Origin: an uncultured Phascolarctobacterium sp.
GTDB taxonomy: Bacteria > Bacillota > Negativicutes > Acidaminococcales > Acidaminococcaceae
DNA length: 64,000 bases
Assembly: GCA_949285135.1 (NCBI GenBank)
Contig: CASDXO010000002.1
Span: forward strand, 1-64,000
Reading direction: 5' to 3'
Positions 1-64,000 of the stretch are shown piece by piece; the first letter of the stretch is position 1; every line of letters begins with the position of its first letter. The notes beneath the pieces are model-generated. The model saw nothing but the letters and a program-made list of their open reading frames with translations, was not told the DNA's origin and did not search any database. The position numbers were made by a program, and so were the translations under genes.

Positions 1-190
1 CCGTACCACCGACGTAACCGGTGTAACCCAACTGCCGGAAGGCGTAGAAATGGTAATGCCTGGCGATAACGTAACCATGGAAGTAGAACTGATCACCCCG
101 ATCGCAATCGAAAAAGGTCTGCGTTTCGCAATCCGTGAAGGTGGCCGTACCGTTGGCGCCGGCGTTGTTTCCGAAGTAGAAGAAGTTTAA
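1..190 (+). CDS. tuf: Elongation factor Tu, C-terminal end (partial)
   Basis: The window opens inside this gene; the reading frame begins at base 2 and ends with TAA at 188-190. The 62 visible residues are the end of EF-Tu domain 3, including [19 protein letters not shown] and the near-invariant [18 protein letters not shown] close to the C-terminus. EF-Tu carries aminoacyl-tRNA to the ribosome as a GTP complex. An intrinsic terminator follows directly, so tuf ends its transcription unit and rpmG-secE-nusG starts a new one. This tuf-rpmG-secE-nusG order is common in bacteria. Confidence 0.95.
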
Positions 191-203
191 TTGAAAAACC
201 TTT

Positions 204-237
204 CAAGACCGGTCGTTTCGGCCGGTCTTGAGTTTTA
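204..237 (+). terminator. Intrinsic terminator after tuf
   Basis: Nine-base-pair GC-rich stem (CAAGACCGG at 204-212 with CCGGTCTTG at 222-230) followed by a short T run at 233-236. It lies 14 bases after the tuf stop codon. Confidence 0.85.
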
Positions 238-257
238 AAATATAGATATATTTATTG

Positions 258-286
258 TTGACATTAAGTGTTAACTATGGTACTCT
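258..286 (+). promoter_or_regulatory. Promoter for rpmG-secE-nusG
   Basis: Perfect -35 TTGACA at 258-263, a 17-base spacer, and -10 TACTCT at 281-286 preceded by TGG, which gives an extended -10. It lies between the tuf terminator and rpmG. Confidence 0.7.
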
Positions 287-344
287 ATATTAGCGACAAT
301 TTGAGATTGGTTTTATTTTATTAACGTAAGCGAGGTGTAACGAG

Positions 345-494
345 ATGCGTACTTTGATTACTTTGGCATGCACTGAATGCAAGCAAAGAAATTACCAAAC
401 CAACAAAAACAAAAAGAACGATCCTGATCGTATCGAAATCAATAAATACTGCAAATTCTGCAAAAAACACACTTTACATAAAGAAACCAAATAA
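345..494 (+). CDS. rpmG: 50S ribosomal protein L33
   Basis: A 49-residue protein, the usual size of L33. It begins [19 protein letters not shown] and carries two CxxC pairs (CTEC at residues 9-12 and CKFC at 36-39), the zinc-ribbon form of L33. The ATG at 345 follows a GAGGTG ribosome site at 332-337. L33 is a small protein of the large ribosomal subunit. It is the first gene after a strong promoter and is followed 49 bases later by secE, the classic rpmG-secE-nusG arrangement. Confidence 0.96.
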
Positions 495-543
495 TTTGGC
501 TGCAGTGTGAGTAACTGGGTATTTATAGCAAGGATGTGAAAAG

Positions 544-762
544 ATGGCCGTTCCGGAAACTACTGAAACAGAAAAGAGCAGCTTCAGTGTTACTCGCTTT
601 CTGAGTGAAACTAAGGTAGAATTGAAAAAGGTAACCTGGCCTACCAAACAAGAGCTTATTGCTAATACTATCGTAGTACTGATTGCAGTTGTGCTGTGTG
701 CAGTGTTGATATGGGTAATTGATACCTTTTTCAGTATGCTGTTCCGTTTATTTCTGCAGTAA
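544..762 (+). CDS. secE: Preprotein translocase subunit SecE
   Basis: A 72-residue protein of the short single-membrane-segment SecE type found in most bacteria outside the enterics. The conserved amphipathic cytoplasmic helix VELKKVTWPTKQEL (about residues 25-38) precedes one transmembrane helix (about 41-63). SecE clamps the SecY channel in the SecYEG translocon of the inner membrane. AGGATG lies upstream of the ATG. The position between rpmG and nusG supports the call. Confidence 0.96.
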   Translation: MAVPETTETEKSSFSVTRFLSETKVELKKVTWPTKQELIANTIVVLIAVVLCAVLIWVIDTFFSMLFRLFLQ

Positions 763-780
763 CTGGCAATAAGATAATGT

Positions 781-813
781 AAGGAGGATTGGGGAAGCGT
801 TGCTTTCCGATAT
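781..813 (+). promoter_or_regulatory. nusG ribosome binding site with intervening hairpin
   Basis: The only strong Shine-Dalgarno sequence, AAGGAGG at 781-787, lies 26 bases before the first possible ATG (814), too far for normal use. Between them bases 792-798 pair with 802-808 (seven pairs, one G-U, three-base loop). If this hairpin forms, the effective spacing becomes nine bases. No in-frame alternative start lies closer to the Shine-Dalgarno. Confidence 0.5.
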
Positions 814-1347
814 ATGATGGAAGAAAAACGTTGGTATGTAATTCATACTTATTCCGGATATGAAAATAAAGTAAGCGCAAACCTGGAACGCAAAGTTCAT
901 TCCTTGGGAATGGAAAATGAAATTTTCCGTATCGTTATACCTATGGAGAATGAAGTTGAAGTTAAGGATGGCAAAAAACGCAGTGTTCAGCGTAAAGTTT
1001 TCCCAGGCTACGTACTGGTGGAAATGATTGTTAATGACCGCAGCTGGTATGCTGTCCGTAATACTCCTGGTGTAACCGGCTTTGTCGGTTCAGGTACAAA
1101 ACCGATTCCTTTAACTGATGAAGAAGTACGTCAGATTATGCGCTCTATGGGCGTTGATGAGGGTCGGCCTAAAATTGATTTTCAGTTACAGCAGCTGGTT
1201 CGTCTTAAAACCGGTCCGTTTGCCGACTGTGTCGGTAAAGTGGCAGAAATCAATGAAGAACGCGGTAAATTAAAAGTTCTTGTTGATATGTTTGGACGCG
1301 AAACTCCTGTTGAAATTGATTTTACACAAGTAGAAGAAGCTGAATAA
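814..1347 (+). CDS. nusG: Transcription termination/antitermination factor NusG
   Basis: A 177-residue protein with the NGN domain at residues 1-110 (RWYVIHTYSGYENKV near the start, FPGYVLVEM in the middle) and a C-terminal KOW domain (GPFADCVGKVAEINEERGKL). NusG binds RNA polymerase and couples it to Rho or the ribosome. Two consecutive ATGs (814, 817) could start the protein; the second gives the more usual MEEKRWYV. The spacing from the Shine-Dalgarno is abnormal and bridged by a hairpin. It precedes the L11 operon by 18 bases, as in many Firmicutes. Confidence 0.96.
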   Translation: MMEEKRWYVIHTYSGYENKVSANLERKVHSLGMENEIFRIVIPMENEVEVKDGKKRSVQRKVFPGYVLVEMIVNDRSWYAVRNTPGVTGFVGSGTKPIPLTDEEVRQIMRSMGVDEGRPKIDFQLQQLVRLKTGPFADCVGKVAEINEERGKLKVLVDMFGRETPVEIDFTQVEEAE

Positions 1348-1365
1348 GTAAGGAGGTGTAATTAA

Positions 1366-1791
1366 ATGCCGAAAAAAGTCGTTAAGATGGTAAAATTACA
1401 GGTACCGGCTGGTAAAGCTACTCCGGCTCCTCCTGTAGGTCCTGCACTTGGTCAGGCTGGTGTTAACATCATGGCTTTCGTTAAAGAGTTCAACGAACGT
1501 ACTGCAAAACAAGCTGGTCTCATCATTCCTGTTGAAATCACTGTTTTTGAAGACCGTTCTTTTACCTTTATCTGCAAAACCCCGCCGGCTGCAGTTCTTC
1601 TGAAAAAAGCTGCTGGTCTGGAAAAAGCATCTGGTGAACCTAACAAAAAGAAAGTTGCTAAACTGGGTCGTGATAAAGTTCGCGAAATCGCAGAAAGCAA
1701 GATGGCTGACCTGAACGCTGCTGATGTTGAAGCTGCTATGAGAATGGTAGAAGGTACTGCACGCAGCATGGGTATTGTTATTGAAGACTAA
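1366..1791 (+). CDS. rplK: 50S ribosomal protein L11
   Basis: A 141-residue protein, exactly the usual L11 size. The N-terminal domain holds the proline-rich [19 protein letters not shown]; the C-terminal rRNA-binding domain ends with [13 protein letters not shown]11 forms the GTPase-associated centre with 23S rRNA and the L10/L12 stalk. AAGGAGGTG lies 8 bases upstream. It is followed by rplA after a 61-base gap, the normal L11-L1 pair. Confidence 0.97.
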
Positions 1792-1852
1792 TTTGTCTTT
1801 GTAAATTTGTGGGAGGCTTAAACCGTTAATACCACATAGGAGGAATTTTTTA

Positions 1853-2545
1853 ATGGGTAAAAAGTACAATGATGCTTTGAAACTTATCGAAGCTAATAAA
1901 CTCTACTCTCCGAAAGAAGCAGTAGAGCTGGTTAAAAAAACCGCAACTACTAAATTTGACAGCACTGTTGAAGTTGCTTTCCGTCTGGGTGTTAACCCCA
2001 AATATGCTGATCAGCAGGTTCGTGGCGCTTTAGTTCTGCCCCATGGTACCGGTAAATCCAAAACTGTTTTGGTTTTTGCTAAAGGCCCCAAAATTGCAGA
2101 AGCAGAAGCTGCAGGTGCAGACTTTGTTGGCGGCGAAGAATATGTAGCTAAAATTCAAGGCGGCTGGACTGATTTTGATGTCTGCGTAGCTACTCCCGAT
2201 ATGATGGGTCTTGTTGGTCGTCTTGGTAAAATCCTCGGTCCTAAAGGCTTAATGCCTAACCCGAAGGTTGGTACTGTTACTATGGATGTAACTCGTGCCG
2301 TAAATGAAATCAAAGCTGGTAAAATCGAGTATCGTACCGATAAAGCCGGCAATGTACAGGCTCCCATTGGTAAAGTTTCCTTTACTGAAGAGCAGCTTTT
2401 GGCTAACTACATTACTCTGGCAGATACCCTTATCAAAGTAAAACCGTCCGGTGCTAAAGGCCAGTACATGAAAACTATCACTATGTCCACTACCATGGGC
2501 CCTGGCGTGAAGATTGACGTACTGAAAGCTAACAGCGATAAATAA
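1853..2545 (+). CDS. rplA: 50S ribosomal protein L1
   Basis: A 230-residue protein matching L1. Signature stretches are [20 protein letters not shown] near the start and [20 protein letters not shown] in the middle of the second domain. L1 binds 23S rRNA at the E-site stalk and in many bacteria represses its own operon. AGGAGG stands 10 bases before the ATG. A structured leader separates it from rplJ. Confidence 0.97.
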
Positions 2546-2585
2546 TTAGTTTTGTAGTTACTAAATTTTACTAAATCAGAAGATT

Positions 2586-2697
2586 ATCGGGCCATAGACA
2601 GCAGGTGCTCTGCGTAAGTATTTTTAATACGCCTGCCGAGGCTGGAGCGTGAAGATATAGACCTTCCGACCTCCGGCTACGGCCGAGAGGTCTTTTT
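2586..2697 (+). ncRNA. Ribosomal protein L10 leader with attenuator hairpin
   Basis: The spacer between rplA and rplJ carries the conserved L10-leader elements CAGCAGGTG (2599-2608 region) and CCTGCCGAGG (2632-2641 region), which pair to form the kink-turn-containing stem bound by L10(L12)4. Downstream is a terminator-like hairpin: GACCTCCGGC at 2668-2677, a TACG tetraloop, GCCG and GAGGTC to 2692, with one bulged A, then five T. The family (Rfam L10_leader) mediates feedback control of rplJL. The identification rests on motif, position and layout. Confidence 0.88.
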
Positions 2698-2736
2698 GAT
2701 TTAATAAATAATATCAAAAGAAGGAGGTGCAATCCA

Positions 2737-3264
2737 ATGGCAGTTATCAGACCTGAAAAAGCAGCTAAAGTTGCTGAACTGAAAGAGTTACTTACTAACT
2801 CCAAATGTGCTATTTTGGTTGACTTCTGTGGTTTGACTGTTGCTCAGGATACTGTTCTGCGCCGCAAAATGCGCGAAGCTGGTGTAAACTACAGCGTAGT
2901 TAAAAATACCCTTCTCCGCATTGCTGCTGAAGAAGCTGGCATTGAAGGCCTGGAACCCGTTCTGGAACACAACACCGCAATCGCTGTTGCTCCGGAAGAT
3001 CCTGTTGCAGTTGCAAAAATTATTTGCGAATTCGCAAAAGAAAACAAAGCACTGAAAGTAAAAATCGGTGTTCTGGATGGTAAAGTTATCAGCGCTGAAG
3101 AAATTAAAGCTCTGGCAGCATTGCCGCCGAAAGAAGTTCTTATTGCAAAAATGCTGGGCAGCATGAATGCTCCTATCAGCGGTTTTGTCAATGTACTTCA
3201 AGGTACTATCCGCAACGTCGTATATGCTCTCGAAGCTGTACGCAAACAGAAAGAATCCGCTTAA
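2737..3264 (+). CDS. rplJ: 50S ribosomal protein L10
   Basis: A 175-residue protein of the usual L10 length. The N-terminal RNA-binding part includes KCAILVDFCGLTV and the conserved MREAGVNYSVVKNTLLRIA; the C-terminal helix (about 140-175) is where L7/L12 dimers bind. AAGGAGGTG lies upstream of the ATG. It is the first gene after the L10 leader, so it should be autoregulated together with rplL. Confidence 0.97.
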   Translation: MAVIRPEKAAKVAELKELLTNSKCAILVDFCGLTVAQDTVLRRKMREAGVNYSVVKNTLLRIAAEEAGIEGLEPVLEHNTAIAVAPEDPVAVAKIICEFAKENKALKVKIGVLDGKVISAEEIKALAALPPKEVLIAKMLGSMNAPISGFVNVLQGTIRNVVYALEAVRKQKESA

Positions 3265-3333
3265 ACTGCGGTGCGCTGCGTAAGGCAGCTTAAATAATAA
3301 AATTAACACTTACTTATATTGGAGGTAAATGAA

Positions 3334-3702
3334 ATGAATAAAGACCAAATCATCGAAGCTATTGAATCTATGACCGTACTCGAACTCTCTGAACTCGTAA
3401 AAGCTCTGGAAGAAAAATTCGGCGTATCCGCTGCTGCTCCGGTAGCTGTTGCTGCTGCTCCGGCTGCTGCTGGCGAAGCTGCTGCTGAAAAAACTGAATT
3501 CGACGTTATCCTGACCGCTGCTGGCGCTTCCAAAATCAACGTAATCAAAGTTGTTCGTGAAGTAACCGGCCTGGGCCTGAAAGAAGCTAAAGAAATCGTT
3601 GACGGCGCACCGAAAGCTATCAAAGAAAAAGTTTCCAAAGCTGACGCTGACGCTCTGAAAGCTAAACTCGAAGAAGCTGGCGCATCTGTAGAAGTAAAAT
3701 AA
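3334..3702 (+). CDS. rplL: 50S ribosomal protein L7/L12
   Basis: A 122-residue protein with the three L7/L12 parts: N-terminal dimerisation helices ([20 protein letters not shown]), an Ala-rich hinge (about residues 38-55) and the C-terminal factor-binding domain with [20 protein letters not shown] chose the ATG at 3334 because GGAGG at 3321-3325 is spaced eight bases from it; an upstream in-frame TTG at 3319 would lie on that Shine-Dalgarno. A strong terminator follows, so rplJL ends here instead of running into rpoB. Confidence 0.97.
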
Positions 3703-3716
3703 TTTTACTTTGCTGC

Positions 3717-3751
3717 AAAACTTCCATCCTATACAGGATGGAAGTTTTTTT
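3717..3751 (+). terminator. Strong intrinsic terminator after rplL
   Basis: Perfect 14-base-pair stem (3717-3730 with 3735-3748), four-base loop and a run of seven T. It separates the ribosomal protein operon from the exporter operon. Confidence 0.9.
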
Positions 3752-3795
3752 ATTTGCTTTTTTGCAGGAATTATTGCTGTATGCAGAGAAATAAA

Positions 3796-3811
3796 AATCA
3801 AACGCTTGATT
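3796..3811 (+). promoter_or_regulatory. Possible operator of the TetR-type regulator
   Basis: Short inverted repeat AATCAA-ACGC-TTGATT just upstream of the ribosome binding site of the regulator gene at 3829. TetR-family proteins commonly bind inverted repeats before their own gene. The arms are only six bases, so this is a candidate only. Confidence 0.3.
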
Positions 3812-3828
3812 GAAAAGAGGCAGTAAGC

Positions 3829-4443
3829 ATGGAAAGAATAAGCAGCAGAGAAAAGATTTTGTTAGAGGCAAGCCGGCTTTTTGCGGAAAAAGGTTTTCAT
3901 GGTGTTGGTATCAGGGAAATAACAGCTGCGGCGGCGGTCAACAGTTCAGCGGTCTCCTATTATTTTGGCGGCAAATATGGACTTTATTGTGCGGTAATTG
4001 AAAATGTGGCAGCTATGCTTACTTCTTCTTTGAGCAGTCGGGAGATACAAAAGCTGTCGCCGTGTGAAATCATCAAACTGTATGCGGAGACAGTAAAGAA
4101 TATTCACTGCCGCTATCCTTATTTTGTCAGGCTGCTGTATCACGAGCTGTTGCTGCCCACTGATGTAATGGGCAGATTTGCAGTTGAAACATTGCAGCCG
4201 GTTGTAAAGATTTTACGCAGTGCGTTGCAGGCGGGAAAAAAGAGCGGTATCTTTAAAGCCAATCTTGATGCAGATAAAGCTATCATGATGCTGGCAGGTG
4301 CGATGAATTTTTATTATTTAGCCCGGCCGATTCATCAAAGCGTCATCAAGCAGGATGAAGTTTTTTCAGAACAGTATATCAAAACTGTATTGGCAATATT
4401 TTTCCAGGGAATAAGCAGGAGAGAAGAATATGAAAAAATATAG
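3829..4443 (+). CDS. TetR/AcrR-family regulator, CecR (YbiH)-like
   Basis: A 204-residue protein with an N-terminal TetR helix-turn-helix (residues about 6-55: SREKILLEASRLFAEKGF, then VNSSAVSYYFGGKYGLY) and a C-terminal ligand/dimer domain. AAAGAGG precedes the ATG by 8 bases. The gene overlaps the next one by 14 bases, and the order regulator, HlyD-type adaptor, ABC ATPase, ABC-2 permease matches E. coli cecR-ybhG-ybhF-ybhS, where CecR represses the exporter. Assigning the CecR subfamily relies mainly on this context; the DNA-binding role is secure. Confidence 0.8.
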   Translation: MERISSREKILLEASRLFAEKGFHGVGIREITAAAAVNSSAVSYYFGGKYGLYCAVIENVAAMLTSSLSSREIQKLSPCEIIKLYAETVKNIHCRYPYFVRLLYHELLLPTDVMGRFAVETLQPVVKILRSALQAGKKSGIFKANLDADKAIMMLAGAMNFYYLARPIHQSVIKQDEVFSEQYIKTVLAIFFQGISRREEYEKI

Positions 4444-5407
4444 GATAGCGGCTGTTGTTGCAGTGATCATCGTCCTGCTGTGCACGGCCGGATATAAATT
4501 ATACCTGCAAAAACAAAATGAGCGTATGTTTACTGGCACTATTGAAGTGACCAAGGTAGATATAGTACCTAAGATTTCCGGCTACCTTGCCGCAATCAAT
4601 GTTACTGAGGGCGACAGGGTAGGCAAGGGGACTTTGCTGGCCCAGATAGAAAGCAAAGATTACCTGCTGCAGCTTGAACATGACCAAGCTGCGCTGGCCG
4701 GTGCTGAGGCTATTCTGGAGGATTTACGCAAAGGCGCCAGAACAGAGGAGCTGGAGCAGGCTGCGGCGCAGGCGGCAGCAGCGGCGTCAGTTTATCGGAA
4801 ATCTGAACGTGACTGGCGCAGATATGCAGCTTTATATGATGACGGCGCAGTTTCCCGGCAGCAGTATGATGAAGCAGAAAACGCTGTTACGGTTGCCAAA
4901 AGGCAGTTAGAAGCTGCAGAAGCAGCTTTGCGCCTGTTAGAAAAAGGCACGCGTGAAGATCAGCTGGCGGCGCAGCAGGAAGAAGTCAAGCGGTACGAGG
5001 CCCTGGTACAGCAAAGCGAAAGGAACGTAGCTTATACTGAGCTGACAAGTCCTGTTGACGGACTTGTTCTGACGAAGAATTATGAAACTGGCGAATACGT
5101 AACATCAGGAGCGGCGGTAATGACTGTGGCTGATATGTCTGACTGCTGGGTAAAAATTTATCTGCCTTCGGAGATGTTGGGAAAGATTGTATACGGACAG
5201 CAGGTCAAAGTGCGCATCGACGCTTTCCCGGACAGGGACTTTTCCGGCAGCATCAATGAAATCAGCGACCAGGCTGAATATACGCCGCGTCAAAGTATTA
5301 CCGCACGCGAAAGAGCTAATATGGTTTTCTATGTCAAAGTCAGACTGGATAATGAGGCGGTTATTTTTAAACCGGGAATGATAGCGGATGTGATGCTCGA
5401 TGACTGA
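4430..5407 (+). CDS. HlyD-family periplasmic adaptor, YbhG-like
   Basis: A 325-residue membrane fusion protein. An N-terminal membrane segment (about residues 6-22) anchors it; the biotinyl-lipoyl half motif KISGYLAAINVTEGDRVGKG follows, then a long Ala/Glu/Gln-rich coiled coil (about 85-200) and the second lipoyl half (YTELTSPVDGLVLTKNYETG). Such adaptors join an inner-membrane ABC exporter to an outer-membrane channel, which presupposes an outer membrane. Start ATG 4430 follows AGGAGAG and overlaps the regulator; its stop overlaps the ATPase gene by eight bases. No TolC-like channel is encoded nearby. Confidence 0.88.
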   Translation: MKKYRIAAVVAVIIVLLCTAGYKLYLQKQNERMFTGTIEVTKVDIVPKISGYLAAINVTEGDRVGKGTLLAQIESKDYLLQLEHDQAALAGAEAILEDLRKGARTEELEQAAAQAAAAASVYRKSERDWRRYAALYDDGAVSRQQYDEAENAVTVAKRQLEAAEAALRLLEKGTREDQLAAQQEEVKRYEALVQQSERNVAYTELTSPVDGLVLTKNYETGEYVTSGAAVMTVADMSDCWVKIYLPSEMLGKIVYGQQVKVRIDAFPDRDFSGSINEISDQAEYTPRQSITARERANMVFYVKVRLDNEAVIFKPGMIADVMLDD

Positions 5408-6326
5408 GGCGGTAAAAATAGAAAAAGTAAGTAAAAATTTTGCTGCGGTAAAAGCAGTGGACTCACTGTCGATGCAAGCTGCTGCCGGCGAAATCTTGGG
5501 GCTGGTTGGGCCTGACGGCGCAGGAAAGACTACGCTGATGCGTATCATGACCGGTGTCTATGGCAGTTATGACGGCAGGGTGACTGTTTTGGACTGCACG
5601 GATAAGCTGGAGAAAATCAAACATAGGATAGGTTATATGCCGCAGCAATTCAGTTTATATCAGAATATGACGTTGCTGGAAAATCTACGATTTATTGCCG
5701 CGCTATATGCTTTGGAGAAGTCCGCTGCAGAAGTAAAAATCAGCTATATGCTGCAGTTTACAGGTTTGTGGCCGTTTAAGGAACGCTTAGCAGGCAAACT
5801 TTCCGGCGGGATGAAACAGAAACTGGCGCTGGCGGCAGCAGTGCTGCATAATCCGCAGGTACTTTTTCTGGATGAGCCTACTACAGGCGTAGACCCGGTA
5901 GCGCGCAGGGAGTTTTGGCAGCTCCTGTATACGTTGAATCAAGAAGGCATGACTGTTATTGTTGCTACGCCATATATGGATGAGGCTGCGCTTTGCCACA
6001 GAATACTCTTTATGCAGCAGGGGCGGGCGCTGATTTGCCAAACTCCGCAGCATATTATAGATACATATCCTTATACTGTATTACTGCTGGCAAGTAAAGA
6101 ACGTAATCTGCCGCAAATACTGAGCGGCTGTTATTTGCTGGATATGGAATTTTTCAGCGATACTTATCACATTATTACGGATAAGCCGGAAAGGACGATA
6201 AGCGAAATACAAAGCAGGCTCAGCGCTTATTATGAGATGCTGCCGGAGATTAAGATAATAACACCGTCGTTGGAGGATGCTTTCATCCTTTTGACAGAGA
6301 AAGGGGCTTCGTCATGGCAGCAGTAA
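5400..6326 (+). CDS. ABC transporter ATPase, equivalent to the YbhF N-terminal half
   Basis: A 308-residue ATPase with Walker A GPDGAGKTT at 37-45, signature LSGGMKQ at 134-140 and Walker B LFLDEP ending at 160. The unusual GPDGAGKTT is also, from memory, in the first half of E. coli YbhF. The H-loop position reads VIVATPYMDEA, with no histidine, so this subunit contributes a good signature but probably a weak catalytic side. It overlaps the next ATPase gene by 13 bases. I infer that the two ATPases form a heterodimer replacing the single tandem YbhF protein. Confidence 0.88.
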   Translation: MTEAVKIEKVSKNFAAVKAVDSLSMQAAAGEILGLVGPDGAGKTTLMRIMTGVYGSYDGRVTVLDCTDKLEKIKHRIGYMPQQFSLYQNMTLLENLRFIAALYALEKSAAEVKISYMLQFTGLWPFKERLAGKLSGGMKQKLALAAAVLHNPQVLFLDEPTTGVDPVARREFWQLLYTLNQEGMTVIVATPYMDEAALCHRILFMQQGRALICQTPQHIIDTYPYTVLLLASKERNLPQILSGCYLLDMEFFSDTYHIITDKPERTISEIQSRLSAYYEMLPEIKIITPSLEDAFILLTEKGASSWQQ

Positions 6327-7267
6327 TCAGGACAAAGGATCTGACAGTGCGTTTCGGTACTTTTACGGCTGTCGACAGATTGAATCTTTGCATTGAGCCC
6401 GGTCAGATATTTGGCTTTCTTGGTCCTAATGGCAGCGGCAAGTCAACGACTGTACGGGTCTTATGCGGCATTTTGCTGCCGACCTCTGGCGAGTGCTATA
6501 TTTTAGGACAGAATATTACTGCGGATAAGAGAAAAATACGTCAGCAAATAGGTTATATGTCGCAAAAATTCAGCCTGTATCAGGATTTAACAGTGCTGGA
6601 AAATCTTGAATTTTACGCCGGCGTGTATGGCATAGCTTTAGAGCAACGCCAAGCCAGGATAGAAAAGATGCTGGAGCTGGCAGGGCTGCGGGAAGCAGGC
6701 AATGTTCTTGCCGGCAGCCTGTCTACCGGCATAAGGCAGAGGTTGGCTTTAAGTTGTGCGGTGCTCCATGAGCCGCAGATACTTTTTTTAGACGAGCCGA
6801 CTTCTGGCGTGGATCCTAAAGGTAGGCGCCTTTTTTGGCAGATTATTTATCGTCTGGCAGAGGCTGGTACCACGGTGCTTATTACTACGCATTTTATGGA
6901 CGAGGCAGAACATTGCGACCAGGTGGGTTTTATTAATCAGGGCAGGCTGGTAGCCTGCGGCAGCCCCCAGCAGCTGAAAAGCAATATCGAAGGCGTCTTG
7001 GTCAATATAGCGGCTGCCGACAGTATGCAGCTGTTTGCTTTATTACAGAAGTCAGGTTTGCCGCTGGCCGACGCCTATATCTGCGGCAAAAATGTGCGGC
7101 TGCGCCTTGCCGAAAGTGATCTGCCGCTTTTGGCAGCCTGGGATTATGAGATTATTGCTCCAACCATGGAAGATGTCTTTATTTATAATGTGAGAAAACA
7201 GGAGAAAGTGGATCATGAGCAGACTGATAGCCATACTGAAAAAAGAATTTATCCAGATGCGCCGTGA
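6314..7267 (+). CDS. ABC transporter ATPase, equivalent to the YbhF C-terminal half
   Basis: A 317-residue ATPase with Walker A GPNGSGKST at 37-45, Walker B LFLDEPTSGVDP, and an intact H-loop in TTHFMDEAEHC. The signature is degenerate (LSTGIRQR instead of LSGGQ). Together with the preceding subunit this predicts one competent ATP site and one degenerate site. Its 3' end overlaps the permease gene by 53 bases, so its last 17 residues are read in another frame from the permease start, suggesting tight translational coupling. Confidence 0.88.
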   Translation: MAAVIRTKDLTVRFGTFTAVDRLNLCIEPGQIFGFLGPNGSGKSTTVRVLCGILLPTSGECYILGQNITADKRKIRQQIGYMSQKFSLYQDLTVLENLEFYAGVYGIALEQRQARIEKMLELAGLREAGNVLAGSLSTGIRQRLALSCAVLHEPQILFLDEPTSGVDPKGRRLFWQIIYRLAEAGTTVLITTHFMDEAEHCDQVGFINQGRLVACGSPQQLKSNIEGVLVNIAAADSMQLFALLQKSGLPLADAYICGKNVRLRLAESDLPLLAAWDYEIIAPTMEDVFIYNVRKQEKVDHEQTDSHTEKRIYPDAP

Positions 7268-8333
7268 TCGGCTGACTTTGGGCATGATGCTCCTGCTGCC
7301 GGTTTTCCAGTTGATTATTTTTGGCTTTGCGGTCAATACAGACGTCAAACATCTGAAAACGGCTGTGTTTGACCAGTCTCAGAGTACGGAAAGCAGAGAA
7401 TTGCTTGCCGGACTTGCTGCCTGCGAATATTTTGATTTGGAATATTATGTGGGCAGTAATACAGAGGTTAACGAGATGGTTGATGCCGGTAAAGTCAAGG
7501 TGGGAATCATTATTCCTCCTGATCTGGCAGAAAATGTCCGGCACCGCCGTACTACGCCGGTACAGGTGATTGTCGATGCTACCGATTCAACTTCCGCTTC
7601 GTCTGCGATTGCAGCGGCTCAATCGGTGGGACAGCTGAAATCTCAGGAAATAATGCTGGAAAAATACGGCTCGCATGTACCAGTGCAGAATCTGTACGAT
7701 ATCAGGATCAGAGCCTGGTATAATCCTGATTTTGTAACGGCTTACTATATGGTGCCAGGCATCATGGGTACTATCCTTACCATGACCATGGTTATGATAA
7801 CTTCCATGGCCATCGTGCGCGAGGTAGAAAACGGCACTATGGAACAGCTGATTGTTACGCCGGTAAAAAGCTGGGAATTACTGCTGGGCAAAATTATTCC
7901 GTATATATTTGTCGGCTACTGCCAGATGACTGTAGCCATGCTGGCAGGCATCATTGTTTTTGATTTGCCTGTGCGCGGGAGCATCGTGCTTTTGTACGCT
8001 CTGTCGTCAATCTTCATAGTTGCTTCGCTTACGCTGGGCGTATTGATTTCCAGTTTTGCCAAGACGCAGATGCAGGCCATGCAGATGTCCTTTTTCTTCT
8101 TCTTGCCCAGTATCCTGTTGTCAGGATTTGTTTTTCCGCGTGAATCTATGGCCGATATTTTTTATTGGCTGGGAAATTTACTGCCGTTGACATATTATCT
8201 GCAGATTATGCGCGGGATTCTTTTAAAAGGCAACAGTATCGTCCTCTTGTGGACGCAGGTTTTGGCGCTGATAGTATTTATCACGGTTACATTCAGTCTG
8301 AGCATCAGAAAATTTGTCAAGAAAATGGACTGA
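7215..8333 (+). CDS. ABC-2 type exporter permease, YbhS-like
   Basis: A 372-residue ABC-2 permease. It begins with the family's cytoplasmic amphipathic helix (LKKEFIQMRRDRLTLGMMLL) and a first membrane helix (about 22-40). A large extracytoplasmic domain (about 42-175) and five C-terminal membrane helices follow. GTMEQLIVTPV is the usual ABC-2 coupling segment. ATG 7215 lies after AGGAG. E. coli has two permeases, YbhS and YbhR; here only one is present, so it probably works as a homodimer. Substrate unknown; relatives export drugs or other amphiphiles. Confidence 0.87.
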   Translation: MSRLIAILKKEFIQMRRDRLTLGMMLLLPVFQLIIFGFAVNTDVKHLKTAVFDQSQSTESRELLAGLAACEYFDLEYYVGSNTEVNEMVDAGKVKVGIIIPPDLAENVRHRRTTPVQVIVDATDSTSASSAIAAAQSVGQLKSQEIMLEKYGSHVPVQNLYDIRIRAWYNPDFVTAYYMVPGIMGTILTMTMVMITSMAIVREVENGTMEQLIVTPVKSWELLLGKIIPYIFVGYCQMTVAMLAGIIVFDLPVRGSIVLLYALSSIFIVASLTLGVLISSFAKTQMQAMQMSFFFFLPSILLSGFVFPRESMADIFYWLGNLLPLTYYLQIMRGILLKGNSIVLLWTQVLALIVFITVTFSLSIRKFVKKMD

Positions 8334-8359
8334 ACGTGATAATTTTAATAAATATATTA

Positions 8360-8388
8360 TTGACATACTAAAAATAATATGCTAATAT
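8360..8388 (+). promoter_or_regulatory. Promoter for rpoBC
   Basis: Consensus TTGACA at 8360-8365, 17-base spacer, TAATAT at 8383-8388 preceded by TGC (extended -10). It lies just after the exporter operon and is expected to drive rpoBC independently of rplJL. The predicted leader is about 210 bases long. Confidence 0.75.
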
Positions 8389-8394
8389 AATATA

Positions 8395-8604
8395 CTACAT
8401 CAATAAGAATGAATGCAGGTATGATTGACAACATATACGTTGGGTCAGTGGTTGAACGGCGTATTTTGCTTATAGTGTAAAGATGAAGCACATTCATCGC
8501 AGACAACAGACAAGGTCCTTGTGGTAAGAACCTTGTTTTTTTTGTCGACGATTGATTGTGCTGGTTTTGCGTGCCTGACAAAATATGAAGGGGTGAGGAA
8601 TTAC
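8395..8604 (+). promoter_or_regulatory. Structured rpoBC leader with terminator-like hairpin
   Basis: Three potential stem-loops precede rpoB. The first pairs TGACAAC (8426-8432) with GTT and GTCA downstream of it. The second pairs GATGAA (8482-8487) with TTCATC (8493-8498). The third pairs ACAAGGT (8510-8516) with ACCTTGT (8530-8536) and runs into eight T (8536-8543), so it resembles an intrinsic terminator. CAAGG at 8511-8515 could instead pair with CCTTG at 8517-8521, an exclusive alternative. This layout suggests attenuation, but no known leader family is recognised. Confidence 0.5.
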
Positions 8605-11600
8605 ATGTTTAAACCGGTTCCAGTAGGTGATAGGATTCGGTATAGTTATGCAAGAATCAATGAAGTATTGCCGATGCCTCATTTGATTGATATCCAGAGA
8701 AAATCCTATGAGTGGTTTATCAAGGAAGGTTTGTGTGAAATCTTCCATGACATTTCTCCAATAAAAGATTTTACCGGTAATTTAGAACTTTCCTTCGAGA
8801 ATTTCGAGCTGGGTAAGCCTAAATATAGCGTTGAAGAGTGCAAAGAAAGAGATGAATCCTATTCTGCACCGATGAACGTCAAAGTACGTCTGGTATACAA
8901 AGATACCGGTGAAATCAAGGAATCCTCTGTATTTATGGGAGATTTCCCGTTAATGACGGAGACCGGTACTTTTGTTATCAATGGTGCTGAACGTGTAATC
9001 GTCAGCCAGTTAGTTCGTTCTCCCGGTGTTTATTATTCCATTGATATTGACCCCAGCGGCAAAAAGCTGTACAGCACTACCGTTATTCCTAACCGTGGCG
9101 CCTGGATTGAATATGAGACCGATATCAATGACGTTATCTATGCCCGCGTAGATCGTACCAGAAAATTGCCTGCAACCGTTTTGCTGCGTGCGCTGGGTTT
9201 GTCCTCCAATGAGGAAATAATCAAGGTGTTTGGCGAACATCCCTATGTGCTGGCTACTTTGGAAAAAGATACTACCAACAACAGAGAGGAAGCTCTGATT
9301 GAAATCTACAAAAAGCTGCGTCCAGGCGAACCTCCTACACTGGAAAACGCTACCCAGCTGATTGAAGCTACTTTCTTTGACAACAGACGCTATGATCTGG
9401 CAAGCGTAGGCCGTTATAAATTAAATAAAAAATTAGGCTGGCGCAATCGTCTGCAGGGTACTGTAATTGCTGAACCGCTGGTTGACATGGAAACCGGCGA
9501 AATTATTCTGCCTGCAGGCACCAAGATGACTGTGGAAAATCTTGATAAGGTTGAAGCAAGCGGTGTTTATAAGGAACAGGGACTGCGCAAGCTGAAAATT
9601 AAATTTAAAGATCAGGATATGGATCTGCTGTTTACCACCGGTATCGACGAAAAAATTCGTACCATTACCGTGGAAGACGTGCTCGTATCCTTCAATTATT
9701 TGCTGAACCTGATGGACGGTCATGGTACCGGCGATGATATTGACCATCTGGGCAATCGTCGTGTACGCTGCGTAGGCGAATTGCTGCAAAATCAGTTCCG
9801 TATTGGTCTGGCACGTATGGAAAGAGTTGTCAGAGAGCGTATGACTATTCAGGATACTGAGGTTATTACTCCGCAGGCTCTTATCAATATTCGTCCTGTT
9901 GTGGCTGCAATCAAGGAATTCTTTGGCAGCAGCCAGCTGTCTCAGTTCATGGATCAGAACAACCCGCTGGCAGAGCTGACTCATAAACGCCGTCTGTCCG
10001 CACTTGGTCCTGGTGGTTTGAGCCGTGAACGTGCAGGTTATGAAGTCCGCGACGTACATAACTCCCACTATGGCCGTATGTGTCCTATCGAGACTCCTGA
10101 AGGTCCTAACATCGGTCTTATCGGTTCTCTGTCTACCTTTGCCGTTATCAACAAATACGGCTTTATGGAAACTCCGTATCGCCGCGTTGATAAGGAAAAC
10201 AAGCGCGTAACCGATGAAGTTTACTATATGACTGCTGATGAAGAAGATAAGTACATTATTGCGCAGGCCAACGAACCTTTGGATGAAAATGGCTACTTCT
10301 TGGAAGACCGTGTAACTGCCCGTGCGAAAGATGACGTACTTTCTCTGCCGCCTGACCAGGTAGACTACATGGACGTTTCTCCTAAACAGGTTGTGTCCAT
10401 TGCAACTGCTCTGATTCCGTTCCTGGAAAACGACGATGCTAACCGTGCACTGATGGGCGCGAACATGCAGCGTCAGGCAGTACCCCTGCTGTGTACTCAG
10501 GCTCCGATTATCGGTACCGGTATGGAATACAAGGTTGCTGTTGACTCCGGTGTCTGCGTACTGGCAAAACGTGCCGGTACTGTTGAACGCGTAGTCGGCA
10601 ATGAAATTCGTGTACGTGCTGAAAACGGCGAGCTTGATGTATATCCGCTGCTTAAATTTAAACGTTCCAACCAGGGTACCTGCGTAAATCAGCGTCCTAT
10701 CGTTTATAAAGGCGATAAAGTTGTGGAAAAACAGGTTCTGGCAGATGGTCCGGCAACTGATCATGGTGAACTGGCACTTGGTCATAACGTCATTGTTGCC
10801 TATATGCCCTGGGAAGGCTATAACTACGAAGACGCCGTACTGCTTAATGAAGACCTGGTAAAGGCTGATGTCTTTACTTCCATTCATATAGAAGAATATG
10901 ACTGTGATGCCCGTGATACCAAATTAGGTAAAGAAGAAATCACTCGTGAGATTCCCAACGTTTCTGAAGAAGCGCTGAAGGATCTGGATGAACGCGGCAT
11001 TATCCGCATCGGTGCGGAAGTACGCCCCGGCGATATTCTGGTAGGCAAGGTAACTCCGAAAGGTGAAACTGAGCTTACTGCAGAAGAACGTCTGCTGCGT
11101 GCAATTTTTGGTGAAAAAGCCCGCGAAGTACGTGACAGCTCTCTTCGTGTACCGCATGGTGAAGCAGGTAAGATTGTCAGCGTCAAAGTGTTTAGCCGTG
11201 AAAACGGTGATGAACTGCCTCCGGGAGTAAATGAACAGGTACGTGTTCACATTGCTCAGAAACGTAAGATTTCTGAAGGCGATAAGATGGCAGGCCGTCA
11301 TGGTAACAAAGGTGTCGTTTCCCGCATTATGGCTCGTGAGGATATGCCCTTCCTGCCCAGCGGCGAACCGGTACATATCGTACTGAATCCTCTGGGCGTA
11401 CCTTCCCGTATGAACATCGGCCAGATTTTGGAGAACCATCTTGGCTGGGCTGCCCGTGCACTCGGTATGCAGATTGCCAACGATGCTGAAGGCCTGGTTG
11501 AAAAACTGAATAAATATGGCTATGACGTTGAAAAGAACGGTATGCCGGAAACAGTTGAAATTGACAGATTTGGCGATCAGAGCGTACGTGCCGTACAGAT

Positions 11601-12303
11601 TTCCGTACCTGTATTCGACGGCGCACATGAACAGGATATTGCCGACGCTCTGGAACTGGCAGGCATTGATGCTACTGCCAAGACTACCCTGTACGACGGA
11701 CGTACCGGCGAACCTTTCGACAACAAGGTAACTGTCGGCCTGACTTATATGCTCAAGCTGCACCATCTGGTAGATGATAAGATTCATGCCCGCAGCACCG
11801 GCCCGTACTCTTTGGTTACTCAGCAGCCTCTGGGCGGTAAAGCTCAGTTTGGCGGCCAGAGATTCGGTGAAATGGAAGTTTGGGCGCTGGAAGCATACGG
11901 CGCTGCTTATACCCTGCAGGAAATTCTTACCGTTAAGTCCGATGACGTTGTTGGTCGTGTAAAAACTTACGAAGCAATCGTTAAGGGTGAAAATGTTCCT
12001 GATCCGGGTATCCCCGAATCCTTCAAAGTACTTGTTAAAGAGCTGCAGAGTATCGGTCTTGACATTAAAGTACTCAATGAAGATGAAGAAGAAATTTCCC
12101 TGCGCGATACTGATGATGACATTGCTGAAACCGCACGTGAGGTTGATCTGAATATTGAAGGTCAGATCAGCGAAGCGCCTGCTGAACAGCAAAATGATGA
12201 TTATGCAGATAATGACGCTACCGAAGATATGCCTGACGTGATTGCTGATTTGGGCAATTTCACGATTAAAGACGGCGAATCTGATCTTGATGACGATATG
12301 TAA
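8605..12303 (+). CDS. rpoB: DNA-directed RNA polymerase subunit beta
   Basis: A 1232-residue beta subunit. I chose ATG 8605 ([20 protein letters not shown]) after GTGAGGA; an upstream in-frame extension would run through the leader hairpin. The rifampicin region reads [20 protein letters not shown] followed by [11 protein letters not shown], with the usual Asp, His and Ser of rifampicin-sensitive enzymes. [15 protein letters not shown] marks the conserved active-centre segment, and [21 protein letters not shown] the C-terminal clamp. An acidic tail (about 1170-1232) closes the protein. rpoC follows after 20 bases. Confidence 0.98.
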
Positions 12304-12323
12304 TAGAAGGGAGCGAGCAATTC

Positions 12324-15300
12324 TTGTTAGATGTAAATAATTTTGAGTCTATGCGTATCGGTTTAGCTTCTCCGGACCAGATAAGAGCCTGGTCCTATGG
12401 TGAAGTAAAGAAACCGGAAACCATCAATTACAGAACACTGAAGCCGGAACGCGACGGCCTGTTCTGTGAAAGGATTTTCGGGCCTACCAAAGACTGGGAA
12501 TGCCATTGCGGCAAATATAAACGTATCCGCTATAAAGGCATCATCTGCGATAAATGCGGCGTTGAAGTAACCCGCAGCAAAGTTCGTCGTGACCGTATGG
12601 GTCATATCGAACTGGCAGCTCCTGTATCTCATATCTGGTACTTTAAAGGTATCCCCAGCCGCATGGGTCTGATCCTGGATATTTCTCCCCGCAGCCTGGA
12701 AAAGGTACTGTATTTTGCTAACTATATCGTACTGGATCCCGGCGATACCCCGCTGGTAAAGAAACAGCTGCTCAGCGAAAGCGAATATGTTGAAGCACGC
12801 GATAAATACGGCGATGAATTTGAAGTAGGCATGGGTGCTGCTGCCATTAAACAGCTGCTGCAGGAAATTGATCTGCAGCAATTGACTGACGAACTGCGTG
12901 CAGAAATGAAGGAAGTAAGCGGTCAGCGCAAAGTGCGTGCCGTACGCCGTCTGGAAGTCTGCGAAGCATTCCTTAAATCCGGTAACCGTCCGGAATGGAT
13001 GATTCTTGACGTAGTACCGGTTATTCCTCCTGAACTGCGTCCTATGGTACAGCTGGATGGCGGACGTTTTGCAACTTCCGACCTGAATGATTTGTATCGT
13101 CGCGTAATTAACCGTAACAACCGTCTGAAACGTTTGCTGGAGCTGCATGCTCCTGATATTATCGTACGTAATGAAAAACGTATGCTGCAGGAAGCAGTAG
13201 ATGCCCTGATTGATAACGGTCGTCGTGGACGCCCTGTAACCGGCCCTGGCAACAGACCTTTGAAATCCCTTTCCGATATGCTGAAAGGCAAACAGGGTCG
13301 TTTCCGCCAGAACCTGCTTGGTAAACGTGTTGACTACTCCGGTCGTTCCGTTATCGTAGTAGGTCCTGAACTGAAAATGCACCAGTGCGGTCTGCCGAAA
13401 GAAATGGCTCTGGAGCTGTTTAAACCTTTTGTAATGAAACGTCTGGTAAACAGCGGCGAAGCTACCAATATCAAGAGTGCAAAACGCATGGTTGAACGTG
13501 CCAATAATGTTGTTTGGGACGTTTTGGAAGAAGTAATCAAAGAACATCCTGTACTGCTGAACCGTGCACCGACTCTGCACAGACTTGGCATTCAGGCTTT
13601 CGAGCCTATCCTGTCTGAGGGTCGTGCCATCAAACTGCATCCGCTGGTATGTACTGCATATAATGCCGACTTCGACGGTGACCAGATGGCTGTCCATCTG
13701 CCGCTTTCCGTAGAAGCTCAGGCTGAAGCGCGTATGCTGATGCTGTCTGTAAATAATATCCTGGCTCCGAAAGACGGCAAACCTGTTGCTGTTCCTACTC
13801 AGGATATGGTTCTTGGTTCCTACTACCTGACCATTGTAAAAGAAGGTGCCAAAGGTGAAGGCCGCCGCTTCTCCAGTATTGAAGAAGCACAGCTGGCTTA
13901 TTTCCACGGCGTGGTAGACCTGCAGGCACTGATTAAAGTATATATTCCTAATGACCATATTATCGGCGAAGAGAAAACTGAAGGCGTAAGCCTCGTTACT
14001 ACCACTGTCGGCAATACCATCTTTAACAGTGAACTGCCGAAAGAAATGCGTTACTACCATAAGGAAGTTAATGCTGACGGTAAAGAAGAATGGCATCTTG
14101 GCAAACTGATTGATAAAAAGGAACTGGGTAAACTGGTTGCCAAAGCACATAAACTGTACGGCAATCTGCGTACCGCAGAAATTCTGGATATTGTCAAGAA
14201 AATGGGCTATGATAACGCTTGTAAAGCCGGCATCTCCATTGCTACTTCCGATATCAAGATTCCTGCTGAAAAAGCTGCTATTCTTGACGCAACAGAAAAA
14301 GAAGTCGATAAGACTGAAAGACTGTTCCGCCGCGGCTTGATGAGCCCTGATGAACGTTATCGTAAGGTTATTGATCTGTGGACTGAAGCTACCGATAAAG
14401 TTACTGAAAAACTTATGGCTACCACCATGGACAAATTTAACTCCGTATATATGATGGCTAATTCCGGTGCCCGCGGTAACGTACAGCAGATTCGTCAGCT
14501 GGCTGGTATGCGTGGCCTGATGGCCGATCCTTCCGGCCGCATCATCGACCGTCCTATTAAGGCAAACTTCCGTGAAGGCCTGACCATTTTGGAATACTTC
14601 ATTTCTACTCACGGTGCCCGCAAAGGCTTGGCTGATACCGCACTGCGTACTGCTGACTCCGGTTATCTGACCCGTCGTCTGGTAGACGTTGCTCAGGATG
14701 TTATTGTACGTGAAGATGACTGCGACGTAGTAGGCATGAATCTGGTTAAGGAACGCAACCGTCTGTGCAAGGCTGTTCTTGGCTGCAGCCAGAATAAGAT
14801 TCGCGAAAGTGTTCTTGGACGTACACTGGCTTCCGGTATTACTGCCGAAGACGGTCATATCGTTGCAGAAGCAGATACTATTATTACAGAAGATCTGTAT
14901 AAGAAACTTACAGCTGCAAAGGTTGAAGAAATCGTTCTGTATGTAAATGAAGATATGAACGGTGAAGAAACCGAAAAAGTACGCATCAATATCAGCGATG
15001 AATATGCTAACAAAGTATTGAAAGAAGCAATGCTGCATAACTTTGAAGGCAAGGAAGTTGCTGCTGATATCGTAAACGGTGAAGGTGAAGTGCTGGCTCA
15101 TATGGGTGATACCATGACTGCCGAAACTATCGACGCCATCTTGGCTGACGGTACCGTTAAAGAAATGCGTATTCGCAATAACGATATTGCCGGTATTGAA
15201 GTTGAAGCCATTACCGAAGGTAAAAACAAACAGACCGTTATCGAGTCCCTGCATGACCGTATCATCGGCCGTAACCTGGCAGAAGATATCTGTGATGAAA

Positions 15301-16325
15301 ACGGTGAAGTACTGTTCCATATTAATGAGTATATTACTGAAGAAATGGCTGAAAAGATCTGCACTCTGCGTGAAAAAGTTAAGATTCGCAGTGTCCTGAC
15401 CTGTAAGGCTAAATTTGGTGTCTGCCGTAAATGCTATGGCCGCAACCTGGCAACCGGCAAAAATGTTGATGTCGGTGAAGCAGTTGGCACCATTGCAGCA
15501 CAGTCCATCGGTGAACCTGGTACCCAGCTTACCATGCGTACCTTCCATACCGGCGGCGTTGCAGGCGGTGACGATATTACCCAGGGTCTGCCTCGTGTTG
15601 AAGAACTGTTTGAAGCACGTAAACCGAAACATCCTGGTATCCTTACGGAAAACACTGGTTTTGTTCATATCATCGAAGAAGGCGGCGCACGTCGCGTAAT
15701 CGTTACCGGTGAAGACGGACTTGGCCAGGAATACACTATTCCGTATGGTGCTAAACTGGCTGTAATCGAAGGTCAGCAGATTGAAAAAGGCGACCGTCTG
15801 ACAGAAGGTTCTCTCAATCCGCATGATATCCTGCGTATTAGCGGCGTAAAAGCAACCCAGCGTTATCTGGTACAACAGGTTGTTGGTGTTTATAAATCCC
15901 AGGGCGTTGATATCAACAGTAAGCATATTGAAGTAATGGTTCGTCAGATGATGCGTAAAGTTCGTATCGAAGAATCCGGCGACACTACGATGCTGCCCGG
16001 CGAGTACGTTGATGTAGCTGAATTTGAACAGCAGAATGAAGAAATGCTGGAAGCTGGCAAGGAACCTGCTGAAGGCCGTCCGATTCTGCTTGGTATCACC
16101 AAAGCTTCTCTGGCAACTGATTCCTTCCTTTCTGCAGCATCCTTCCAGGAAACTACTCGTGTCCTGACTGATGCGGCTATCAAGGGCAAGGTTGACCCGT
16201 TGCTGGGCCTGAAAGAAAATGTCATTATTGGTAAGCTGATTCCTGCTGGAACCGGCATGAGCCGTTACCGTGATATTAAGATTAAATATAATCTTACCCG
16301 TGACGAAAAGAAAGATAACGAATAA
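12324..16325 (+). CDS. rpoC: DNA-directed RNA polymerase subunit beta-prime, with expanded zinc-site region
   Basis: A 1333-residue beta-prime subunit starting at TTG ([20 protein letters not shown]) after AAGGGAG. The N-terminal zinc finger is [19 protein letters not shown] and the catalytic loop is NADFDGDQM. The second zinc site is C800, C1027, C1034 and C1037. In E. coli the first two of these cysteines lie about 74 residues apart; here 227. The extra length holds two more copies of the roughly 75-residue motif that is normally single before the last three cysteines. The protein is longer than the roughly 1200 residues of B. subtilis. An intrinsic terminator follows. Confidence 0.98.
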
Positions 16326-16338
16326 ATCTTTCCAAAAA

Positions 16339-16382
16339 GAAAACACTGCTTATCCTTTTATGGATAGGCAGTGTTTTTTTGT
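16339..16382 (+). terminator. Intrinsic terminator after rpoC
   Basis: AAACACTGC and TATCC pair with GGATA and GCAGTGTTT around a short T-rich loop, followed by seven T. It ends the rpoBC unit before the two-component genes. Confidence 0.88.
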
Positions 16383-16474
16383 TATATAATAAAGATAAGA
16401 AAATGTTTTTCAGTTTTACTTAATGTTGCAGAGGTAGAGTTATACTGAATTATCATAGTTAATGAGGTGCGATT

Positions 16475-17140
16475 ATGAAAGTATTATTGGCTGAAGATGA
16501 CAGAAACTTGGGCAGGCTGCTTTCTATGCTGCTGCGTAAAGAGAATATAGCTGTAGACTGGACGGAAAATGGCAGGGAAGCGTATGATAAATGCTACAGT
16601 GATGGGTATGATGTTCTGATTTTAGATTGGATGCTGCCGGAAATGAGTGGTGTAGAACTGTGCCGAAGATTACGCGAGGAGGAATATTCCGGAAAAATTT
16701 TGCTGCTGACTGCCAGAGATACGGTAGAAGATAAAGTAGAAGGACTTAACAGCGGCGCGGATGACTATATGATTAAGCCTTTTGATGTTCAGGAACTGAT
16801 TGCCAGACTTAATGCCCTTGTCAGAAGACAGGGACAATATACAGCAGAGAATATAATGTATGGTAATTATGTATTGGAACGCAGCAGCTACAGTTTGGTA
16901 TGTGGCAGACAGAAAATAGAATTGCGGCCGCGGGAATTTAAGCTGCTGGAAATCTTATTAAATAATCGAGGACAGATTATTCCGCGGGAAATATTACAGG
17001 AAAGAGTCTGGGGCATTAATAATGATGTGACAGAAAATAATCTTGATGTGCATATCAGACTGCTGCGCAAAAAGATTATGACACTGGCAGGCGAGAATAT
17101 CATTCATACGGTAAGAGGCGTAGGGTATTATGTGGAATAA
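16475..17140 (+). CDS. OmpR/PhoB-family response regulator
   Basis: A 221-residue regulator. The receiver domain (about 1-115) has acidic residues E7, D8 and D9, the phospho-acceptor D51 in VLILDWMLPE, the switch Thr in LLLTARD and the conserved Lys in MIKPFD. The C-terminal winged helix (about 125-221) ends with NLDVHIRLLRKKI and TVRGVGYYVE. GAGGTG precedes the ATG. It overlaps the histidine kinase gene by 11 bases. The ArnT-like gene downstream suggests it controls envelope modification, as PmrA does; that link is inferred from position only. Confidence 0.93.
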   Translation: MKVLLAEDDRNLGRLLSMLLRKENIAVDWTENGREAYDKCYSDGYDVLILDWMLPEMSGVELCRRLREEEYSGKILLLTARDTVEDKVEGLNSGADDYMIKPFDVQELIARLNALVRRQGQYTAENIMYGNYVLERSSYSLVCGRQKIELRPREFKLLEILLNNRGQIIPREILQERVWGINNDVTENNLDVHIRLLRKKIMTLAGENIIHTVRGVGYYVE

Positions 17141-18404
17141 TATTTTTGAAAAACTGCGGAAGCGCATGACGCTGATGTATGCCTTTATTTTTGGTATGCT
17201 TATATTGTTAGTAGTGGGTGTGACCTACTGCCTGGTCTGGTATGCAGTACTGATGCATGAAAAAGAAGGGCTGGTAGCGCAGATATACCATGAAGCAGAA
17301 GAATATGTGGCAACAGAAGAAGCACCGGTGTCTGATGTAGCTATCAAAAACGGTAGCATGCTGGCTTTTTTGGTAAAACCGGATAACAAAACGGTGCTGC
17401 TTGACCAGCTGCAAGGTGCGGATGCAGGCGATACCCTGAAAGACCACCGTGAGGATTGGCCGGAAGCTGATAATACGGCACAGATGCTCCGTGTGCGCGA
17501 TGATGTTGGTGAAAGATACAGATATCTGGCAGCGGTAGCACCTGTAAAAGACGGGGATAAGGTAATTGGCCGCCTGTATATGTTTAAGAATATGGAATTT
17601 TATTACGATGCTGCACGTGAAACTTTGTTAATGCTGCTGTGCATTGCTTTGCTTTTATTTATTCCTGCCTGCCTGCTTGGTTACTGGCTTTCTAAACGCA
17701 GCATTCGGCCTATTGGCTTAATGTATGAAAAGCAGAAGCAGTTTACTGCAGACGCTTCCCATGAAATGAGAACTCCTCTGGCTGTGTTAAATCTGGCTGT
17801 GCAGGGACTGCTGGAGGATTCGGAAAGTAAATACAGTCCCTTTGCTGCAGAGACGCTGCAGATGGTTAAGACAGAAGTAGGCAGATTGCGAAATCTGACT
17901 GATACTTTAATGGAGCTGGCACGCAGAGATGATTTGGGACTGCCGGTGAAAAAATGTGAAGTAGACCTTGTTGCACTTATTAGCCGGGTGACGGCACAGT
18001 TTAGTCTGGTAGCAGAAAGGAAACAGCAGAGGATAATAAACGATGTGCCTGAAAGGCTGCTGCTGCATGGCGATGCAGATTCGTTAAATATGCTGCTGAT
18101 TATATTGCTGGATAACGCTGTTAAATATTCGCCGGCTGCTTCAGAAATTATACTTTCTGCCGAAATGAAAAAAGATACTGTGATCCTGAAAGTGGCAGAT
18201 CAGGGCATCGGTATCAGTGATGCTGATAAAGAAAAAGTATTTGACAGATTTTATCGGGTAGATAAAGTCCGCAGCCGTGAACAGGGCGGACTGGGTCTTG
18301 GTCTGGCTTTGGCCCAGTCCATTGTCAGATTGCACCGCGGCAAGATAGCGGTATCAGACAATAAACCTTGCGGTACAATTATGCAGGTTACGCTGCCTAA
18401 ATAG
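17130..18404 (+). CDS. Two-component sensor histidine kinase
   Basis: A 424-residue kinase. Two membrane helices (about 16-38 and 166-186) flank an extracytoplasmic sensor of about 125 residues. The dimerisation/phospho-acceptor box is FTADASHEMRTPLAVLN, followed by the N box (LLDNAVKYSP), G1 box (VADQGIGIS), F region (VFDRFYRVD) and G2 box (GGLGLGLALAQSI). No clear periplasmic sensor family is recognisable. It is co-transcribed with the preceding regulator (11-base overlap). Its stop codon lies only seven bases before the 5' arm of a long hairpin leading into the ArnT-like gene. Confidence 0.93.
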   Translation: MWNNIFEKLRKRMTLMYAFIFGMLILLVVGVTYCLVWYAVLMHEKEGLVAQIYHEAEEYVATEEAPVSDVAIKNGSMLAFLVKPDNKTVLLDQLQGADAGDTLKDHREDWPEADNTAQMLRVRDDVGERYRYLAAVAPVKDGDKVIGRLYMFKNMEFYYDAARETLLMLLCIALLLFIPACLLGYWLSKRSIRPIGLMYEKQKQFTADASHEMRTPLAVLNLAVQGLLEDSESKYSPFAAETLQMVKTEVGRLRNLTDTLMELARRDDLGLPVKKCEVDLVALISRVTAQFSLVAERKQQRIINDVPERLLLHGDADSLNMLLIILLDNAVKYSPAASEIILSAEMKKDTVILKVADQGIGISDADKEKVFDRFYRVDKVRSREQGGLGLGLALAQSIVRLHRGKIAVSDNKPCGTIMQVTLPK

Positions 18405-18410
18405 AAAATT

Positions 18411-18477
18411 ACTCCTTACTTTTCAGCTTGTTTTAAGAAATAATATTTATACTTAAAATAAGTCAAAGGTAAGGAGT
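18411..18477 (+). promoter_or_regulatory. Long hairpin sequestering the ribosome binding site of the ArnT-like gene
   Basis: Bases 18411-18423 pair with 18465-18477 (13 pairs, one G-U). After one mismatch, one A-T pair and one bulge, 18427-18437 pair with 18452-18462 (11 pairs, one G-U). The loop is 14 bases (18438-18451). The Shine-Dalgarno AAGGAG (18471-18476), six to seven bases before the ATG at 18484, lies wholly in the 3' arm. TATACT at 18448-18453, at the loop and arm boundary, could be a -10 element. The hairpin may also act as a weak terminator for the two-component operon. Confidence 0.6.
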
Positions 18478-18483
18478 TTTATT

Positions 18484-20082
18484 ATGAATAAAAATTTAAA
18501 ATATATTTTCTGGCTGGGAGCGATAATACTGCTTTTTTTCTGTAATGGCAGTCTGCAAATTACAGATTCTGTAGAATCGAATTATGCACTGACAGCAAAA
18601 GAAATGGTGCTTTCAGGTGATTGGTTGTCACCGCAGATATACGGGCATTATTGGTTTGATAAGCCGGTTATGTTTTACTGGTTAACAGCTGCAGCTTTTA
18701 AAGTATTTGGTTTTACGGAATTTGCGGCTCGGTTTTTCCCTTCTTTATTTGGATTGGCGGCTCTGGGTTTAATCTACTGGGGCGGCAGCAGATTATATAA
18801 TGAGCGGGCCGGTTTTTACAGCAGCATAGTATTACTCAGCTGCATCGAATTTTTCCTCATCAGTAAATCAGTTATTACGGATGCGGTTTTATTCTTATTT
18901 TTCAGCGGCACATTACTTTTTTTCTATCTTGCCTATACATCAGGCAGCAGACGCGACTGGTATTTTATGTATATCTGTGCAGCGCTGGCGACTTTGACCA
19001 AAGGGCCGGTAGGTTTTTTATTGCCCGGACTTATTATCACATTATTTATGATTTGGCAAAAGCAGTGGCGACTGCCATTGAGGATGCATTTAGTTACCGG
19101 CACAATTTTGTTTGCTCTGATTACAGTGCCCTGGTATGGTATGATGGTTTATCTGCATGGTGCAGATTTTCTTAATACTTTTTTGGGCACGCATAATTTT
19201 CTCAGGGCCACAGTATCTGAACATCCGCGTGATAATGTAATTTATTATTATACAGCGGTAAATCTTTTGGCTTTCTTTCCCTGGAGTATGCTGGTGCCGG
19301 TAATTGTTGTGCGGCTGGTGCGCAGAAAAAGTTTCGCCTTGCCGGAAAAAGAGCAGTTTCTGCTGCTGTGGGCTGGTACTATCTTCATCTTTTTTCAGTG
19401 CATGGCGACAAAGTATATTACCTATACCTATCCCATGCTTTTTCCGGGAGCATTACTGCTGGGCAGCTATTTGCAGCGGCATGAGAAAGTGCTGCACAGC
19501 AGATGGTTTTTAGGTTTAATTACAGGTGGATTTGCACTGCTGTCGCTTTCTGCGTATTGGAGCGTTGGTAAGGGCATTGCTGCAGGTAATATGCTGTATT
19601 TTATTCCTGCCGCGCTTACAGTGGGTCTGCTGCTTTATCCGTTACTGTGGCAGCAGAGCGGAGGTGCATTTTATAGTATAGGGTGCACCTGTGTTGCTTT
19701 TTATCTGGCATTAACTGCATGTATTGCCGTACCGTTTTCCGCACAGCGCTCGGCCAGAGATTTGGGGCTCTTACTGCCTCAGCTTACAGCTGCTGACAGT
19801 GTTGGCGTATATGGCAGCTATCCGACGTCAGCTGTATTTTATTCAGGAAAAAGAATCGTCAAACTTCTTCCGGCCAATGAGGTAAAAAATTTTCTGCCGC
19901 AGGCCTATTCCTGGAGCAGCAAGAATGTTATGCCGTACGCTGAGGTTGAGCAGGAGCAGTTCCCTCTGGTTATTGTAGGCAAAAGAAGAATGGACGATTT
20001 TGCTGTGATAAGTCAGGCGACATGGAATCCTAAAGTAATTTTACAGGACTGGATTATTGTGCAGCCTGCCGAGCAGGGTTGA
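18484..20082 (+). CDS. ArnT-like membrane glycosyltransferase (GT39/GT83 fold)
   Basis: A 532-residue polytopic protein with a first membrane helix (about 6-25) followed by a periplasmic catalytic loop containing ITDSVESNYALTAKEM. This corresponds to the Asp/Glu motif of undecaprenyl-phosphate-sugar transferases such as ArnT. YGHYWFDKPVMFYWLTA is the next family segment, and about eleven further membrane helices and a soluble C-terminal part follow. ArnT adds aminoarabinose to lipid A; other family members transfer other sugars. The adjacent two-component system supports a regulated envelope change, but no arnBCAD genes are nearby, so the donor sugar is unknown. Confidence 0.82.
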   Translation: MNKNLKYIFWLGAIILLFFCNGSLQITDSVESNYALTAKEMVLSGDWLSPQIYGHYWFDKPVMFYWLTAAAFKVFGFTEFAARFFPSLFGLAALGLIYWGGSRLYNERAGFYSSIVLLSCIEFFLISKSVITDAVLFLFFSGTLLFFYLAYTSGSRRDWYFMYICAALATLTKGPVGFLLPGLIITLFMIWQKQWRLPLRMHLVTGTILFALITVPWYGMMVYLHGADFLNTFLGTHNFLRATVSEHPRDNVIYYYTAVNLLAFFPWSMLVPVIVVRLVRRKSFALPEKEQFLLLWAGTIFIFFQCMATKYITYTYPMLFPGALLLGSYLQRHEKVLHSRWFLGLITGGFALLSLSAYWSVGKGIAAGNMLYFIPAALTVGLLLYPLLWQQSGGAFYSIGCTCVAFYLALTACIAVPFSAQRSARDLGLLLPQLTAADSVGVYGSYPTSAVFYSGKRIVKLLPANEVKNFLPQAYSWSSKNVMPYAEVEQEQFPLVIVGKRRMDDFAVISQATWNPKVILQDWIIVQPAEQG

Positions 20083-20100
20083 TTAACTAAGCTGACTCCC

Positions 20101-20138
20101 ATTATTCTTTAAATAATGTTATAATAAAAAAGAATAAT
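20101..20138 (+). promoter_or_regulatory. Extended -10 promoter enclosed by a 10-bp inverted repeat
   Basis: ATTATTCTTT (20101-20110) and AAAGAATAAT (20129-20138) are perfect inverted repeats separated by 18 bases. TGTTATAAT (20117-20125), an extended -10 element, lies between them. No clear -35 is visible. The repeat could be an operator for a repressor of the gene at 20159, or a weak hairpin. Confidence 0.4.
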
Positions 20139-20158
20139 GATATAGAGGAGTATTTCAG

Positions 20159-20548
20159 ATGCTGATAAAAAAATTTCCCGTACCATGTCGTATAGATTAT
20201 GTGCCGTCACCCTATGAGCCTGATGAAGATGGTGTAATGGATGTCGGCTACTGCTGCGGCAAGCTCAGTGACGGACGTGACTATCGTCTGGAATGCTGGC
20301 GCATGGATGATATGCTGATGGCAACAATAATGTTTTCAGATGCAGGACTTTCTGCCTATAATCGTCAGGATATGTACTGTCTGGTAGAGGCAGAGGAGCT
20401 GTTTAATTTTACTACAGAAAAACGCCCCATGCAGTGTGCCCGCACAGAAGATGATGCAGGAACTGCGGTGTGGGCTTTGAACATGATGCTGGCCAATAAT
20501 AAAGGAACTTATGGTGAGCTTTTGGTAAAACTGCAAAGTTATAAATAA
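20159..20548 (+). CDS. Hypothetical protein, 129 residues
   Basis: I do not recognise this protein. It has no signal peptide or membrane segment, so it should be cytoplasmic. It is rich in acidic residues and cysteines (YCCGKLSDGRDYRLECWRMDD, MYCLVEAEEL). GAGGAG precedes the ATG. The small cysteine-rich gene starts 23 bases downstream and probably shares its transcript; two strong terminators follow that gene. Codon use resembles the neighbours, so it is likely a real native gene. Confidence 0.7.
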   Translation: MLIKKFPVPCRIDYVPSPYEPDEDGVMDVGYCCGKLSDGRDYRLECWRMDDMLMATIMFSDAGLSAYNRQDMYCLVEAEELFNFTTEKRPMQCARTEDDAGTAVWALNMMLANNKGTYGELLVKLQSYK

Positions 20549-20571
20549 TCCATATGAGGAGGAGAAAGATT

Positions 20572-20721
20572 ATGGAAAGAGAACATTGCAATGAAGCTAA
20601 CTGCACCTGCCCGAAAAAGGAATGCCCTCGGCACGGTAAATGTTGTGAATGCATTATGAATCATCGCGGTAACGGTTCTTTAGTTTACTGCATGCGTGAT
20701 ATTGCAGCAGCACAGAAGTAA
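20572..20721 (+). CDS. Small cysteine-rich protein, DUF6485-like
   Basis: A 49-residue protein starting at ATG 20572 behind GAGGAGGAG. It has eight cysteines, most of them within residues 6-25 (HCNEANCTCPKKECPRHGK then CCEC), and a ninth near the end (VYCMRD). The pattern CTC...C-P-R-H/K-GKCCEC...H resembles from memory the small DUF6485 proteins common in Firmicutes, probably metal-binding. Function unknown. It is followed by an intrinsic terminator 12 bases after the stop. Confidence 0.75.
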   Translation: MEREHCNEANCTCPKKECPRHGKCCECIMNHRGNGSLVYCMRDIAAAQK

Positions 20722-20733
20722 AAAGGCAAATAA

Positions 20734-20767
20734 AAAGACCCGGAATTTTTCCGGGTCTTTATTTTTT
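20734..20767 (+). terminator. Intrinsic terminator after the cysteine-rich protein
   Basis: Ten-base-pair stem AAAGACCCGG / CCGGGTCTTT (20734-20743 with 20751-20760) with a seven-base loop and an A-interrupted T run. Confidence 0.9.
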
Positions 20768-20784
20768 TAACAAATTTGATTCTT

Positions 20785-20817
20785 AAAGCCGATGCGAATA
20801 TACGCATCGGCTTTTTG
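20785..20817 (+). terminator. Second tandem intrinsic terminator
   Basis: Twelve-base-pair stem AAAGCCGATGCG / CGCATCGGCTTT (20785-20796 with 20803-20814), six-base loop, then T5. Two strong terminators in a row insulate the adhesin promoter from upstream transcription. Confidence 0.9.
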
Positions 20818-20975
20818 CATAGATAGATAAATAAAAAAATTTGACAGAAATGTAAAAAAATAAAAATAAAATAAAAAGATTTTATATAAAAATAATTATA
20901 TTGAATATAAATAAAAATGCATAACAAAATTTGTTTTTGAGATAGAGATGAATAAATAATTAAAAATACGTATGT
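20818..20975 (+). other. AT-rich stretch upstream of the adhesin promoter
   Basis: This noncoding stretch is almost entirely A and T, with A tracts spaced roughly every helical turn, as in UP elements or intrinsically curved DNA. TTGACA occurs at 20841-20846, but I see no well-placed -10 after it. No gene is visible. Confidence 0.5.
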
Positions 20976-21003
20976 TTGACGGGGGGGGACAATATGCTAT
21001 GAT
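20976..21003 (+). promoter_or_regulatory. Adhesin promoter with poly-G tract in the spacer
   Basis: -35 TTGACG at 20976-20981 runs directly into a tract of eight G (20981-20988). The spacer totals 16 bases (20982-20997) and ends in TGC, followed by -10 TATGAT at 20998-21003, an extended -10. Gaining one G would give the optimal 17-base spacer. Poly-G tracts in this position cause phase-variable transcription by slipped-strand mispairing in Neisseria surface-protein genes. No other promoter is evident between the terminators and the adhesin. Confidence 0.65.
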
Positions 21004-21027
21004 TGGTATAAATAAAAGTTAATTATA

Positions 21028-21102
21028 TTCAGTCTTGACTGGAATTTTTATACAGTGCGATTGTATGCAAAAAATATTATTTTTATGCAAAGCAAGACTG
21101 AG
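21028..21102 (+). promoter_or_regulatory. Hairpin in the adhesin 5' untranslated region
   Basis: TCAGTCTTG (21029-21037) pairs with CAAGACTGA (21093-21101). Inside, TGCAAAAAATA can pair imperfectly with TATTTTTATGCA. It lies in the roughly 140-base leader, after the predicted transcription start and about 50 bases before the ATG. It may stabilise the mRNA. Confidence 0.45.
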
Positions 21103-21149
21103 AAAAACCTGCTTTTATTTATAACTATATCAAAGAGGAAGGGATTTTT

Positions 21150-24100
21150 ATGTCAAAAACAAAGAAATCTAAACTTTTGGCATCTATGTTATGTGCAACA
21201 GTAATGGCTGGTTTGTATGCTGGTCCGGTAATGGCAGGAAGTGTAGATAGTATTACAGGTGATAATACAGGCGTTCATATTAATATCGGCTATGAGATGG
21301 ATGAAAACACGTCAGTCAATGGCGGAACCATTAATGGTAGCGATGGTCTATATGTTACTGGCGCATTGGGCAATAGTGACGGTGCTTTAAATCATAAAAT
21401 TGCTGGTCGTTTGACAATTTCATCAGAGGCTATAGTTAATTCTCTTGAAAGTAAATCCTTTAATGAGCTGACTATAGGTGGTACTACTTTTAATACTACT
21501 AATATCCAAAGTTTTAAAACAGAGTATGAAGAATTAAAAAATAAAGTAGATCAATTAGAAGGTGGAGAAGACTTAACTCCTAGAGTTGAAGCGCTTGAAA
21601 CTAATACAACTGGTATTAGTCGTGATGGTAATACTACAAAAATTTCTGGTAGTTTAGAAACTGGTACCATCACTGCAGCTAATGGTAATTTCAAGGTTAC
21701 CGATACTGGTGCTATTACTGCCCAAAGAGGTTCCAAAATCGGCTCTGCTTATTTTGGAAATGGATATGTATCGGTAAATGATGGTAACGAAACTGAAGCA
21801 TCAATTGGTGGTAATCATCGTGATGGTGGATATTTGAAGTTAAATACTAAAGATGATGAACTTGTTGAACTCACAGGTGACCAACTGAGAGATATTAAAA
21901 ATGGCACACAGAATATAAAATATGATGAAGGAAACAGACAAACTGTAATTGAAGGTGCAACCAGCTTTGATGCAAGTGGTATGGGCATTGAAAGCATGGG
22001 TGGTCAGACTACTTTAGTTGGTGGTCAGGCTGTATTTAGAGACCAAAATGGTCAGTTTACTCAAGTTATGGGCGGTACTGTTAACGCTTCTCAAGATGTT
22101 GTTGCCAATGGTACAAGTTTGGTTGCCGTAGGTACAAAAACAAGTGAACTGGAAGAAAAGACTACCGCAATAGAATATACTCCTGGAAATCCTGATGGTA
22201 TTGGTTCTCAAAAATTAGGTACAACTACCATAAATGATATTTTAAAGGCTGATGTATTTACTGCAAATTCAGGTACCGTTGGTGGAGTGACCATGATGGA
22301 TGGCTCCTTGTATGCTGCGAGTGGCAACTTCCTGGTTGATGAAACTGGTAATGTTACTGCAAAAATGGTAACTACAGAAAATGTAGCTTCTGCAAATTAT
22401 GATTTGGAAACTGTTGGTTCAAAACTTTCAGATTTAGATAATAGCATATCTGGTGACGATGGATTAGTTAAGAGAGTAGAAAAGGTTGAATATAATACAT
22501 CAGAAATTAGTGTGGTAGGTTCTGGAAATAATAAATGGACCAATGTGTCTTCTAACATGAATGTTCAAGGCGATTTTAAAGTATCTGGTAATACAGAAGT
22601 ATCTGGTAATATAGAAGTATCTGGTAATACAAAGATTGGTGGAACACTGGTCGCTCAAGAGGTTGCTAATAAACAAGGTGTGACATTAAGTAATCTTGAT
22701 AGTAGATTAGATATTGGAGAGGCAGATATTGATGCACTGCAAAATAAAACAACAGATATCAGATATGCTGATGGTGTAACTGAAATTGGTAATGGTGCAT
22801 TAGCTGTGAATAATGAAGGTTATGTAACTATTAATCAGGGTATGATAACAGCTGATATTAGTAATGGTTTAGTAACCATGGGTAATAACATTGAGCTGAA
22901 TACTCAAGATGGTATCATCAAAGCTGAAAACTTCCAAACAAATAAATATGATTTAAATTCTGTTGGGGAAGAGCTTGATGCTTTAGGTGGTAGTGTGAGC
23001 GTTGATATCAGTGATTTGAAACGTAAAACTACTGATATTGAATATGCAGATGGCGTAACTACTATTGCAAATACAACCAATTTTAGTGAAGATGGAATGC
23101 AAGTAAATGCTGGAAGCAGTTATTTAAATGTTGATAAAGATAAAGTTGTACTTACAAATAATGGTAGTGGCATTTCTATAAGTGATGAAGGTATGTCTTT
23201 GTTTAGCCAAGGCGGATCAAATGAGATTAGAGTTACAAATACTGGAACCGAATTTGTCAATGCTTTAAATGGAACAACAACTATTATTGATGGTGGCGCA
23301 ATTACAGCAGATAGTTTGACTTTAGGTGAAATGAATGTTAAAGAAGCTATCACAAACTTGCAAGATACCGTTGGTGGTATGGTTGATGCTGGTCTTCCTG
23401 ACAAAGTTGCAGGTATCGAACGTAATGGTGAAACTACTACTATTGAGGGTACTTTAAGTGTTTCTAAAGACTTCATTGGTGCTAATATTGAAGGTTCAAT
23501 CTTTGGTGTTTCTGATGAAGATGTAACAATTGCACATGGTTCTAATGGTATTGCAATCAATAACATGGGTGTACAACTCAGTGGCAATGTTTACTTTGAT
23601 GGAAAAGATGGCAACAGCTATACTTTAGCAGATTTAGAAGATCGTGTAAGCATCCTTGAAGATAAAACTCAAAACATTACTGGCTCTAAACCTGGAACTG
23701 GCGAAGGCGGTAGCACTGTACCTCCGACAAATGATGGACATACCGGTATTGAAGGAGATGTAACTGTTGGTGGTGAAATTAATGCCGGTAGCGGTACTAT
23801 TGGTGGCGTAACTATGGAAGATGGTCAGTTAACTGCTGATAAAGCAACTATTGGTGATGTAACTGTTGGTGGCAGTCTTAATGTAGCCGATAAAGTTACG
23901 GCTGATAAAGACGGAGTAACTGTCAAAGGTGACGGTGAAAATAATGTTAAGATTGATGGTAATGACGTCAGCGTATCTTGGAAAGATGATGAAGGAAATA
24001 GTTATGAAACCAGCATCAGAGATAACTATGAAGCTATCAACGACCTTGACAACCGTGTAACTGGTGAAGTTAACCGTCTGGATAACCGCATTGATAAAGT

Positions 24101-24497
24101 AGAAGATCGCGTAGATAAAGTAGGCGCAATGGCAGCAGCAATTGCTAACCTGCGTACTATGGGCTATGACCCTGCGGCTCCGACTGAAATTGCAGTTGGC
24201 ATTGGTCAGTACAGAGATGAAACTGGTGCAGCTCTCGGCCTGTTCCACTATCCGAACCGCGACTTCATGCTGAGCCTGTCCGTATCCACCTCCGGTGACG
24301 AAGTAATGGGCGGCATTGGCGCAACCTGGAAATTTGGTCGTAAAACTCCGGAACAAATGCTGGCAGCTGAAAAAGAAAAAGCAGCCAAAGCAAAACTCGC
24401 TAAAGCTGAAGCCATGAAAAAAGCTGCAGCAGAAGCAAAAGTTGCTGCCCAACAGGAAAGACATGCCAAAATGGCAGCTGAAAAAGTAGCAAAATAA
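21150..24497 (+). CDS. Trimeric autotransporter adhesin with YadA-type anchor
   Basis: A 1115-residue surface protein. A signal peptide (residues 1-30, ending GPVMA/GS) is followed by a passenger built from recurring stalk and neck units of the form L-x3-TT-x-IEYADGVT-x-I (for example KTTDIRYADGVTEI and KTTDIEYADGVTTI) between GGVTMxDG and SGNF beta segments. A coiled coil (LDNRIDKVEDRVDKVGAMAA) leads to a four-strand YadA-type anchor (about 985-1062) ending ATWKF. Unusually, 52 more residues follow, Lys/Ala/Glu-rich and helical. The passenger DNA is richer in A+T than the anchor DNA. The protein should sit as a trimer in the outer membrane and mediate adhesion. Confidence 0.92.
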   Translation: MSKTKKSKLLASMLCATVMAGLYAGPVMAGSVDSITGDNTGVHINIGYEMDENTSVNGGTINGSDGLYVTGALGNSDGALNHKIAGRLTISSEAIVNSLESKSFNELTIGGTTFNTTNIQSFKTEYEELKNKVDQLEGGEDLTPRVEALETNTTGISRDGNTTKISGSLETGTITAANGNFKVTDTGAITAQRGSKIGSAYFGNGYVSVNDGNETEASIGGNHRDGGYLKLNTKDDELVELTGDQLRDIKNGTQNIKYDEGNRQTVIEGATSFDASGMGIESMGGQTTLVGGQAVFRDQNGQFTQVMGGTVNASQDVVANGTSLVAVGTKTSELEEKTTAIEYTPGNPDGIGSQKLGTTTINDILKADVFTANSGTVGGVTMMDGSLYAASGNFLVDETGNVTAKMVTTENVASANYDLETVGSKLSDLDNSISGDDGLVKRVEKVEYNTSEISVVGSGNNKWTNVSSNMNVQGDFKVSGNTEVSGNIEVSGNTKIGGTLVAQEVANKQGVTLSNLDSRLDIGEADIDALQNKTTDIRYADGVTEIGNGALAVNNEGYVTINQGMITADISNGLVTMGNNIELNTQDGIIKAENFQTNKYDLNSVGEELDALGGSVSVDISDLKRKTTDIEYADGVTTIANTTNFSEDGMQVNAGSSYLNVDKDKVVLTNNGSGISISDEGMSLFSQGGSNEIRVTNTGTEFVNALNGTTTIIDGGAITADSLTLGEMNVKEAITNLQDTVGGMVDAGLPDKVAGIERNGETTTIEGTLSVSKDFIGANIEGSIFGVSDEDVTIAHGSNGIAINNMGVQLSGNVYFDGKDGNSYTLADLEDRVSILEDKTQNITGSKPGTGEGGSTVPPTNDGHTGIEGDVTVGGEINAGSGTIGGVTMEDGQLTADKATIGDVTVGGSLNVADKVTADKDGVTVKGDGENNVKIDGNDVSVSWKDDEGNSYETSIRDNYEAINDLDNRVTGEVNRLDNRIDKVEDRVDKVGAMAAAIANLRTMGYDPAAPTEIAVGIGQYRDETGAALGLFHYPNRDFMLSLSVSTSGDEVMGGIGATWKFGRKTPEQMLAAEKEKAAKAKLAKAEAMKKAAAEAKVAAQQERHAKMAAEKVAK
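22581..22634 (+). repeat. Three 18-bp tandem repeats inside the adhesin gene
   Basis: Three near-identical 18-base copies start at 22581, 22599 and 22617 (GTATCTGGTAATACAGAA and variants), encoding VSGNTE, VSGNIE and VSGNTK. Unit length is a multiple of three, so copy-number change would alter stalk length without breaking the frame. Confidence 0.85.
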
Positions 24498-24541
24498 TTA
24501 AATACTAATAACAAGTTGTCAGGTATCAGTAAAACTAAATG

Positions 24542-24584
24542 AGTAAACTAAGGCAGGGTGGTCTTGCCTTAGTTTACTTTTTAT
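24542..24584 (+). terminator. Intrinsic terminator after the adhesin
   Basis: Fourteen-base-pair perfect stem (24542-24555 with 24565-24578) and a T run. It separates the adhesin from the downstream secreted-protein genes. Confidence 0.9.
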
Positions 24585-24600
24585 CATAAGGAGAAAATAT

Positions 24601-25011
24601 ATGAAAAAAGTAATAATGATTTTAACCGCAATTTTTACCATAGCTTTTGCAGGTATCTGCATGGCAGCAGATGGTGCAGACCTGAATAAACAGCAAGCTG
24701 CAGCAGAAACTTTTATTAAAGCATTCAGTCAGACAGTACCTTCCTATAACGACTTTACCAAAGGCTTTGATGCACAGCTCAAAAAGAAATTTAATGAAAA
24801 TACTTATACAGTTCTGCAAAACCAGGTAAAAGATAAATTCGGCAGGATGAAAGAAGCAAAATTCTATTCTTTCCAAAGATTTGACCAAATTGACAGGGTT
24901 ACCTATATTGCTGCCTTCAGCAAAGAAAAATTGGTTAGTATAAATCTTGCATTTAACAAAGATAACAAGATGATAGATTTTGCTCTCAGCCCTGTAGAAC
25001 AAAATAAATAA
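24601..25011 (+). CDS. Secreted protein of unknown function, 136 residues
   Basis: A signal peptide (about residues 1-22, hydrophobic core then GICMA/AD) predicts export to the periplasm. The mature part of about 114 residues begins with a helical segment (LNKQQAAAETFIKAF) and continues with alternating beta-like segments (VTYIAAFSKEKLVSINLAF). The size and layout recall DUF3887-type small periplasmic domains, but I cannot confirm the family. AAGGAG precedes the ATG by 8 bases. It is followed after seven bases by another secreted protein gene and then a regulator, probably one operon. Confidence 0.75.
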   Translation: MKKVIMILTAIFTIAFAGICMAADGADLNKQQAAAETFIKAFSQTVPSYNDFTKGFDAQLKKKFNENTYTVLQNQVKDKFGRMKEAKFYSFQRFDQIDRVTYIAAFSKEKLVSINLAFNKDNKMIDFALSPVEQNK

Positions 25012-25018
25012 TTAAACC

Positions 25019-25492
25019 ATGAAGCTGATACGTTTACTTACAATCACAATTATCTTGCTGTTTTCTTTATCTTTAACATTGACTGCTGATGCGCAGAAGC
25101 TGCAGAAAGCAGGTAATACTGACTGCGGTATCCTCTATGTCGACACGGACACTGTAAGGACAGTAAAAAAAGACGGACAATATTACCTTGCAGTAGCAGC
25201 AGAAGAAAAATATACTGATGCAGAATTTCTTGCCTCTTTAAGGCAGGGAGAAGATATGCAGCAGGCAACAGCAGCAGTGTATCTGTATTTATTTGATAAC
25301 AGGGGAGCAAATTACTGTATAGCGGCAGCATATATTGTAGATGCAGAGGGAAAAGTATGTGCTGACGTAGGCAGCAATATGACACTTCTGCCAGTAGGTA
25401 AGGACAAAACAATGAGCAATGCTTACAGCATGGCGTTGAAAGCCTTGGAAAACAAAAACAGGTGGCAGAAGAAAAAGAACTTTATAAGATAG
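25019..25492 (+). CDS. Secreted protein of unknown function, 157 residues
   Basis: A signal peptide (about 1-25, a long Leu/Ile/Thr-rich core ending TADA/QK) directs it across the inner membrane. The mature protein contains two or three cysteines (NTDCGILY, NYCIAAAY, GKVCADVG) and ends with a basic tail. I do not recognise a family. The ATG lies only seven bases after the preceding stop, and a weak Shine-Dalgarno lies inside the upstream gene's end, so translational coupling is likely. Confidence 0.7.
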   Translation: MKLIRLLTITIILLFSLSLTLTADAQKLQKAGNTDCGILYVDTDTVRTVKKDGQYYLAVAAEEKYTDAEFLASLRQGEDMQQATAAVYLYLFDNRGANYCIAAAYIVDAEGKVCADVGSNMTLLPVGKDKTMSNAYSMALKALENKNRWQKKKNFIR

Positions 25493-25504
25493 GGGGATGT
25501 GATG

Positions 25505-25837
25505 ATGTCGGAAGATATCAAGGAAATAGATTACAGAAAAATAGGTGAAAACATCAGATTCACCAGGATGTCAAAAGGTGTATCGCAGATAAAGCTGGCC
25601 AGATCACTGGACATATCACAGACCCATATGAGCAATATAGAAAATGGAAATACGGGGCTAAGCCTGGCGACAGCTATAAAAATCAGTAAATATCTGGGAT
25701 GCAGTATAGACGAGCTTGTTTATGGTAAAAAAGAAGAAAATGAAAAGAAATCTGAACAGGATATACTTGCAGGATTTTCAGCAGAAGATTTAATAGATGC
25801 ACTGCGATTGATTGCTTTGAAAAATAAGTTAAAATAA
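25505..25837 (+). CDS. XRE-family helix-turn-helix regulator
   Basis: A 110-residue protein with an HTH_3 domain at about residues 8-65: IGENIRFTRMSKGVSQIKLA, then DISQTHMSNIENG and ISKYLGCSIDELVYG, the usual Cro/CI layout. A Lys/Glu-rich linker and a short C-terminal helix follow. GTG 25499, ATG 25502 and ATG 25505 are all in frame; I chose 25505 because it is best spaced from AGGGGG at 25491. It is the last gene of a unit with two secreted proteins. Targets are unknown. Confidence 0.88.
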   Translation: MSEDIKEIDYRKIGENIRFTRMSKGVSQIKLARSLDISQTHMSNIENGNTGLSLATAIKISKYLGCSIDELVYGKKEENEKKSEQDILAGFSAEDLIDALRLIALKNKLK

Positions 25838-25870
25838 AATGAACGTATATGACAGTATTATGACTAAAAT

Positions 25871-25908
25871 AAAAAATGTCGATGTATTATAATACATCGA
25901 CATTTTTT
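25871..25908. terminator. Bidirectional terminator between converging genes
   Basis: Near-perfect palindrome: an 18-base arm (25871-25888) complementary to 25891-25908, with A6 on the left and T6 on the right, so it can terminate both the + strand regulator and the - strand transporter. Confidence 0.9.
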
Positions 25909-25916
25909 GTTGCCTT

Positions 25917-27347
25917 TCACAATGCACTGAAACTGGGGAAGAAAGTCATAAATATATAACCCACGATAGTTATAACCAGTACACTGCTTAACGAAAGAAT
26001 GAGTCCATAACGGAACAGACAGGAAGGGTCAAGACCATAGCTTACTGGTATGGCCCGGATGGACACCGGCAGGATGTAAGCCGTGTTGAAAGCAACGATG
26101 GCAATCATAATATAAGGTACGGGATTTAAGGCAAGTGCCTGTGCGATATTTTGGACGACGGGTACGGCAATGGCTGCTGCTGCTGTGTTACTGGAAATTT
26201 CGGTTAGCAGGCAGGAGAAAATATTAAATACAAAGATGGTTTCCAGTCCGCCGTTTAATGGCAGAATGGTAATAAGCTCTGCCATTTTGGCAGCGGCTCC
26301 AGTATCAGTTACCATTTTGCCCAGTGCCAGACCGCCTGCGAAGAGAAAGTACATACCCCACATAACACCGTGTTCGGCCTGTTCCCAGCTCAGTAAGGAT
26401 TTACCGTTTTCATCTTCAAAAAGAAAAGTCATAAATCCGCAGATGAGAAAAATATAAGCAGGTTTTAAACCTGGCAGAAAATCTGCAAATAAAGGACGGC
26501 TGAAAGACAGCAGCATGGCAGTCAGAAAGAGGAAAAGACTAATTTTTTCTCCGTCTTTCATTGTACCAAGTTCTGCATAAAGCTTGCTGAAATATTGTTT
26601 GGTTTCACCCAGCTGCTGAGATGGTACAGGTATTCTTTGCAGAAAGAAAAGATTGAGCAGCATGATAAGAAAAAGAAATGGCAGAAAACGACTAAGCCAC
26701 TCAATATACATAAATTCTTTGCCAGTGAGCTGTTCCAGATAGTTTATTGCGACCAGATTGGCAGCGCCGCCTAACGGAGAACCAAAGCCGCCAATGCCTG
26801 CTCCCCAGACGATGGCAAGGAGTATGGGCAGGGCTATTTTGCTGGAACGAATATTGCCTTCTCCAAGAAACTGCAGCATGGAGACAGCTACAGGTACCAT
26901 GATTGTGCAGACTACTACATTAGGCAGGAACACGGACATAATAGTTGAAAGAATGAGCCAGACTCTGATTTGTTGTTTTAAAGAAGGACCGATACAGCAG
27001 AGAATTTTGATGGCCATTCTTTTATCAAGCCCCGTGGTGCTCCAGGTAAGGCAAACAAGGTCCGCGCCGAACAGCAGAACAATGATTTCAGAAAAATACT
27101 GGCTGATGATGCCTTCCATGGGCAGCAGGTTGAATAACCCGTTAATGGCAATAGGCAGTAAAGAGGTGACGGATATATTTACGGGACGCAGAATCCACCA
27201 CATAACCATCCACAGCATGGTACCGAGGGCAGCCGCTCCCTGAAAAGTGAAAAAGCTCTGCAGAAACAGCAGTGAAAGTAAGAAGATGGTCGGACCGGCA
27301 GCTACGGCCAGAAAATGGTATCTGCGCTTGCGCTTTTTACCATACAT
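25917..27347 (-). CDS. SLC13/DASS-family anion (dicarboxylate or sulfate) transporter
   Basis: A 476-residue polytopic protein with about 11-12 membrane helices. I chose the ATG whose first base is 27347 (MYGKKRKRRYHF) because AAGGAG lies seven bases upstream; an in-frame ATG 30 bases further upstream lacks one. The SNT-type sodium/substrate motif SSNTAAAAIAVPV lies in the C-terminal half, and GGAANLVAINYL with upstream GAGIGGFGSPLG fits the N-terminal one. Relatives import C4-dicarboxylates, citrate or sulfate with sodium. It is divergent from a LysR regulator gene that probably controls it. Substrate is not determined by the sequence. Confidence 0.85.
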   Translation of the reverse strand: MYGKKRKRRYHFLAVAAGPTIFLLSLLFLQSFFTFQGAAALGTMLWMVMWWILRPVNISVTSLLPIAINGLFNLLPMEGIISQYFSEIIVLLFGADLVCLTWSTTGLDKRMAIKILCCIGPSLKQQIRVWLILSTIMSVFLPNVVVCTIMVPVAVSMLQFLGEGNIRSSKIALPILLAIVWGAGIGGFGSPLGGAANLVAINYLEQLTGKEFMYIEWLSRFLPFLFLIMLLNLFFLQRIPVPSQQLGETKQYFSKLYAELGTMKDGEKISLFLFLTAMLLSFSRPLFADFLPGLKPAYIFLICGFMTFLFEDENGKSLLSWEQAEHGVMWGMYFLFAGGLALGKMVTDTGAAAKMAELITILPLNGGLETIFVFNIFSCLLTEISSNTAAAAIAVPVVQNIAQALALNPVPYIMIAIVAFNTAYILPVSIRAIPVSYGLDPSCLFRYGLILSLSSVLVITIVGYIFMTFFPSFSAL

Positions 27348-27460
27348 AAAAATCGCTCCTTCTTGTTTAAAGATCATTTTTATTGTAGAATTAAGTTATA
27401 AAAAAGTAAAATATTATTTTTATTTAATAATAATAAAAAAATCTTATATTAAGGTGCGTT

Positions 27461-28351
27461 ATGGATTTTGATTTTTACCGTAATTTTATTACTATTGCCG
27501 AAACAGGCAATCTTACTGCTGCAGCCAAAAAGTTGTCTCTGGCGCAGCCGGCTTTGAGTGCGCAGGTAAAAACAATGGAGCAGTATTATAATATCAGGCT
27601 GCTGAAAACGGCTCGCGGTATGCGTCAGGTGGAACTGACAGAAGCCGGCGAGGCTTTTTTGCGTAAAGCAAGAAAAATTTGTATGCTGGAAGAAAATCTG
27701 TTTACAGAAATGAATAATTATCAGGAAGGCAGCGCCGGCAGTCTGACCTTCAGCATTTCGCCGGGGGCTACGGATTTTTTTATGCACAGATACCTGCTGC
27801 CGTTTTCCCTGCGCTATCCTGATATTGTGTATGAAATGCACGAAGTGGATGTACAGACACAGATGAAGCATATTGAAGAAGGAATCGGCGATTTTGCTTT
27901 TGCCAATGCACCGCTGCCTAAAAAAGCACGCTTTAAAATCTGCAGCAGCGAGAAAGAGTATTTTTATGTAGTATATGCCTCAGACAATAAAATTTCATTT
28001 CAGCCGCAGCAGGATTTGAAGTTGCTGGAACTGGAAGGGGTACCGCTTTGCTGCAACTTCGGCAGCTACAGGCTGTTGGTTAATGCCTGTGCCGGTACCG
28101 GTTTTACGCCTGCCATGAAATTTGTTGGGACTACTGCCCGCGCTGCATTGACTTTTGCTACAGCAGGAAGTGCTGCAGCGGTGGTATCTGGCAGCTGTCT
28201 GCAGAGTTTGCCGGAAAAAATGTGTTACAGGCGTCTTGCGGAAGAAAATCTTTTTTTTGAGCAAACTCTGTTTTGGGAAAAAGGAGCAGTATTATCAGCA
28301 TGTGCAGAAAAGTTTCTGGATTTTTATTTACAAAACAATAAAGATAAATAA
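27461..28351 (+). CDS. LysR-family transcriptional regulator
   Basis: A 296-residue LysR regulator. The N-terminal helix-turn-helix (residues 1-60) reads FDFYRNFITIAETGNLTAAAKKLSLAQPALSAQ; the substrate-binding domain fills about 90-290. It is divergent from the SLC13 transporter with a 113-base AT-rich intergenic region. That region contains the inverted repeat ATAAAAA (27398-27404) / TTTTTAT (27417-27423), a possible binding site. Control of the transporter in response to its substrate is the natural inference. The Shine-Dalgarno is AAGGTG. Confidence 0.92.
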   Translation: MDFDFYRNFITIAETGNLTAAAKKLSLAQPALSAQVKTMEQYYNIRLLKTARGMRQVELTEAGEAFLRKARKICMLEENLFTEMNNYQEGSAGSLTFSISPGATDFFMHRYLLPFSLRYPDIVYEMHEVDVQTQMKHIEEGIGDFAFANAPLPKKARFKICSSEKEYFYVVYASDNKISFQPQQDLKLLELEGVPLCCNFGSYRLLVNACAGTGFTPAMKFVGTTARAALTFATAGSAAAVVSGSCLQSLPEKMCYRRLAEENLFFEQTLFWEKGAVLSACAEKFLDFYLQNNKDK

Positions 28352-28399
28352 AAAAGAGAAAAACACTCACAGGGGATGTAGTGAGTGTTTTCTCTTTAG
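28351..28399 (+). terminator. Intrinsic terminator after the LysR gene
   Basis: AGAGAAAAACACTCAC pairs with GTGAGTGTTTTCTCT (one bulged A) around a ten-base loop, followed by a short T run. Confidence 0.75.
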
Positions 28400-28400
28400 G

Positions 28401-28520
28401 AAAGCTGTTTATGATGAATTTGATGGGAAGGGTTTAGCAAGTTGTTCACTTGCTATGACTAAAGTATACAATATAGCTATGACAGAAGAAGGGCAAAGAA
28501 TTGAATTAATTGTGAAATAA
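28401..28520 (+). pseudogene. Possible 3' remnant of a protein gene
   Basis: An open frame without a start in range encodes 39 residues with a protein-like composition (YDEFDGKGLASCSLAMTK, then VYNIAMTEEGQRIELIVK) and a TAA stop. It directly follows the LysR terminator. It could be the tail of a degraded gene, or chance. An internal ATG would give a 21-residue peptide without a ribosome site. Confidence 0.2.
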
Positions 28521-28728
28521 AAAATATTGTTATGACCACAAGCTTTTTGCCGTTATCATAAATATAATTGTCAGACTGTAATTGATACATGCATTATCAA
28601 AATACTAATGGTCAGGAACTGTTAAAGTGCGATGCAGGCGGGCAGTTTATTTTTCTTTCAGGCAGGTATTTACTGCTGCGGCAGGGAATAATAAATAAGT
28701 CATAATTACGGAAAAAGGAGGTGTAAAT
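28521..28728 (+). other. Noncoding stretch before the hyuA-like gene
   Basis: About 200 bases with no open frame I trust. It ends in a strong ribosome site (AAAGGAGGTG) for the gene at 28729. A promoter for the operon must lie here, but no convincing -35/-10 pair stands out. Confidence 0.4.
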
Positions 28729-30378
28729 ATGCTTTTAGGTATAGATGTCGGCGGTACTTTTACGGATGCTGTAATAATCGGAGAACAGCAGGTGGTATTT
28801 CAGGCGAAAGTTCCTACTAATCATGACGATGTACTGGCAAGTATTTTACAGGCTTTAGACCGGGTTTTAAATGATATAGATGTCAAAAAGCTGCGTCGGG
28901 TGGTAATTTCCAGTACTATTGTGACTAATGCTTTAACAGAAGATAAAGTTGAACCGGTATTTTTGGCGGTGATGACAGGCCCTGGAATGAACGTCAAAGG
29001 CAAGTTTCCTGTAGAGCCGTACTATGTGAGCGGTTATGTGGATCATCGCGGTAAGATAACTGCACGAACAGACTGGAGCAGACACAGAGATCTGCTCAAT
29101 AGAAAAGGCAGTGGCAGCTGTGCTGTCAGCGGCAAATTTTCCGTGCGTGAACCGCAGAATGAATATCTGCTGAAGCAGGAGCTAAAAAAATGCGGTTATC
29201 AAAAGATTTTTCTGGGCAGTGAGCTGAGCGGAGAACTTAATTTTATCAGACGTACTAATTCCGCTTATTTTGCGGCAGCTGTGTATAAAGTATTTGCTAA
29301 ATTCTGTGAGAAAGTGCAGTTGGCGTTGGCGCAGAGGGATATTACTGCGCCCGTGCATATTTTAAAGGCTGACGGCGGTACGTTGCCGCTTGAAGCTGCG
29401 TTAAATCAGCCGGTAGAAGCTGTGTTTACCGGTCCTGCTGCCTCTGTGCTTGGGATTGAAGCCTTGGCGGCACCGGAGCGTAACAGTATTTCCTTGGACG
29501 TGGGTGGTACTACGACTGATATTGCTTTCTGGGAACATGGCTTACCTTTGATGGCAAAAAAAGGAGCAGTACTGAAAGGTTATCCTACCGCTGTGCGTTC
29601 TTTTCATATGCGCAGTATAGGAATTGGTGGCGACAGCAGAATAACAGTTACTGATGAGGGCTACAAGGTAGGGCCGTTGCGTGAGGGTCCTGCTGCTGCT
29701 GTTGGCGGTCCAACTGCGACTTTGTCAGATGCTTTGATTACAGCCGGCTATGTTACTTTTGGTGATACTGAGAAATCCCGGCAGGCAATAGCTGCCTTTG
29801 GGGGAAATCCCGGAGAAGAAGCAGAAAAAATTGTTCAGGCTGCTGTAAGGGTGATTACCGATACTGTTAATGAAATGCTGGCAGATTGGGCAAAACAGCC
29901 AGTTTATACTGTTGATGATGTTATTCGCGGAACGAAATTTGTGCCGCAGCAGCTGATTGGCGTCGGCGGCGGTGCCATGGGGCTTGTGCATGCCGTTGGG
30001 AAAGCTATGGGTTTGCCGGTCGAAATCCCTGCAGGGGCGATGGTTGCTAATGCTGTTGGTGCGGCGCTGGCACGTCCAACCTTATCAGCTGGCTTGCGTG
30101 CAGATACGACAGAAGGATTTTACATTATTCCGGAAAGCGGTAAGCGACAGACGCTGCCACACGGATTTAATATGAAGAAAGCAGAAGCTGTGCTTACACA
30201 GTGGCTGCAGCAGCAGGCGGAGCGCTGGCAGCTGCCTGCACAGGAAACTGAGCTTATCAGCAGTGAGCATTTTCGTACTATTCATGGCTATTATGATACA
30301 GGCGATATTTATAATCTGCGTATGCAGCTAAAACCCGGTATCCTGCATAAAGTTCGCGGCAGGGAGGTGGAAATATGA
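28729..30378 (+). CDS. Hydantoinase/oxoprolinase-family protein, HyuA-like, short form
   Basis: A 549-residue ASKHA-fold protein. The N-terminal phosphate-binding loop GIDVGGTFTDAVI is at residues 4-16; a second nucleotide-binding segment reads ISLDVGGTTTDIAFWE, and a C-terminal one VGGGAMGLVHAVGKAMG. Typical HyuA/acetone-carboxylase-type subunits are about 650-720 residues, so this one lacks the C-terminal extension, and no HyuB partner is adjacent. Family enzymes use ATP on hydantoins, oxoproline or ketones. It overlaps the HDAC-like gene by four bases, so the two proteins are probably made together. Confidence 0.82.
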   Translation: MLLGIDVGGTFTDAVIIGEQQVVFQAKVPTNHDDVLASILQALDRVLNDIDVKKLRRVVISSTIVTNALTEDKVEPVFLAVMTGPGMNVKGKFPVEPYYVSGYVDHRGKITARTDWSRHRDLLNRKGSGSCAVSGKFSVREPQNEYLLKQELKKCGYQKIFLGSELSGELNFIRRTNSAYFAAAVYKVFAKFCEKVQLALAQRDITAPVHILKADGGTLPLEAALNQPVEAVFTGPAASVLGIEALAAPERNSISLDVGGTTTDIAFWEHGLPLMAKKGAVLKGYPTAVRSFHMRSIGIGGDSRITVTDEGYKVGPLREGPAAAVGGPTATLSDALITAGYVTFGDTEKSRQAIAAFGGNPGEEAEKIVQAAVRVITDTVNEMLADWAKQPVYTVDDVIRGTKFVPQQLIGVGGGAMGLVHAVGKAMGLPVEIPAGAMVANAVGAALARPTLSAGLRADTTEGFYIIPESGKRQTLPHGFNMKKAEAVLTQWLQQQAERWQLPAQETELISSEHFRTIHGYYDTGDIYNLRMQLKPGILHKVRGREVEI

Positions 30379-31688
30379 AAGACACCCTTGGCTTAGTATT
30401 TTTTCCGGCCTTTGACTGGATGATAAGTCAGACACATCCTGAAAGGCAGGAACGTCTGCTGTATACCCGCGATCAGCTGGAAGAAGAAGGATTATTTGAT
30501 TGTGAAGAAATAAAAGAATACAGACCGCGGCTGGCGCAGATTAACGATTTGCAGCGTGCCCATATAGGCATGCCTGCAATAGCCAGGCTGATAACGCCGG
30601 CACATCTGGCTTCGGCAGGGGGGTGTCTTACTGCAGCTGATGCAGTAATGCGCGGCGAAGTGAAGAGAGCGTTTGCACTGGTGCGGCCGCCGGGGCACCA
30701 TGCCATGAGGGTTGTGCATGGTATTCGTGGTTTCTGCACTGTAAATATTGAAGCCATCATGGTGGAATATCTGCGCAGTAAATATCAGGTGCGTAAAATT
30801 GCTGTTGTCGATACTGATGTACACCACGGCGATGGGTCGCAGGATGTTTTTTACCATGATCCTGATACACTGTATATATCTTTCCATCAGGATGGACGTA
30901 CGCTTTATCCAGGAACAGGTTTTCCTGAAGAAGCAGGCAGCCCCGGCGCCTGGGGAACGAATATCAATCTGCCTCTGCTGCCCGGAACGGGAGATGAAGG
31001 ACTGCACAGGCTGTATGATGGGCTTATAAGCCACATATTGGAAGACTTTCAGCCGGAACTGATTATTAATTCTGCTGGTCAGGACAATCATTTTTCCGAC
31101 CCGTTGGCTTCCATGTCGGTAACTGCCCAGGGTTATGCCAAACTGGCGGATAAGCTGCAGGCTGATATCGCTGTATTGGAAGGCGGCTATTCCATTGAAA
31201 GTGCATTGCCCTATGTTAATACCGGAATTATTCTGGCCATGGCAGGTATGGACTACAGTAAGGTGGTAGAGCCTGATCTCAGTATGCTGCGCGTGCAGGA
31301 TAAACGCTGTAATCAGCGCGTGGACCAGCTTATTGAGCAGGTTGGCGAGCTGTATTTTAGCCGTGAAAAGACAAAAAAACAGCTGCTGGAAAAATGTGGC
31401 GGCGTCTGGCGGCGGCGTAAAGGTATTTATTACGATGAAGAAGGTATCCGTGAACAGCAGCTGGAAGCAGTGCATTACTGCAGCTGCGGCGGGTATTTTA
31501 CAATCCAGACTGCTGCTGAAGGTACTCGCTTTGGCGATCAGAGTGCATTTATTGCCTGCATTCCCAGATATGCGTGTGCAAAATGCAGGCAGCAGGCGCA
31601 TGATGAAGCCCTGCGCGAGAAAAAAAGCGGGCGTTGGCAGTATGTATTTGTACAGAACATTGTTGATGGATTTATAGAAACTGTTTAA
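30375..31688 (+). CDS. Histone-deacetylase-fold amidohydrolase with C-terminal Cys4 motif
   Basis: A 437-residue protein. The arginase/deacetylase fold occupies about 10-300 with the catalytic pair H108-H109 in RPPGHHA, zinc ligands D148 and H150 (DTDVHHGDG) and D237 (SAGQDNHFSDPL), and the active-site tyrosine Y272 in EGGY. Bacterial relatives deacetylate acetylated polyamines, acetoin-linked proteins or small amides. The last 130 residues are not part of the usual fold and contain C369, C371, C401 and C404, a possible zinc ribbon. It overlaps hyuA by four bases. The substrate is unknown. Confidence 0.85.
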   Translation: MKDTLGLVFFPAFDWMISQTHPERQERLLYTRDQLEEEGLFDCEEIKEYRPRLAQINDLQRAHIGMPAIARLITPAHLASAGGCLTAADAVMRGEVKRAFALVRPPGHHAMRVVHGIRGFCTVNIEAIMVEYLRSKYQVRKIAVVDTDVHHGDGSQDVFYHDPDTLYISFHQDGRTLYPGTGFPEEAGSPGAWGTNINLPLLPGTGDEGLHRLYDGLISHILEDFQPELIINSAGQDNHFSDPLASMSVTAQGYAKLADKLQADIAVLEGGYSIESALPYVNTGIILAMAGMDYSKVVEPDLSMLRVQDKRCNQRVDQLIEQVGELYFSREKTKKQLLEKCGGVWRRRKGIYYDEEGIREQQLEAVHYCSCGGYFTIQTAAEGTRFGDQSAFIACIPRYACAKCRQQAHDEALREKKSGRWQYVFVQNIVDGFIETV

Positions 31689-31703
31689 GTGAGGTCAGAA
31701 AAG

Positions 31704-32297
31704 TTGATTAAGGAATTAGTAATAGCTACCCATAATCAGGGTAAGCTGCAGGAATTTAAAGAGTTAATGAAGGATTTGCCGGTAGAAATAAAATGTCTGG
31801 CTGATTTTGAAAAAATTGAAGAACCAGAGGAAACCGGTAAAACATTTGCAGCCAATGCAAAACTGAAGGCTGCATATTATGCCGCTAAGACAGGTATGGT
31901 CTGTATTGCCGATGACTCAGGTCTTGAAGTGCAGGCCTTGGATGGAGCTCCGGGAGTACGCAGTGCCCGCTATGCCGGTGAAAAAGCAACCGACGAAGAA
32001 AATAACCAGCTGCTGTTGCATAATATGAAATTCCAGGTAAAACGTACCTGTCGCTTTCGCTGTGCTCTGGCAGTTGTACAGCCGGACGGCAGGGTTCTAT
32101 ATGAAACAGACGGCAGTTGTGAAGGAATGCTGCTGCATGAACCTTTAGGTACGGAAGGTTTTGGCTATGACCCGCTTTTCTGGTCTACAGAATTGCACAA
32201 GGGCATGGGTGAGGCAACCATGCAGGAAAAAAATAAAATCAGCCATCGAGGTAAAGCTATTCGGAAACTGGTAGCTGTCTGGGGTAAAAAGAAATGA
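31704..32297 (+). CDS. rdgB: RdgB/HAM1-type XTP/dITP pyrophosphatase
   Basis: A 197-residue enzyme that removes ITP, dITP and XTP from the nucleotide pool. THNQGKLQEF opens the protein, followed by DDSGLEVQALDGAPGVRSARYAG, GTEGFGYDPLFW and SHRGKAIRKL, all family signatures. I chose TTG 31704 (MIKELVIATHN) because GAGG at 31691-31694 is nine bases upstream and family members start here; GTG 31689, directly after the preceding stop, would add five residues. It overlaps the phosphodiesterase gene by four bases. Confidence 0.93.
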   Translation: MIKELVIATHNQGKLQEFKELMKDLPVEIKCLADFEKIEEPEETGKTFAANAKLKAAYYAAKTGMVCIADDSGLEVQALDGAPGVRSARYAGEKATDEENNQLLLHNMKFQVKRTCRFRCALAVVQPDGRVLYETDGSCEGMLLHEPLGTEGFGYDPLFWSTELHKGMGEATMQEKNKISHRGKAIRKLVAVWGKKK

Positions 32298-32806
32298 AAA
32301 TAGGTATAACCGGTGATACTCACGGACGGCAGCAGGTGATTAGAAAAATTATTCAGGAAACTCCTCCGGTTGAGATGTGGCTGCATACCGGCGACTATAG
32401 TCAGGATGCACATTTGCTGGCCAGTCTGAGCGGGTTGCCTGTTATCAAGGTTGCCGGTAACTGTGATTCTTTAAGCGGACGCGCCAATCCGGATGAGATT
32501 TTTCCTGTAGAAGGTTTCAATATCTGGCTTACTCACGGGCATAAATATTTCCATCATCAGGAAGTTGCTGAACTGGCCTGGTGGGCCAATAAACTTGAAG
32601 CTGATATAGTAGTTTTTGGGCATACGCATGTGCCGCTGGCCAAATGGTATGGTGACAAGCTGCTTATAAATCCTGGAAGTCCTGTACAGCCGCGTGGAGG
32701 CTCTGAACCCTCTTTTGCTGTCTTAACGCTGCAGCAGGGTAGCAGGCCGCAGGTAGAATTTAGTACTTTACAGATAGATACAGAAAGATTTTTGTTTGAT
32801 TTTTAA
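32294..32806 (+). CDS. YfcE/MJ0936-type metallophosphoesterase
   Basis: A 170-residue calcineurin-like phosphoesterase. The metal-binding motifs appear in order: GDTHG at 7-11, HTGDYSQD, GNCD, THGHKY and GHTHVP. Family members hydrolyse phosphodiesters in vitro with manganese; the physiological substrate is generally unclear. The rdgB-phosphodiesterase pair, here joined by a four-base overlap, is common in Firmicutes, so co-transcription is likely. Confidence 0.92.
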   Translation: MKIGITGDTHGRQQVIRKIIQETPPVEMWLHTGDYSQDAHLLASLSGLPVIKVAGNCDSLSGRANPDEIFPVEGFNIWLTHGHKYFHHQEVAELAWWANKLEADIVVFGHTHVPLAKWYGDKLLINPGSPVQPRGGSEPSFAVLTLQQGSRPQVEFSTLQIDTERFLFDF

Positions 32807-32880
32807 GAGTTATAGCAGTTGTATGACATAAAGCTGATGAAAAATATTTTCAGAAATTTTTAAATTCACAGTATGTTTAC

Positions 32881-32909
32881 TTGCATATTCTGAGATATTA
32901 CTCTACAAT
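32881..32909 (+). promoter_or_regulatory. Promoter for malic enzyme and fumarase genes
   Basis: TTGCAT at 32881-32886, a 17-base spacer and TACAAT at 32904-32909, about 40 bases before the malic enzyme start. Confidence 0.6.
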
Positions 32910-32949
32910 AACAGTATACACTAAATAAAATTTTTGGAGGGAATATGGT

Positions 32950-34176
32950 ATGACATTACGCGATGAAGCTTTAAAATTACATTTGGACAATAACGGTAAG
33001 ATTGCTGTTGTCAGCAAAGTACCTATCGAGACCCGCCATGATCTGGCTGTTGCCTATACACCCGGTGTTGCTGAACCCTGTAAAGATATTAAAGAAAATA
33101 AAGACCTTTCTTTTGAATATACCTGCCGCGGCAATATGGTAGCCGTAATTACCGACGGTACCCGCGTGCTGGGACTTGGTGACATCGGCCCGGAAGCAGC
33201 TATGCCGGTAATGGAGGGTAAGGCTGCACTGTTTAAAACCTTTGCTGATGTGGATGCAGTGCCTGTCTGCCTTGACACTAAGGATGAAGAAGAATTTATT
33301 AAGACAGTAAAATACCTGCAACCTAACTATGCAGGTATTAATCTGGAAGATATTTCTTCTCCGAAATGCTATGATATTGAATGCCGTCTGAAAGAAATTT
33401 GTGATATTCCTGTATTCCATGATGACCAGCATGGTACTGCAATTGCCTGCCTGGCAGCTGTTATGGGCGCGCTGCGTTTTGTGAAAAAGGATATCAAGAC
33501 TGCTAAATTTGTCGTTAACGGCTGTGGTGCTGCCGGCAGTGCTATTGGACGTCTGCTGGTAAACATGGGTGCTGAAAATGTTATCATGGTTGACCGTTTT
33601 GGCGCGCTGTATGAAGGTATTGATGCCAAACTTGACCGCATCCAGGCTTATCTGGCAACCGTAACCAATAAAGAACATAAGCAGGGCACTCTGGCTGATG
33701 TGGCCAAAGGTGCAGACGTACTTATCGGCGTATCTGCTCCTAACATCTTTACTAAAGAAATTATCAGCAGCATGGCAGAAAAAGCCATCGTCTTTGCTTT
33801 AGCTAATCCTGTGCCGGAAACCTCTTATGATGCCGCTAAAGAAGCAGGCGCTGCTGTTGTAGGTACGGGACGCAGCGACAGCCCCAACCAGGTAAACAAT
33901 GTATGCGTATTCCCCGGTGTATTCCGCGGTGCTATCGACGTACGTGCCAAAGCAATTACCGAAGACATGAAAGTTGCGGCAGTATATGCTATTGCCGGAC
34001 TGATTGATGAAAAAGACCTGCGTGAAGATTATGTGGTTCCTGATGCGTTTGATCCTCGTGTAGCTCCGGCTGTTGCCGCAGCGGTGGCAAAAGTTGCTAT
34101 TGAAAAAGGCCTGGCACGTAAAATTGTTGACCCGGAAGAAATCAGAGCTAATACTTTAAAACGCGTAGGACGTTAA
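32950..34176 (+). CDS. NAD(P)-dependent malic enzyme
   Basis: A 408-residue short-form malic enzyme that interconverts malate with pyruvate and CO2. [13 protein letters not shown] lies near residue 35, [16 protein letters not shown] holds the metal and substrate site, and [20 protein letters not shown] is the dinucleotide-binding loop. TTGGAGGG precedes the ATG. Eleven bases separate it from the fumarase alpha gene, so the operon converts fumarate to malate to pyruvate or the reverse. In a succinate- or propionate-forming anaerobe this could supply fumarate from pyruvate; direction is not determined by sequence. Confidence 0.94.
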
Positions 34177-34187
34177 GGAGAAAAATT

Positions 34188-35033
34188 ATGAGAGAAATAA
34201 ATGTCAGTGAGGTTACTAAAGCGGTAAGCAAGCTGTGCATGGATTCCTGCTACTATCTGCCGGAAGAACTGCTGGCGAAATTTAAAAGCGCTGTTACTGA
34301 AGAAGAATCTCCTCTGGGCAGAGAAATCCTCGGTACGATTATAGAAAATGCAGAACTGGCAAAACGCAAAGCCGTACCCATTTGTCAGGATACAGGTCTG
34401 ACTGTTGTCTTTATGGAAATTGGTCAGGATGTACATTTTGTTGGCGGTGACTTGTATACTGCCATTCACGCCGGTGTTGCTGACGGTTATGTGAACGGCT
34501 ACCTGCGTAAATCATCTGTTGATGATCCGCTGTTTATCAGAAAGAATACTAACGATAATACTCCGGCCATTATCCATACCGTCATTGTGCCTGGTGAAAA
34601 AGTAAAAATTACTGTTTGTCCCAAAGGCTGCGGCAGTGAGAATATGGGTGCTATGAAAATGCTCAAACCTGCCGATGGAGTAGACGGCGTTATTAAATTT
34701 GTTGTTGACACTGTACGCAGTGCTGGTCCCAATCCCTGCCCGCCTGTAACTGTAGGTGTAGGTATTGGTGGAAATATGGAAAAAGCTGCGCTGCTGGCTA
34801 AATATTCTCTGACTCGTAAAGTAGGCGAGCATAATGCCAACCCGCAATATGCGGAGCTGGAAGCAAAGTTGCTGGAGCTTGTTAATAAAACAGGTGTCGG
34901 ACCTTCCGGTCTTGGCGGCAGCACTACTGCGGTAGCCGTAAATATTGAGTATGCACCAACGCATATCGGCGGCCTTCCTGTTGCTGTAAACCTGAATTGC
35001 CATGCTGCACGTCGTGCAGAGGCTGAAATATAA
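34188..35033 (+). CDS. Class I fumarate hydratase, alpha subunit
   Basis: A 281-residue iron-sulfur hydro-lyase subunit. Cysteines likely to hold the 4Fe-4S cluster lie in VPICQDTGLT, VCPKGCGSENMGAMKML and around NCHAARR near the end. GVGIGGNMEKAALLAKYSL is a family signature. Class I fumarases are oxygen-sensitive, fitting a strict anaerobe. The two-subunit form is also used for L-tartrate dehydratase, but the malic enzyme neighbour favours fumarase. The beta subunit follows after 11 bases. Confidence 0.93.
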   Translation: MREINVSEVTKAVSKLCMDSCYYLPEELLAKFKSAVTEEESPLGREILGTIIENAELAKRKAVPICQDTGLTVVFMEIGQDVHFVGGDLYTAIHAGVADGYVNGYLRKSSVDDPLFIRKNTNDNTPAIIHTVIVPGEKVKITVCPKGCGSENMGAMKMLKPADGVDGVIKFVVDTVRSAGPNPCPPVTVGVGIGGNMEKAALLAKYSLTRKVGEHNANPQYAELEAKLLELVNKTGVGPSGLGGSTTAVAVNIEYAPTHIGGLPVAVNLNCHAARRAEAEI

Positions 35034-35044
35034 GGAGAAGCGTT

Positions 35045-35614
35045 ATGAGCGAACAAGCTGTTATCAAATATATTAAGACTCCTTTGACAGAAGAAACTGT
35101 TAAAAGTCTGCGTGCAGGTGATGTGGTACGTATTTCCGGGTCTATTTATACTGCGCGTGATGCGGCGCATAAACGTCTTACGGAAGCGCTGGCAAGGGGA
35201 GAAAAACTTCCTCTGGATCTGACTGATAATGTTATTTATTATGTTGGCCCCTCCCCGACTAAGCCGGGTGAAGTTGTCGGCAGTGCAGGACCTACTACCA
35301 GTGGACGCATGGATAAATATACGCCTACTCTTATTGAGCAGGGAATGCGCGGCATGATTGGTAAAGGACTGCGCAGTCAGGAAGTAATTGACACCTGCGT
35401 GAAGCATGGAGCAGTTTATTTTGTGGCTATTGGCGGCGCTGCTGCCGTAATTTCTCAGTCCATCAAGGGCGAAGAAATGATTGCTTATGAAGATCTTGGA
35501 CCGGAAGCCATCCGTCGTTATGAGGTTGAAGATTTTCCTGCTATTGTATGCATTGATACAGAAGGCAATGATTTTTATAAAGCTGGAATTGCCAAATACA
35601 GCAAAGAAAAGTAA
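35045..35614 (+). CDS. Class I fumarate hydratase, beta subunit
   Basis: A 189-residue partner of the preceding gene. It contains the swivelling-domain features LRAGDVVRISGSIYTARDAAHKRL and VGSAGPTTSGRMDKYTP, which form the substrate-binding part, and KHGAVYFVAIGGAAAV. AAGGAGAAG lies before the ATG. Together with alpha it hydrates fumarate to L-malate in the cytoplasm. A terminator follows. Confidence 0.93.
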   Translation: MSEQAVIKYIKTPLTEETVKSLRAGDVVRISGSIYTARDAAHKRLTEALARGEKLPLDLTDNVIYYVGPSPTKPGEVVGSAGPTTSGRMDKYTPTLIEQGMRGMIGKGLRSQEVIDTCVKHGAVYFVAIGGAAAVISQSIKGEEMIAYEDLGPEAIRRYEVEDFPAIVCIDTEGNDFYKAGIAKYSKEK

Positions 35615-35626
35615 CAATTGATACAG

Positions 35627-35660
35627 AAAAGAGCAGTTTCAGGACTGCTCTTTTTCTTTT
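35627..35660 (+). terminator. Intrinsic terminator after the fumarase genes
   Basis: AAAAGAGCAGT (35627-35637) pairs with ACTGCTCTTTT (35643-35653), followed by a T-rich tail. Confidence 0.88.
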
Positions 35661-35671
35661 GCAGAATTTTA

Positions 35672-35700
35672 TTGACAAAGAAAAAGCTATAGGATAATAT
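35672..35700 (+). promoter_or_regulatory. Promoter of the SAM-riboswitch/metQ unit
   Basis: TTGACA at 35672-35677, 17-base spacer, TAATAT at 35695-35700. The predicted start falls just before the riboswitch aptamer. Confidence 0.75.
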
Positions 35701-35715
35701 AATTTCAAATTTAAA

Positions 35716-35858
35716 ACACGCTCTTATCAAGAGTGACTGAGGGAACAGGCCCAATGACGTCCGGCAACCAGACAGCAGTTATGGTGCCACATCCTGCAAG
35801 AATATCTTGAAAGATGAGAGGAAAGCAGATGGACTCTTTCCTTGGAAAGAGTTTTTTT
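35716..35858 (+). ncRNA. SAM-I (S-box) riboswitch with terminator
   Basis: The classic S-box core is present: CTCTTATCAAGAG forming P1/P2, CTGAGGGA, CAGGCCCAATGACG, CCGGCAACC, then GGTGCCA and CCTGC, and the closing GATGAGAG. The expression platform is the terminator ACTCTTTCC / GGAAAGAGT (35833-35841 with 35844-35852) followed by seven T. GAGGAAAG before it can compete as an antiterminator arm. S-adenosylmethionine binding should end transcription and so turn off metQ. Confidence 0.95.
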
Positions 35859-35908
35859 ATTGCAAGATACTCAGATAGAGTGGTGTTAATAAAAAGGAGT
35901 GTTAAACG

Positions 35909-36721
35909 ATGAAAAAATTATTTTTAGCCTTGCTGGCGCTGTTCAGTATTGCAATGGTAGCAGCAGGCTGCGGCGGCAGCGACAAATCTGCTGACAGTAA
36001 GAATGTTGTACTCAAAATTGGAGCAACCCCCGTACCCCACGCTGAGATTCTGAATCATATTAAGCCTGTACTGGCTAAAGATGGTATCGAACTGCAGGTT
36101 GTAGAATTCAGTGATTACGTAAAACCGAATCTTTCTTTGAATGACAAAGAAATTGATGCTAATTTCTTCCAGCATGAACCATATCTTGATTCTTTTGTAA
36201 AAGACCGTGGTCTGCAGCTGGTATCTGCCGGTAAAGTACATATTGAACCGATGGGTATTTATTCCAAAAATATTAAAGACATTAAAAATGTTCCTGATGG
36301 AGCAAAAATTGCTATTCCTAACGATCCTTCCAACGGCGGCCGCGCACTGGCAATCCTGGAAAGTGCCAAACTGCTGAAATTGAAAGATGGTGTAGGTGTA
36401 AGCGCAACTGCTAAAGATATCGTTGACAATCCGAAAAATCTGCAGATTATTGAAATCGAAGCAGCACTGCTGCCGCGTTCCATGGACGATACTGATTTGT
36501 CCGTAATTAATTCCAACTTTGCAATGGAAGCACAGCTGAATCCTGTAAAAGACTCTCTCTTTACTGAACCTAAAGAATCTCCTTATGCTAATATCGTAGC
36601 TATCAGAAAAGGTGATGAAAAACGTCCTGAGATTCAAAAATTAATGAATGCACTCCGTTCTGATGATGTAAAGAAATTTATTGAAGAAAAATACAAAGGT
36701 GCTGTAGTTCCGGCGTTTTAA
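35909..36721 (+). CDS. metQ: Methionine-binding lipoprotein MetQ (NlpA family)
   Basis: A 270-residue solute-binding lipoprotein. The signal peptide ends in the lipobox VAAGC, making the Cys at about residue 22 the lipidated N-terminus. The mature part opens with LKIGATPVPHAEIL, the usual MetQ/NlpA start, and contains NFFQHEPYLDSF and NDPSNGGRALAIL. The SAM-I riboswitch directly upstream supports methionine as ligand. Normally metQ lies with the ATPase metN and permease metI; here a terminator and sfsA follow, so it must work with a transporter encoded elsewhere. Confidence 0.94.
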   Translation: MKKLFLALLALFSIAMVAAGCGGSDKSADSKNVVLKIGATPVPHAEILNHIKPVLAKDGIELQVVEFSDYVKPNLSLNDKEIDANFFQHEPYLDSFVKDRGLQLVSAGKVHIEPMGIYSKNIKDIKNVPDGAKIAIPNDPSNGGRALAILESAKLLKLKDGVGVSATAKDIVDNPKNLQIIEIEAALLPRSMDDTDLSVINSNFAMEAQLNPVKDSLFTEPKESPYANIVAIRKGDEKRPEIQKLMNALRSDDVKKFIEEKYKGAVVPAF

Positions 36722-36757
36722 TTGACGAAAGTTTGACAACAATCAAAGATTTTTGTG

Positions 36758-36784
36758 AAAAAGCAGGCTCTGCCTGCTTTTTTC
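36758..36784 (+). terminator. Intrinsic terminator after metQ
   Basis: A5-GCAGGC-TCT-GCCTGC-T6 (36758-36783). It shows that metQ is a single-gene unit. Confidence 0.92.
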
Positions 36785-36785
36785 T

Positions 36786-36813
36786 TTGCAGCAGATAATA
36801 TTATTGCTATAAT
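36786..36813 (+). promoter_or_regulatory. Promoter for sfsA and downstream genes
   Basis: TTGCAG at 36786-36791, 16-base spacer ending in TGC, TATAAT at 36808-36813 (extended -10). The start codon at 36836 is only about 16 bases after the expected transcription start. Confidence 0.7.
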
Positions 36814-36835
36814 AAAAGCAAAAAATGAGGAAGCA

Positions 36836-37531
36836 ATGATTTACAGTAATATAGAACAGGGATATTTTTTAAGCAGGCCCAACAGGTTTATTGCTTATGT
36901 GGAAATAAATGGCAATATTGAGATCTGCCATGTAAAGAATACCGGGCGTTGCCGAGAGCTGCTGACGGACAGGGCTGTTGTCTATGTTCAAAGGCATGAC
37001 GACAGCAGGCGCAAGACCAAATATTTGCTGATAGCTGTGCAAAAAGGTGAAGTGCTGGTCAATATGGATTCTCAGGCTCCTAATAAAGCAGTTGCCGAAT
37101 GGCTCACTTGCAGGCAGCCTTTTGGCAGGATAAATACTTTAAAACCGGAATGCCGGTATGGCAGCTCGCGTTTTGATTTCTATCTGGAGACGGAGTTCAG
37201 TAAAATGTTTATCGAGGTTAAGGGTGTTACGCTGGAAAATGACGGCGTGGCAATGTTTCCGGATGCTCCGACAGAGAGGGGCATTAAACATTTGCAGGAA
37301 CTTACTGCATGTCTGCAGGAAGGATATGAAGCGGCGGTTATTTTTGTCATCCAGTTCAGCGGTGCCGAATATTTTAAACCTAATTATCTGACGCATCCGG
37401 AATTTGCCCGGGCCCTGAGTGCTGCCAAAACTGCAGGAGTGCATGTTTTAGCAGTGGAGTGCGCAGTTAACCCTGATAGTATGTGTATCCAAGGACCGGT
37501 AGCGGTTCAGCTTGAAAATAAAACGGAATAA
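36836..37531 (+). CDS. sfsA: DNA/RNA nuclease SfsA
   Basis: A 231-residue protein, close to E. coli SfsA (234). Family features include SRPNRFIAYVEING near the start, CHVKNTGRCRELL, GSSRFDFYLE and FIEVKGVTLENDGVAMFPDAPTERG-like nuclease-fold residues (restriction-endonuclease-like E-x-K). I chose ATG 36836 after GAGGAA; a longer frame would run back through the promoter and the metQ terminator. SfsA was first linked to sugar-fermentation gene control; its nuclease role is more recent. Confidence 0.92.
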   Translation: MIYSNIEQGYFLSRPNRFIAYVEINGNIEICHVKNTGRCRELLTDRAVVYVQRHDDSRRKTKYLLIAVQKGEVLVNMDSQAPNKAVAEWLTCRQPFGRINTLKPECRYGSSRFDFYLETEFSKMFIEVKGVTLENDGVAMFPDAPTERGIKHLQELTACLQEGYEAAVIFVIQFSGAEYFKPNYLTHPEFARALSAAKTAGVHVLAVECAVNPDSMCIQGPVAVQLENKTE

Positions 37532-37551
37532 ATGATGAGAGAGGTAAAAAG

Positions 37552-38775
37552 ATGCGTAATTTTGCAAAATTTTATATCACACCTAAAGGGGAACGTGCTG
37601 CCCGCGGTGGGCATCCATGGGTTTTTGGGGAAGAAGTTACCCATGTAGAAGGCGAATATCACAATGGTGATCTGGTGGATGTGGTTACTGCCAAAGGTAA
37701 ATATCTGGGCACCGGTTTTGTCAACGACATTTCCAAAATCAGGGTGCGGATTATCTCTACCAATACCAACGATAAGTTTGATGAAGCTTTTTGGGAGCGT
37801 CGCCTGCGTTATGCCCTTGATTATCGTCTGACTGTTATGGGAGAACAGGATTTTAACTGCTGCCGTCTGATTTTTGGTGAGGCAGATATGTTTCCGGGCC
37901 TGACTGTCGATCGTTTTAACGATATTTTAGTTACCCAGACATTGTCGCTGGGCATTGAGTTGCGTAAACAGATGCTTTTTGAACTGCTGATTAAGATTTT
38001 GCGGGAAATGGGCCAAAATATTCGTGGTTTGTATGAACGTAATGATGTAAAAATACGTCGACTGGAAGGTATGGAAGAAAATAAGGGCTTTTTCCAATCG
38101 TCTTTATTGGATGCTACTTGTCCTGCAACTGCGGAAATCTGTGAAAACGGCATCAAATATACTGTCGATGTGGAAAATGGACAGAAGACAGGCTTTTTCC
38201 TTGACCAGAAATATAATCGTCAGGCAGTAGCTAAAATTGCCAGAGGCAGGCGTGTGCTTGATTGCTTTACCCATACCGGGTCTTTTGCCCTCAATGCGGC
38301 TAAGGGAGGTGCTGCCAGCGTTACGGCTGTAGACATCAGCGCCGAGGCAGTACGTATGGCAGAACATAATGCAGCTATTAACGGTCTTGACAAAGGCTTT
38401 AAAGGCTTGCAGGCCAATGTGTTCGACCTGCTCAGTGAACTGGTAAATAATAAATCCCATGATTATGATTTTGTCATCCTGGATCCGCCTGCTTTTACCA
38501 AGTCTGGCAGCACGGTAAAAAATGCTGTGCGTGGTTATAAAGAAATTAATCTTAAAGCCATGAAGCTGCTGCCGCGGGGTGGCTATCTGGCAACCTGCTC
38601 CTGCTCACATTTTATGAAAGAAGAATTATTTGTAGAGATGCTGCACGATGCAGCCAGAGATGCCTGCGTATCACTGCGCCAAATAGAAGTACGGCAGCAG
38701 GCTCCTGATCATCCGGTATTGTGGAACGTACCGGAAACCTTTTATCTTAAATTCTATATTTTCCAGGTAGTATAA
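37552..38775 (+). CDS. RlmI-family class I rRNA (cytosine-C5) methyltransferase
   Basis: A 407-residue enzyme. An N-terminal PUA domain (about 1-75, RGGHPWVFGEEV) is followed by the RlmI-like middle part and a Rossmann methyltransferase domain with LDCFTHTGSFALNAAKGG as SAM motif I, DFVILDPPAF as motif IV and TCSCSHFM with the catalytic cysteine. E. coli RlmI methylates 23S rRNA C1962; the target here is inferred. It follows sfsA by 20 bases and precedes the CoA-transferase by 18. Confidence 0.92.
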   Translation: MRNFAKFYITPKGERAARGGHPWVFGEEVTHVEGEYHNGDLVDVVTAKGKYLGTGFVNDISKIRVRIISTNTNDKFDEAFWERRLRYALDYRLTVMGEQDFNCCRLIFGEADMFPGLTVDRFNDILVTQTLSLGIELRKQMLFELLIKILREMGQNIRGLYERNDVKIRRLEGMEENKGFFQSSLLDATCPATAEICENGIKYTVDVENGQKTGFFLDQKYNRQAVAKIARGRRVLDCFTHTGSFALNAAKGGAASVTAVDISAEAVRMAEHNAAINGLDKGFKGLQANVFDLLSELVNNKSHDYDFVILDPPAFTKSGSTVKNAVRGYKEINLKAMKLLPRGGYLATCSCSHFMKEELFVEMLHDAARDACVSLRQIEVRQQAPDHPVLWNVPETFYLKFYIFQVV

Positions 38776-38793
38776 CAATTTAGGAGGTGCTTT

Positions 38794-39924
38794 ATGCAGG
38801 CTTTAAGCGGTATTCGTGTTTTAGATATGTCCAGATTGTTACCAGGACCCTACTGTACCATGCTGCTGGCAGATTTTGGCGCGGAGGTTATCAAGATTGA
38901 AGAACCGGGCAAAGGTGATTATTCCCGCAGCTTTCCACCGTTTCTGAAAGATTTCGGGTACTGGCATCTGCAGCTGAATCGCAATAAACAGAGTGTAGTG
39001 CTGGATTTAAAAAGTGAAGAAGGCAAAAATACTTTTCTGGAGCTTGTCAAGACTGCCGATGTAGTAGTGGAAAGCTACCGTCCGGGAGTGCTCGAAAAGC
39101 TGGGTGTAGATTATGCCGCAGCCGCTAAAGTAAATCCTAAGATTATCTACTGCTCTTTGAGTGGTTATGGCAGTAAGGGACCGCTGGCGCATAAGGCTGA
39201 TCATGACTTGGGTTATCTGAGTCTTGCAGGGGTAACTGCCATGAGCGGTGAGGCAGACGGAGCGCCTGCCATTCCGGGTGTGCTGATGGCGGACATGAAT
39301 GCGGCGCTTTCAGCGGGTATGAGTATTATGATTGCACTGCGGCATGCTGCACTGACCGGGCAGGGACAGGCAATAGATATTTCGCTTTTTAATGTGGCTA
39401 TGACACTGATGCCTGGTGCTGCCAGCCTGTTTTTCGGCAGCGGCTTTGTAGCAGAACGCGGTAACAACTGGCTGACCGGTGCGTATGCTAACTATAATAT
39501 TTATAAGACCTCTGACGGGCGTTATGTATCGGTAGGCTGTCTGGAGAAAAAATTCTGGCGCAGTCTGTGTAATGCGCTGGGCAGGGATGAGCTTACAGAT
39601 ATGATTGATGATGAGAAAAATCATCCTTATTTAAAAGAAGAGTTGGCAGCTATTTTCCGTCAGAAAACAATGCGGGAATGGGAAGCATATTTTACTGATA
39701 AGGATGCCTGTGTAACGCCCGTGCTGAATTTTAAGGAAGCTGTGGAATCAGCGCAGGTGCAGGCTAACGAGATGGTCCTTAAGGTGCAGGATGAAGAACT
39801 GGGCAGTTATCAGCAGCTTGGCTTTGCGATGAAGCTCAGCAAGACGCCTGCGCGCTTAACCAAACGTGCGCCGCGCTTGGGTGAAGATACAGAAAAGGTA
39901 TTGAAAGCAATTAAAAATGTATAG
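38794..39924 (+). CDS. Class III CoA-transferase (CaiB/BaiF family)
   Basis: A 376-residue family III CoA-transferase. The fold begins with LSGIRVLDMSRLLPGPYCTMLLADFGAEVIK; the catalytic Asp is in VLMADMNAALSAG, and QAIDISLFNVAM follows. These enzymes move CoA between carboxylic acids such as carnitine, formate/oxalate, bile acids or aromatic acids; the substrate cannot be read from the sequence. It is the last gene before a terminator and may be co-transcribed with sfsA and the methyltransferase, although no functional link is obvious. Confidence 0.9.
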   Translation: MQALSGIRVLDMSRLLPGPYCTMLLADFGAEVIKIEEPGKGDYSRSFPPFLKDFGYWHLQLNRNKQSVVLDLKSEEGKNTFLELVKTADVVVESYRPGVLEKLGVDYAAAAKVNPKIIYCSLSGYGSKGPLAHKADHDLGYLSLAGVTAMSGEADGAPAIPGVLMADMNAALSAGMSIMIALRHAALTGQGQAIDISLFNVAMTLMPGAASLFFGSGFVAERGNNWLTGAYANYNIYKTSDGRYVSVGCLEKKFWRSLCNALGRDELTDMIDDEKNHPYLKEELAAIFRQKTMREWEAYFTDKDACVTPVLNFKEAVESAQVQANEMVLKVQDEELGSYQQLGFAMKLSKTPARLTKRAPRLGEDTEKVLKAIKNV

Positions 39925-39930
39925 AATGAA

Positions 39931-39969
39931 AGAGCCGTAAAAGTTTGTGCTGACTTTTACGGCTCTTCT
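39931..39969 (+). terminator. Terminator-like hairpin after the CoA-transferase
   Basis: Fourteen-base-pair perfect stem (39931-39944 with 39953-39966). The T tail on the + strand is short (CTTCTG). Confidence 0.75.
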
Positions 39970-39989
39970 GATGTGCAATTTGTTAAGAA

Positions 39990-40024
39990 TAAAATAAAAA
40001 AACGGATAACCTGAGTTATCCGTT
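39990..40024 (-). terminator. Intrinsic terminator of the tRNA-Arg gene
   Basis: On the minus strand AACGGATAAC-TCAG-GTTATCCGTT is followed by a run of seven T and further T-rich sequence. It lies just after the tRNA 3' end. Confidence 0.85.
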
Positions 40025-40032
40025 AATTATCA

Positions 40033-40109
40033 TGGTGGCCCCGGCAGGATTCGAACCTGCGACCTTTTGATTCGTAGTCAAACGCTCTATCCAGCTGAGC
40101 TACGGAGTC
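40033..40109 (-). tRNA. tRNA-Arg (anticodon ACG)
   Basis: A 77-base cloverleaf with encoded CCA. D arm GCTC/GAGC, anticodon stem TTTGA/TCAAA with loop CTACGAA (anticodon ACG), variable AGGTC, T arm GCAGG/CCTGC with TTCGAAT. The acceptor stem GACTCCG with CGGGGCC has an A2-C71 mismatch and a U4-G69 wobble, so it is weaker than usual. ACG normally becomes inosine-CG and reads CGU, CGC and CGA. Confidence 0.93.
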
Positions 40110-40137
40110 ATTGGCTGCTTTCATAAGCAACAATGAC

Positions 40138-40166
40138 ATTATAGCTAATATATTATTGCTTGTCAA
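40138..40166 (-). promoter_or_regulatory. Consensus promoter of tRNA-Arg
   Basis: On the minus strand TTGACA (40166-40161), exactly 17 bases, then TATAAT (40143-40138). It is a perfect sigma-70-type consensus, located about 29 bases upstream of the tRNA 5' end. Confidence 0.88.
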
Positions 40167-40178
40167 GTATATGCAAGA

Positions 40179-40985
40179 TTATTTTTTCTTTTTTTGTTTT
40201 AGCACAGCTGCTGCTGCATGACGATCACGGTAACCGCAGTAGATAAATGCAGCTAAGGCAATGATAAAGAATCCAAGGCTGGTAGCCTGCGCTGACTTCA
40301 AACCCAAAAGGAAGGGCTCGGTGTAATCTCCGCGCAGCATTTCCAGGCAGAAGCGTACAATGGAATACAGCATGGCATACAGACACAATGCCTGCCCTTT
40401 AGCGTGGCTGGTAGTGCGAAATAACAGCAGCAGGGCGAAGATAACTACGTCCAGCTGGCCTTCCCATACTTCTGCAGGCCAGAGTGGTACAGGACCATAG
40501 GTTTTATAGGCCAAAGTACCTTCAGGATACAGCAGTCCGAAATTACCGCCTGTCGGTGTACCGAAAGCATCCCCGTTAAGGAGATTGGCCATACGGCCGA
40601 TAGCCTGCCCAATAAGTATGGCGGGGCAGACGATATCAGCAAAAGTTAGCCAGTCGATGCCGTGGCGTTTGCAGTAAATGATACCTGCTGCCACACCGAA
40701 AATAACGCCGCCCTGGATGGCCATGCCGCCTTGCCAGACAAAGGGTATTTCGAGCAGATGGTGACTGTAATATTCCCAGTCAAAAAAGAAAACATCCCAC
40801 AGCCTTGCACCTATCAGGCCGGCAAAGCCTCCGTAAATACCTATATCCAGTACATGCTGATGCCAACGGCCGTCCTGTTTGGCCAGAAAATAGGCAACGC
40901 CTGTTGCCAGAAAGATAGCAGAACAGAGTACGAGTCCATACATACGGATGGGAAAATCACCGATATAAAATAAGTATTGATGCAT
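40179..40985 (-). CDS. lgt: Prolipoprotein diacylglyceryl transferase
   Basis: A 268-residue inner-membrane enzyme with about seven membrane helices. It transfers diacylglycerol from phosphatidylglycerol to the lipobox cysteine of lipoproteins such as MetQ in this window. The Lgt signature IGRMANLLNGDAFGTPT lies near the middle, and FVWQGGMAIQGGVIFG and EMLRGDYTEPFLLG correspond to other conserved loops. AGGAGG lies seven bases before the ATG on the minus strand. The C-terminus ends in a Lys-rich tail. Confidence 0.95.
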   Translation of the reverse strand: MHQYLFYIGDFPIRMYGLVLCSAIFLATGVAYFLAKQDGRWHQHVLDIGIYGGFAGLIGARLWDVFFFDWEYYSHHLLEIPFVWQGGMAIQGGVIFGVAAGIIYCKRHGIDWLTFADIVCPAILIGQAIGRMANLLNGDAFGTPTGGNFGLLYPEGTLAYKTYGPVPLWPAEVWEGQLDVVIFALLLLFRTTSHAKGQALCLYAMLYSIVRFCLEMLRGDYTEPFLLGLKSAQATSLGFFIIALAAFIYCGYRDRHAAAAVLKQKKKK

Positions 40986-41015
40986 TATAACCTCCTGAGT
41001 TAGAGTACAGATTTT

Positions 41016-41024
41016 ATTTTAGCA
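41016..41024 (-). promoter_or_regulatory. Possible extended -10 promoter of lgt
   Basis: On the minus strand TGCTAAAAT, about 30 bases upstream of the lgt start. No clear -35 was found. Confidence 0.35.
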
Positions 41025-41099
41025 CATTTCAGAAGATAGTAAAGAATGTGAAAAAAATTTAAATCCTTGTAAAATAGTAGGGATTAAAACGTCATCTTA

Positions 41100-41108
41100 T
41101 GTTATAAT
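41100..41108 (+). promoter_or_regulatory. Extended -10 promoter of the sufCB genes
   Basis: TGTTATAAT, 37 bases before the sufC start codon. The -35 is weak. Confidence 0.5.
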
Positions 41109-41145
41109 AAGTTAGGCAGTAAATTTTAGCAAAGGAGATAATGCT

Positions 41146-41946
41146 GTGTTAAGAATTGAAAACTTATCTGTTGCTGTAAGAGGCAAACAGATTTTAAAAA
41201 ATATCAATCTGCATATTGCGCCTGGTGAGGTGCATGTTTTATTTGGCCCTAACGGTACGGGCAAATCAACTTTAATTGGAACTATTATGGGTTTTGAAAG
41301 GTATCAGGTACTGGAAGGCAAAATCTATTTCAAAGGGCAGGATATTACTGATGCGCCCTGTTATGAACGTGCCAAGATGGGCGTGGGCGTGATGATTCAG
41401 CGCCCGCCCACTATCAGAGGTCTGAGTCTGCGGCAGATGATTGGTATCTGCGGTGCTGCACCGGAAGAAACAGAGAAAATGGCAGAATGGATGGGTCTTT
41501 CTGACTTTTTGGATCGCAGCGTGAACGAAGGTTTCAGCGGCGGCGAATTAAAACGCAGTGAGCTGCTGCAGCTGATGGCGCAAAAACCTGAACTGCTGCT
41601 TTTGGATGAACCGGAATCCGGTGTTGATGTTGAAAATATCGCACTTGTAGGACGTGCTGCCAACTACATTTTAAATAATGAGCCTTGTGGCGGCAGCGGC
41701 TGCGATAAACCCTGCTGCGTTCAGAATGCCTGCAGCAGCAATCCGCTGGCCGGCACAAAACGCAGCGGACTTATTATTACGCATGTGGGACATATCCTTA
41801 AATATGTACCGGCTTCACATGCGCATATATTGTATCAGGGAACCCTTACGTGCCCTGGCGGCGATCCGCTTGATGTATTGAGCTGCATCAGCCAGTCAGG
41901 ATATGAAACTTGTGCCAACAGCGGCTGCAGGAGGATAATGAAATGA
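41146..41946 (+). CDS. sufC: SufC-like ATPase with cysteine-rich insertion
   Basis: A 266-residue ABC-type ATPase starting at GTG behind AAAGGAG. Walker A GPNGTGKST is at 34-42, signature FSGGELKRSE at 130-139, Walker B LLLLDEPESGVD ending at 161 and the H-loop His at 213. SufC powers Fe-S cluster assembly with SufB. Unlike ordinary SufC, it has an insertion of about 30 residues before the H-loop with C181, C186, C190, C191 and C196, and a C-terminus with C236, C247, C256 and C261. Its stop codon overlaps the sufB start. Confidence 0.92.
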   Translation: MLRIENLSVAVRGKQILKNINLHIAPGEVHVLFGPNGTGKSTLIGTIMGFERYQVLEGKIYFKGQDITDAPCYERAKMGVGVMIQRPPTIRGLSLRQMIGICGAAPEETEKMAEWMGLSDFLDRSVNEGFSGGELKRSELLQLMAQKPELLLLDEPESGVDVENIALVGRAANYILNNEPCGGSGCDKPCCVQNACSSNPLAGTKRSGLIITHVGHILKYVPASHAHILYQGTLTCPGGDPLDVLSCISQSGYETCANSGCRRIMK

Positions 41947-43157
41947 GAGATAAAAAAGTTTTACAGGAGGCGTTACAGAAAAAAGGCGCTTTTGGTAACG
42001 ATATAGATTTACAGCAATATGATAATAATACTGATATCCATGTCCGCTCGGAAGATGATTTGTCTGATGGTGGCAAGGAGCGTATGGAGCGCGTAGGCAT
42101 TGAACTGGATGGAAAAAATCGCAGTGCCAGCTTTATCCAGGTTGATAATGCACCGCTGCAGGCAAAAGTAAATGCGCAGACGCCGCTGGAACTGATGAAT
42201 ACTGGACTGGCGGCAAAAAAATATCCTGAACTGGTAGAACAATACTGGTGGAAGGCTGTTGCTCCCGATATGGATAAATATACGGCAGTAACTGCTTTAG
42301 AAGAGGAAAACGGTTATTTTATCCGTGTTAAAGCAGGTGAAAAAATCAAGTATCCTCTGCAGGCCTGCGTATTTTTAAGCCATGAGCAGCAGCTGCAGCG
42401 CGTGCATAATATCGTCATCGTCGAGGAAGGTGCTGAACTGAATATTATTTCCGGCTGTGCCAGTGATCCTGAAGTTGATAAAGCAGTGCATCTGGGCATC
42501 AGTGAGTTTTATGTAGGTAAAAATGCTAAACTTACCTTTACCATGATTCACAGCTGGGGAGAAAATATTGCAGTACGTCCACGCAGCGTGACTATCATTC
42601 AAGAAGGCGGACAGTTTATTTCCAACTATGTATGTATGGACAGAGTAAAAGATGTGCAGATGAATCCGGTTACGCGCTTGGTGGGAGAAGGAGCGGTAGC
42701 ACGTCTGAATTCCATTTTGGTAGCACCCAAAGGCTCGCATCTTGATATTGGCGGTAAAGCTATTCTGGAAGTGCCTGGTACACGTGCAGAAATCGTTACC
42801 AGAACTATTTCTACCGGCGGCGAGGTTATTAATCGCGGTACGCTAAGCGGTAATGCCGAAGGCGTAAGGGCACATCTTGAATGTCATGGCTTAATGCTCG
42901 CTAACGAAGGTTATATTTCTGCCATTCCTCAGCTGGATGCTTTTACTGGCAACGCGGAAATGAGCCATGAAGCAGCAGTAGGCAGGATTGCTCCGGAAGA
43001 AATAGAATATCTTATGGCGCGCGGCTTGGATGAAGATGAAGCGACAGCGACTATTGTACGTGGCTTTTTGAATGTTAATATTGAAGGGTTGCCGGAGAGT
43101 CTGGCTAAAAAGATTTCGGATACACTGGATACTTTCAGTTTAAATAAGGGGATGTAA
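41943..43157 (+). CDS. sufB: SufB-like Fe-S cluster scaffold
   Basis: A 404-residue SufB/SufD-family protein with the beta-helix core. I chose ATG 41943 (MRDKKVLQEALQKKG), eight bases after AGGAGG and overlapping the sufC stop (ATGA). Conserved parts include TRTISTGGEVINRGTLSG, LECHGLMLANEG with a likely cluster cysteine, and MSHEAAVGRIAPEEIEYLMARGLDEDEA. Only SufC and SufB are present, without SufD, SufS, SufU or SufE nearby. This matches the two-gene SUF-like minimal system described for archaea and anaerobic bacteria. Confidence 0.93.
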   Translation: MRDKKVLQEALQKKGAFGNDIDLQQYDNNTDIHVRSEDDLSDGGKERMERVGIELDGKNRSASFIQVDNAPLQAKVNAQTPLELMNTGLAAKKYPELVEQYWWKAVAPDMDKYTAVTALEEENGYFIRVKAGEKIKYPLQACVFLSHEQQLQRVHNIVIVEEGAELNIISGCASDPEVDKAVHLGISEFYVGKNAKLTFTMIHSWGENIAVRPRSVTIIQEGGQFISNYVCMDRVKDVQMNPVTRLVGEGAVARLNSILVAPKGSHLDIGGKAILEVPGTRAEIVTRTISTGGEVINRGTLSGNAEGVRAHLECHGLMLANEGYISAIPQLDAFTGNAEMSHEAAVGRIAPEEIEYLMARGLDEDEATATIVRGFLNVNIEGLPESLAKKISDTLDTFSLNKGM

Positions 43158-43159
43158 TT

Positions 43160-43723
43160 ATGCAAAAGCTGGCAGCTGATCTGCAGGCGCTGCAAAGTAA
43201 AGCTTTTGTATTAGGAGCAAGTGCGGCTAAGGTCGTTGATGTAGCAGCTATCAAAACAGGAGCCTGGACGCGTATGAAATGTCAGTACGGCTGTCCTAAT
43301 TATGGTTTAAGCTTATGCTGTCCGCCTTATACTCCTAATTATGAGCAGATGCGTGAGTTTTTGGCTGAGTATGAAAAAGCCGTGTTGGTCGAATATACTT
43401 TTCCATTAAAGGAAAATGATTGTACAGATTTTGCTGCAGCTGACCTGAGTATGAGTAATGGGCTGCTGGATATTCTGTTAGCTTTGGAAAAAGCTGCGTT
43501 TTTTCAAAATCATTACAAAGCCTTTGCCTTAAAAGCAGGTCGCTGCCGCTTATGTACTGAATGTAATCTCAAAAAATGTCTTAATCCGACAAAAGCACGT
43601 CCCTCGCTTGAAGCTTGCGGTATTGATGTATTTGCTTTAGCTAATGATAACGGCTTTTCCATGCAGGTTATTACAGACCCCATTAAAGAATTAAAAATTT
43701 ATGGGTTGCTTTTGGTAGAATAA
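43160..43723 (+). CDS. DUF2284 cysteine-rich metal-binding protein
   Basis: A 187-residue protein with cysteine clusters characteristic of DUF2284: MKCQYGCPNYGLSLCCPPYTP in the N-terminal third and GRCRLCTECNLKKCLNP in the C-terminal third. The second cluster resembles a ferredoxin-type iron-sulfur site. Its function is unknown. It starts two bases after the sufB stop, so it is surely co-transcribed with sufCB, which suggests a role in Fe-S or metal handling. Confidence 0.88.
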   Translation: MQKLAADLQALQSKAFVLGASAAKVVDVAAIKTGAWTRMKCQYGCPNYGLSLCCPPYTPNYEQMREFLAEYEKAVLVEYTFPLKENDCTDFAAADLSMSNGLLDILLALEKAAFFQNHYKAFALKAGRCRLCTECNLKKCLNPTKARPSLEACGIDVFALANDNGFSMQVITDPIKELKIYGLLLVE

Positions 43724-43747
43724 AAATAAAAAATTATAAAAAAGTAC

Positions 43748-43776
43748 TTGCAAAGTTATTATGATTGCGTTATAAT
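43748..43776 (+). promoter_or_regulatory. Promoter of the tRNA-Gln/tRNA-Glu genes
   Basis: TTGCAA at 43748-43753, 17-base spacer, perfect TATAAT at 43771-43776, about 26 bases before tRNA-Gln. Confidence 0.85.
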
Positions 43777-43801
43777 CATACATGTTCTACGGAACGCATA
43801 C

Positions 43802-43875
43802 TCCGGGATAGTGTAATGGTAGCACAAGTGACTCTGGATCATTTAGTCTGGGTTCGAGTCCTAGTCCCGGAGCCA
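43802..43875 (+). tRNA. tRNA-Gln (anticodon CTG)
   Basis: A 74-base cloverleaf with encoded CCA. Acceptor TCCGGGA/TCCCGGA, D arm GTGT/GCAC, anticodon stem AGTGA/TCATT with loop CTCTGGA (anticodon CTG, codon CAG), T arm CTGGG/CCTAG with TTCGAGT. Confidence 0.95.
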
Positions 43876-43887
43876 TTTTTGTTTTTT

Positions 43888-43962
43888 GGCGCTATGGTCA
43901 AGCGGCTAAGACGTCGCCCTCTCAAGGCGAAATCACGGGTTCGATTCCCGTTAGCGCTACCA
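43888..43962 (+). tRNA. tRNA-Glu (anticodon CTC)
   Basis: A 75-base cloverleaf with encoded CCA, 12 bases after tRNA-Gln. Acceptor GGCGCTA/TAGCGCT (G1-U72 wobble), anticodon stem TCGCC/GGCGA with loop CTCTCAA (anticodon CTC, codon GAG), T arm ACGGG/CCCGT. A major tRNA-Glu with UUC anticodon would be elsewhere. Confidence 0.93.
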
Positions 43963-43970
43963 GCTTTATC

Positions 43971-44000
43971 CACCCCATACATAAGTATGGGGTGTTTTTT
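43971..44000 (+). terminator. Intrinsic terminator after the tRNA pair
   Basis: CACCCCATAC (43971-43980) pairs with GTATGGGGTG (43985-43994), four-base loop, then six T. Confidence 0.92.
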
Positions 44001-44104
44001 GTTTTTGTAATGATATTCTTTTATGCAATTAAGCAGAATATGCTAAAATTAAATTAAAATTTGCCTGGCTATTGCACATAATATGATATAATTATAATAA
44101 TTTT

Positions 44105-45571
44105 ATGAAGTTTTATGGTGAAGAAATGCTTAATAACAAAATCGTACTGGAAGATAATTTTACTTTTGACTACGCCACGATGCTTGGTAATGGGCGTATT
44201 CAGGAGAATGACTTTACTGCAATTAGCGACAGGATAGCAGCTGCTGTACAAGGCGTTAATAAAATGCGCGCTACAGGCTATGTGGAGGGACATTTATCTA
44301 AGGATGGTGCGCCGGAGCCCGTATATTTTACACGGCTTCCTTATCTTGAAAATGGTAATCCTAATGACCGTGATTCGTTGGCAGCACTGCAGCGCCTTAC
44401 AGTTTATGCCAGAGAAAAAGTTGATGTAGTGGTTTTTTTGGGAGTTGGCGGTTCGTATCTGGGCAATAAAGTACTTTTTGATATTTTTTGCGGTGAAGGC
44501 TGGAATAATCTGAGCCGGGAAGAACGCCGTGATTATCCTTATGTGTTCTTTGCCGGGAATAATATGGATCCCAGGCAGTGCATGCAATTTATGAAGCAGA
44601 TTGCCAATATTGCCAGAAATGTGGAGCCTAAAAGTGACAGATTTACAGTTTTACTGGTGCCTATTTCTAAATCCGGTACGACGCTGGAAACGCTGACGGC
44701 ATTAAGTTATTTTTATGAAGCATGCAGCAGAAATATTTTGATAAATACAGAAGTCGCAGTGGTAACAGACCTGCAGGATAAAGTTGCTTCTCCTTTATAT
44801 GTACTGGCAAAAGAAGAAGGTTGGCTTGCTTTTGATATTAAAGAAGGGATTGGCGGCAGATTTTCCGTGCTGCATAATCCTGGGCTGGTGACAGCTGCAG
44901 TTATTGGCCTTGATATTGAAGAACTTCTGCGCGGAGCAAGAGAAATGGACAGGGCTTGTCAGAGCAGTGACTGGCAGCAGAATCCGGCACTGCTTAATGC
45001 CTGCCTGAAATATATTGCCGCTGAAAAATATCAGTGCGATATTGAGGTGTTTATGGGTTACGGAATGTGCCTGAAATCATTAGGTGAATGGTATGTGCAG
45101 CTTTTGGCAGAATCATTGGGTAAGCGCAAGGACAGAGCTAACAGAACAGTATTTTATGGACGCACGCCTGTAGCAGCTGTAGGAAGCACGGATATGCACG
45201 CTCAGACTCAGCAGCATCAGGACGGCAGAAGAGATAAAGTAATTCAGTTTCTGCATGTGGAAAACTTTATGTATGACATACATCTGGGAAATCCTTTTCC
45301 GCATATGCAGGAGTTTGCCAAATACAGCGGCCTTTCACTGAAGCATGCTCTTGACATAGCTTTAAATGCCAACAGAGAGGCTCTTGATAATGATGGACGT
45401 TTCAGTGCTTTATATTCGTTGCCTGCGCTGAATGAATTCTACATTGGACAGATATTGTATTTTCTGATGCTCAGTATTGCTTATGAAGGTGAGTTGGCAA
45501 ATGTGGATGCTTACGACCAGCCTGGTGTGGAAGCATATAAAAAAATAATGAAACGTGAACTGGTAAAATAA
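44105..45571 (+). CDS. pgi: Glucose-6-phosphate isomerase
   Basis: A 488-residue phosphoglucose isomerase. The substrate loops VVFLGVGGSYLGNKVLF and VPISKSGTTLETL are present, as are IGGRFSVLHNPGLVTAAVIGLD and the later GSTDMHAQTQQHQDG. It interconverts glucose-6-phosphate and fructose-6-phosphate, the precursor used by GlmS in this window. The start is uncertain: TGATATAAT at 44084-44092 would place the transcript start only about six bases before ATG 44105, so ATG 44126 (MLNNKIVLEDNF) is a real alternative; neither has a strong Shine-Dalgarno. Confidence 0.92.
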   Translation: MKFYGEEMLNNKIVLEDNFTFDYATMLGNGRIQENDFTAISDRIAAAVQGVNKMRATGYVEGHLSKDGAPEPVYFTRLPYLENGNPNDRDSLAALQRLTVYAREKVDVVVFLGVGGSYLGNKVLFDIFCGEGWNNLSREERRDYPYVFFAGNNMDPRQCMQFMKQIANIARNVEPKSDRFTVLLVPISKSGTTLETLTALSYFYEACSRNILINTEVAVVTDLQDKVASPLYVLAKEEGWLAFDIKEGIGGRFSVLHNPGLVTAAVIGLDIEELLRGAREMDRACQSSDWQQNPALLNACLKYIAAEKYQCDIEVFMGYGMCLKSLGEWYVQLLAESLGKRKDRANRTVFYGRTPVAAVGSTDMHAQTQQHQDGRRDKVIQFLHVENFMYDIHLGNPFPHMQEFAKYSGLSLKHALDIALNANREALDNDGRFSALYSLPALNEFYIGQILYFLMLSIAYEGELANVDAYDQPGVEAYKKIMKRELVK

Positions 45572-45573
45572 TA

Positions 45574-45614
45574 AAAACTACGTCAAAGTTTTCAGCTTTG
45601 ACGTAGTTTTTTAC
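45574..45614. terminator. Bidirectional terminator between pgi and the GT51 gene
   Basis: AAAACTACGTCAAAG (45575-45589) pairs with CTTTGACGTAGTTTT (45597-45611), with A and T runs on both sides. It serves the two converging genes. Confidence 0.88.
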
Positions 45615-46426
45615 ATTGTTGTACCATTTGCAAGATGTATTGTTGCTGCTGATGCCTGTGCAGCACGATCCTGATTGATGAAACCGTATTTTTGCATGGT
45701 CTGCAGTACCAGCAGCTGGCGTTTTTTGCAGCCTTCCGGATTTTCCAGCGGATTAAGTGCCGAAGGGGCATAAGGTAAGGCTGCAATTACGGCAGCTTCT
45801 TCAAGAGTCAGAGCCTGCGGTGATTTATCAAAATAAATTTTTGCTGCCTGTTTGAGCCCGTTAGCTCCGGCTCCAAAATATGTAGTATTGAGATACAGTT
45901 CTAAAATTTCGTCTTTGCTGTAATTTTCTTCCAGCATAAGTGAGAGAACCGCTTCTTCGATTTTTCTTTCCATACTTTGTTCGTGGGTAAGAAAAACATT
46001 TTTGACAAATTGCTGGGTAAGAGTACTGCCTCCCTGTAAGATTTCTCCCGCAGATATATTTACCAATGCAGCGCGCAGTACACCTTCAAAGGCAATCGCA
46101 CCGTGTTCGTAAAAATTATGGTCTTCAATAGAAATTATTGCCTGCTGCAGATCTTTGGGGATTGCAGGCAGAGGAGTCCAGTCAGGGCTTTCTCTTAATG
46201 GGTCGATAACTTCCTCCATGTTAAAGGCAAGGTATATTTTCTGAATCGGAGAAGGCCACTGTTCCTGCGGCGGCAGTAATGTCAGGATTAAAGCTTTGGC
46301 TGCATTTTTTTCATGCTGTTCAATTTTAGGATTATTGGAGGGATGGTGTTTTGATGTGTTGGTTTCGGTATCATAAACTGCCATGCCTATAAAAATTATA
46401 ATAACAAGGATCAGTGTTTTAAACAT
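45611..46426 (-). CDS. Monofunctional peptidoglycan glycosyltransferase (GT51)
   Basis: A 271-residue GT51-only protein. An N-terminal membrane anchor (about residues 3-17) precedes the glycosyltransferase domain with the catalytic Glu in SIEDHNFYEHGAIAFEG, then GGSTLTQQFVKNVFL and RKIEEAVLSLMLEENYSKDEILELYLN. It polymerises lipid II into glycan strands in the periplasm. It lacks the transpeptidase domain of class A PBPs. I chose the start at 46426 (MFKTLILVIII) because GAGG lies eight bases upstream; a further upstream ATG has none. Its own promoter is visible. Confidence 0.9.
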   Translation of the reverse strand: MFKTLILVIIIFIGMAVYDTETNTSKHHPSNNPKIEQHEKNAAKALILTLLPPQEQWPSPIQKIYLAFNMEEVIDPLRESPDWTPLPAIPKDLQQAIISIEDHNFYEHGAIAFEGVLRAALVNISAGEILQGGSTLTQQFVKNVFLTHEQSMERKIEEAVLSLMLEENYSKDEILELYLNTTYFGAGANGLKQAAKIYFDKSPQALTLEEAAVIAALPYAPSALNPLENPEGCKKRQLLVLQTMQKYGFINQDRAAQASAATIHLANGTTM

Positions 46427-46457
46427 TGTCAGTACCTCATTTTTCAAGCTTAGCTTT

Positions 46458-46486
46458 ATTTTAGCAAGAAACAGGAAACAAGGCAA
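46458..46486 (-). promoter_or_regulatory. Promoter of the GT51 gene
   Basis: On the minus strand TTGCCT (46486-46481), 17-base spacer ending TGC, TAAAAT (46463-46458); about 32 bases upstream of the start codon. Confidence 0.65.
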
Positions 46487-46603
46487 AAAACTTTCAGAAA
46501 AAAGTATAATTGCCTAAAAAATTCTGGAAAATATCGTCAAAAGTAGTAAAATATAAAATATAAAATGGGTTAGTGTTTTTATCTGGCGAATAAAATAAAA
46601 CCC

Positions 46604-46633
46604 TTGTAAAAATATGCATTAAAGGTGTATAAT
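46604..46633 (+). promoter_or_regulatory. Promoter of argCJBDF
   Basis: TTGTAA at 46604-46609, 18-base spacer, TATAAT at 46628-46633. It is covered by the tandem ARG-box-like sites. Confidence 0.7.
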
Positions 46634-46639
46634 TACAAA
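46605..46639 (+). promoter_or_regulatory. Tandem ARG-box-like operator at argC
   Basis: Two sites of the ArgR form TGAAT-W4-ATTCA: TGTAA-AAAT-ATGCA (46605-46618) and TGTAT-AATT-ACAAA (46626-46639). The inner halves are seven bases apart, equal to two 18-bp ARG boxes spaced by three bases, as in E. coli arg operators. Individual matches are imperfect (3/5, 4/5, 4/5 and 2/5), but the geometry is the same as at argG. They cover both -35 and -10, so binding should repress. Confidence 0.55.
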
Positions 46640-46655
46640 AACAAAGGAGGCATAT

Positions 46656-47690
46656 ATGAAAGCGAGCGTTATTGGTGCAACTGGTTATGCGGGTGTAGAA
46701 CTGCTCAGGCTGTTAGACGGGCATCCTGAAGCTGAAATTGCCAGCATTACCTCAGAAAGCAGTACGGGAGAAATGATATCTCAAATGTATCCTCATCTGG
46801 CTGGCAGGATTGAGAAAGAACTTTCCTCCATGCAGGATATCGAAGCTATTGCGGCAGCCAGCGACGTTATATTTATTGCGCTGCCTCATGGCCATGCAAT
46901 GAAAATAGGGCGCAGACTGCGTGGTTATAAAACAAAGATTATTGATTTGGGCGGCGATTATCGTTTTAAAGATTATCGTGTTTTTGAACAATGGTATAAA
47001 GTTAAACATGAGGACCCGGAAGCGCAGGCTGTGTACGGACTGACAGAACTGTACAGAAATCTGGTAAAAGATGCCGTGCTGCTGGCAAATCCTGGCTGTT
47101 ATACAACCTGCAGTATTCTTGCCCTTGTACCGCTTTTAAAAGCAGGTCTGATTGAAACCAAAGGAATTGTTGTTGATGCAAAATCAGGTACTACCGGAGC
47201 AGGCAGAAGCCTGAAGCAGGGAAGTATGTATTGCAGTGTTAATGAGAATTTTCATGCATATGGCGTAGCGACTCACAGGCATACGCCGGAAATTGAGCAA
47301 ATTTACAGTGAATTTGCCGGAGAAAATGTAGTGATACAGTTTACTCCGCATCTGTTGCCGGTTGATCGTGGCATTTTGTCTACCTGTTATGCTCAGCTTA
47401 AAGAAGGGGTCAGTGACAGTCAGGTGGCTGATGCTTTTGAAGCAATGTATGGAGATGAATTCTTCATCCGTCTGCGCGGGCAAGGCGTATGCCCGGAAAT
47501 AAAGAATATCAGAGCCTCCAATTTTGTAGACATTGGCTGGCAGACAGACAAACGTACCGGACGTGTAATTGTAATGAGCTGTCTGGATAATCTGGTCAAG
47601 GGCGCAGCAGGACAGGCAGTGCAGAATATGAATGTAATGTTTGGGTTTGACGAAACTTCCGGATTGCGTCAGTTGCCTGTATATCCTTAA
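46656..47690 (+). CDS. argC: N-acetyl-gamma-glutamyl-phosphate reductase
   Basis: A 344-residue enzyme of arginine synthesis that reduces N-acetylglutamyl phosphate to the semialdehyde with NADPH. The Rossmann start is ASVIGATGYAGVELLRLL, and the catalytic cysteine is in LLANPGCYTTCSILAL. GTTGAGRSLKQGSMYCSVNEN-type residues and TPHLLPVDRGIL fit the family. AAAGGAGG precedes the ATG. It is the first gene of argCJBDF. Confidence 0.96.
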   Translation: MKASVIGATGYAGVELLRLLDGHPEAEIASITSESSTGEMISQMYPHLAGRIEKELSSMQDIEAIAAASDVIFIALPHGHAMKIGRRLRGYKTKIIDLGGDYRFKDYRVFEQWYKVKHEDPEAQAVYGLTELYRNLVKDAVLLANPGCYTTCSILALVPLLKAGLIETKGIVVDAKSGTTGAGRSLKQGSMYCSVNENFHAYGVATHRHTPEIEQIYSEFAGENVVIQFTPHLLPVDRGILSTCYAQLKEGVSDSQVADAFEAMYGDEFFIRLRGQGVCPEIKNIRASNFVDIGWQTDKRTGRVIVMSCLDNLVKGAAGQAVQNMNVMFGFDETSGLRQLPVYP

Positions 47691-47712
47691 TGCAGAAAGA
47701 GGTTGAAAAGAT

Positions 47713-48918
47713 ATGAAAAAAATAGATGGCTGGCTGACAGCACCGCAGGGCTTTATTGCAGCAGGCGTTAAAGCAGGAATAAAAGTTAGCGGTAATCATG
47801 ACGTTGCTGTTATCTATAGTGCCGTGCCGGCAGCCTGCGGAGCGGTATTTACTCAAAACAAAATGTGCGCAGCACCGGTTCTGGTAAGCCGCGAAGTCAA
47901 TAAAGAGGCGTCTGCTCAGGCTATTGTGGTCAACAGCGGCTGTGCTAATGCCTGCACAGGTGAGCAGGGCATTGCTGACGCAAAAAAAATGCAGGCATAT
48001 GCTGCAGAATTGCTGGGTATTGAGCCGCAGCAAGTATTTGTCTGCTCTACCGGTGTTATCGGACAGTTTTTACCGATGGATAAACTGCTGACTGGTATTG
48101 CTGACGCAGTTGATTCTCTTGACGAAAACGAAGGGGAAAGCTGTGCACTGGCTATCCAGACTACTGATACCTTTGTTAAAAAGGCAGCTTACGAAGTAAC
48201 AATCGGCGGGAAAAAAGTTACTGTTGCAGGTATTGCCAAGGGAGCAGGTATGATTCATCCTAATATGGCTACAATGCTCACCTTTATTACTACAGATGCA
48301 GCTGTTGCTCCTGATGTGCTGAAGCGTGCCGTGAAAGCAGCGGCTGATAAGTCTTTCAATATGGTGGTAGTTGATGGTGATACCAGTACTAATGACAGCA
48401 TGATTGTACTGGCTAACGGTCTGGCAGAAAACGAAATCATCATTTCTGAAGAACATCCTGATTATCCGGTATTCTTTGAAGCGCTGCTGGCATGTGCAAC
48501 TGATTTGGCAAAAATGATTGCCCGTGATGGCGAAGGCGCTACTAAATTCCTTGAAGTAAATGTTACCGGTGCTGCCAGCTGGGAGGATGCTAAAACTGCG
48601 GCAATGGCTATTGCAAAGTCTCCGCTGGTTAAGACTGCTTTCTTTGGCGAAGACCCTAACTGGGGACGCATTGTGTGTGCAGCAGGCTACAGTGGTGCGC
48701 AGATGACAGCTGAAAAGGTTAATCTGTCCATCGGCGGTATTCGGCTGGTAGAAAATGGTATGAATTGCAATATTCCTGCATCCGAACTTGCTCCTATCAT
48801 GGCAGAGCATGATATCTCCATGACTGTCGATTTGGCCGCAGGTGATGCAGAAGCTACTGTATGGACATGTGATTTCAGTTATGAATATGTAAAAATAAAT
48901 GGTGAATATCATACCTGA
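47713..48918 (+). CDS. argJ: Bifunctional ornithine acetyltransferase / N-acetylglutamate synthase
   Basis: A 401-residue ArgJ. It moves the acetyl group from N-acetylornithine to glutamate and, in bifunctional forms, makes N-acetylglutamate from acetyl-CoA. The self-cleavage site is the Ala-Thr bond in KGAGMIHPNMATMLTF, giving alpha and beta chains with Thr as nucleophile. GEDPNWGRIVCAAGYSG is another signature. No argA or argE is present in the cluster, so the acetyl-recycling pathway is used. Confidence 0.96.
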   Translation: MKKIDGWLTAPQGFIAAGVKAGIKVSGNHDVAVIYSAVPAACGAVFTQNKMCAAPVLVSREVNKEASAQAIVVNSGCANACTGEQGIADAKKMQAYAAELLGIEPQQVFVCSTGVIGQFLPMDKLLTGIADAVDSLDENEGESCALAIQTTDTFVKKAAYEVTIGGKKVTVAGIAKGAGMIHPNMATMLTFITTDAAVAPDVLKRAVKAAADKSFNMVVVDGDTSTNDSMIVLANGLAENEIIISEEHPDYPVFFEALLACATDLAKMIARDGEGATKFLEVNVTGAASWEDAKTAAMAIAKSPLVKTAFFGEDPNWGRIVCAAGYSGAQMTAEKVNLSIGGIRLVENGMNCNIPASELAPIMAEHDISMTVDLAAGDAEATVWTCDFSYEYVKINGEYHT

Positions 48919-48963
48919 TTGAAATAAAATTATAATTTTGTATTGCTAAGGAGGCAACGAATT

Positions 48964-49854
48964 ATGTTAATGAATGATGCTCAAGTAAAAACCCTTATGG
49001 AAGCTTTGCCGTATCTGCGTGATTTTAAAGATAAGACCATCGTGGTAAAATATGGCGGCAATGCTATGTTGAATGATGAAATTAAGAATAAAGTACTGCA
49101 GGATATCGTATTCCTTCAGTGCGCAGGTATGCGTCCGGTAGTAGTTCATGGCGGCGGTCCGGAAATAACTGCCATGCTGATGCAGGCAGGCAAGAAAAGT
49201 GAATTTGTCAGCGGTCTGCGTGTAACTGATGCCGAATCTGTCGGCATTGCTGAAATGGCACTGGTTGGCAAAATCAACACTGACCTTGTTGCCCGTCTCA
49301 ATTCTTTGGGCGGTAAGGCAGTTGGTCTGAACGGCAAGGATGCAAGCCTTATTACTGCCAAAAAACATCTGGCTGACGTTTATGAAAACGGTGAAGTAAA
49401 CCTGGTTGATATCGGTTATGTAGGTAATGTTGAACGTGTGAATACTGACCTGATCAAAGTACTGCTGGATAATGGATTCATTCCTGTTATTGCTCCTACC
49501 GGCGTAGGTTCCACCGGCGAAACCTATAACATTAATGCAGACAGTGTTGCCGGTGAAATTGCCGGTGCTTTAAAAGCTGAAAAACTGTTGGTGCTGACTG
49601 ATGTTAAAGGTATTTATTCTGATTACCGCGATGAAAACAGCTTCATTTCCACTCTTACTTTTGAAAAGGCTCAGGAGCTGATTATTCGCGGCAACATCGA
49701 CGGCGGCATGATTCCTAAAGTACGCGCCTGCATTACTGCTCTTTCCGGCGGTGCTAAAAAGACCCACATTATCGACGGCCGTGCAGAACATACTATCCTG
49801 ATGGAAATCTTCAGTGATAAAGGCGTAGGCACTGAAGTTGTCAAAGAATTATAA
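48964..49854 (+). CDS. argB: Acetylglutamate kinase
   Basis: A 296-residue amino-acid kinase that phosphorylates N-acetylglutamate. Key segments are TIVVKYGGNAM near residue 27, VVVHGGGPEITAML and GKINTDLVARLN, and the C-terminal GGMIPKVRACITAL. The N-terminal helix (NDAQVKTLMEALPYLRDF) is typical of arginine-sensitive hexameric forms, so feedback inhibition is plausible. I chose ATG 48964 because AAGGAGG lies nine bases upstream; an in-frame upstream TTG lies before it. Confidence 0.96.
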   Translation: MLMNDAQVKTLMEALPYLRDFKDKTIVVKYGGNAMLNDEIKNKVLQDIVFLQCAGMRPVVVHGGGPEITAMLMQAGKKSEFVSGLRVTDAESVGIAEMALVGKINTDLVARLNSLGGKAVGLNGKDASLITAKKHLADVYENGEVNLVDIGYVGNVERVNTDLIKVLLDNGFIPVIAPTGVGSTGETYNINADSVAGEIAGALKAEKLLVLTDVKGIYSDYRDENSFISTLTFEKAQELIIRGNIDGGMIPKVRACITALSGGAKKTHIIDGRAEHTILMEIFSDKGVGTEVVKEL

Positions 49855-49880
49855 TTTTTGTTTAAGGGGCTGTTAGATTT

Positions 49881-51071
49881 ATGGATGTAAAGACTGTTAT
49901 AGATGAGACTGAGAAATATTATCTGCCTGTCTTCGGCAGATATCCGCTGGTTCTCGACCATGGCAAAGGATGCCGTCTGTATGATGCAGAAGGCAACGAA
50001 TATATTGACTTTTTGGCTGGTATCGCTGTAAACGCACTGGGACATGCGCATCCCGTACTGGTAAATGCTATTGCTAATCAGGCTGCCAAACTTATGCATT
50101 GTTCTAATCTGTATTACACAGAGATTCAGGCGAAAGCTGTCAAGGTTATTGCTGAAGTAAGCGGCTTTGACAGAGTATTTCTTGCTAACAGTGGTGCAGA
50201 AGCCAATGAAGGTGCTCTGAAGCTGGCACGTAAATACGGCAAACAGAAAGCTGAAGGCAAGTTCCGTATTATTACGGCAGTTCATTCCTTCCACGGGCGT
50301 ACCATGATGACGCTGGCAGCTACCGGTCAGCCTAAATATCAGCATGGATATGAACCTTTGCCACAGGGATATGACTATGTTGCATACGGTGATATTGCTG
50401 CTATGAAAGCTGTTATGGGTGATGATGTATGTGCGGTACTGCTTGAGCCTATTCAGGGCGAAGGCGGTGTACATGTGCCGTCCGATGAATATCTGCGTCA
50501 GGTACGTGCTTTGTGTGATAAACATGATGCTATGCTCATATTTGATGAAATACAAAGTGGCGTAGGACGCAGCGGTAAATGGTTTGCTTATATGCACAGC
50601 GGCGTTAAACCGGATGTACTTACTTTTGCCAAGGGTATCGGCGGCGGCTTCCCTATGGGTGGCTTTGCTGTGGATGAAAAACTTGCTCATGTGTTTAATC
50701 CTGGCGACCATGGCAGCACTTTTGGCGGTAATCCGCTGGCTTGTGCTGCAGCTTATGCCTGCCTGACAGCAATTAGGGCAGAAAATCTGGTGGACAAAGC
50801 AGCTGTTCAGGGTGTTTATTTTAAAGCCGAGCTGGAAAAATTGCAGCAAAAATATCCTGACAAAGTTAAAGAAGTACGCGGACGTGGTTTAATACTCGGC
50901 ATGGAATTATGTAAAGAAGGCAAGCCGGTTGTTGAAAGCTGCCTGCAGGAGCATGTTATTGTAAACTGCACGGCAGGTAATGTTATCCGTCTGGTACCAC
51001 CACTGATTGTTACCAAAGAGGAAATAGACATTGTCGTTGCGGCTCTGGACAAGGCGCTGGCTGCATTTTAA
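49881..51071 (+). CDS. argD: Acetylornithine aminotransferase
   Basis: A 396-residue class III PLP aminotransferase. YDAEGNEYIDFLAGIAVNALG opens the fold, LANSGAEANEGALKLAR binds the cofactor phosphate, LIFDEIQSGVGRSGKWFA holds the PLP aspartate, and the Schiff-base lysine is in TFAKGIGGGFPMGGF. It converts N-acetylglutamate semialdehyde to N-acetylornithine. The gene follows argB by 26 bases and precedes argF by 23. Confidence 0.95.
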   Translation: MDVKTVIDETEKYYLPVFGRYPLVLDHGKGCRLYDAEGNEYIDFLAGIAVNALGHAHPVLVNAIANQAAKLMHCSNLYYTEIQAKAVKVIAEVSGFDRVFLANSGAEANEGALKLARKYGKQKAEGKFRIITAVHSFHGRTMMTLAATGQPKYQHGYEPLPQGYDYVAYGDIAAMKAVMGDDVCAVLLEPIQGEGGVHVPSDEYLRQVRALCDKHDAMLIFDEIQSGVGRSGKWFAYMHSGVKPDVLTFAKGIGGGFPMGGFAVDEKLAHVFNPGDHGSTFGGNPLACAAAYACLTAIRAENLVDKAAVQGVYFKAELEKLQQKYPDKVKEVRGRGLILGMELCKEGKPVVESCLQEHVIVNCTAGNVIRLVPPLIVTKEEIDIVVAALDKALAAF

Positions 51072-51094
51072 TGTAATATGTGGGGGAGTTGTAA

Positions 51095-52036
51095 ATGGGT
51101 TTAAGAAATAAAGATTTAATTTCAATACACGATTTAACTGTAGGTGAAGTGGCTACCATTCTGGATGTGGCAAAAAAACTGAAACGCAAGCAGAAAAATG
51201 GTGAACCGCATCAGTACCTGAAAGGAAAAACTCTGGCCATGCTGTTTTCCAAGGCTTCTACACGGACAAGAACTTCGTTTGAAGTAGGGTTCTGGCAGCT
51301 GGGTGGTCATCCTATCTATCTGAGCGATGCTTCCTCTCAAATTGGTCGTGGGGAACCTGTACGTGATACTGCCAGAGTATTGTCCCGTTTTGTTGACGGT
51401 ATTATGATACGTACTTTTTCCCATGATTCTGTTATCGAGCTGGCTAAATATGCAGACGTACCTGTTATCAACGGTCTTACCGACCTGCTGCATCCCTGTC
51501 AGGCACTGACAGATTTATTTACCATTCAGGAAAAGATGGAAGTATTAAAAGGACGTAAACTGGTTTATGTAGGCGATGGCAATAACATGGCTCATTCCCT
51601 GATGTTTGCTTGTGCTAAGGCTGGCATGAACATGGTCTGCGCCAGTCCTGAAGGCTATCAGCCTGATCCGGAAATAGAAAGACTGGCACAGGAAGATGCG
51701 GAGCATACTGGCTGCAGCATTACTGTCGAAGAAGATTTGTTCAGTGCAGTGAAGGGTGCTGACGTTCTTTATACAGATGCATGGGCAAGCATGGGTCAGG
51801 AAGAAGAACATAATATCCGTAAACAGGCTCTGGCTCAATATCAGATCAATAAGGAACTGCTGGCTATGGCAAGACCGGAAGCTATTGTAATGCACTGCCT
51901 GCCGGCTTACCGCGGTGAGGAAATTACCGAGGAAGTACTGGAAGGACCGCAGTCCGTAGTATTTGATCAGGCTGAAAACAGACTGCATGTACAAAAAGCA
52001 ATTATGGCACTTTTAATGAGTGATGAAATTTTATAA
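51095..52036 (+). CDS. argF: Ornithine carbamoyltransferase
   Basis: A 313-residue transcarbamylase that makes citrulline. The carbamoyl-phosphate loop is SKASTRTRTSFE, followed by HPCQALTDLFTIQEK, and the ornithine loop has HCLPAYRGEEI. Last gene of the argCJBDF unit; argG has its own promoter 50 bases later. Placement with biosynthetic genes, and no arcA or arcC, points to an anabolic enzyme. Confidence 0.95.
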   Translation: MGLRNKDLISIHDLTVGEVATILDVAKKLKRKQKNGEPHQYLKGKTLAMLFSKASTRTRTSFEVGFWQLGGHPIYLSDASSQIGRGEPVRDTARVLSRFVDGIMIRTFSHDSVIELAKYADVPVINGLTDLLHPCQALTDLFTIQEKMEVLKGRKLVYVGDGNNMAHSLMFACAKAGMNMVCASPEGYQPDPEIERLAQEDAEHTGCSITVEEDLFSAVKGADVLYTDAWASMGQEEEHNIRKQALAQYQINKELLAMARPEAIVMHCLPAYRGEEITEEVLEGPQSVVFDQAENRLHVQKAIMALLMSDEIL

Positions 52037-52064
52037 AATAATTTTGTATACATTTACAAAAGAC

Positions 52065-52092
52065 TGGACAATAGAAAAAAAGGTGCTATAAT
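52065..52092 (+). promoter_or_regulatory. Promoter of argGH
   Basis: TGGACA at 52065-52070, 16-base spacer ending in TGC, TATAAT at 52087-52092 (extended -10). Confidence 0.7.
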
Positions 52093-52104
52093 ATACAATA
52101 TCGT

Positions 52105-52139
52105 TGAGAAAATATTCAGAATATATGAATAAAAACACT
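52105..52139 (+). promoter_or_regulatory. Tandem ARG-box-like operator at argG
   Basis: TGAGA-AAAT-ATTCA (52105-52118) and TGAAT-AAAA-ACACT (52126-52139), with the inner halves ATTCA and TGAAT perfect and seven bases apart. The geometry is identical to the argC operator. It lies just after the predicted transcription start, a position where ArgR would block initiation. Confidence 0.65.
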
Positions 52140-52152
52140 GGAGGCTGTAAAA

Positions 52153-53373
52153 ATGAAAAAAGAAGACATTAAGAAAGTCGTACTTGCATATTCCGGAGGT
52201 CTTGATACTTCCATCATTATTCCCTGGCTGAAAGAAAACTACAATAACTGCGAAGTTATTGCTGTAACTGCCGACTTGGGTCAGGGAGACGAACTTAACC
52301 CCGTACATGATAAAGCAATCAAATCCGGCGCAAGCAAATGCTATATCCTTGATTTGAAAGAAGAATTTATTGCTGACTATGTATGGCCGGTTGTTAAAGC
52401 AGGCGCTGTATATGAAAAGAAATATTTGCTGGGCACTTCTTTTGCCCGTCCGTTGATTGCTAAAAAACTGGTAGAAATTGCTGAAGCTGAAGGTGCTGAT
52501 GCTATTGCTCACGGCGCAACCGGTAAAGGCAACGATCAGGTTCGTTTCGAACTTTCTGTTAAAGCACTGGCTCCGCAGCTGGCAATTATTGCTCCGTGGC
52601 GTGAATGGACCATCAAATCCCGTGATGAAGCAATCGATTTTGCAGCAGCACATAACATCCCGGTACCTGTTACTCATGACCATGACTATTCCATGGACCG
52701 CAACATGTGGCATCTGAGCCATGAAGGCAGCGATCTGGAAGATCCTTGGAATGCTCCGAAAGACGAACTTTTTATTGTAACTAATACTCCGGAAACTGCT
52801 CCTGATAAAGACGAATATGTTGAACTGGAATTTGTTGAAGGTCTTCCAGTGGCTGTTAACGGTGAAAAACTCAGTCCGGCTAAAATTGTTGAAACCCTTA
52901 ACGAAATCGGCATCCGCAACGGTGTAGGCATCTGCGATATTGTTGAAAACCGTCTGGTAGGCATGAAATCCCGTGGCGTATACGAAAACCCCGCAGGTTC
53001 CATTATCTACTATGCGCATAACGAACTGGAAAACCTGTGCCTGGATCGTGCAACTGCAAGCTTCAAGCAAATGGTAGGTATCCGTTACGCAGAACTGGTA
53101 TATGACGGAATGTGGTTCTCTCCGCTGCGTGAAGCACTGGCTGCTTTCGTTGACGAAACCCAGAAGACTGTTACCGGTACCGTACGTCTGAAACTGTACA
53201 AAGGCAACATTATCAGCGCCGGTGCAAAATCTCCGTATTCCCTGTACAGCCAGGAATATGTAACCTTCGGCGAAGACGAAGTATACAACCAGGCTGATGC
53301 AACTGGCTTTATCAACCTGTTCGGCCTGCCGCTGAAAGTACGCGCACTGATGAAAAAAGGAATGTTAAAATAA
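52153..53373 (+). CDS. argG: Argininosuccinate synthase
   Basis: A 406-residue enzyme joining citrulline and aspartate with ATP. The N-type ATP pyrophosphatase loop is [17 protein letters not shown]. The conserved [34 protein letters not shown] and [15 protein letters not shown] support the call. GGAGG lies before the ATG. Its TAA overlaps the argH start by one base. Confidence 0.97.
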
Positions 53374-54785
53374 TGGCCAAATTATGGGGCGGAAGATTTA
53401 GTAAGAATACAAATGAATTAGTGGACGCATTTAATGCGTCCATTGATTTTGATAAACGTCTGTATCACGAAGATATCCGCGGCAGTATTGCCCATGCCTC
53501 CATGCTGGCAAAATGCGGTATTATCCCGGCGCAGGACGGTGAGAAAATCGTTGCTGGCTTAAAGGATATTTTGAAAGATATTAAAGCAGGCGATTTTAAG
53601 TTTGAAGTAGCTTTGGAAGATATTCATATGAATATCGAAGCGCGTCTTACCGAAAGAATCGGTCAGGCCGGCGCAAGACTGCATACTGCACGCAGCCGTA
53701 ATGACCAGGTAGCGCTTGATATGCACATGTATATGAAGCGTGAAGTAGCAGAAATTGCCGAGCTGTTAATCCGGTTTGAAGAGGCGCTGCTCAGCGTTGC
53801 TAAAAAACACAGTAAGACTTTGATGCCCGGTTATACTCATCTGCAAAGAGCACAACCGATTACCTTTGCGCATCATCTGCTGGCATATTTTAATATGCTG
53901 CAGCGTGATTTCCGTCGTCTCCAGGGTGTATGGGAAGGGGCGGATATGATGCCTCTGGGCGCAGGTGCTATTGCAGGCACTACTTTCCCAATCGACCGTT
54001 TTGATGTTGCCAAGCAGCTGAATTTTGGCAAGGTATACAGCAACAGTATGGACGCAGTAAGCGACAGGGATTATGTTATTGAGTTTTTATCCTTTGCTTC
54101 TATCCTGATGATGCATATGAGCCGTTTAAGTGAGGAAATCTGCTTGTGGAGCAGTACTGAATTTGGCTTCATTGAGCTGGACGATGCATTTGCTACCGGT
54201 TCTTCTATGATGCCGCAGAAGAAGAATCCTGATATTGCCGAACTGGTACGCGGCAAGACTGGCAGAGTATATGGTCATCTGCAGGCCATGCTGGTAACTG
54301 CCAAAGGCTTGCCCCTGACTTATAACAAAGATTTGCAGGAGGATAAAGAAGGTTTCTTTGACGCTGTAGATACTATTAAGTTTGCGCTGGCAGTTTATCG
54401 CGATATGATTCTGACTATGACGGTTAATGTTGATAAAATGCAGCAGGCAGTAAGCAAGGATTTTTCCAATGCTACTGATCTGGCAGATTATCTGGTTAGA
54501 AAAGGATTGCCTTTCAGACAGGCGCATGAGGTTGTCGGCAAATGCGTAGCTTATGCTATCCATAATGATAAGTTCCTGCCGGAAATTACTCTGGAAGAGT
54601 ACAAGACTTTCTCCGATTTGTTTGAAGAAGATCTTTTGCAGGCATTGCAACCGGAAAACTGCGTGGCTTCCCGTAAATCTTACGGAGGGCCTGCTTTCAG
54701 CGAAAATGAGAAGCAATTCGCTGCCGGCGATAAGGTACTGCAGCAACAGCAGGAAATTTTACAGGACTTGCAGCAACGCTTATAA
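53373..54785 (+). CDS. argH: Argininosuccinate lyase
   Basis: A 470-residue fumarase/aspartase-superfamily enzyme releasing arginine and fumarate. [22 protein letters not shown] is the standard start; [17 protein letters not shown] and the catalytic loop [20 protein letters not shown] follow. It shares one base with argG. The fumarate released could feed the fumarase encoded at 34188-35614. A strong terminator follows. Confidence 0.97.
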
Positions 54786-54796
54786 TATTTTACTTA

Positions 54797-54836
54797 AAAA
54801 CCACATTTACTCTGCTTGAGTAAATGTGGTTTTCTT
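54797..54836 (+). terminator. Intrinsic terminator after argH
   Basis: Sixteen-base-pair stem (54797-54812 with 54818-54833), five-base loop and T run. Confidence 0.92.
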
Positions 54837-54844
54837 CATATATA

Positions 54845-54853
54845 TGGTATAAT
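54845..54853 (+). promoter_or_regulatory. Extended -10 promoter of the cdaA operon
   Basis: TGGTATAAT, just after the argH terminator and about 38 bases before cdaA. No clear -35. Confidence 0.55.
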
Positions 54854-54890
54854 AGAAAGTAACTTTTAGATATGTAAGTAGGTGAAATAT

Positions 54891-55727
54891 GTGTTGGTAC
54901 AATTACAGGGATTGCTGACAACTGTTAATATTCTTGATTTGATAGATATTGCTGTCGTTGCGTATTTTCTATACCGTATATACTTAATGCTGAAAAATAC
55001 CAGAGCGGCCACTCTGGTTAAGGGTCTTCTGGTATTGGTTTTGTTTATGCTGATTAGTAAATGGCTTAATCTGCATGTTATCAGCTGGCTGCTGGAGAAA
55101 AGTATGACGGTGATCATGGTAGCGCTGCCGGTAGTATTTCAGCCGGAGCTGCGCCGTGCGCTGGAGCAGATAGGCCGCGGTCGTCTTTTTAACAAAGGCA
55201 GTGAGCTTGATGAACAGGAAATGGAAGAAATGCTCAATGCCGTAGCTAATGCGACCGTTATTATGAGCAGGCGTAAAGAAGGCGCGCTGATGGTTTTTGA
55301 ACGAGAAACCGGTCTGGAAGAACGTATTGAAACAGGCGTTGCTGTAGATGGTCTTATCAGCGACAGCCTGCTGCTGAATATTTTTGAAAAAGATACGCCG
55401 CTGCATGACGGTGCCGTTATTATCCGTGGCAAAAGGATTGTGGCTGCCAGCTGCCTTCTGCCTCTGACGGAAAACCGCAATCTGAGTCAGGAACTTGGTA
55501 CGAGGCATAGAGCCGCTATCGGAATTTCAGAACAATCTGATGCAGTGGTCTTGGTGGTCAGTGAGGAAACAGGCGCAGTATCAATCGCCCGCAACGGCGA
55601 ACTCATGCGTTATTTGACTGCAGATGATGTGAAAGAGATTCTGCGTTCCTACCTGTTCCGTCCGACTGTTAATGTAAAGGAAACTCTGTTAGAGAAAATT
55701 AAGCATATGCGTGGTGACAATAAATGA
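54891..55727 (+). CDS. cdaA: Diadenylate cyclase CdaA
   Basis: A 278-residue membrane-bound enzyme making c-di-AMP from two ATP. Three N-terminal membrane helices (about 10-85) precede the DAC domain with the catalytic PLHDGAVIIRG and GTRHRAAIGISEQSDA (RHR motif). The start is uncertain: AGGTG at 54880 points to GTG 54891 (chosen) or TTG 54894, while GTG 54882 overlaps it. The cdaA-cdaR-glmM order is conserved across Firmicutes; cdaR follows with a four-base overlap. Confidence 0.94.
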   Translation: MLVQLQGLLTTVNILDLIDIAVVAYFLYRIYLMLKNTRAATLVKGLLVLVLFMLISKWLNLHVISWLLEKSMTVIMVALPVVFQPELRRALEQIGRGRLFNKGSELDEQEMEEMLNAVANATVIMSRRKEGALMVFERETGLEERIETGVAVDGLISDSLLLNIFEKDTPLHDGAVIIRGKRIVAASCLLPLTENRNLSQELGTRHRAAIGISEQSDAVVLVVSEETGAVSIARNGELMRYLTADDVKEILRSYLFRPTVNVKETLLEKIKHMRGDNK

Positions 55728-56647
55728 ATTTTCTTTATAGGCTGATGAAAAAAGAAAATATTCTGGCGCGTATTATTTCCATCCTGATTGCCTGCGGTTT
55801 ATGGATATATGTAATGACGGATCAGAATCCAATCATTGAACGCAGCGTGGAAGTGGAGCTGAAAAAAGCCAATCTGCCGGAAAATATGGTGGTTTTTAAT
55901 GCTCCGGACAGAGTAGCTGTCAAGGTTAGAGGTTCTCGCTCGCTGGTGGCAGATGATAGCGAAAAATTTATTGAAGCTTCCATTGATTTGAAAAATGTTA
56001 CGGAAGGACAGCAAGAGCTGCCTGTCAAAGTATCTTTTTCCAAAGGGGATATTATATCCGTCAGTCCTGCTGAGATATCTGTCTACATAGATACTGTCAG
56101 CGAAAAGACTGTTGCTGTACATCCTCGTGTTGTAGGTGTGGTTTCAGATGACCTGACATTAGGCAGCAGCAAGATAACTCCTTCTGAGGTAACTGTCAGG
56201 GGAGCAACTCATCGTCTGAAAAATATCAATAAAGTTGTTGCGCCTGTTGATGTCACCGATCAAAAGGATAATTTCCAGACGGTTAGCGATTTGGTAGCTG
56301 TCAATGATAACGGTTATGACATTCCTAATATGAAGATTATTCCTGCCAGCGTTACGGTAGAGGCCACGATGGTAAGGCAGATGATTACTGTAGATATTCC
56401 TGTCAGGGTTATTATGAAAGGCAATCTGCCGGATGGTATAAATGTTTCTAAAGTGGAGGTACTGCCTAAGCAGGTGCGTATTACTGCACCGCCTTCAGTA
56501 CTAAAAGATCTCAAGGAAGTCAAAACAAAGCCTGTGGATGTTTCCATGCTGACTGGCAGCGTAACGATGGCTGCAGAACTGGATCTGCCTGATAAGGCAA
56601 TACCGGAAACAAGCACGGTGCAGGTAAGCTTTTCTGTGGGAAGGTAG
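55724..56647 (+). CDS. cdaR: YbbR-domain regulator CdaR
   Basis: A 307-residue protein with an N-terminal membrane anchor (about 14-30, IISILIACGLWIYVM) and about three or four YbbR repeats outside the membrane (for example VEVELKKANLPENMVV, VHPRVVGVVSDDLTL, VDIPVRVIMKGNLPDGI). In Bacillus and Staphylococcus CdaR binds CdaA and tunes c-di-AMP output. It overlaps cdaA by four bases. Confidence 0.92.
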   Translation: MNFLYRLMKKENILARIISILIACGLWIYVMTDQNPIIERSVEVELKKANLPENMVVFNAPDRVAVKVRGSRSLVADDSEKFIEASIDLKNVTEGQQELPVKVSFSKGDIISVSPAEISVYIDTVSEKTVAVHPRVVGVVSDDLTLGSSKITPSEVTVRGATHRLKNINKVVAPVDVTDQKDNFQTVSDLVAVNDNGYDIPNMKIIPASVTVEATMVRQMITVDIPVRVIMKGNLPDGINVSKVEVLPKQVRITAPPSVLKDLKEVKTKPVDVSMLTGSVTMAAELDLPDKAIPETSTVQVSFSVGR

Positions 56648-56652
56648 GATAA

Positions 56653-58257
56653 ATGAAATTAAAAATAAACAATGTCAGAATTTCCTTGCTGCAGGAAACT
56701 TCACTGGAAGAAGCTGTCAGCAAAAAATTAGGCATGGATAAGGACGCGATAAGCTCTGTACGGATTATCCGTAAAGCAGTGGACGCACGTCGTAAAAATA
56801 ATATCTGTCTTAATTTTCATGTACTTGCAGAAGCAGATATTAGCCGACGGCAGACTAACAGGCTGCTGAAAGACAAGGATATTTCTTTATTTGAAGAAGA
56901 AAAAGAGCCGGAGCTGATTTTGGGAGAGCTGCAGATGCCAGCTCCGCCGATAGTTATTGGTGCAGGGCCGGCAGGACTGATGGCGGCGCTGGAACTGGCA
57001 AAATATGGGTATCGACCTCTTTTGCTTGAGCGTGGTAAACGTGTCAGTCAGAGAATAGCAGATGTCAGCGCTTTTTGGCACGGCGGAGAGTTTGACCCGG
57101 AATCCAATGTGCAGTTTGGCGAAGGTGGTGCTGGTACTTTTTCAGACGGTAAACTGACAACAAGAGTTAATGACCCGGTAATGAAAAGTATTTTACAGAC
57201 TTTTGTAGATGCAGGTGCTCCGGAAGCGATACTTTGGGAGCATAAGCCTCATGTTGGAACGGATAAATTGCGTGCCATGGTTACCGGGCTGAGCAAAAAA
57301 ATCGTCAGCTTGGGCGGCAGCATACGTTATGAAGCGCATGTAACAGATTTTGTGATTAAGAATAATGCTGTGTGTGGAGTTGTTTTAAGTACTGGTGAGC
57401 AAATTGCTGCCGGTGCAGTAGTGCTGGCCTGCGGACACAGTGCACGTGATACGTATCAGATGTTGGCCGCTAAAGGCATCGGCATTATCAGCAAGCCTTT
57501 TTCCATAGGTGTGCGCATTGAGCATCCGCAGGAGCTGATAGACAAGGCTCAGTATGGAGAGTTTGCCGGTCATCATCTGCTTGGTGCTGCAGATTACGCG
57601 CTGGTATATCATACGCCGGATAAAAAGCGTACGGCGTATTCCTTCTGTATGTGTCCCGGAGGAACGGTTGTAGCTGCTGCTTCTGAAACTGGCGGCGTAG
57701 TGGTAAATGGCATGAGTCTGTTTAACAGAGACAGCGGTGTGGCCAACAGCGCGCTGGTAGTAAATGTCAGCAGTGACGATTTCGGCAGTAATCCTCTGGA
57801 TGGTATTGCCTTTCAGCGTCTTTATGAAAGCTTGGCGTTTAAATGCGGAGGAAGCAATTATTATGCACCGGCACAGAATTTTGACAGCTTTTTACGGGGA
57901 ATTGAGCCTGATATTACCAGCTTGTGCAGACCGACTTACAGTCCCGGTATAACAGCCTGTGCTTTGGAAAAAGTATTGCCGCGATATGTTACGGATACTC
58001 TGAAACTTGGCATCAGGGAATTTGGTCGTAAGATTTCCGGATATGATGATGGCGGTGCACTGCTGACGGGTGTGGAAACACGTACATCTGCTCCTGTAAG
58101 GATTGTGCGGGACAAAGAAAGCTATGTTTCTGCAACTCACGATTTGCTTTATCCTTGCGGCGAAGGAGCTGGTTATGCCGGCGGTATTATGAGTGCTGCT
58201 CTTGACGGTTATCATGTGGCGCGGGCAATAATGCGGCGCTTTGCTCCTTGGCAATGA
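56653..58257 (+). CDS. FAD-dependent oxidoreductase of unknown function
   Basis: A 534-residue flavoprotein. An N-terminal segment (about 1-80, ferredoxin-like) precedes the dinucleotide-binding loop VIGAGPAGLMAALELAKYG (about residue 97) and GEGGAGTFSDGKLTTRV. The second half has GGTVVAAASETGGVVVNGMS and the C-terminal FAD motif YPCGEGAGYAGGIMSAALDG. Such proteins (often labelled FAD-dependent dehydrogenases) are widespread in Firmicutes, with unknown substrate. It sits between cdaR and glmM. Confidence 0.85.
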   Translation: MKLKINNVRISLLQETSLEEAVSKKLGMDKDAISSVRIIRKAVDARRKNNICLNFHVLAEADISRRQTNRLLKDKDISLFEEEKEPELILGELQMPAPPIVIGAGPAGLMAALELAKYGYRPLLLERGKRVSQRIADVSAFWHGGEFDPESNVQFGEGGAGTFSDGKLTTRVNDPVMKSILQTFVDAGAPEAILWEHKPHVGTDKLRAMVTGLSKKIVSLGGSIRYEAHVTDFVIKNNAVCGVVLSTGEQIAAGAVVLACGHSARDTYQMLAAKGIGIISKPFSIGVRIEHPQELIDKAQYGEFAGHHLLGAADYALVYHTPDKKRTAYSFCMCPGGTVVAAASETGGVVVNGMSLFNRDSGVANSALVVNVSSDDFGSNPLDGIAFQRLYESLAFKCGGSNYYAPAQNFDSFLRGIEPDITSLCRPTYSPGITACALEKVLPRYVTDTLKLGIREFGRKISGYDDGGALLTGVETRTSAPVRIVRDKESYVSATHDLLYPCGEGAGYAGGIMSAALDGYHVARAIMRRFAPWQ

Positions 58258-58341
58258 ATATTTGCCTGATGTAAAGAAAAAGTTTATAATATTATGTTAT
58301 AGATTGAAGTAATTTATTTATTATGAAGCGGAGGTTTTTTC

Positions 58342-59682
58342 ATGGCACGTTTATTTGGTACTGACGGTGTACGCGGTATTGCCAACGTGGAATTAACGCC
58401 TGAACTGGCATTTAAACTGGGATATGCAGCGGCAACATATTTTGGCAGAGAGGTGGCCAATCCTAAAATTATTATTGGACGAGATACCAGACGCAGCGGC
58501 CCCATGCTGGAAAGTGCGCTGGCAGCGGGTATCTGTTCCGCAGGCGGTAACGCACATCTTTTAGGTGTTATGCCGACGCCTGCCGTATCTTTTCTTACTT
58601 CCGAAGTCAAGGCTAATGCAGGTGTAGTTATTTCTGCCTCTCATAATCCTTTTGAGGATAATGGCATTAAATTTTTCTCTCAGACGGGTCACAAACTGCC
58701 TGATGCAGTGGAGGATGAAATTGCTGCCATTGTTGCTCAGCCGATTGAATATCAAAAGGCTGCCAGTGGTTCCAGCGTAGGAACTATTATTTATGAAACA
58801 GGTTTGGCGGAAAAATATATTAAGCATATTTTGAGCACTGCTTATACTAAATTGAACGGTTTAAAAGTTGTCATGGACTGTTCTAACGGTGCTAACAGCG
58901 AAATTGCGCCTGTAATCCTGCGTGGACTGGGAGCAGAAGTAGTGACAATCTTTAACGAGCCTAACGGTATCAATATCAATAACGGCTGCGGTTCTACCCA
59001 TTTGGAAGCCTTGCAGAAAAAAGTGGTGGAAGAAGGCGCTCAGATCGGTATTGCTAATGATGGCGATGCTGATCGCTGCCTGGCTGTAGATGAAAACGGC
59101 GAAGCATTAGACGGGGATCAGATTATGCTTATTTGTGCGGCAGAGCTGATGAAGCAGGGCAAGCTGCATGATAAGATGCTGGTAACTACTGTTATGAGCA
59201 ATGTTGGTCTGCATAAGGCAATGAAAGATATGGGCGGTAAGACTGCCAAAACTGCTGTAGGCGACAGATATGTACTGGAAGAAATGCTCAAAAATAAATA
59301 TTCTCTGGGCGGTGAACAGTCCGGACATATTATTTTCTCCGAATATGCCAAAACTGGCGACGGTATTTTAACTGCGGTGCAGCTGCTGTGTGCGATGGTT
59401 AAAAACAATAAGTCTCTGTCAGAACTTGGTGCTATGATGACCAAATATCCCCAGGTGCTGATGAATGTGCGTGTAGCGGATAAAAACGGCTGGCAGGAAA
59501 ATGCTGCAATTCAGGAAGTTATTAAAACATATCAGGAAGAACTGGGCGATAACGGACAAATCCTTGTTCGTGCTTCCGGAACGGAACCTCTGATCAGGAT
59601 TATGGCTGAAGGGCCGGAGCAGAGCAGACTGGAAAAAATTGCCAGTGCCATTGCCGATGTGGTGACCAAAGAGCTGGCATAA
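58342..59682 (+). CDS. glmM: Phosphoglucosamine mutase
   Basis: A 446-residue phosphohexomutase that converts glucosamine-6-phosphate to glucosamine-1-phosphate. RLFGTDGVRGIANVELTPE opens it, the phosphoserine is in GVVISASHNPFEDNG, the metal loop is NDGDADRCLAVDENG, the sugar loop is GGEQSGHIIF and the phosphate site SGTEPLIRIMAEG. GGAGG precedes the ATG. GlmM is known to bind and inhibit CdaA in some Firmicutes, consistent with this operon. The glmS ribozyme and glmS follow. Confidence 0.96.
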   Translation: MARLFGTDGVRGIANVELTPELAFKLGYAAATYFGREVANPKIIIGRDTRRSGPMLESALAAGICSAGGNAHLLGVMPTPAVSFLTSEVKANAGVVISASHNPFEDNGIKFFSQTGHKLPDAVEDEIAAIVAQPIEYQKAASGSSVGTIIYETGLAEKYIKHILSTAYTKLNGLKVVMDCSNGANSEIAPVILRGLGAEVVTIFNEPNGININNGCGSTHLEALQKKVVEEGAQIGIANDGDADRCLAVDENGEALDGDQIMLICAAELMKQGKLHDKMLVTTVMSNVGLHKAMKDMGGKTAKTAVGDRYVLEEMLKNKYSLGGEQSGHIIFSEYAKTGDGILTAVQLLCAMVKNNKSLSELGAMMTKYPQVLMNVRVADKNGWQENAAIQEVIKTYQEELGDNGQILVRASGTEPLIRIMAEGPEQSRLEKIASAIADVVTKELA

Positions 59683-59711
59683 GCTTAAATCTGCAGCAAT
59701 AAGATATTTAA

Positions 59712-59740
59712 TTGACCAAAAGATAATAGTATAGTAAAAT
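59712..59740 (+). promoter_or_regulatory. Promoter of the glmS transcript
   Basis: TTGACC at 59712-59717, 17-base spacer, TAAAAT at 59735-59740, upstream of the ribozyme. Confidence 0.65.
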
Positions 59741-59758
59741 AATGTAAATCACATAGAT

Positions 59759-59812
59759 GTGCCGCGGGGGCTGACCGGCCTGCGCGGCATGTTGTGTGCT
59801 TACAGCACGTAA
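59759..59812 (+). other. Hairpins between the glmS promoter and the ribozyme
   Basis: TGCCGCG pairs with CGCGGCA (around 59759-59789), and GTGCT pairs with AGCAC around 59796-59808. They lie 5' of the cleavage site, so they would remain on the released leader. Their role is unknown. Confidence 0.45.
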
Positions 59813-59814
59813 TG

Positions 59815-59965
59815 TGGATAGCGCAGGTGCCGCCGCAGTGCGGCAGACGAGGAAAGAGGTTGTCGAAAAGTCAGCGGATGCCTCTCGGCTTGCTGAAGGC
59901 CGTAAAGCAGGGTACAAATACTGCCGGTAACGACAGGGACAAAAGCTCTGCAGCAGAATGGTTAA
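59815..59965 (+). ncRNA. glmS self-cleaving ribozyme/riboswitch
   Basis: The catalytic core is recognisable: AGCGCAGG at the 5' end with cleavage expected between A59820 and G59821, P2 formed by TGCCGC/GCGGCA, then GACGAGG, AGAGGTTGTCGAAA, TCAGCGGATGCCTCTCGGCT and the P3-P4 region with GGCCGTAAAG. The family cuts its own mRNA when glucosamine-6-phosphate binds, lowering GlmS. The location directly upstream of glmS is as expected for Firmicutes. Confidence 0.93.
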
Positions 59966-59990
59966 AAATTTTTAAGGAGGATACTGACAT

Positions 59991-61820
59991 ATGTGTGGTA
60001 TCGTAGGTTATATTGGTTTAAAACAGGCTGCTCCATTTTTGCTCGATGGTATGAGCAAGCTTGAATACCGCGGCTATGACTCTGCCGGTATTGCTGTAAT
60101 GGAAAAAGGCAGCATCCGTGTGGATAAATGTGTTGGACGTCTGGATGCGCTGCGTCAGAAGCTGGAAGGCAACATGCCACAAGGCTGCATGGGTATCGGC
60201 CATACTCGCTGGGCTACTCATGGCCGTCCGTCTGACCGTAATGCTCATCCTCATACAGATGGCAGCGGCAAATTTGTTGTTGTGCATAATGGCATTATTG
60301 AAAATTATCTGAAATTGAAAGAAGAACTGATTGCTAAAGGGCATACTTTCCTTTCTGAAACTGATACAGAAGTAGTTGCACACCTGATGGCAGACCAGTT
60401 TGATGGCGATTTTGAAAGCACGGTAAAAAAAGTACTGCGTCTGATTAAAGGGTCCTATTCTCTGGTATTCATGTGCGAAGCGGAACAGGACAAGATTATC
60501 TGCACGAAGAAAGATAACCCGCTGGTAATCGGTCTGGGCGAGGGAGAAAACTTTATAGCTTCCGATATCCCTGCAATCATCAATCATACCCGCCGCACCT
60601 ATATTATGAGTGACGGCGAAATTGCTACTGTTACTAAAGATGGTGTCTGGGTACAGGATATCAACGGTACGCCGATTAATAAAAAAGTATTTGAAGTAAA
60701 CTGGAATGCAGAAGCAGCTGAAAAAGGCGGTTTTGAGCATTTTATGCTAAAAGAGATTTACGAACAGCCGAAAGCTATGCGTGATACCATGACAGGTCGT
60801 GTTGACGGTGAAAACAATGTTATTGCTTTTCCGGAACTGAACTGGACTGCAGAAGAACTGCAGGGCATCAATAAAATTTTCATTGTAGCCTGCGGTACTG
60901 CTTATCATGCAGGTATTGTTGGTAAATATTATCTGGAACAGCTGGCGCGTGTGCCTGTTGAAGTGGATATTGCCAGTGAATTCCGCTATCGCAGTCCGCT
61001 GGTGGACGGCAACAGCCTGACTATTGTTATCAGTCAGTCCGGTGAGACCAGCGATACTTTGGCAGCATTGCGCGAAGCTAAACGCTTGGGCGCCCGTACT
61101 TTGGCAGTGACTAATGTTGTTGGCTCTTCCATTGCCCGTGAAGCTGACCAGGTTGTGTACACTTATGCTGGTCCGGAAATTGCCGTTGCTTCCACTAAAG
61201 CTTATACTACTCAGCTACTGGCTATGCTTATGCTGGCCATTTACGTAGGTCGCCTGCGCGGTTCTCTGAGCGAAGCAAAAGCTGCTGAGCTGGTACATGG
61301 TCTGACCTTTATTCCTGAGCAGATTCATAAGATGCTGGAAAATGTTGACCAAATTAAGGTTTTTGCCCGTGAATACGGCAGCTGTGAGGATGCCTTCTTC
61401 CTGGGACGCAGCCTTGACTATGCGGTTGCTCTGGAAGGTGCATTGAAACTGAAAGAGATTTCCTATATTCATGCGGAAGCCTATGCTGCCGGTGAATTAA
61501 AACATGGTACGCTGGCTCTTATTGTTTCCGGTGTACCGGTTATCGTACTTGCTACTCAGGAAGATGTTTATGACAAAACCGTAAGCAACCTGCAGGAAGT
61601 AAAGGCGCGTGAAGCAGTTGTTATTGCTATCGGTTTTGAAGGCGATACTTCTCTGGCAAAATATGCTGATCATGTTATCTATATTCCTAAAACTGATAAA
61701 TATCTGGCACCGCTGCTGGCAGTATTGCCGCTGCAGCTGCTGTCCTACTATGCGGCTCTGACACGTGGCTGTGATGTGGACAAACCGAGGAACCTTGCTA
61801 AATCTGTAACTGTAGAATAA
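59991..61820 (+). CDS. glmS: Glutamine-fructose-6-phosphate aminotransferase
   Basis: A 609-residue enzyme making glucosamine-6-phosphate from fructose-6-phosphate and glutamine. Cys2 of MCGIVGYIG is the N-terminal glutaminase nucleophile; GHTRWATHG and NGIIENYLKLK follow. Two SIS sugar-phosphate domains (about 285-600) contain CGTAYHAG and SQSGETSDTLAAL, and the C-terminus ends KPRNLAKSVTVE. AAGGAGG precedes the ATG. Expression is governed by the upstream ribozyme. Confidence 0.98.
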   Translation: MCGIVGYIGLKQAAPFLLDGMSKLEYRGYDSAGIAVMEKGSIRVDKCVGRLDALRQKLEGNMPQGCMGIGHTRWATHGRPSDRNAHPHTDGSGKFVVVHNGIIENYLKLKEELIAKGHTFLSETDTEVVAHLMADQFDGDFESTVKKVLRLIKGSYSLVFMCEAEQDKIICTKKDNPLVIGLGEGENFIASDIPAIINHTRRTYIMSDGEIATVTKDGVWVQDINGTPINKKVFEVNWNAEAAEKGGFEHFMLKEIYEQPKAMRDTMTGRVDGENNVIAFPELNWTAEELQGINKIFIVACGTAYHAGIVGKYYLEQLARVPVEVDIASEFRYRSPLVDGNSLTIVISQSGETSDTLAALREAKRLGARTLAVTNVVGSSIAREADQVVYTYAGPEIAVASTKAYTTQLLAMLMLAIYVGRLRGSLSEAKAAELVHGLTFIPEQIHKMLENVDQIKVFAREYGSCEDAFFLGRSLDYAVALEGALKLKEISYIHAEAYAAGELKHGTLALIVSGVPVIVLATQEDVYDKTVSNLQEVKAREAVVIAIGFEGDTSLAKYADHVIYIPKTDKYLAPLLAVLPLQLLSYYAALTRGCDVDKPRNLAKSVTVE

Positions 61821-61826
61821 AAAATT

Positions 61827-61857
61827 AAAACCTGCTGATATTTTCAGCAGGTTTTTT
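61827..61857 (+). terminator. Intrinsic terminator after glmS
   Basis: AAAACCTGCTGA pairs with TCAGCAGGTTTT, five-base loop, six T. Confidence 0.92.
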
Positions 61858-61888
61858 CAATAGTATATCATTGTAAAAGGGTGAGAAT

Positions 61889-63013
61889 ATGCTGAATAAA
61901 GAAAGATTAATTAATGAATTTACTGAACTGGTAAGCGTTCCCTGCCCCAGTAAGGACGAACGCCAGGAAGCTGAGCTTATTATGCGTAAGCTGAAAGAAC
62001 TGGGCATAGAAGCAGAAATGGATGATGCCGGTGAAAAAGCTGGTGGTACCTGTGGTAATGTATGGGCTTATATTAAAGGTAATTATCCGCAGGCCCCAGT
62101 ATTGTTTTTTGAAGCACATATGGACTCGGTAGCGCCTACTACCGGAACTAAGGTTGTGCGTAAAGATGGAATTTTGTATTCTGATGGTACAACGACATTG
62201 GGCGGTGATGACAAAGTCGGTATTGCAGCAGTATTGGAAGCTGTAAAAGCGCTGCAGGAGGATAATGTGCCCCATGGCGACATCCAGCTGTGTTTTACAA
62301 TTGGTGAAGAAATTGGCTGTTTAGGTGTTGTACATATGGATAAAGCGCGTATTAAAGCTGATTTTGGCTACTGCATGGATATTGGTGGCGATATTGGTGA
62401 AATAGTTTATGCAGCACCTAAACTGTACGAGTTGTATATCAAAATAACCGGTAAGGCTGCTCATGCAGGTATAGCTCCGGAAAAAGGTATCAATGCCATT
62501 ATGCTGGCGGCGGAAGCTTTGCACAGGCTGCCGGCTTATGGCAGGATTGATGAGGAAACGACTTTGAATGTCGGGGTTTTCCATGCTGGTGTTGGTAATA
62601 ATGTAGTTGCGCCTGAAGCTGAATTTGTTGTGGATATGCGTTCTCTCAATGTGACTAAACTGGAACAATTAAAAGATGAGGTGTGCACTGTTATTACTAC
62701 GGCTGTGGAAGCAGGCGGCGGCAAAGTAGCCATTGATGTGCGCGAAGGCTGCCCGGCAGTGGCAGTGAACCGTAATCATAAATGTATTACTCTGGCGCAG
62801 CAGGCTGCCGAAAGAATGGGGCGCAGCTCTGTTTTGAAGACGACAGGCGGTTGCAGTGACGGCAATTATCTGTGCGGTTATGGTCTGCCCTGTGCTCTTT
62901 TAGCTACCGGTATGAGCAATGTCCATACCACAGAAGAATATCTGAAAGAAGACGACCTGTTTGGTACAGCTCAATGGGTATATGAAATAATACGTCTGGC
63001 TGCAGAAGAATAA
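61889..63013 (+). CDS. M20-family metallopeptidase, PepT-like
   Basis: A 374-residue zinc peptidase of the PepT/YqjE type. Zinc and catalytic residues are in FFEAHMDSVAP, LGGDDKVGIAAVLEA and TIGEEIGCLG; the inserted dimerisation domain covers about 180-290 (AAHAGIAPEKGINAI). The C-terminal SNVHTTEEYL carries the last His ligand. It probably cleaves di- or tripeptides. GGGTG precedes the ATG. It is a single gene between two terminators. Confidence 0.9.
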   Translation: MLNKERLINEFTELVSVPCPSKDERQEAELIMRKLKELGIEAEMDDAGEKAGGTCGNVWAYIKGNYPQAPVLFFEAHMDSVAPTTGTKVVRKDGILYSDGTTTLGGDDKVGIAAVLEAVKALQEDNVPHGDIQLCFTIGEEIGCLGVVHMDKARIKADFGYCMDIGGDIGEIVYAAPKLYELYIKITGKAAHAGIAPEKGINAIMLAAEALHRLPAYGRIDEETTLNVGVFHAGVGNNVVAPEAEFVVDMRSLNVTKLEQLKDEVCTVITTAVEAGGGKVAIDVREGCPAVAVNRNHKCITLAQQAAERMGRSSVLKTTGGCSDGNYLCGYGLPCALLATGMSNVHTTEEYLKEDDLFGTAQWVYEIIRLAAEE

Positions 63014-63027
63014 AATATCTTGCACTG

Positions 63028-63062
63028 CTCCCTGTATATTATCTGTACAGGGAGTTTTTTCT
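63028..63062 (+). terminator. Intrinsic terminator after the M20 peptidase
   Basis: CTCCCTGTA (63028-63036) pairs with TACAGGGAG (63046-63054), followed by six T. Confidence 0.88.
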
Positions 63063-63180
63063 TAAACAAAGGTTTGCGAAATTTGCGTGAAAGAGCTTTA
63101 AAAAAAAATCTGCTGATGATACAATAACAATAGATAATTTTTGTTGATTAGCATATTGTTATAAATTAAGGAGGAAGATG

Positions 63181-63933
63181 ATGAAGCTTATTTCATGGAA
63201 TGTAAACGGACTGCGTGCGTGTATGAATAAAGGGTTTAAAGATTTCATGGACAACATTGACGCTGATATTTTCTGCGTGCAGGAAACCAAGATGCAGCGG
63301 GAGCAGGCGTCCTTCGTCTTTGATGGCTATGAAGAATATTGGAACAGTGCGGAAAAGAAAGGTTACAGCGGTACTGCCGTATTCAGTAAGACTAAGCCGT
63401 TAAGCGTAAGCTATGGCTTGGGCATTGAAGAGCATGACAAAGAAGGCAGGGTTATCACTGCTGAATTTCAGGACTTTTATCTGGTGAACGTATATACGCC
63501 TAATGCTCAGCGCGGACTGGAACGACTGGATTACCGCATGGTGTGGGAAGATGTGTTCCGTAGTTATGTTAAGGAGCTGGATGAGAAAAAACCGGTTATC
63601 ATCTGCGGTGACTTGAATGTTGCTCACAATGAAATAGATTTGAAGAATTTTAAGACCAATGTGGGCAATGCTGGTTTTACCTACGAAGAGAGAGGTAAAA
63701 TGACCGAACTTTTAGCAAGCGGTTTTGTCGATTCCTTCCGTTATCTGTATCCTGATAAGACAGGTGCTTACAGCTGGTGGAGCTACATGTTTAAGGCGCG
63801 TGAGAAAAATGCCGGTTGGCGTATTGACTATTTTATTGTGTCAGAAAAACTGGCAGAAAGAATTCAAGATGCGGTAATTTATCCGGAAGTTATGGGCAGT
63901 GACCACTGTCCGGTAGGGTTGTTGTTAAAATAA
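63181..63933 (+). CDS. xthA: Exodeoxyribonuclease III (AP endonuclease)
   Basis: A 250-residue endonuclease/exonuclease/phosphatase-fold enzyme for base-excision repair. Motifs in order: [18 protein letters not shown] (metal Glu), [37 protein letters not shown] and [10 protein letters not shown] chose ATG 63181, six bases after AAGGAGG; ATG 63178 directly before it would be too close. The uvrB start follows after nine bases, so two DNA repair genes are co-transcribed. Confidence 0.95.
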
Positions 63934-63942
63934 GGTGAGAGT

Positions 63943-64000
63943 ATGGATTTTAAGATTCAGGCGCCCTTTGAGCCGGCAGGCGATCAGCCGCAGGCTATAG
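63943..64000 (+). CDS. uvrB: Excinuclease ABC subunit B, N-terminus (partial)
   Basis: The window ends after 19 codons of this gene. The residues MDFKIQAPFEPAGDQPQAI match the nearly invariant UvrB start (F-x-PAGDQPxAI). AAGGTGAG precedes the ATG. UvrB verifies damage in nucleotide excision repair. Confidence 0.9.
   Translation, partial: MDFKIQAPFEPAGDQPQAI

Follow-up and report, generated by a model that had tools for sequence, protein, structure and literature searches.

The eight-G tract in the promoter of a trimeric autotransporter adhesin gene of an uncultured Phascolarctobacterium is, judging from sequence comparison, one copy of a promoter design common to many surface-protein genes and their regulators in these gut bacteria, and this design resembles a common docking site for a regulator more than it does a switch thrown by slippage. 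At about an even chance, we infer that a conserved, regulator-read element with the G tract at its core serves a surface-gene regulon of the Acidaminococcaceae, and that the element would be read by small XRE-type proteins. The promoter and the adhesin gene cluster behind it lie in the window (the whole 64-kb stretch of DNA that was analysed; Table 1).

On direct reading, the -35 and -10 hexamers are separated by a 16-bp spacer (20982-20997), with TG at 20995-20996 and TATGAT at 20998-21003. The earlier note had thus correctly described a G8 tract that starts at the last base of TTGACG, a 16-base spacer and an extended -10 TATGAT; TG precedes the -10, and TGCTATGAT ends at 21003. A consensus scan of 20540-21160 returned this as the sole promoter-like site on the + strand (10/12 consensus positions, TG before the -10), and with its spacer of 16 bp it has the features of a sigma-70 extended -10 promoter (TGnTATAAT-like -10, -35 at 16-18 bp). 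It lies 3' of a strong terminator (20734-20760) and 146 bp upstream of the adhesin start. The tract is the only run of at least seven G in the window, which bears out the remark that no other G run of this length occurs there, although a single G7 would not in itself be unusual by chance in 64 kb (mean of 2.7 matches in shuffled sequence). The leader hairpins of both adhesin genes of this genome fold better than shuffled sequences (z -2.5 for the window, 21010-21149; z -3.2 for the paralog, L008 1748-1890), and the changes between the two hairpins are partly compensated.

Table 1. Features of the G-tract promoter and the adhesin gene cluster, in window coordinates.
Feature	Position	Strand	Basis
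-35 hexamer TTGACG	20976..20981	+	direct read, consensus scan; kept in paralog
G8 tract, core of the proposed regulatory element	20981..20988	+	direct read; recurs in paralog and in 130 sites in genome/relatives
ACAA, right arm of the proposed element (left arm = TTG of -35)	20989..20992	+	3' of tract at 42/130 sites
Extended -10, TGC TATGAT = TGCTATGAT	20995..21003	+	direct read, scan
Intrinsic terminator: 12-pair stem, loop 3, T tail	20734..20760	+	separates adhesin unit from upstream genes
Predicted 5' leader with long hairpin (21029-21037 pairing with 21093-21101)	21010..21149	+	folding vs shuffles
Trimeric autotransporter adhesin, 1115 aa	21150..24497	+	YadA_anchor E 2.3e-10, residues 1006-1062; signal-peptide-like N-terminus
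DUF3887 protein, cluster gene 2	24601..25011	+	kept next to adhesin locus in relatives
157 aa protein without Pfam match, cluster gene 3	25019..25492	+	
XRE/HTH_3 regulator, cluster gene 4, candidate element reader	25499..25837	+	HTH_3 E 5.6e-13

The gene downstream of the promoter had been called a large trimeric autotransporter, and it does carry the C-terminal YadA-like anchor of that class; the placement in the Negativicutes was also right, as the named relatives of the adhesin belong to Phascolarctobacterium or the Acidaminococcaceae. The last gene of the adhesin cluster encodes an XRE regulator that is 48% identical to an XRE protein encoded on contig C11 of the same genome behind a G7 promoter. 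At 12324-16346 of the window, a long open frame of 1333 aa on the + strand overlaps another of 1327 aa on the - strand, an arrangement suggestive of unusual composition or of a repetitive gene. No DNA matches were found among phages.

Just two G8 tracts occur in the 1.89-Mb genome, each inside the same promoter architecture, and 4/5 of its tracts of at least seven G fall in this architecture; chance placement is therefore exceeded. The second G8 (C13:230516) is upstream of a paralogous adhesin gene. Tract and spacing are the same in this promoter even though the upstream regions have diverged to 79% identity: the 50 bp around the tract are nearly identical in the two, the -10 changes from TGCTATGAT to TGGTATTAT at unchanged distance, and the two adhesin promoters do not differ in tract length (G8 in both). 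The remaining three tracts of at least seven G are located before an SLH-domain porin gene, before an XRE gene that is followed by a gene for a signal-peptide protein, and inside an autotransporter coding sequence. The last of these (a G7 at G000:C1:50250-50256, L201) is within an open gene for a trimeric-autotransporter-like protein of 508 aa, in which slippage would shift the frame. The paralogous adhesin gene runs off contig C13, and contig C5 ends with a 72% identical C-terminus that is probably the rest of this gene. The passenger domain of this second adhesin (L030 12265-14605 on C13; L031 on C5) contains near-identical repeats, and the gene adjoins relaxase-like and integrase-like genes.

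The promoter class extends across the family. Using the pattern G7-N{3,12}-TGnTATnAT, with the reversed pattern as control, 59 Acidaminococcaceae genomes (most of the genomes being metagenome assemblies) were searched; the pattern was found in 22/59 genomes and 8/18 genera, with up to about 20 distinct sites per genome, versus 0-2 matches per genome for the control. Other Negativicutes families also carry the pattern, at lower frequency. One genome without the promoter class (G002) has 73 G7 matches, none of them in this promoter setting. Pattern scans of GTDB contigs and viral contigs gave no match to the exact promoter, and we found no description of the promoter class in Negativicutes or Phascolarctobacterium in the open-access literature.

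Among seven relatives of the adhesin with upstream sequence, four have a G7-G8 tract at the same position before the adhesin gene, and in one (L039) a G8 promoter is followed by an XRE gene and then the trimeric autotransporter gene. Two others (L040 and L042) lack a G tract before the adhesin. These two, from closely related Phascolarctobacterium MAGs (roe deer), have an (AT)n run directly after a -35-like TTG (L040 at 687, L042 at 5933), of 10 versus 6 units with nearly identical flanks; slippage is more plausible for this run than for the G tract, and the run is similar to the (TA)n repeat in the Haemophilus hif promoter. In a sister species (L004/L032, G001:C5), all that is left of the syntenic adhesin is a C-terminal piece (49-aa open frame with about 46 matching residues), which adjoins a serine-recombinase-like gene at the contig end.

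The geometry of the promoter class is fixed. We read 130 distinct sites, with tract lengths of G7 (92 sites), G8 (33), G9 (4), and G10 (1), although the collection demanded at least seven G, which inflates the apparent purity of the tracts. Alignment from the -10 gives the consensus GTCTTG-n-GGGGGGG-(A/T)ACAA-nn-TGTGnTATAAT. The -35/-10 spacing is 16 bp in 101/127 sites and 17 bp in 19/127, so that 120/127 have one or the other. When the components (bases before the tract, number of G, and bases after the tract) were permuted, the interval from TTG to TGnTATAAT equalled the mode in at most 64 sites in 5000 trials, versus 101/127 observed, and the interval variance was 1.74, versus 0.41 observed; the spacing is therefore held, with the number of G and the flanks compensating. 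A second distance shows the fixed internal spacing expected of a conserved site in an XRE regulon: the distance from TTG to CA is 13 in 51/76 sites with CA after the tract, whatever the number of G or the offset. ACAA is directly 3' of the tract at 42/130 sites, and CAA is absent at the matching place in a small control set of promoters that have TCTTG and an extended -10 but no G tract. Upstream of some open surface genes (L115, L122, and L139), the tract is interrupted by A or T.

SLH porins (20), XRE regulators (18), and trimeric autotransporters (16) are the largest groups encoded behind these promoters, at the 121 sites with a readable downstream ORF. The others are mostly envelope proteins, among them classical autotransporter-like proteins, glycosyltransferases, a polysaccharide export protein, CpsB/CapC, and a POTRA transporter, and four small downstream proteins appeared HTH-like by eye. 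Regulators and adhesins are linked: at least 12 of 19 XRE genes with a G-tract promoter are followed by a long, adhesin-like gene with a signal peptide, which gives the arrangement of an XRE regulon, namely a regulator gene that has the same type of promoter as its putative target genes and adjoins them.

In the mechanism that we propose, the element would be built into a sigma-70 extended -10 promoter, comprising GTCTTG (-35), at least seven G, (T)ACAA, and TGnTATAAT with a spacer of 16 (or 17) bp, and would serve a regulon of trimeric and classical autotransporters, SLH porins, capsule/glycan genes, and small XRE regulators. Small XRE-type proteins would bind TTG-Gn-CAA over the -35 and spacer and, once bound, would gate RNA polymerase; several are transcribed from G-tract promoters or encoded in adhesin clusters (as for 25499-25837), and they would also autoregulate. 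The outcome would be coordinated expression of surface proteins, with tract slippage not serving as the main switch. Gene neighbourhood and shared promoters make the XRE proteins the likely readers. Counting against an operator, the G core is not palindromic, the TTG arm doubles as the -35, and some orthologs differ in their number of G (8/36; see below).

Phase variation was the explanation advanced in the earlier note: slippage of the tract would alter the -35/-10 spacing and so switch the adhesin gene. Extended to the whole promoter class, slippage would turn many other surface genes up and down as well. The location of the tract in the spacer of surface-gene promoters, a typical contingency gene set, agrees with this, as does the same layout at Treponema tp0126 (PMC7864442). 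In addition, homologous promoters of different species with almost identical flanks differ in tract length (G7/G8 and G7/G9), which indicates that slippage from seven to eight to nine G happens between species, over evolution, and such slippage to eight or nine G may tune promoter strength. However, in pairs with at least 85% flank identity, which are few, non-independent and may include paralogs, the number of G differs in 8/36 homologous pairs, without clear excess over A/T tracts of at least six bases in the same alignments (4/37). G7 is the mode and G8 next, with longer tracts in only 5/130 sites; the lengths do not spread to spacings at which the promoter would be expected to be off; interrupted tracts are kept; and a study of Moraxella disregarded tracts of 7-8, these being at the lower limit of phase-varying lengths (PMC7302503). 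What stands of the proposal is a promoter with a spacer G tract before an adhesin gene, and homologous tracts one or two G apart between species. Its role as the main switch is not borne out, given the retention of seven or eight G, the spacing of 16 or 17 bp with compensating flanks, and the mostly fixed CA(A) distance. The postulated alternation of 16- and 17-base spacers with eight and nine G does have its counterpart in relatives, but since both spacers are standing states there, a change from eight to nine G need not be an off switch. The G count across related genomes is not one fixed number (G7 to G10), but is concentrated at G7 and G8. We therefore consider a phase-variable switch doubtful as the main explanation: the kept length, compensated spacing, and interrupted tracts favour a conserved regulator-read element over a slippage switch.

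It is also conceivable, if unlikely, that the tract is an intrinsic promoter feature, whereby a G-rich spacer would set promoter strength or the response to supercoiling or growth state via DNA shape, with no dedicated regulator and with the class having spread together with surface genes. The confinement of the element to the promoter and its fixed geometry accord with this possibility, but DNA shape leaves unexplained both the CA(A) at a fixed distance from TTG and the over-representation of XRE genes downstream of this promoter. A chance G run in an ordinary promoter has a negligible probability and was rejected: a seven-G tract is not unexpected in the window, but the paralog has the same element, as do more than 100 promoters of relatives, and control matches are near zero.

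Poly-G tracts in promoters are a known source of phase variation, as in tprE/G/J, tprL, and tp0126 of Treponema pallidum and porA of Neisseria (PMC7864442); the tract of tprL ranges from 7 to 11 within isolates (PMC7864442). As in those systems, the G tract here lies within or between promoter elements of genes for outer-membrane proteins, where its length would alter the -35/-10 spacing; unlike in those systems, lengths are held at 7-8, spacing is compensated, and conserved arms flank the tract. In Moraxella catarrhalis, uspA1 has a tract of 8-12 G with graded expression in one strain (PMC7302503). That gene also encodes a trimeric autotransporter with an upstream G tract, which affects transcription, whereas the element described here is family-wide and also precedes genes for regulators, porins, and capsule functions. 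For the candidate readers, the closest comparison concerns Bartonella henselae, in which a family of small XRE-type proteins (Brt/Trp) governs the trimeric autotransporter gene badA (PMC5387305). There, the Trp genes lie downstream of small RNAs, and the regulator tested, Trp1, has a positive effect on badA. In both cases small XRE-type paralogs are linked to a trimeric autotransporter, but a G-tract promoter does not feature in the passages of PMC5387305 considered here; in the Acidaminococcaceae, by contrast, the regulators have the promoter element in common and often lie ahead of an adhesin gene. The effect of the XRE proteins here may be positive or negative.

Adhesins of the same class are present in another Negativicute, Veillonella parvula, for which the regulatory circuits of the autotransporter adhesins are said to remain to be discovered (PMC7549365). 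A more far-reaching possibility, to which we assign a low probability, is that one G-core operator is common to a paralogous XRE family and to dozens of surface genes, with cross-binding limiting the set of adhesins or capsules expressed and one-base slippage of the core providing fine-tuning at each promoter; if true, this would constitute an undescribed surface-switching network in Negativicutes, with limited or mutually exclusive adhesins and capsules. The findings also carry a caution: a poly-G tract in a promoter spacer should not on its own be taken as evidence of phase variation. Much of how Negativicutes control their adhesins is said to be still undiscovered (PMC7549365); a promoter signature recognizable from sequence alone yields candidate co-regulated surface genes, and candidate regulators, in common gut commensals.
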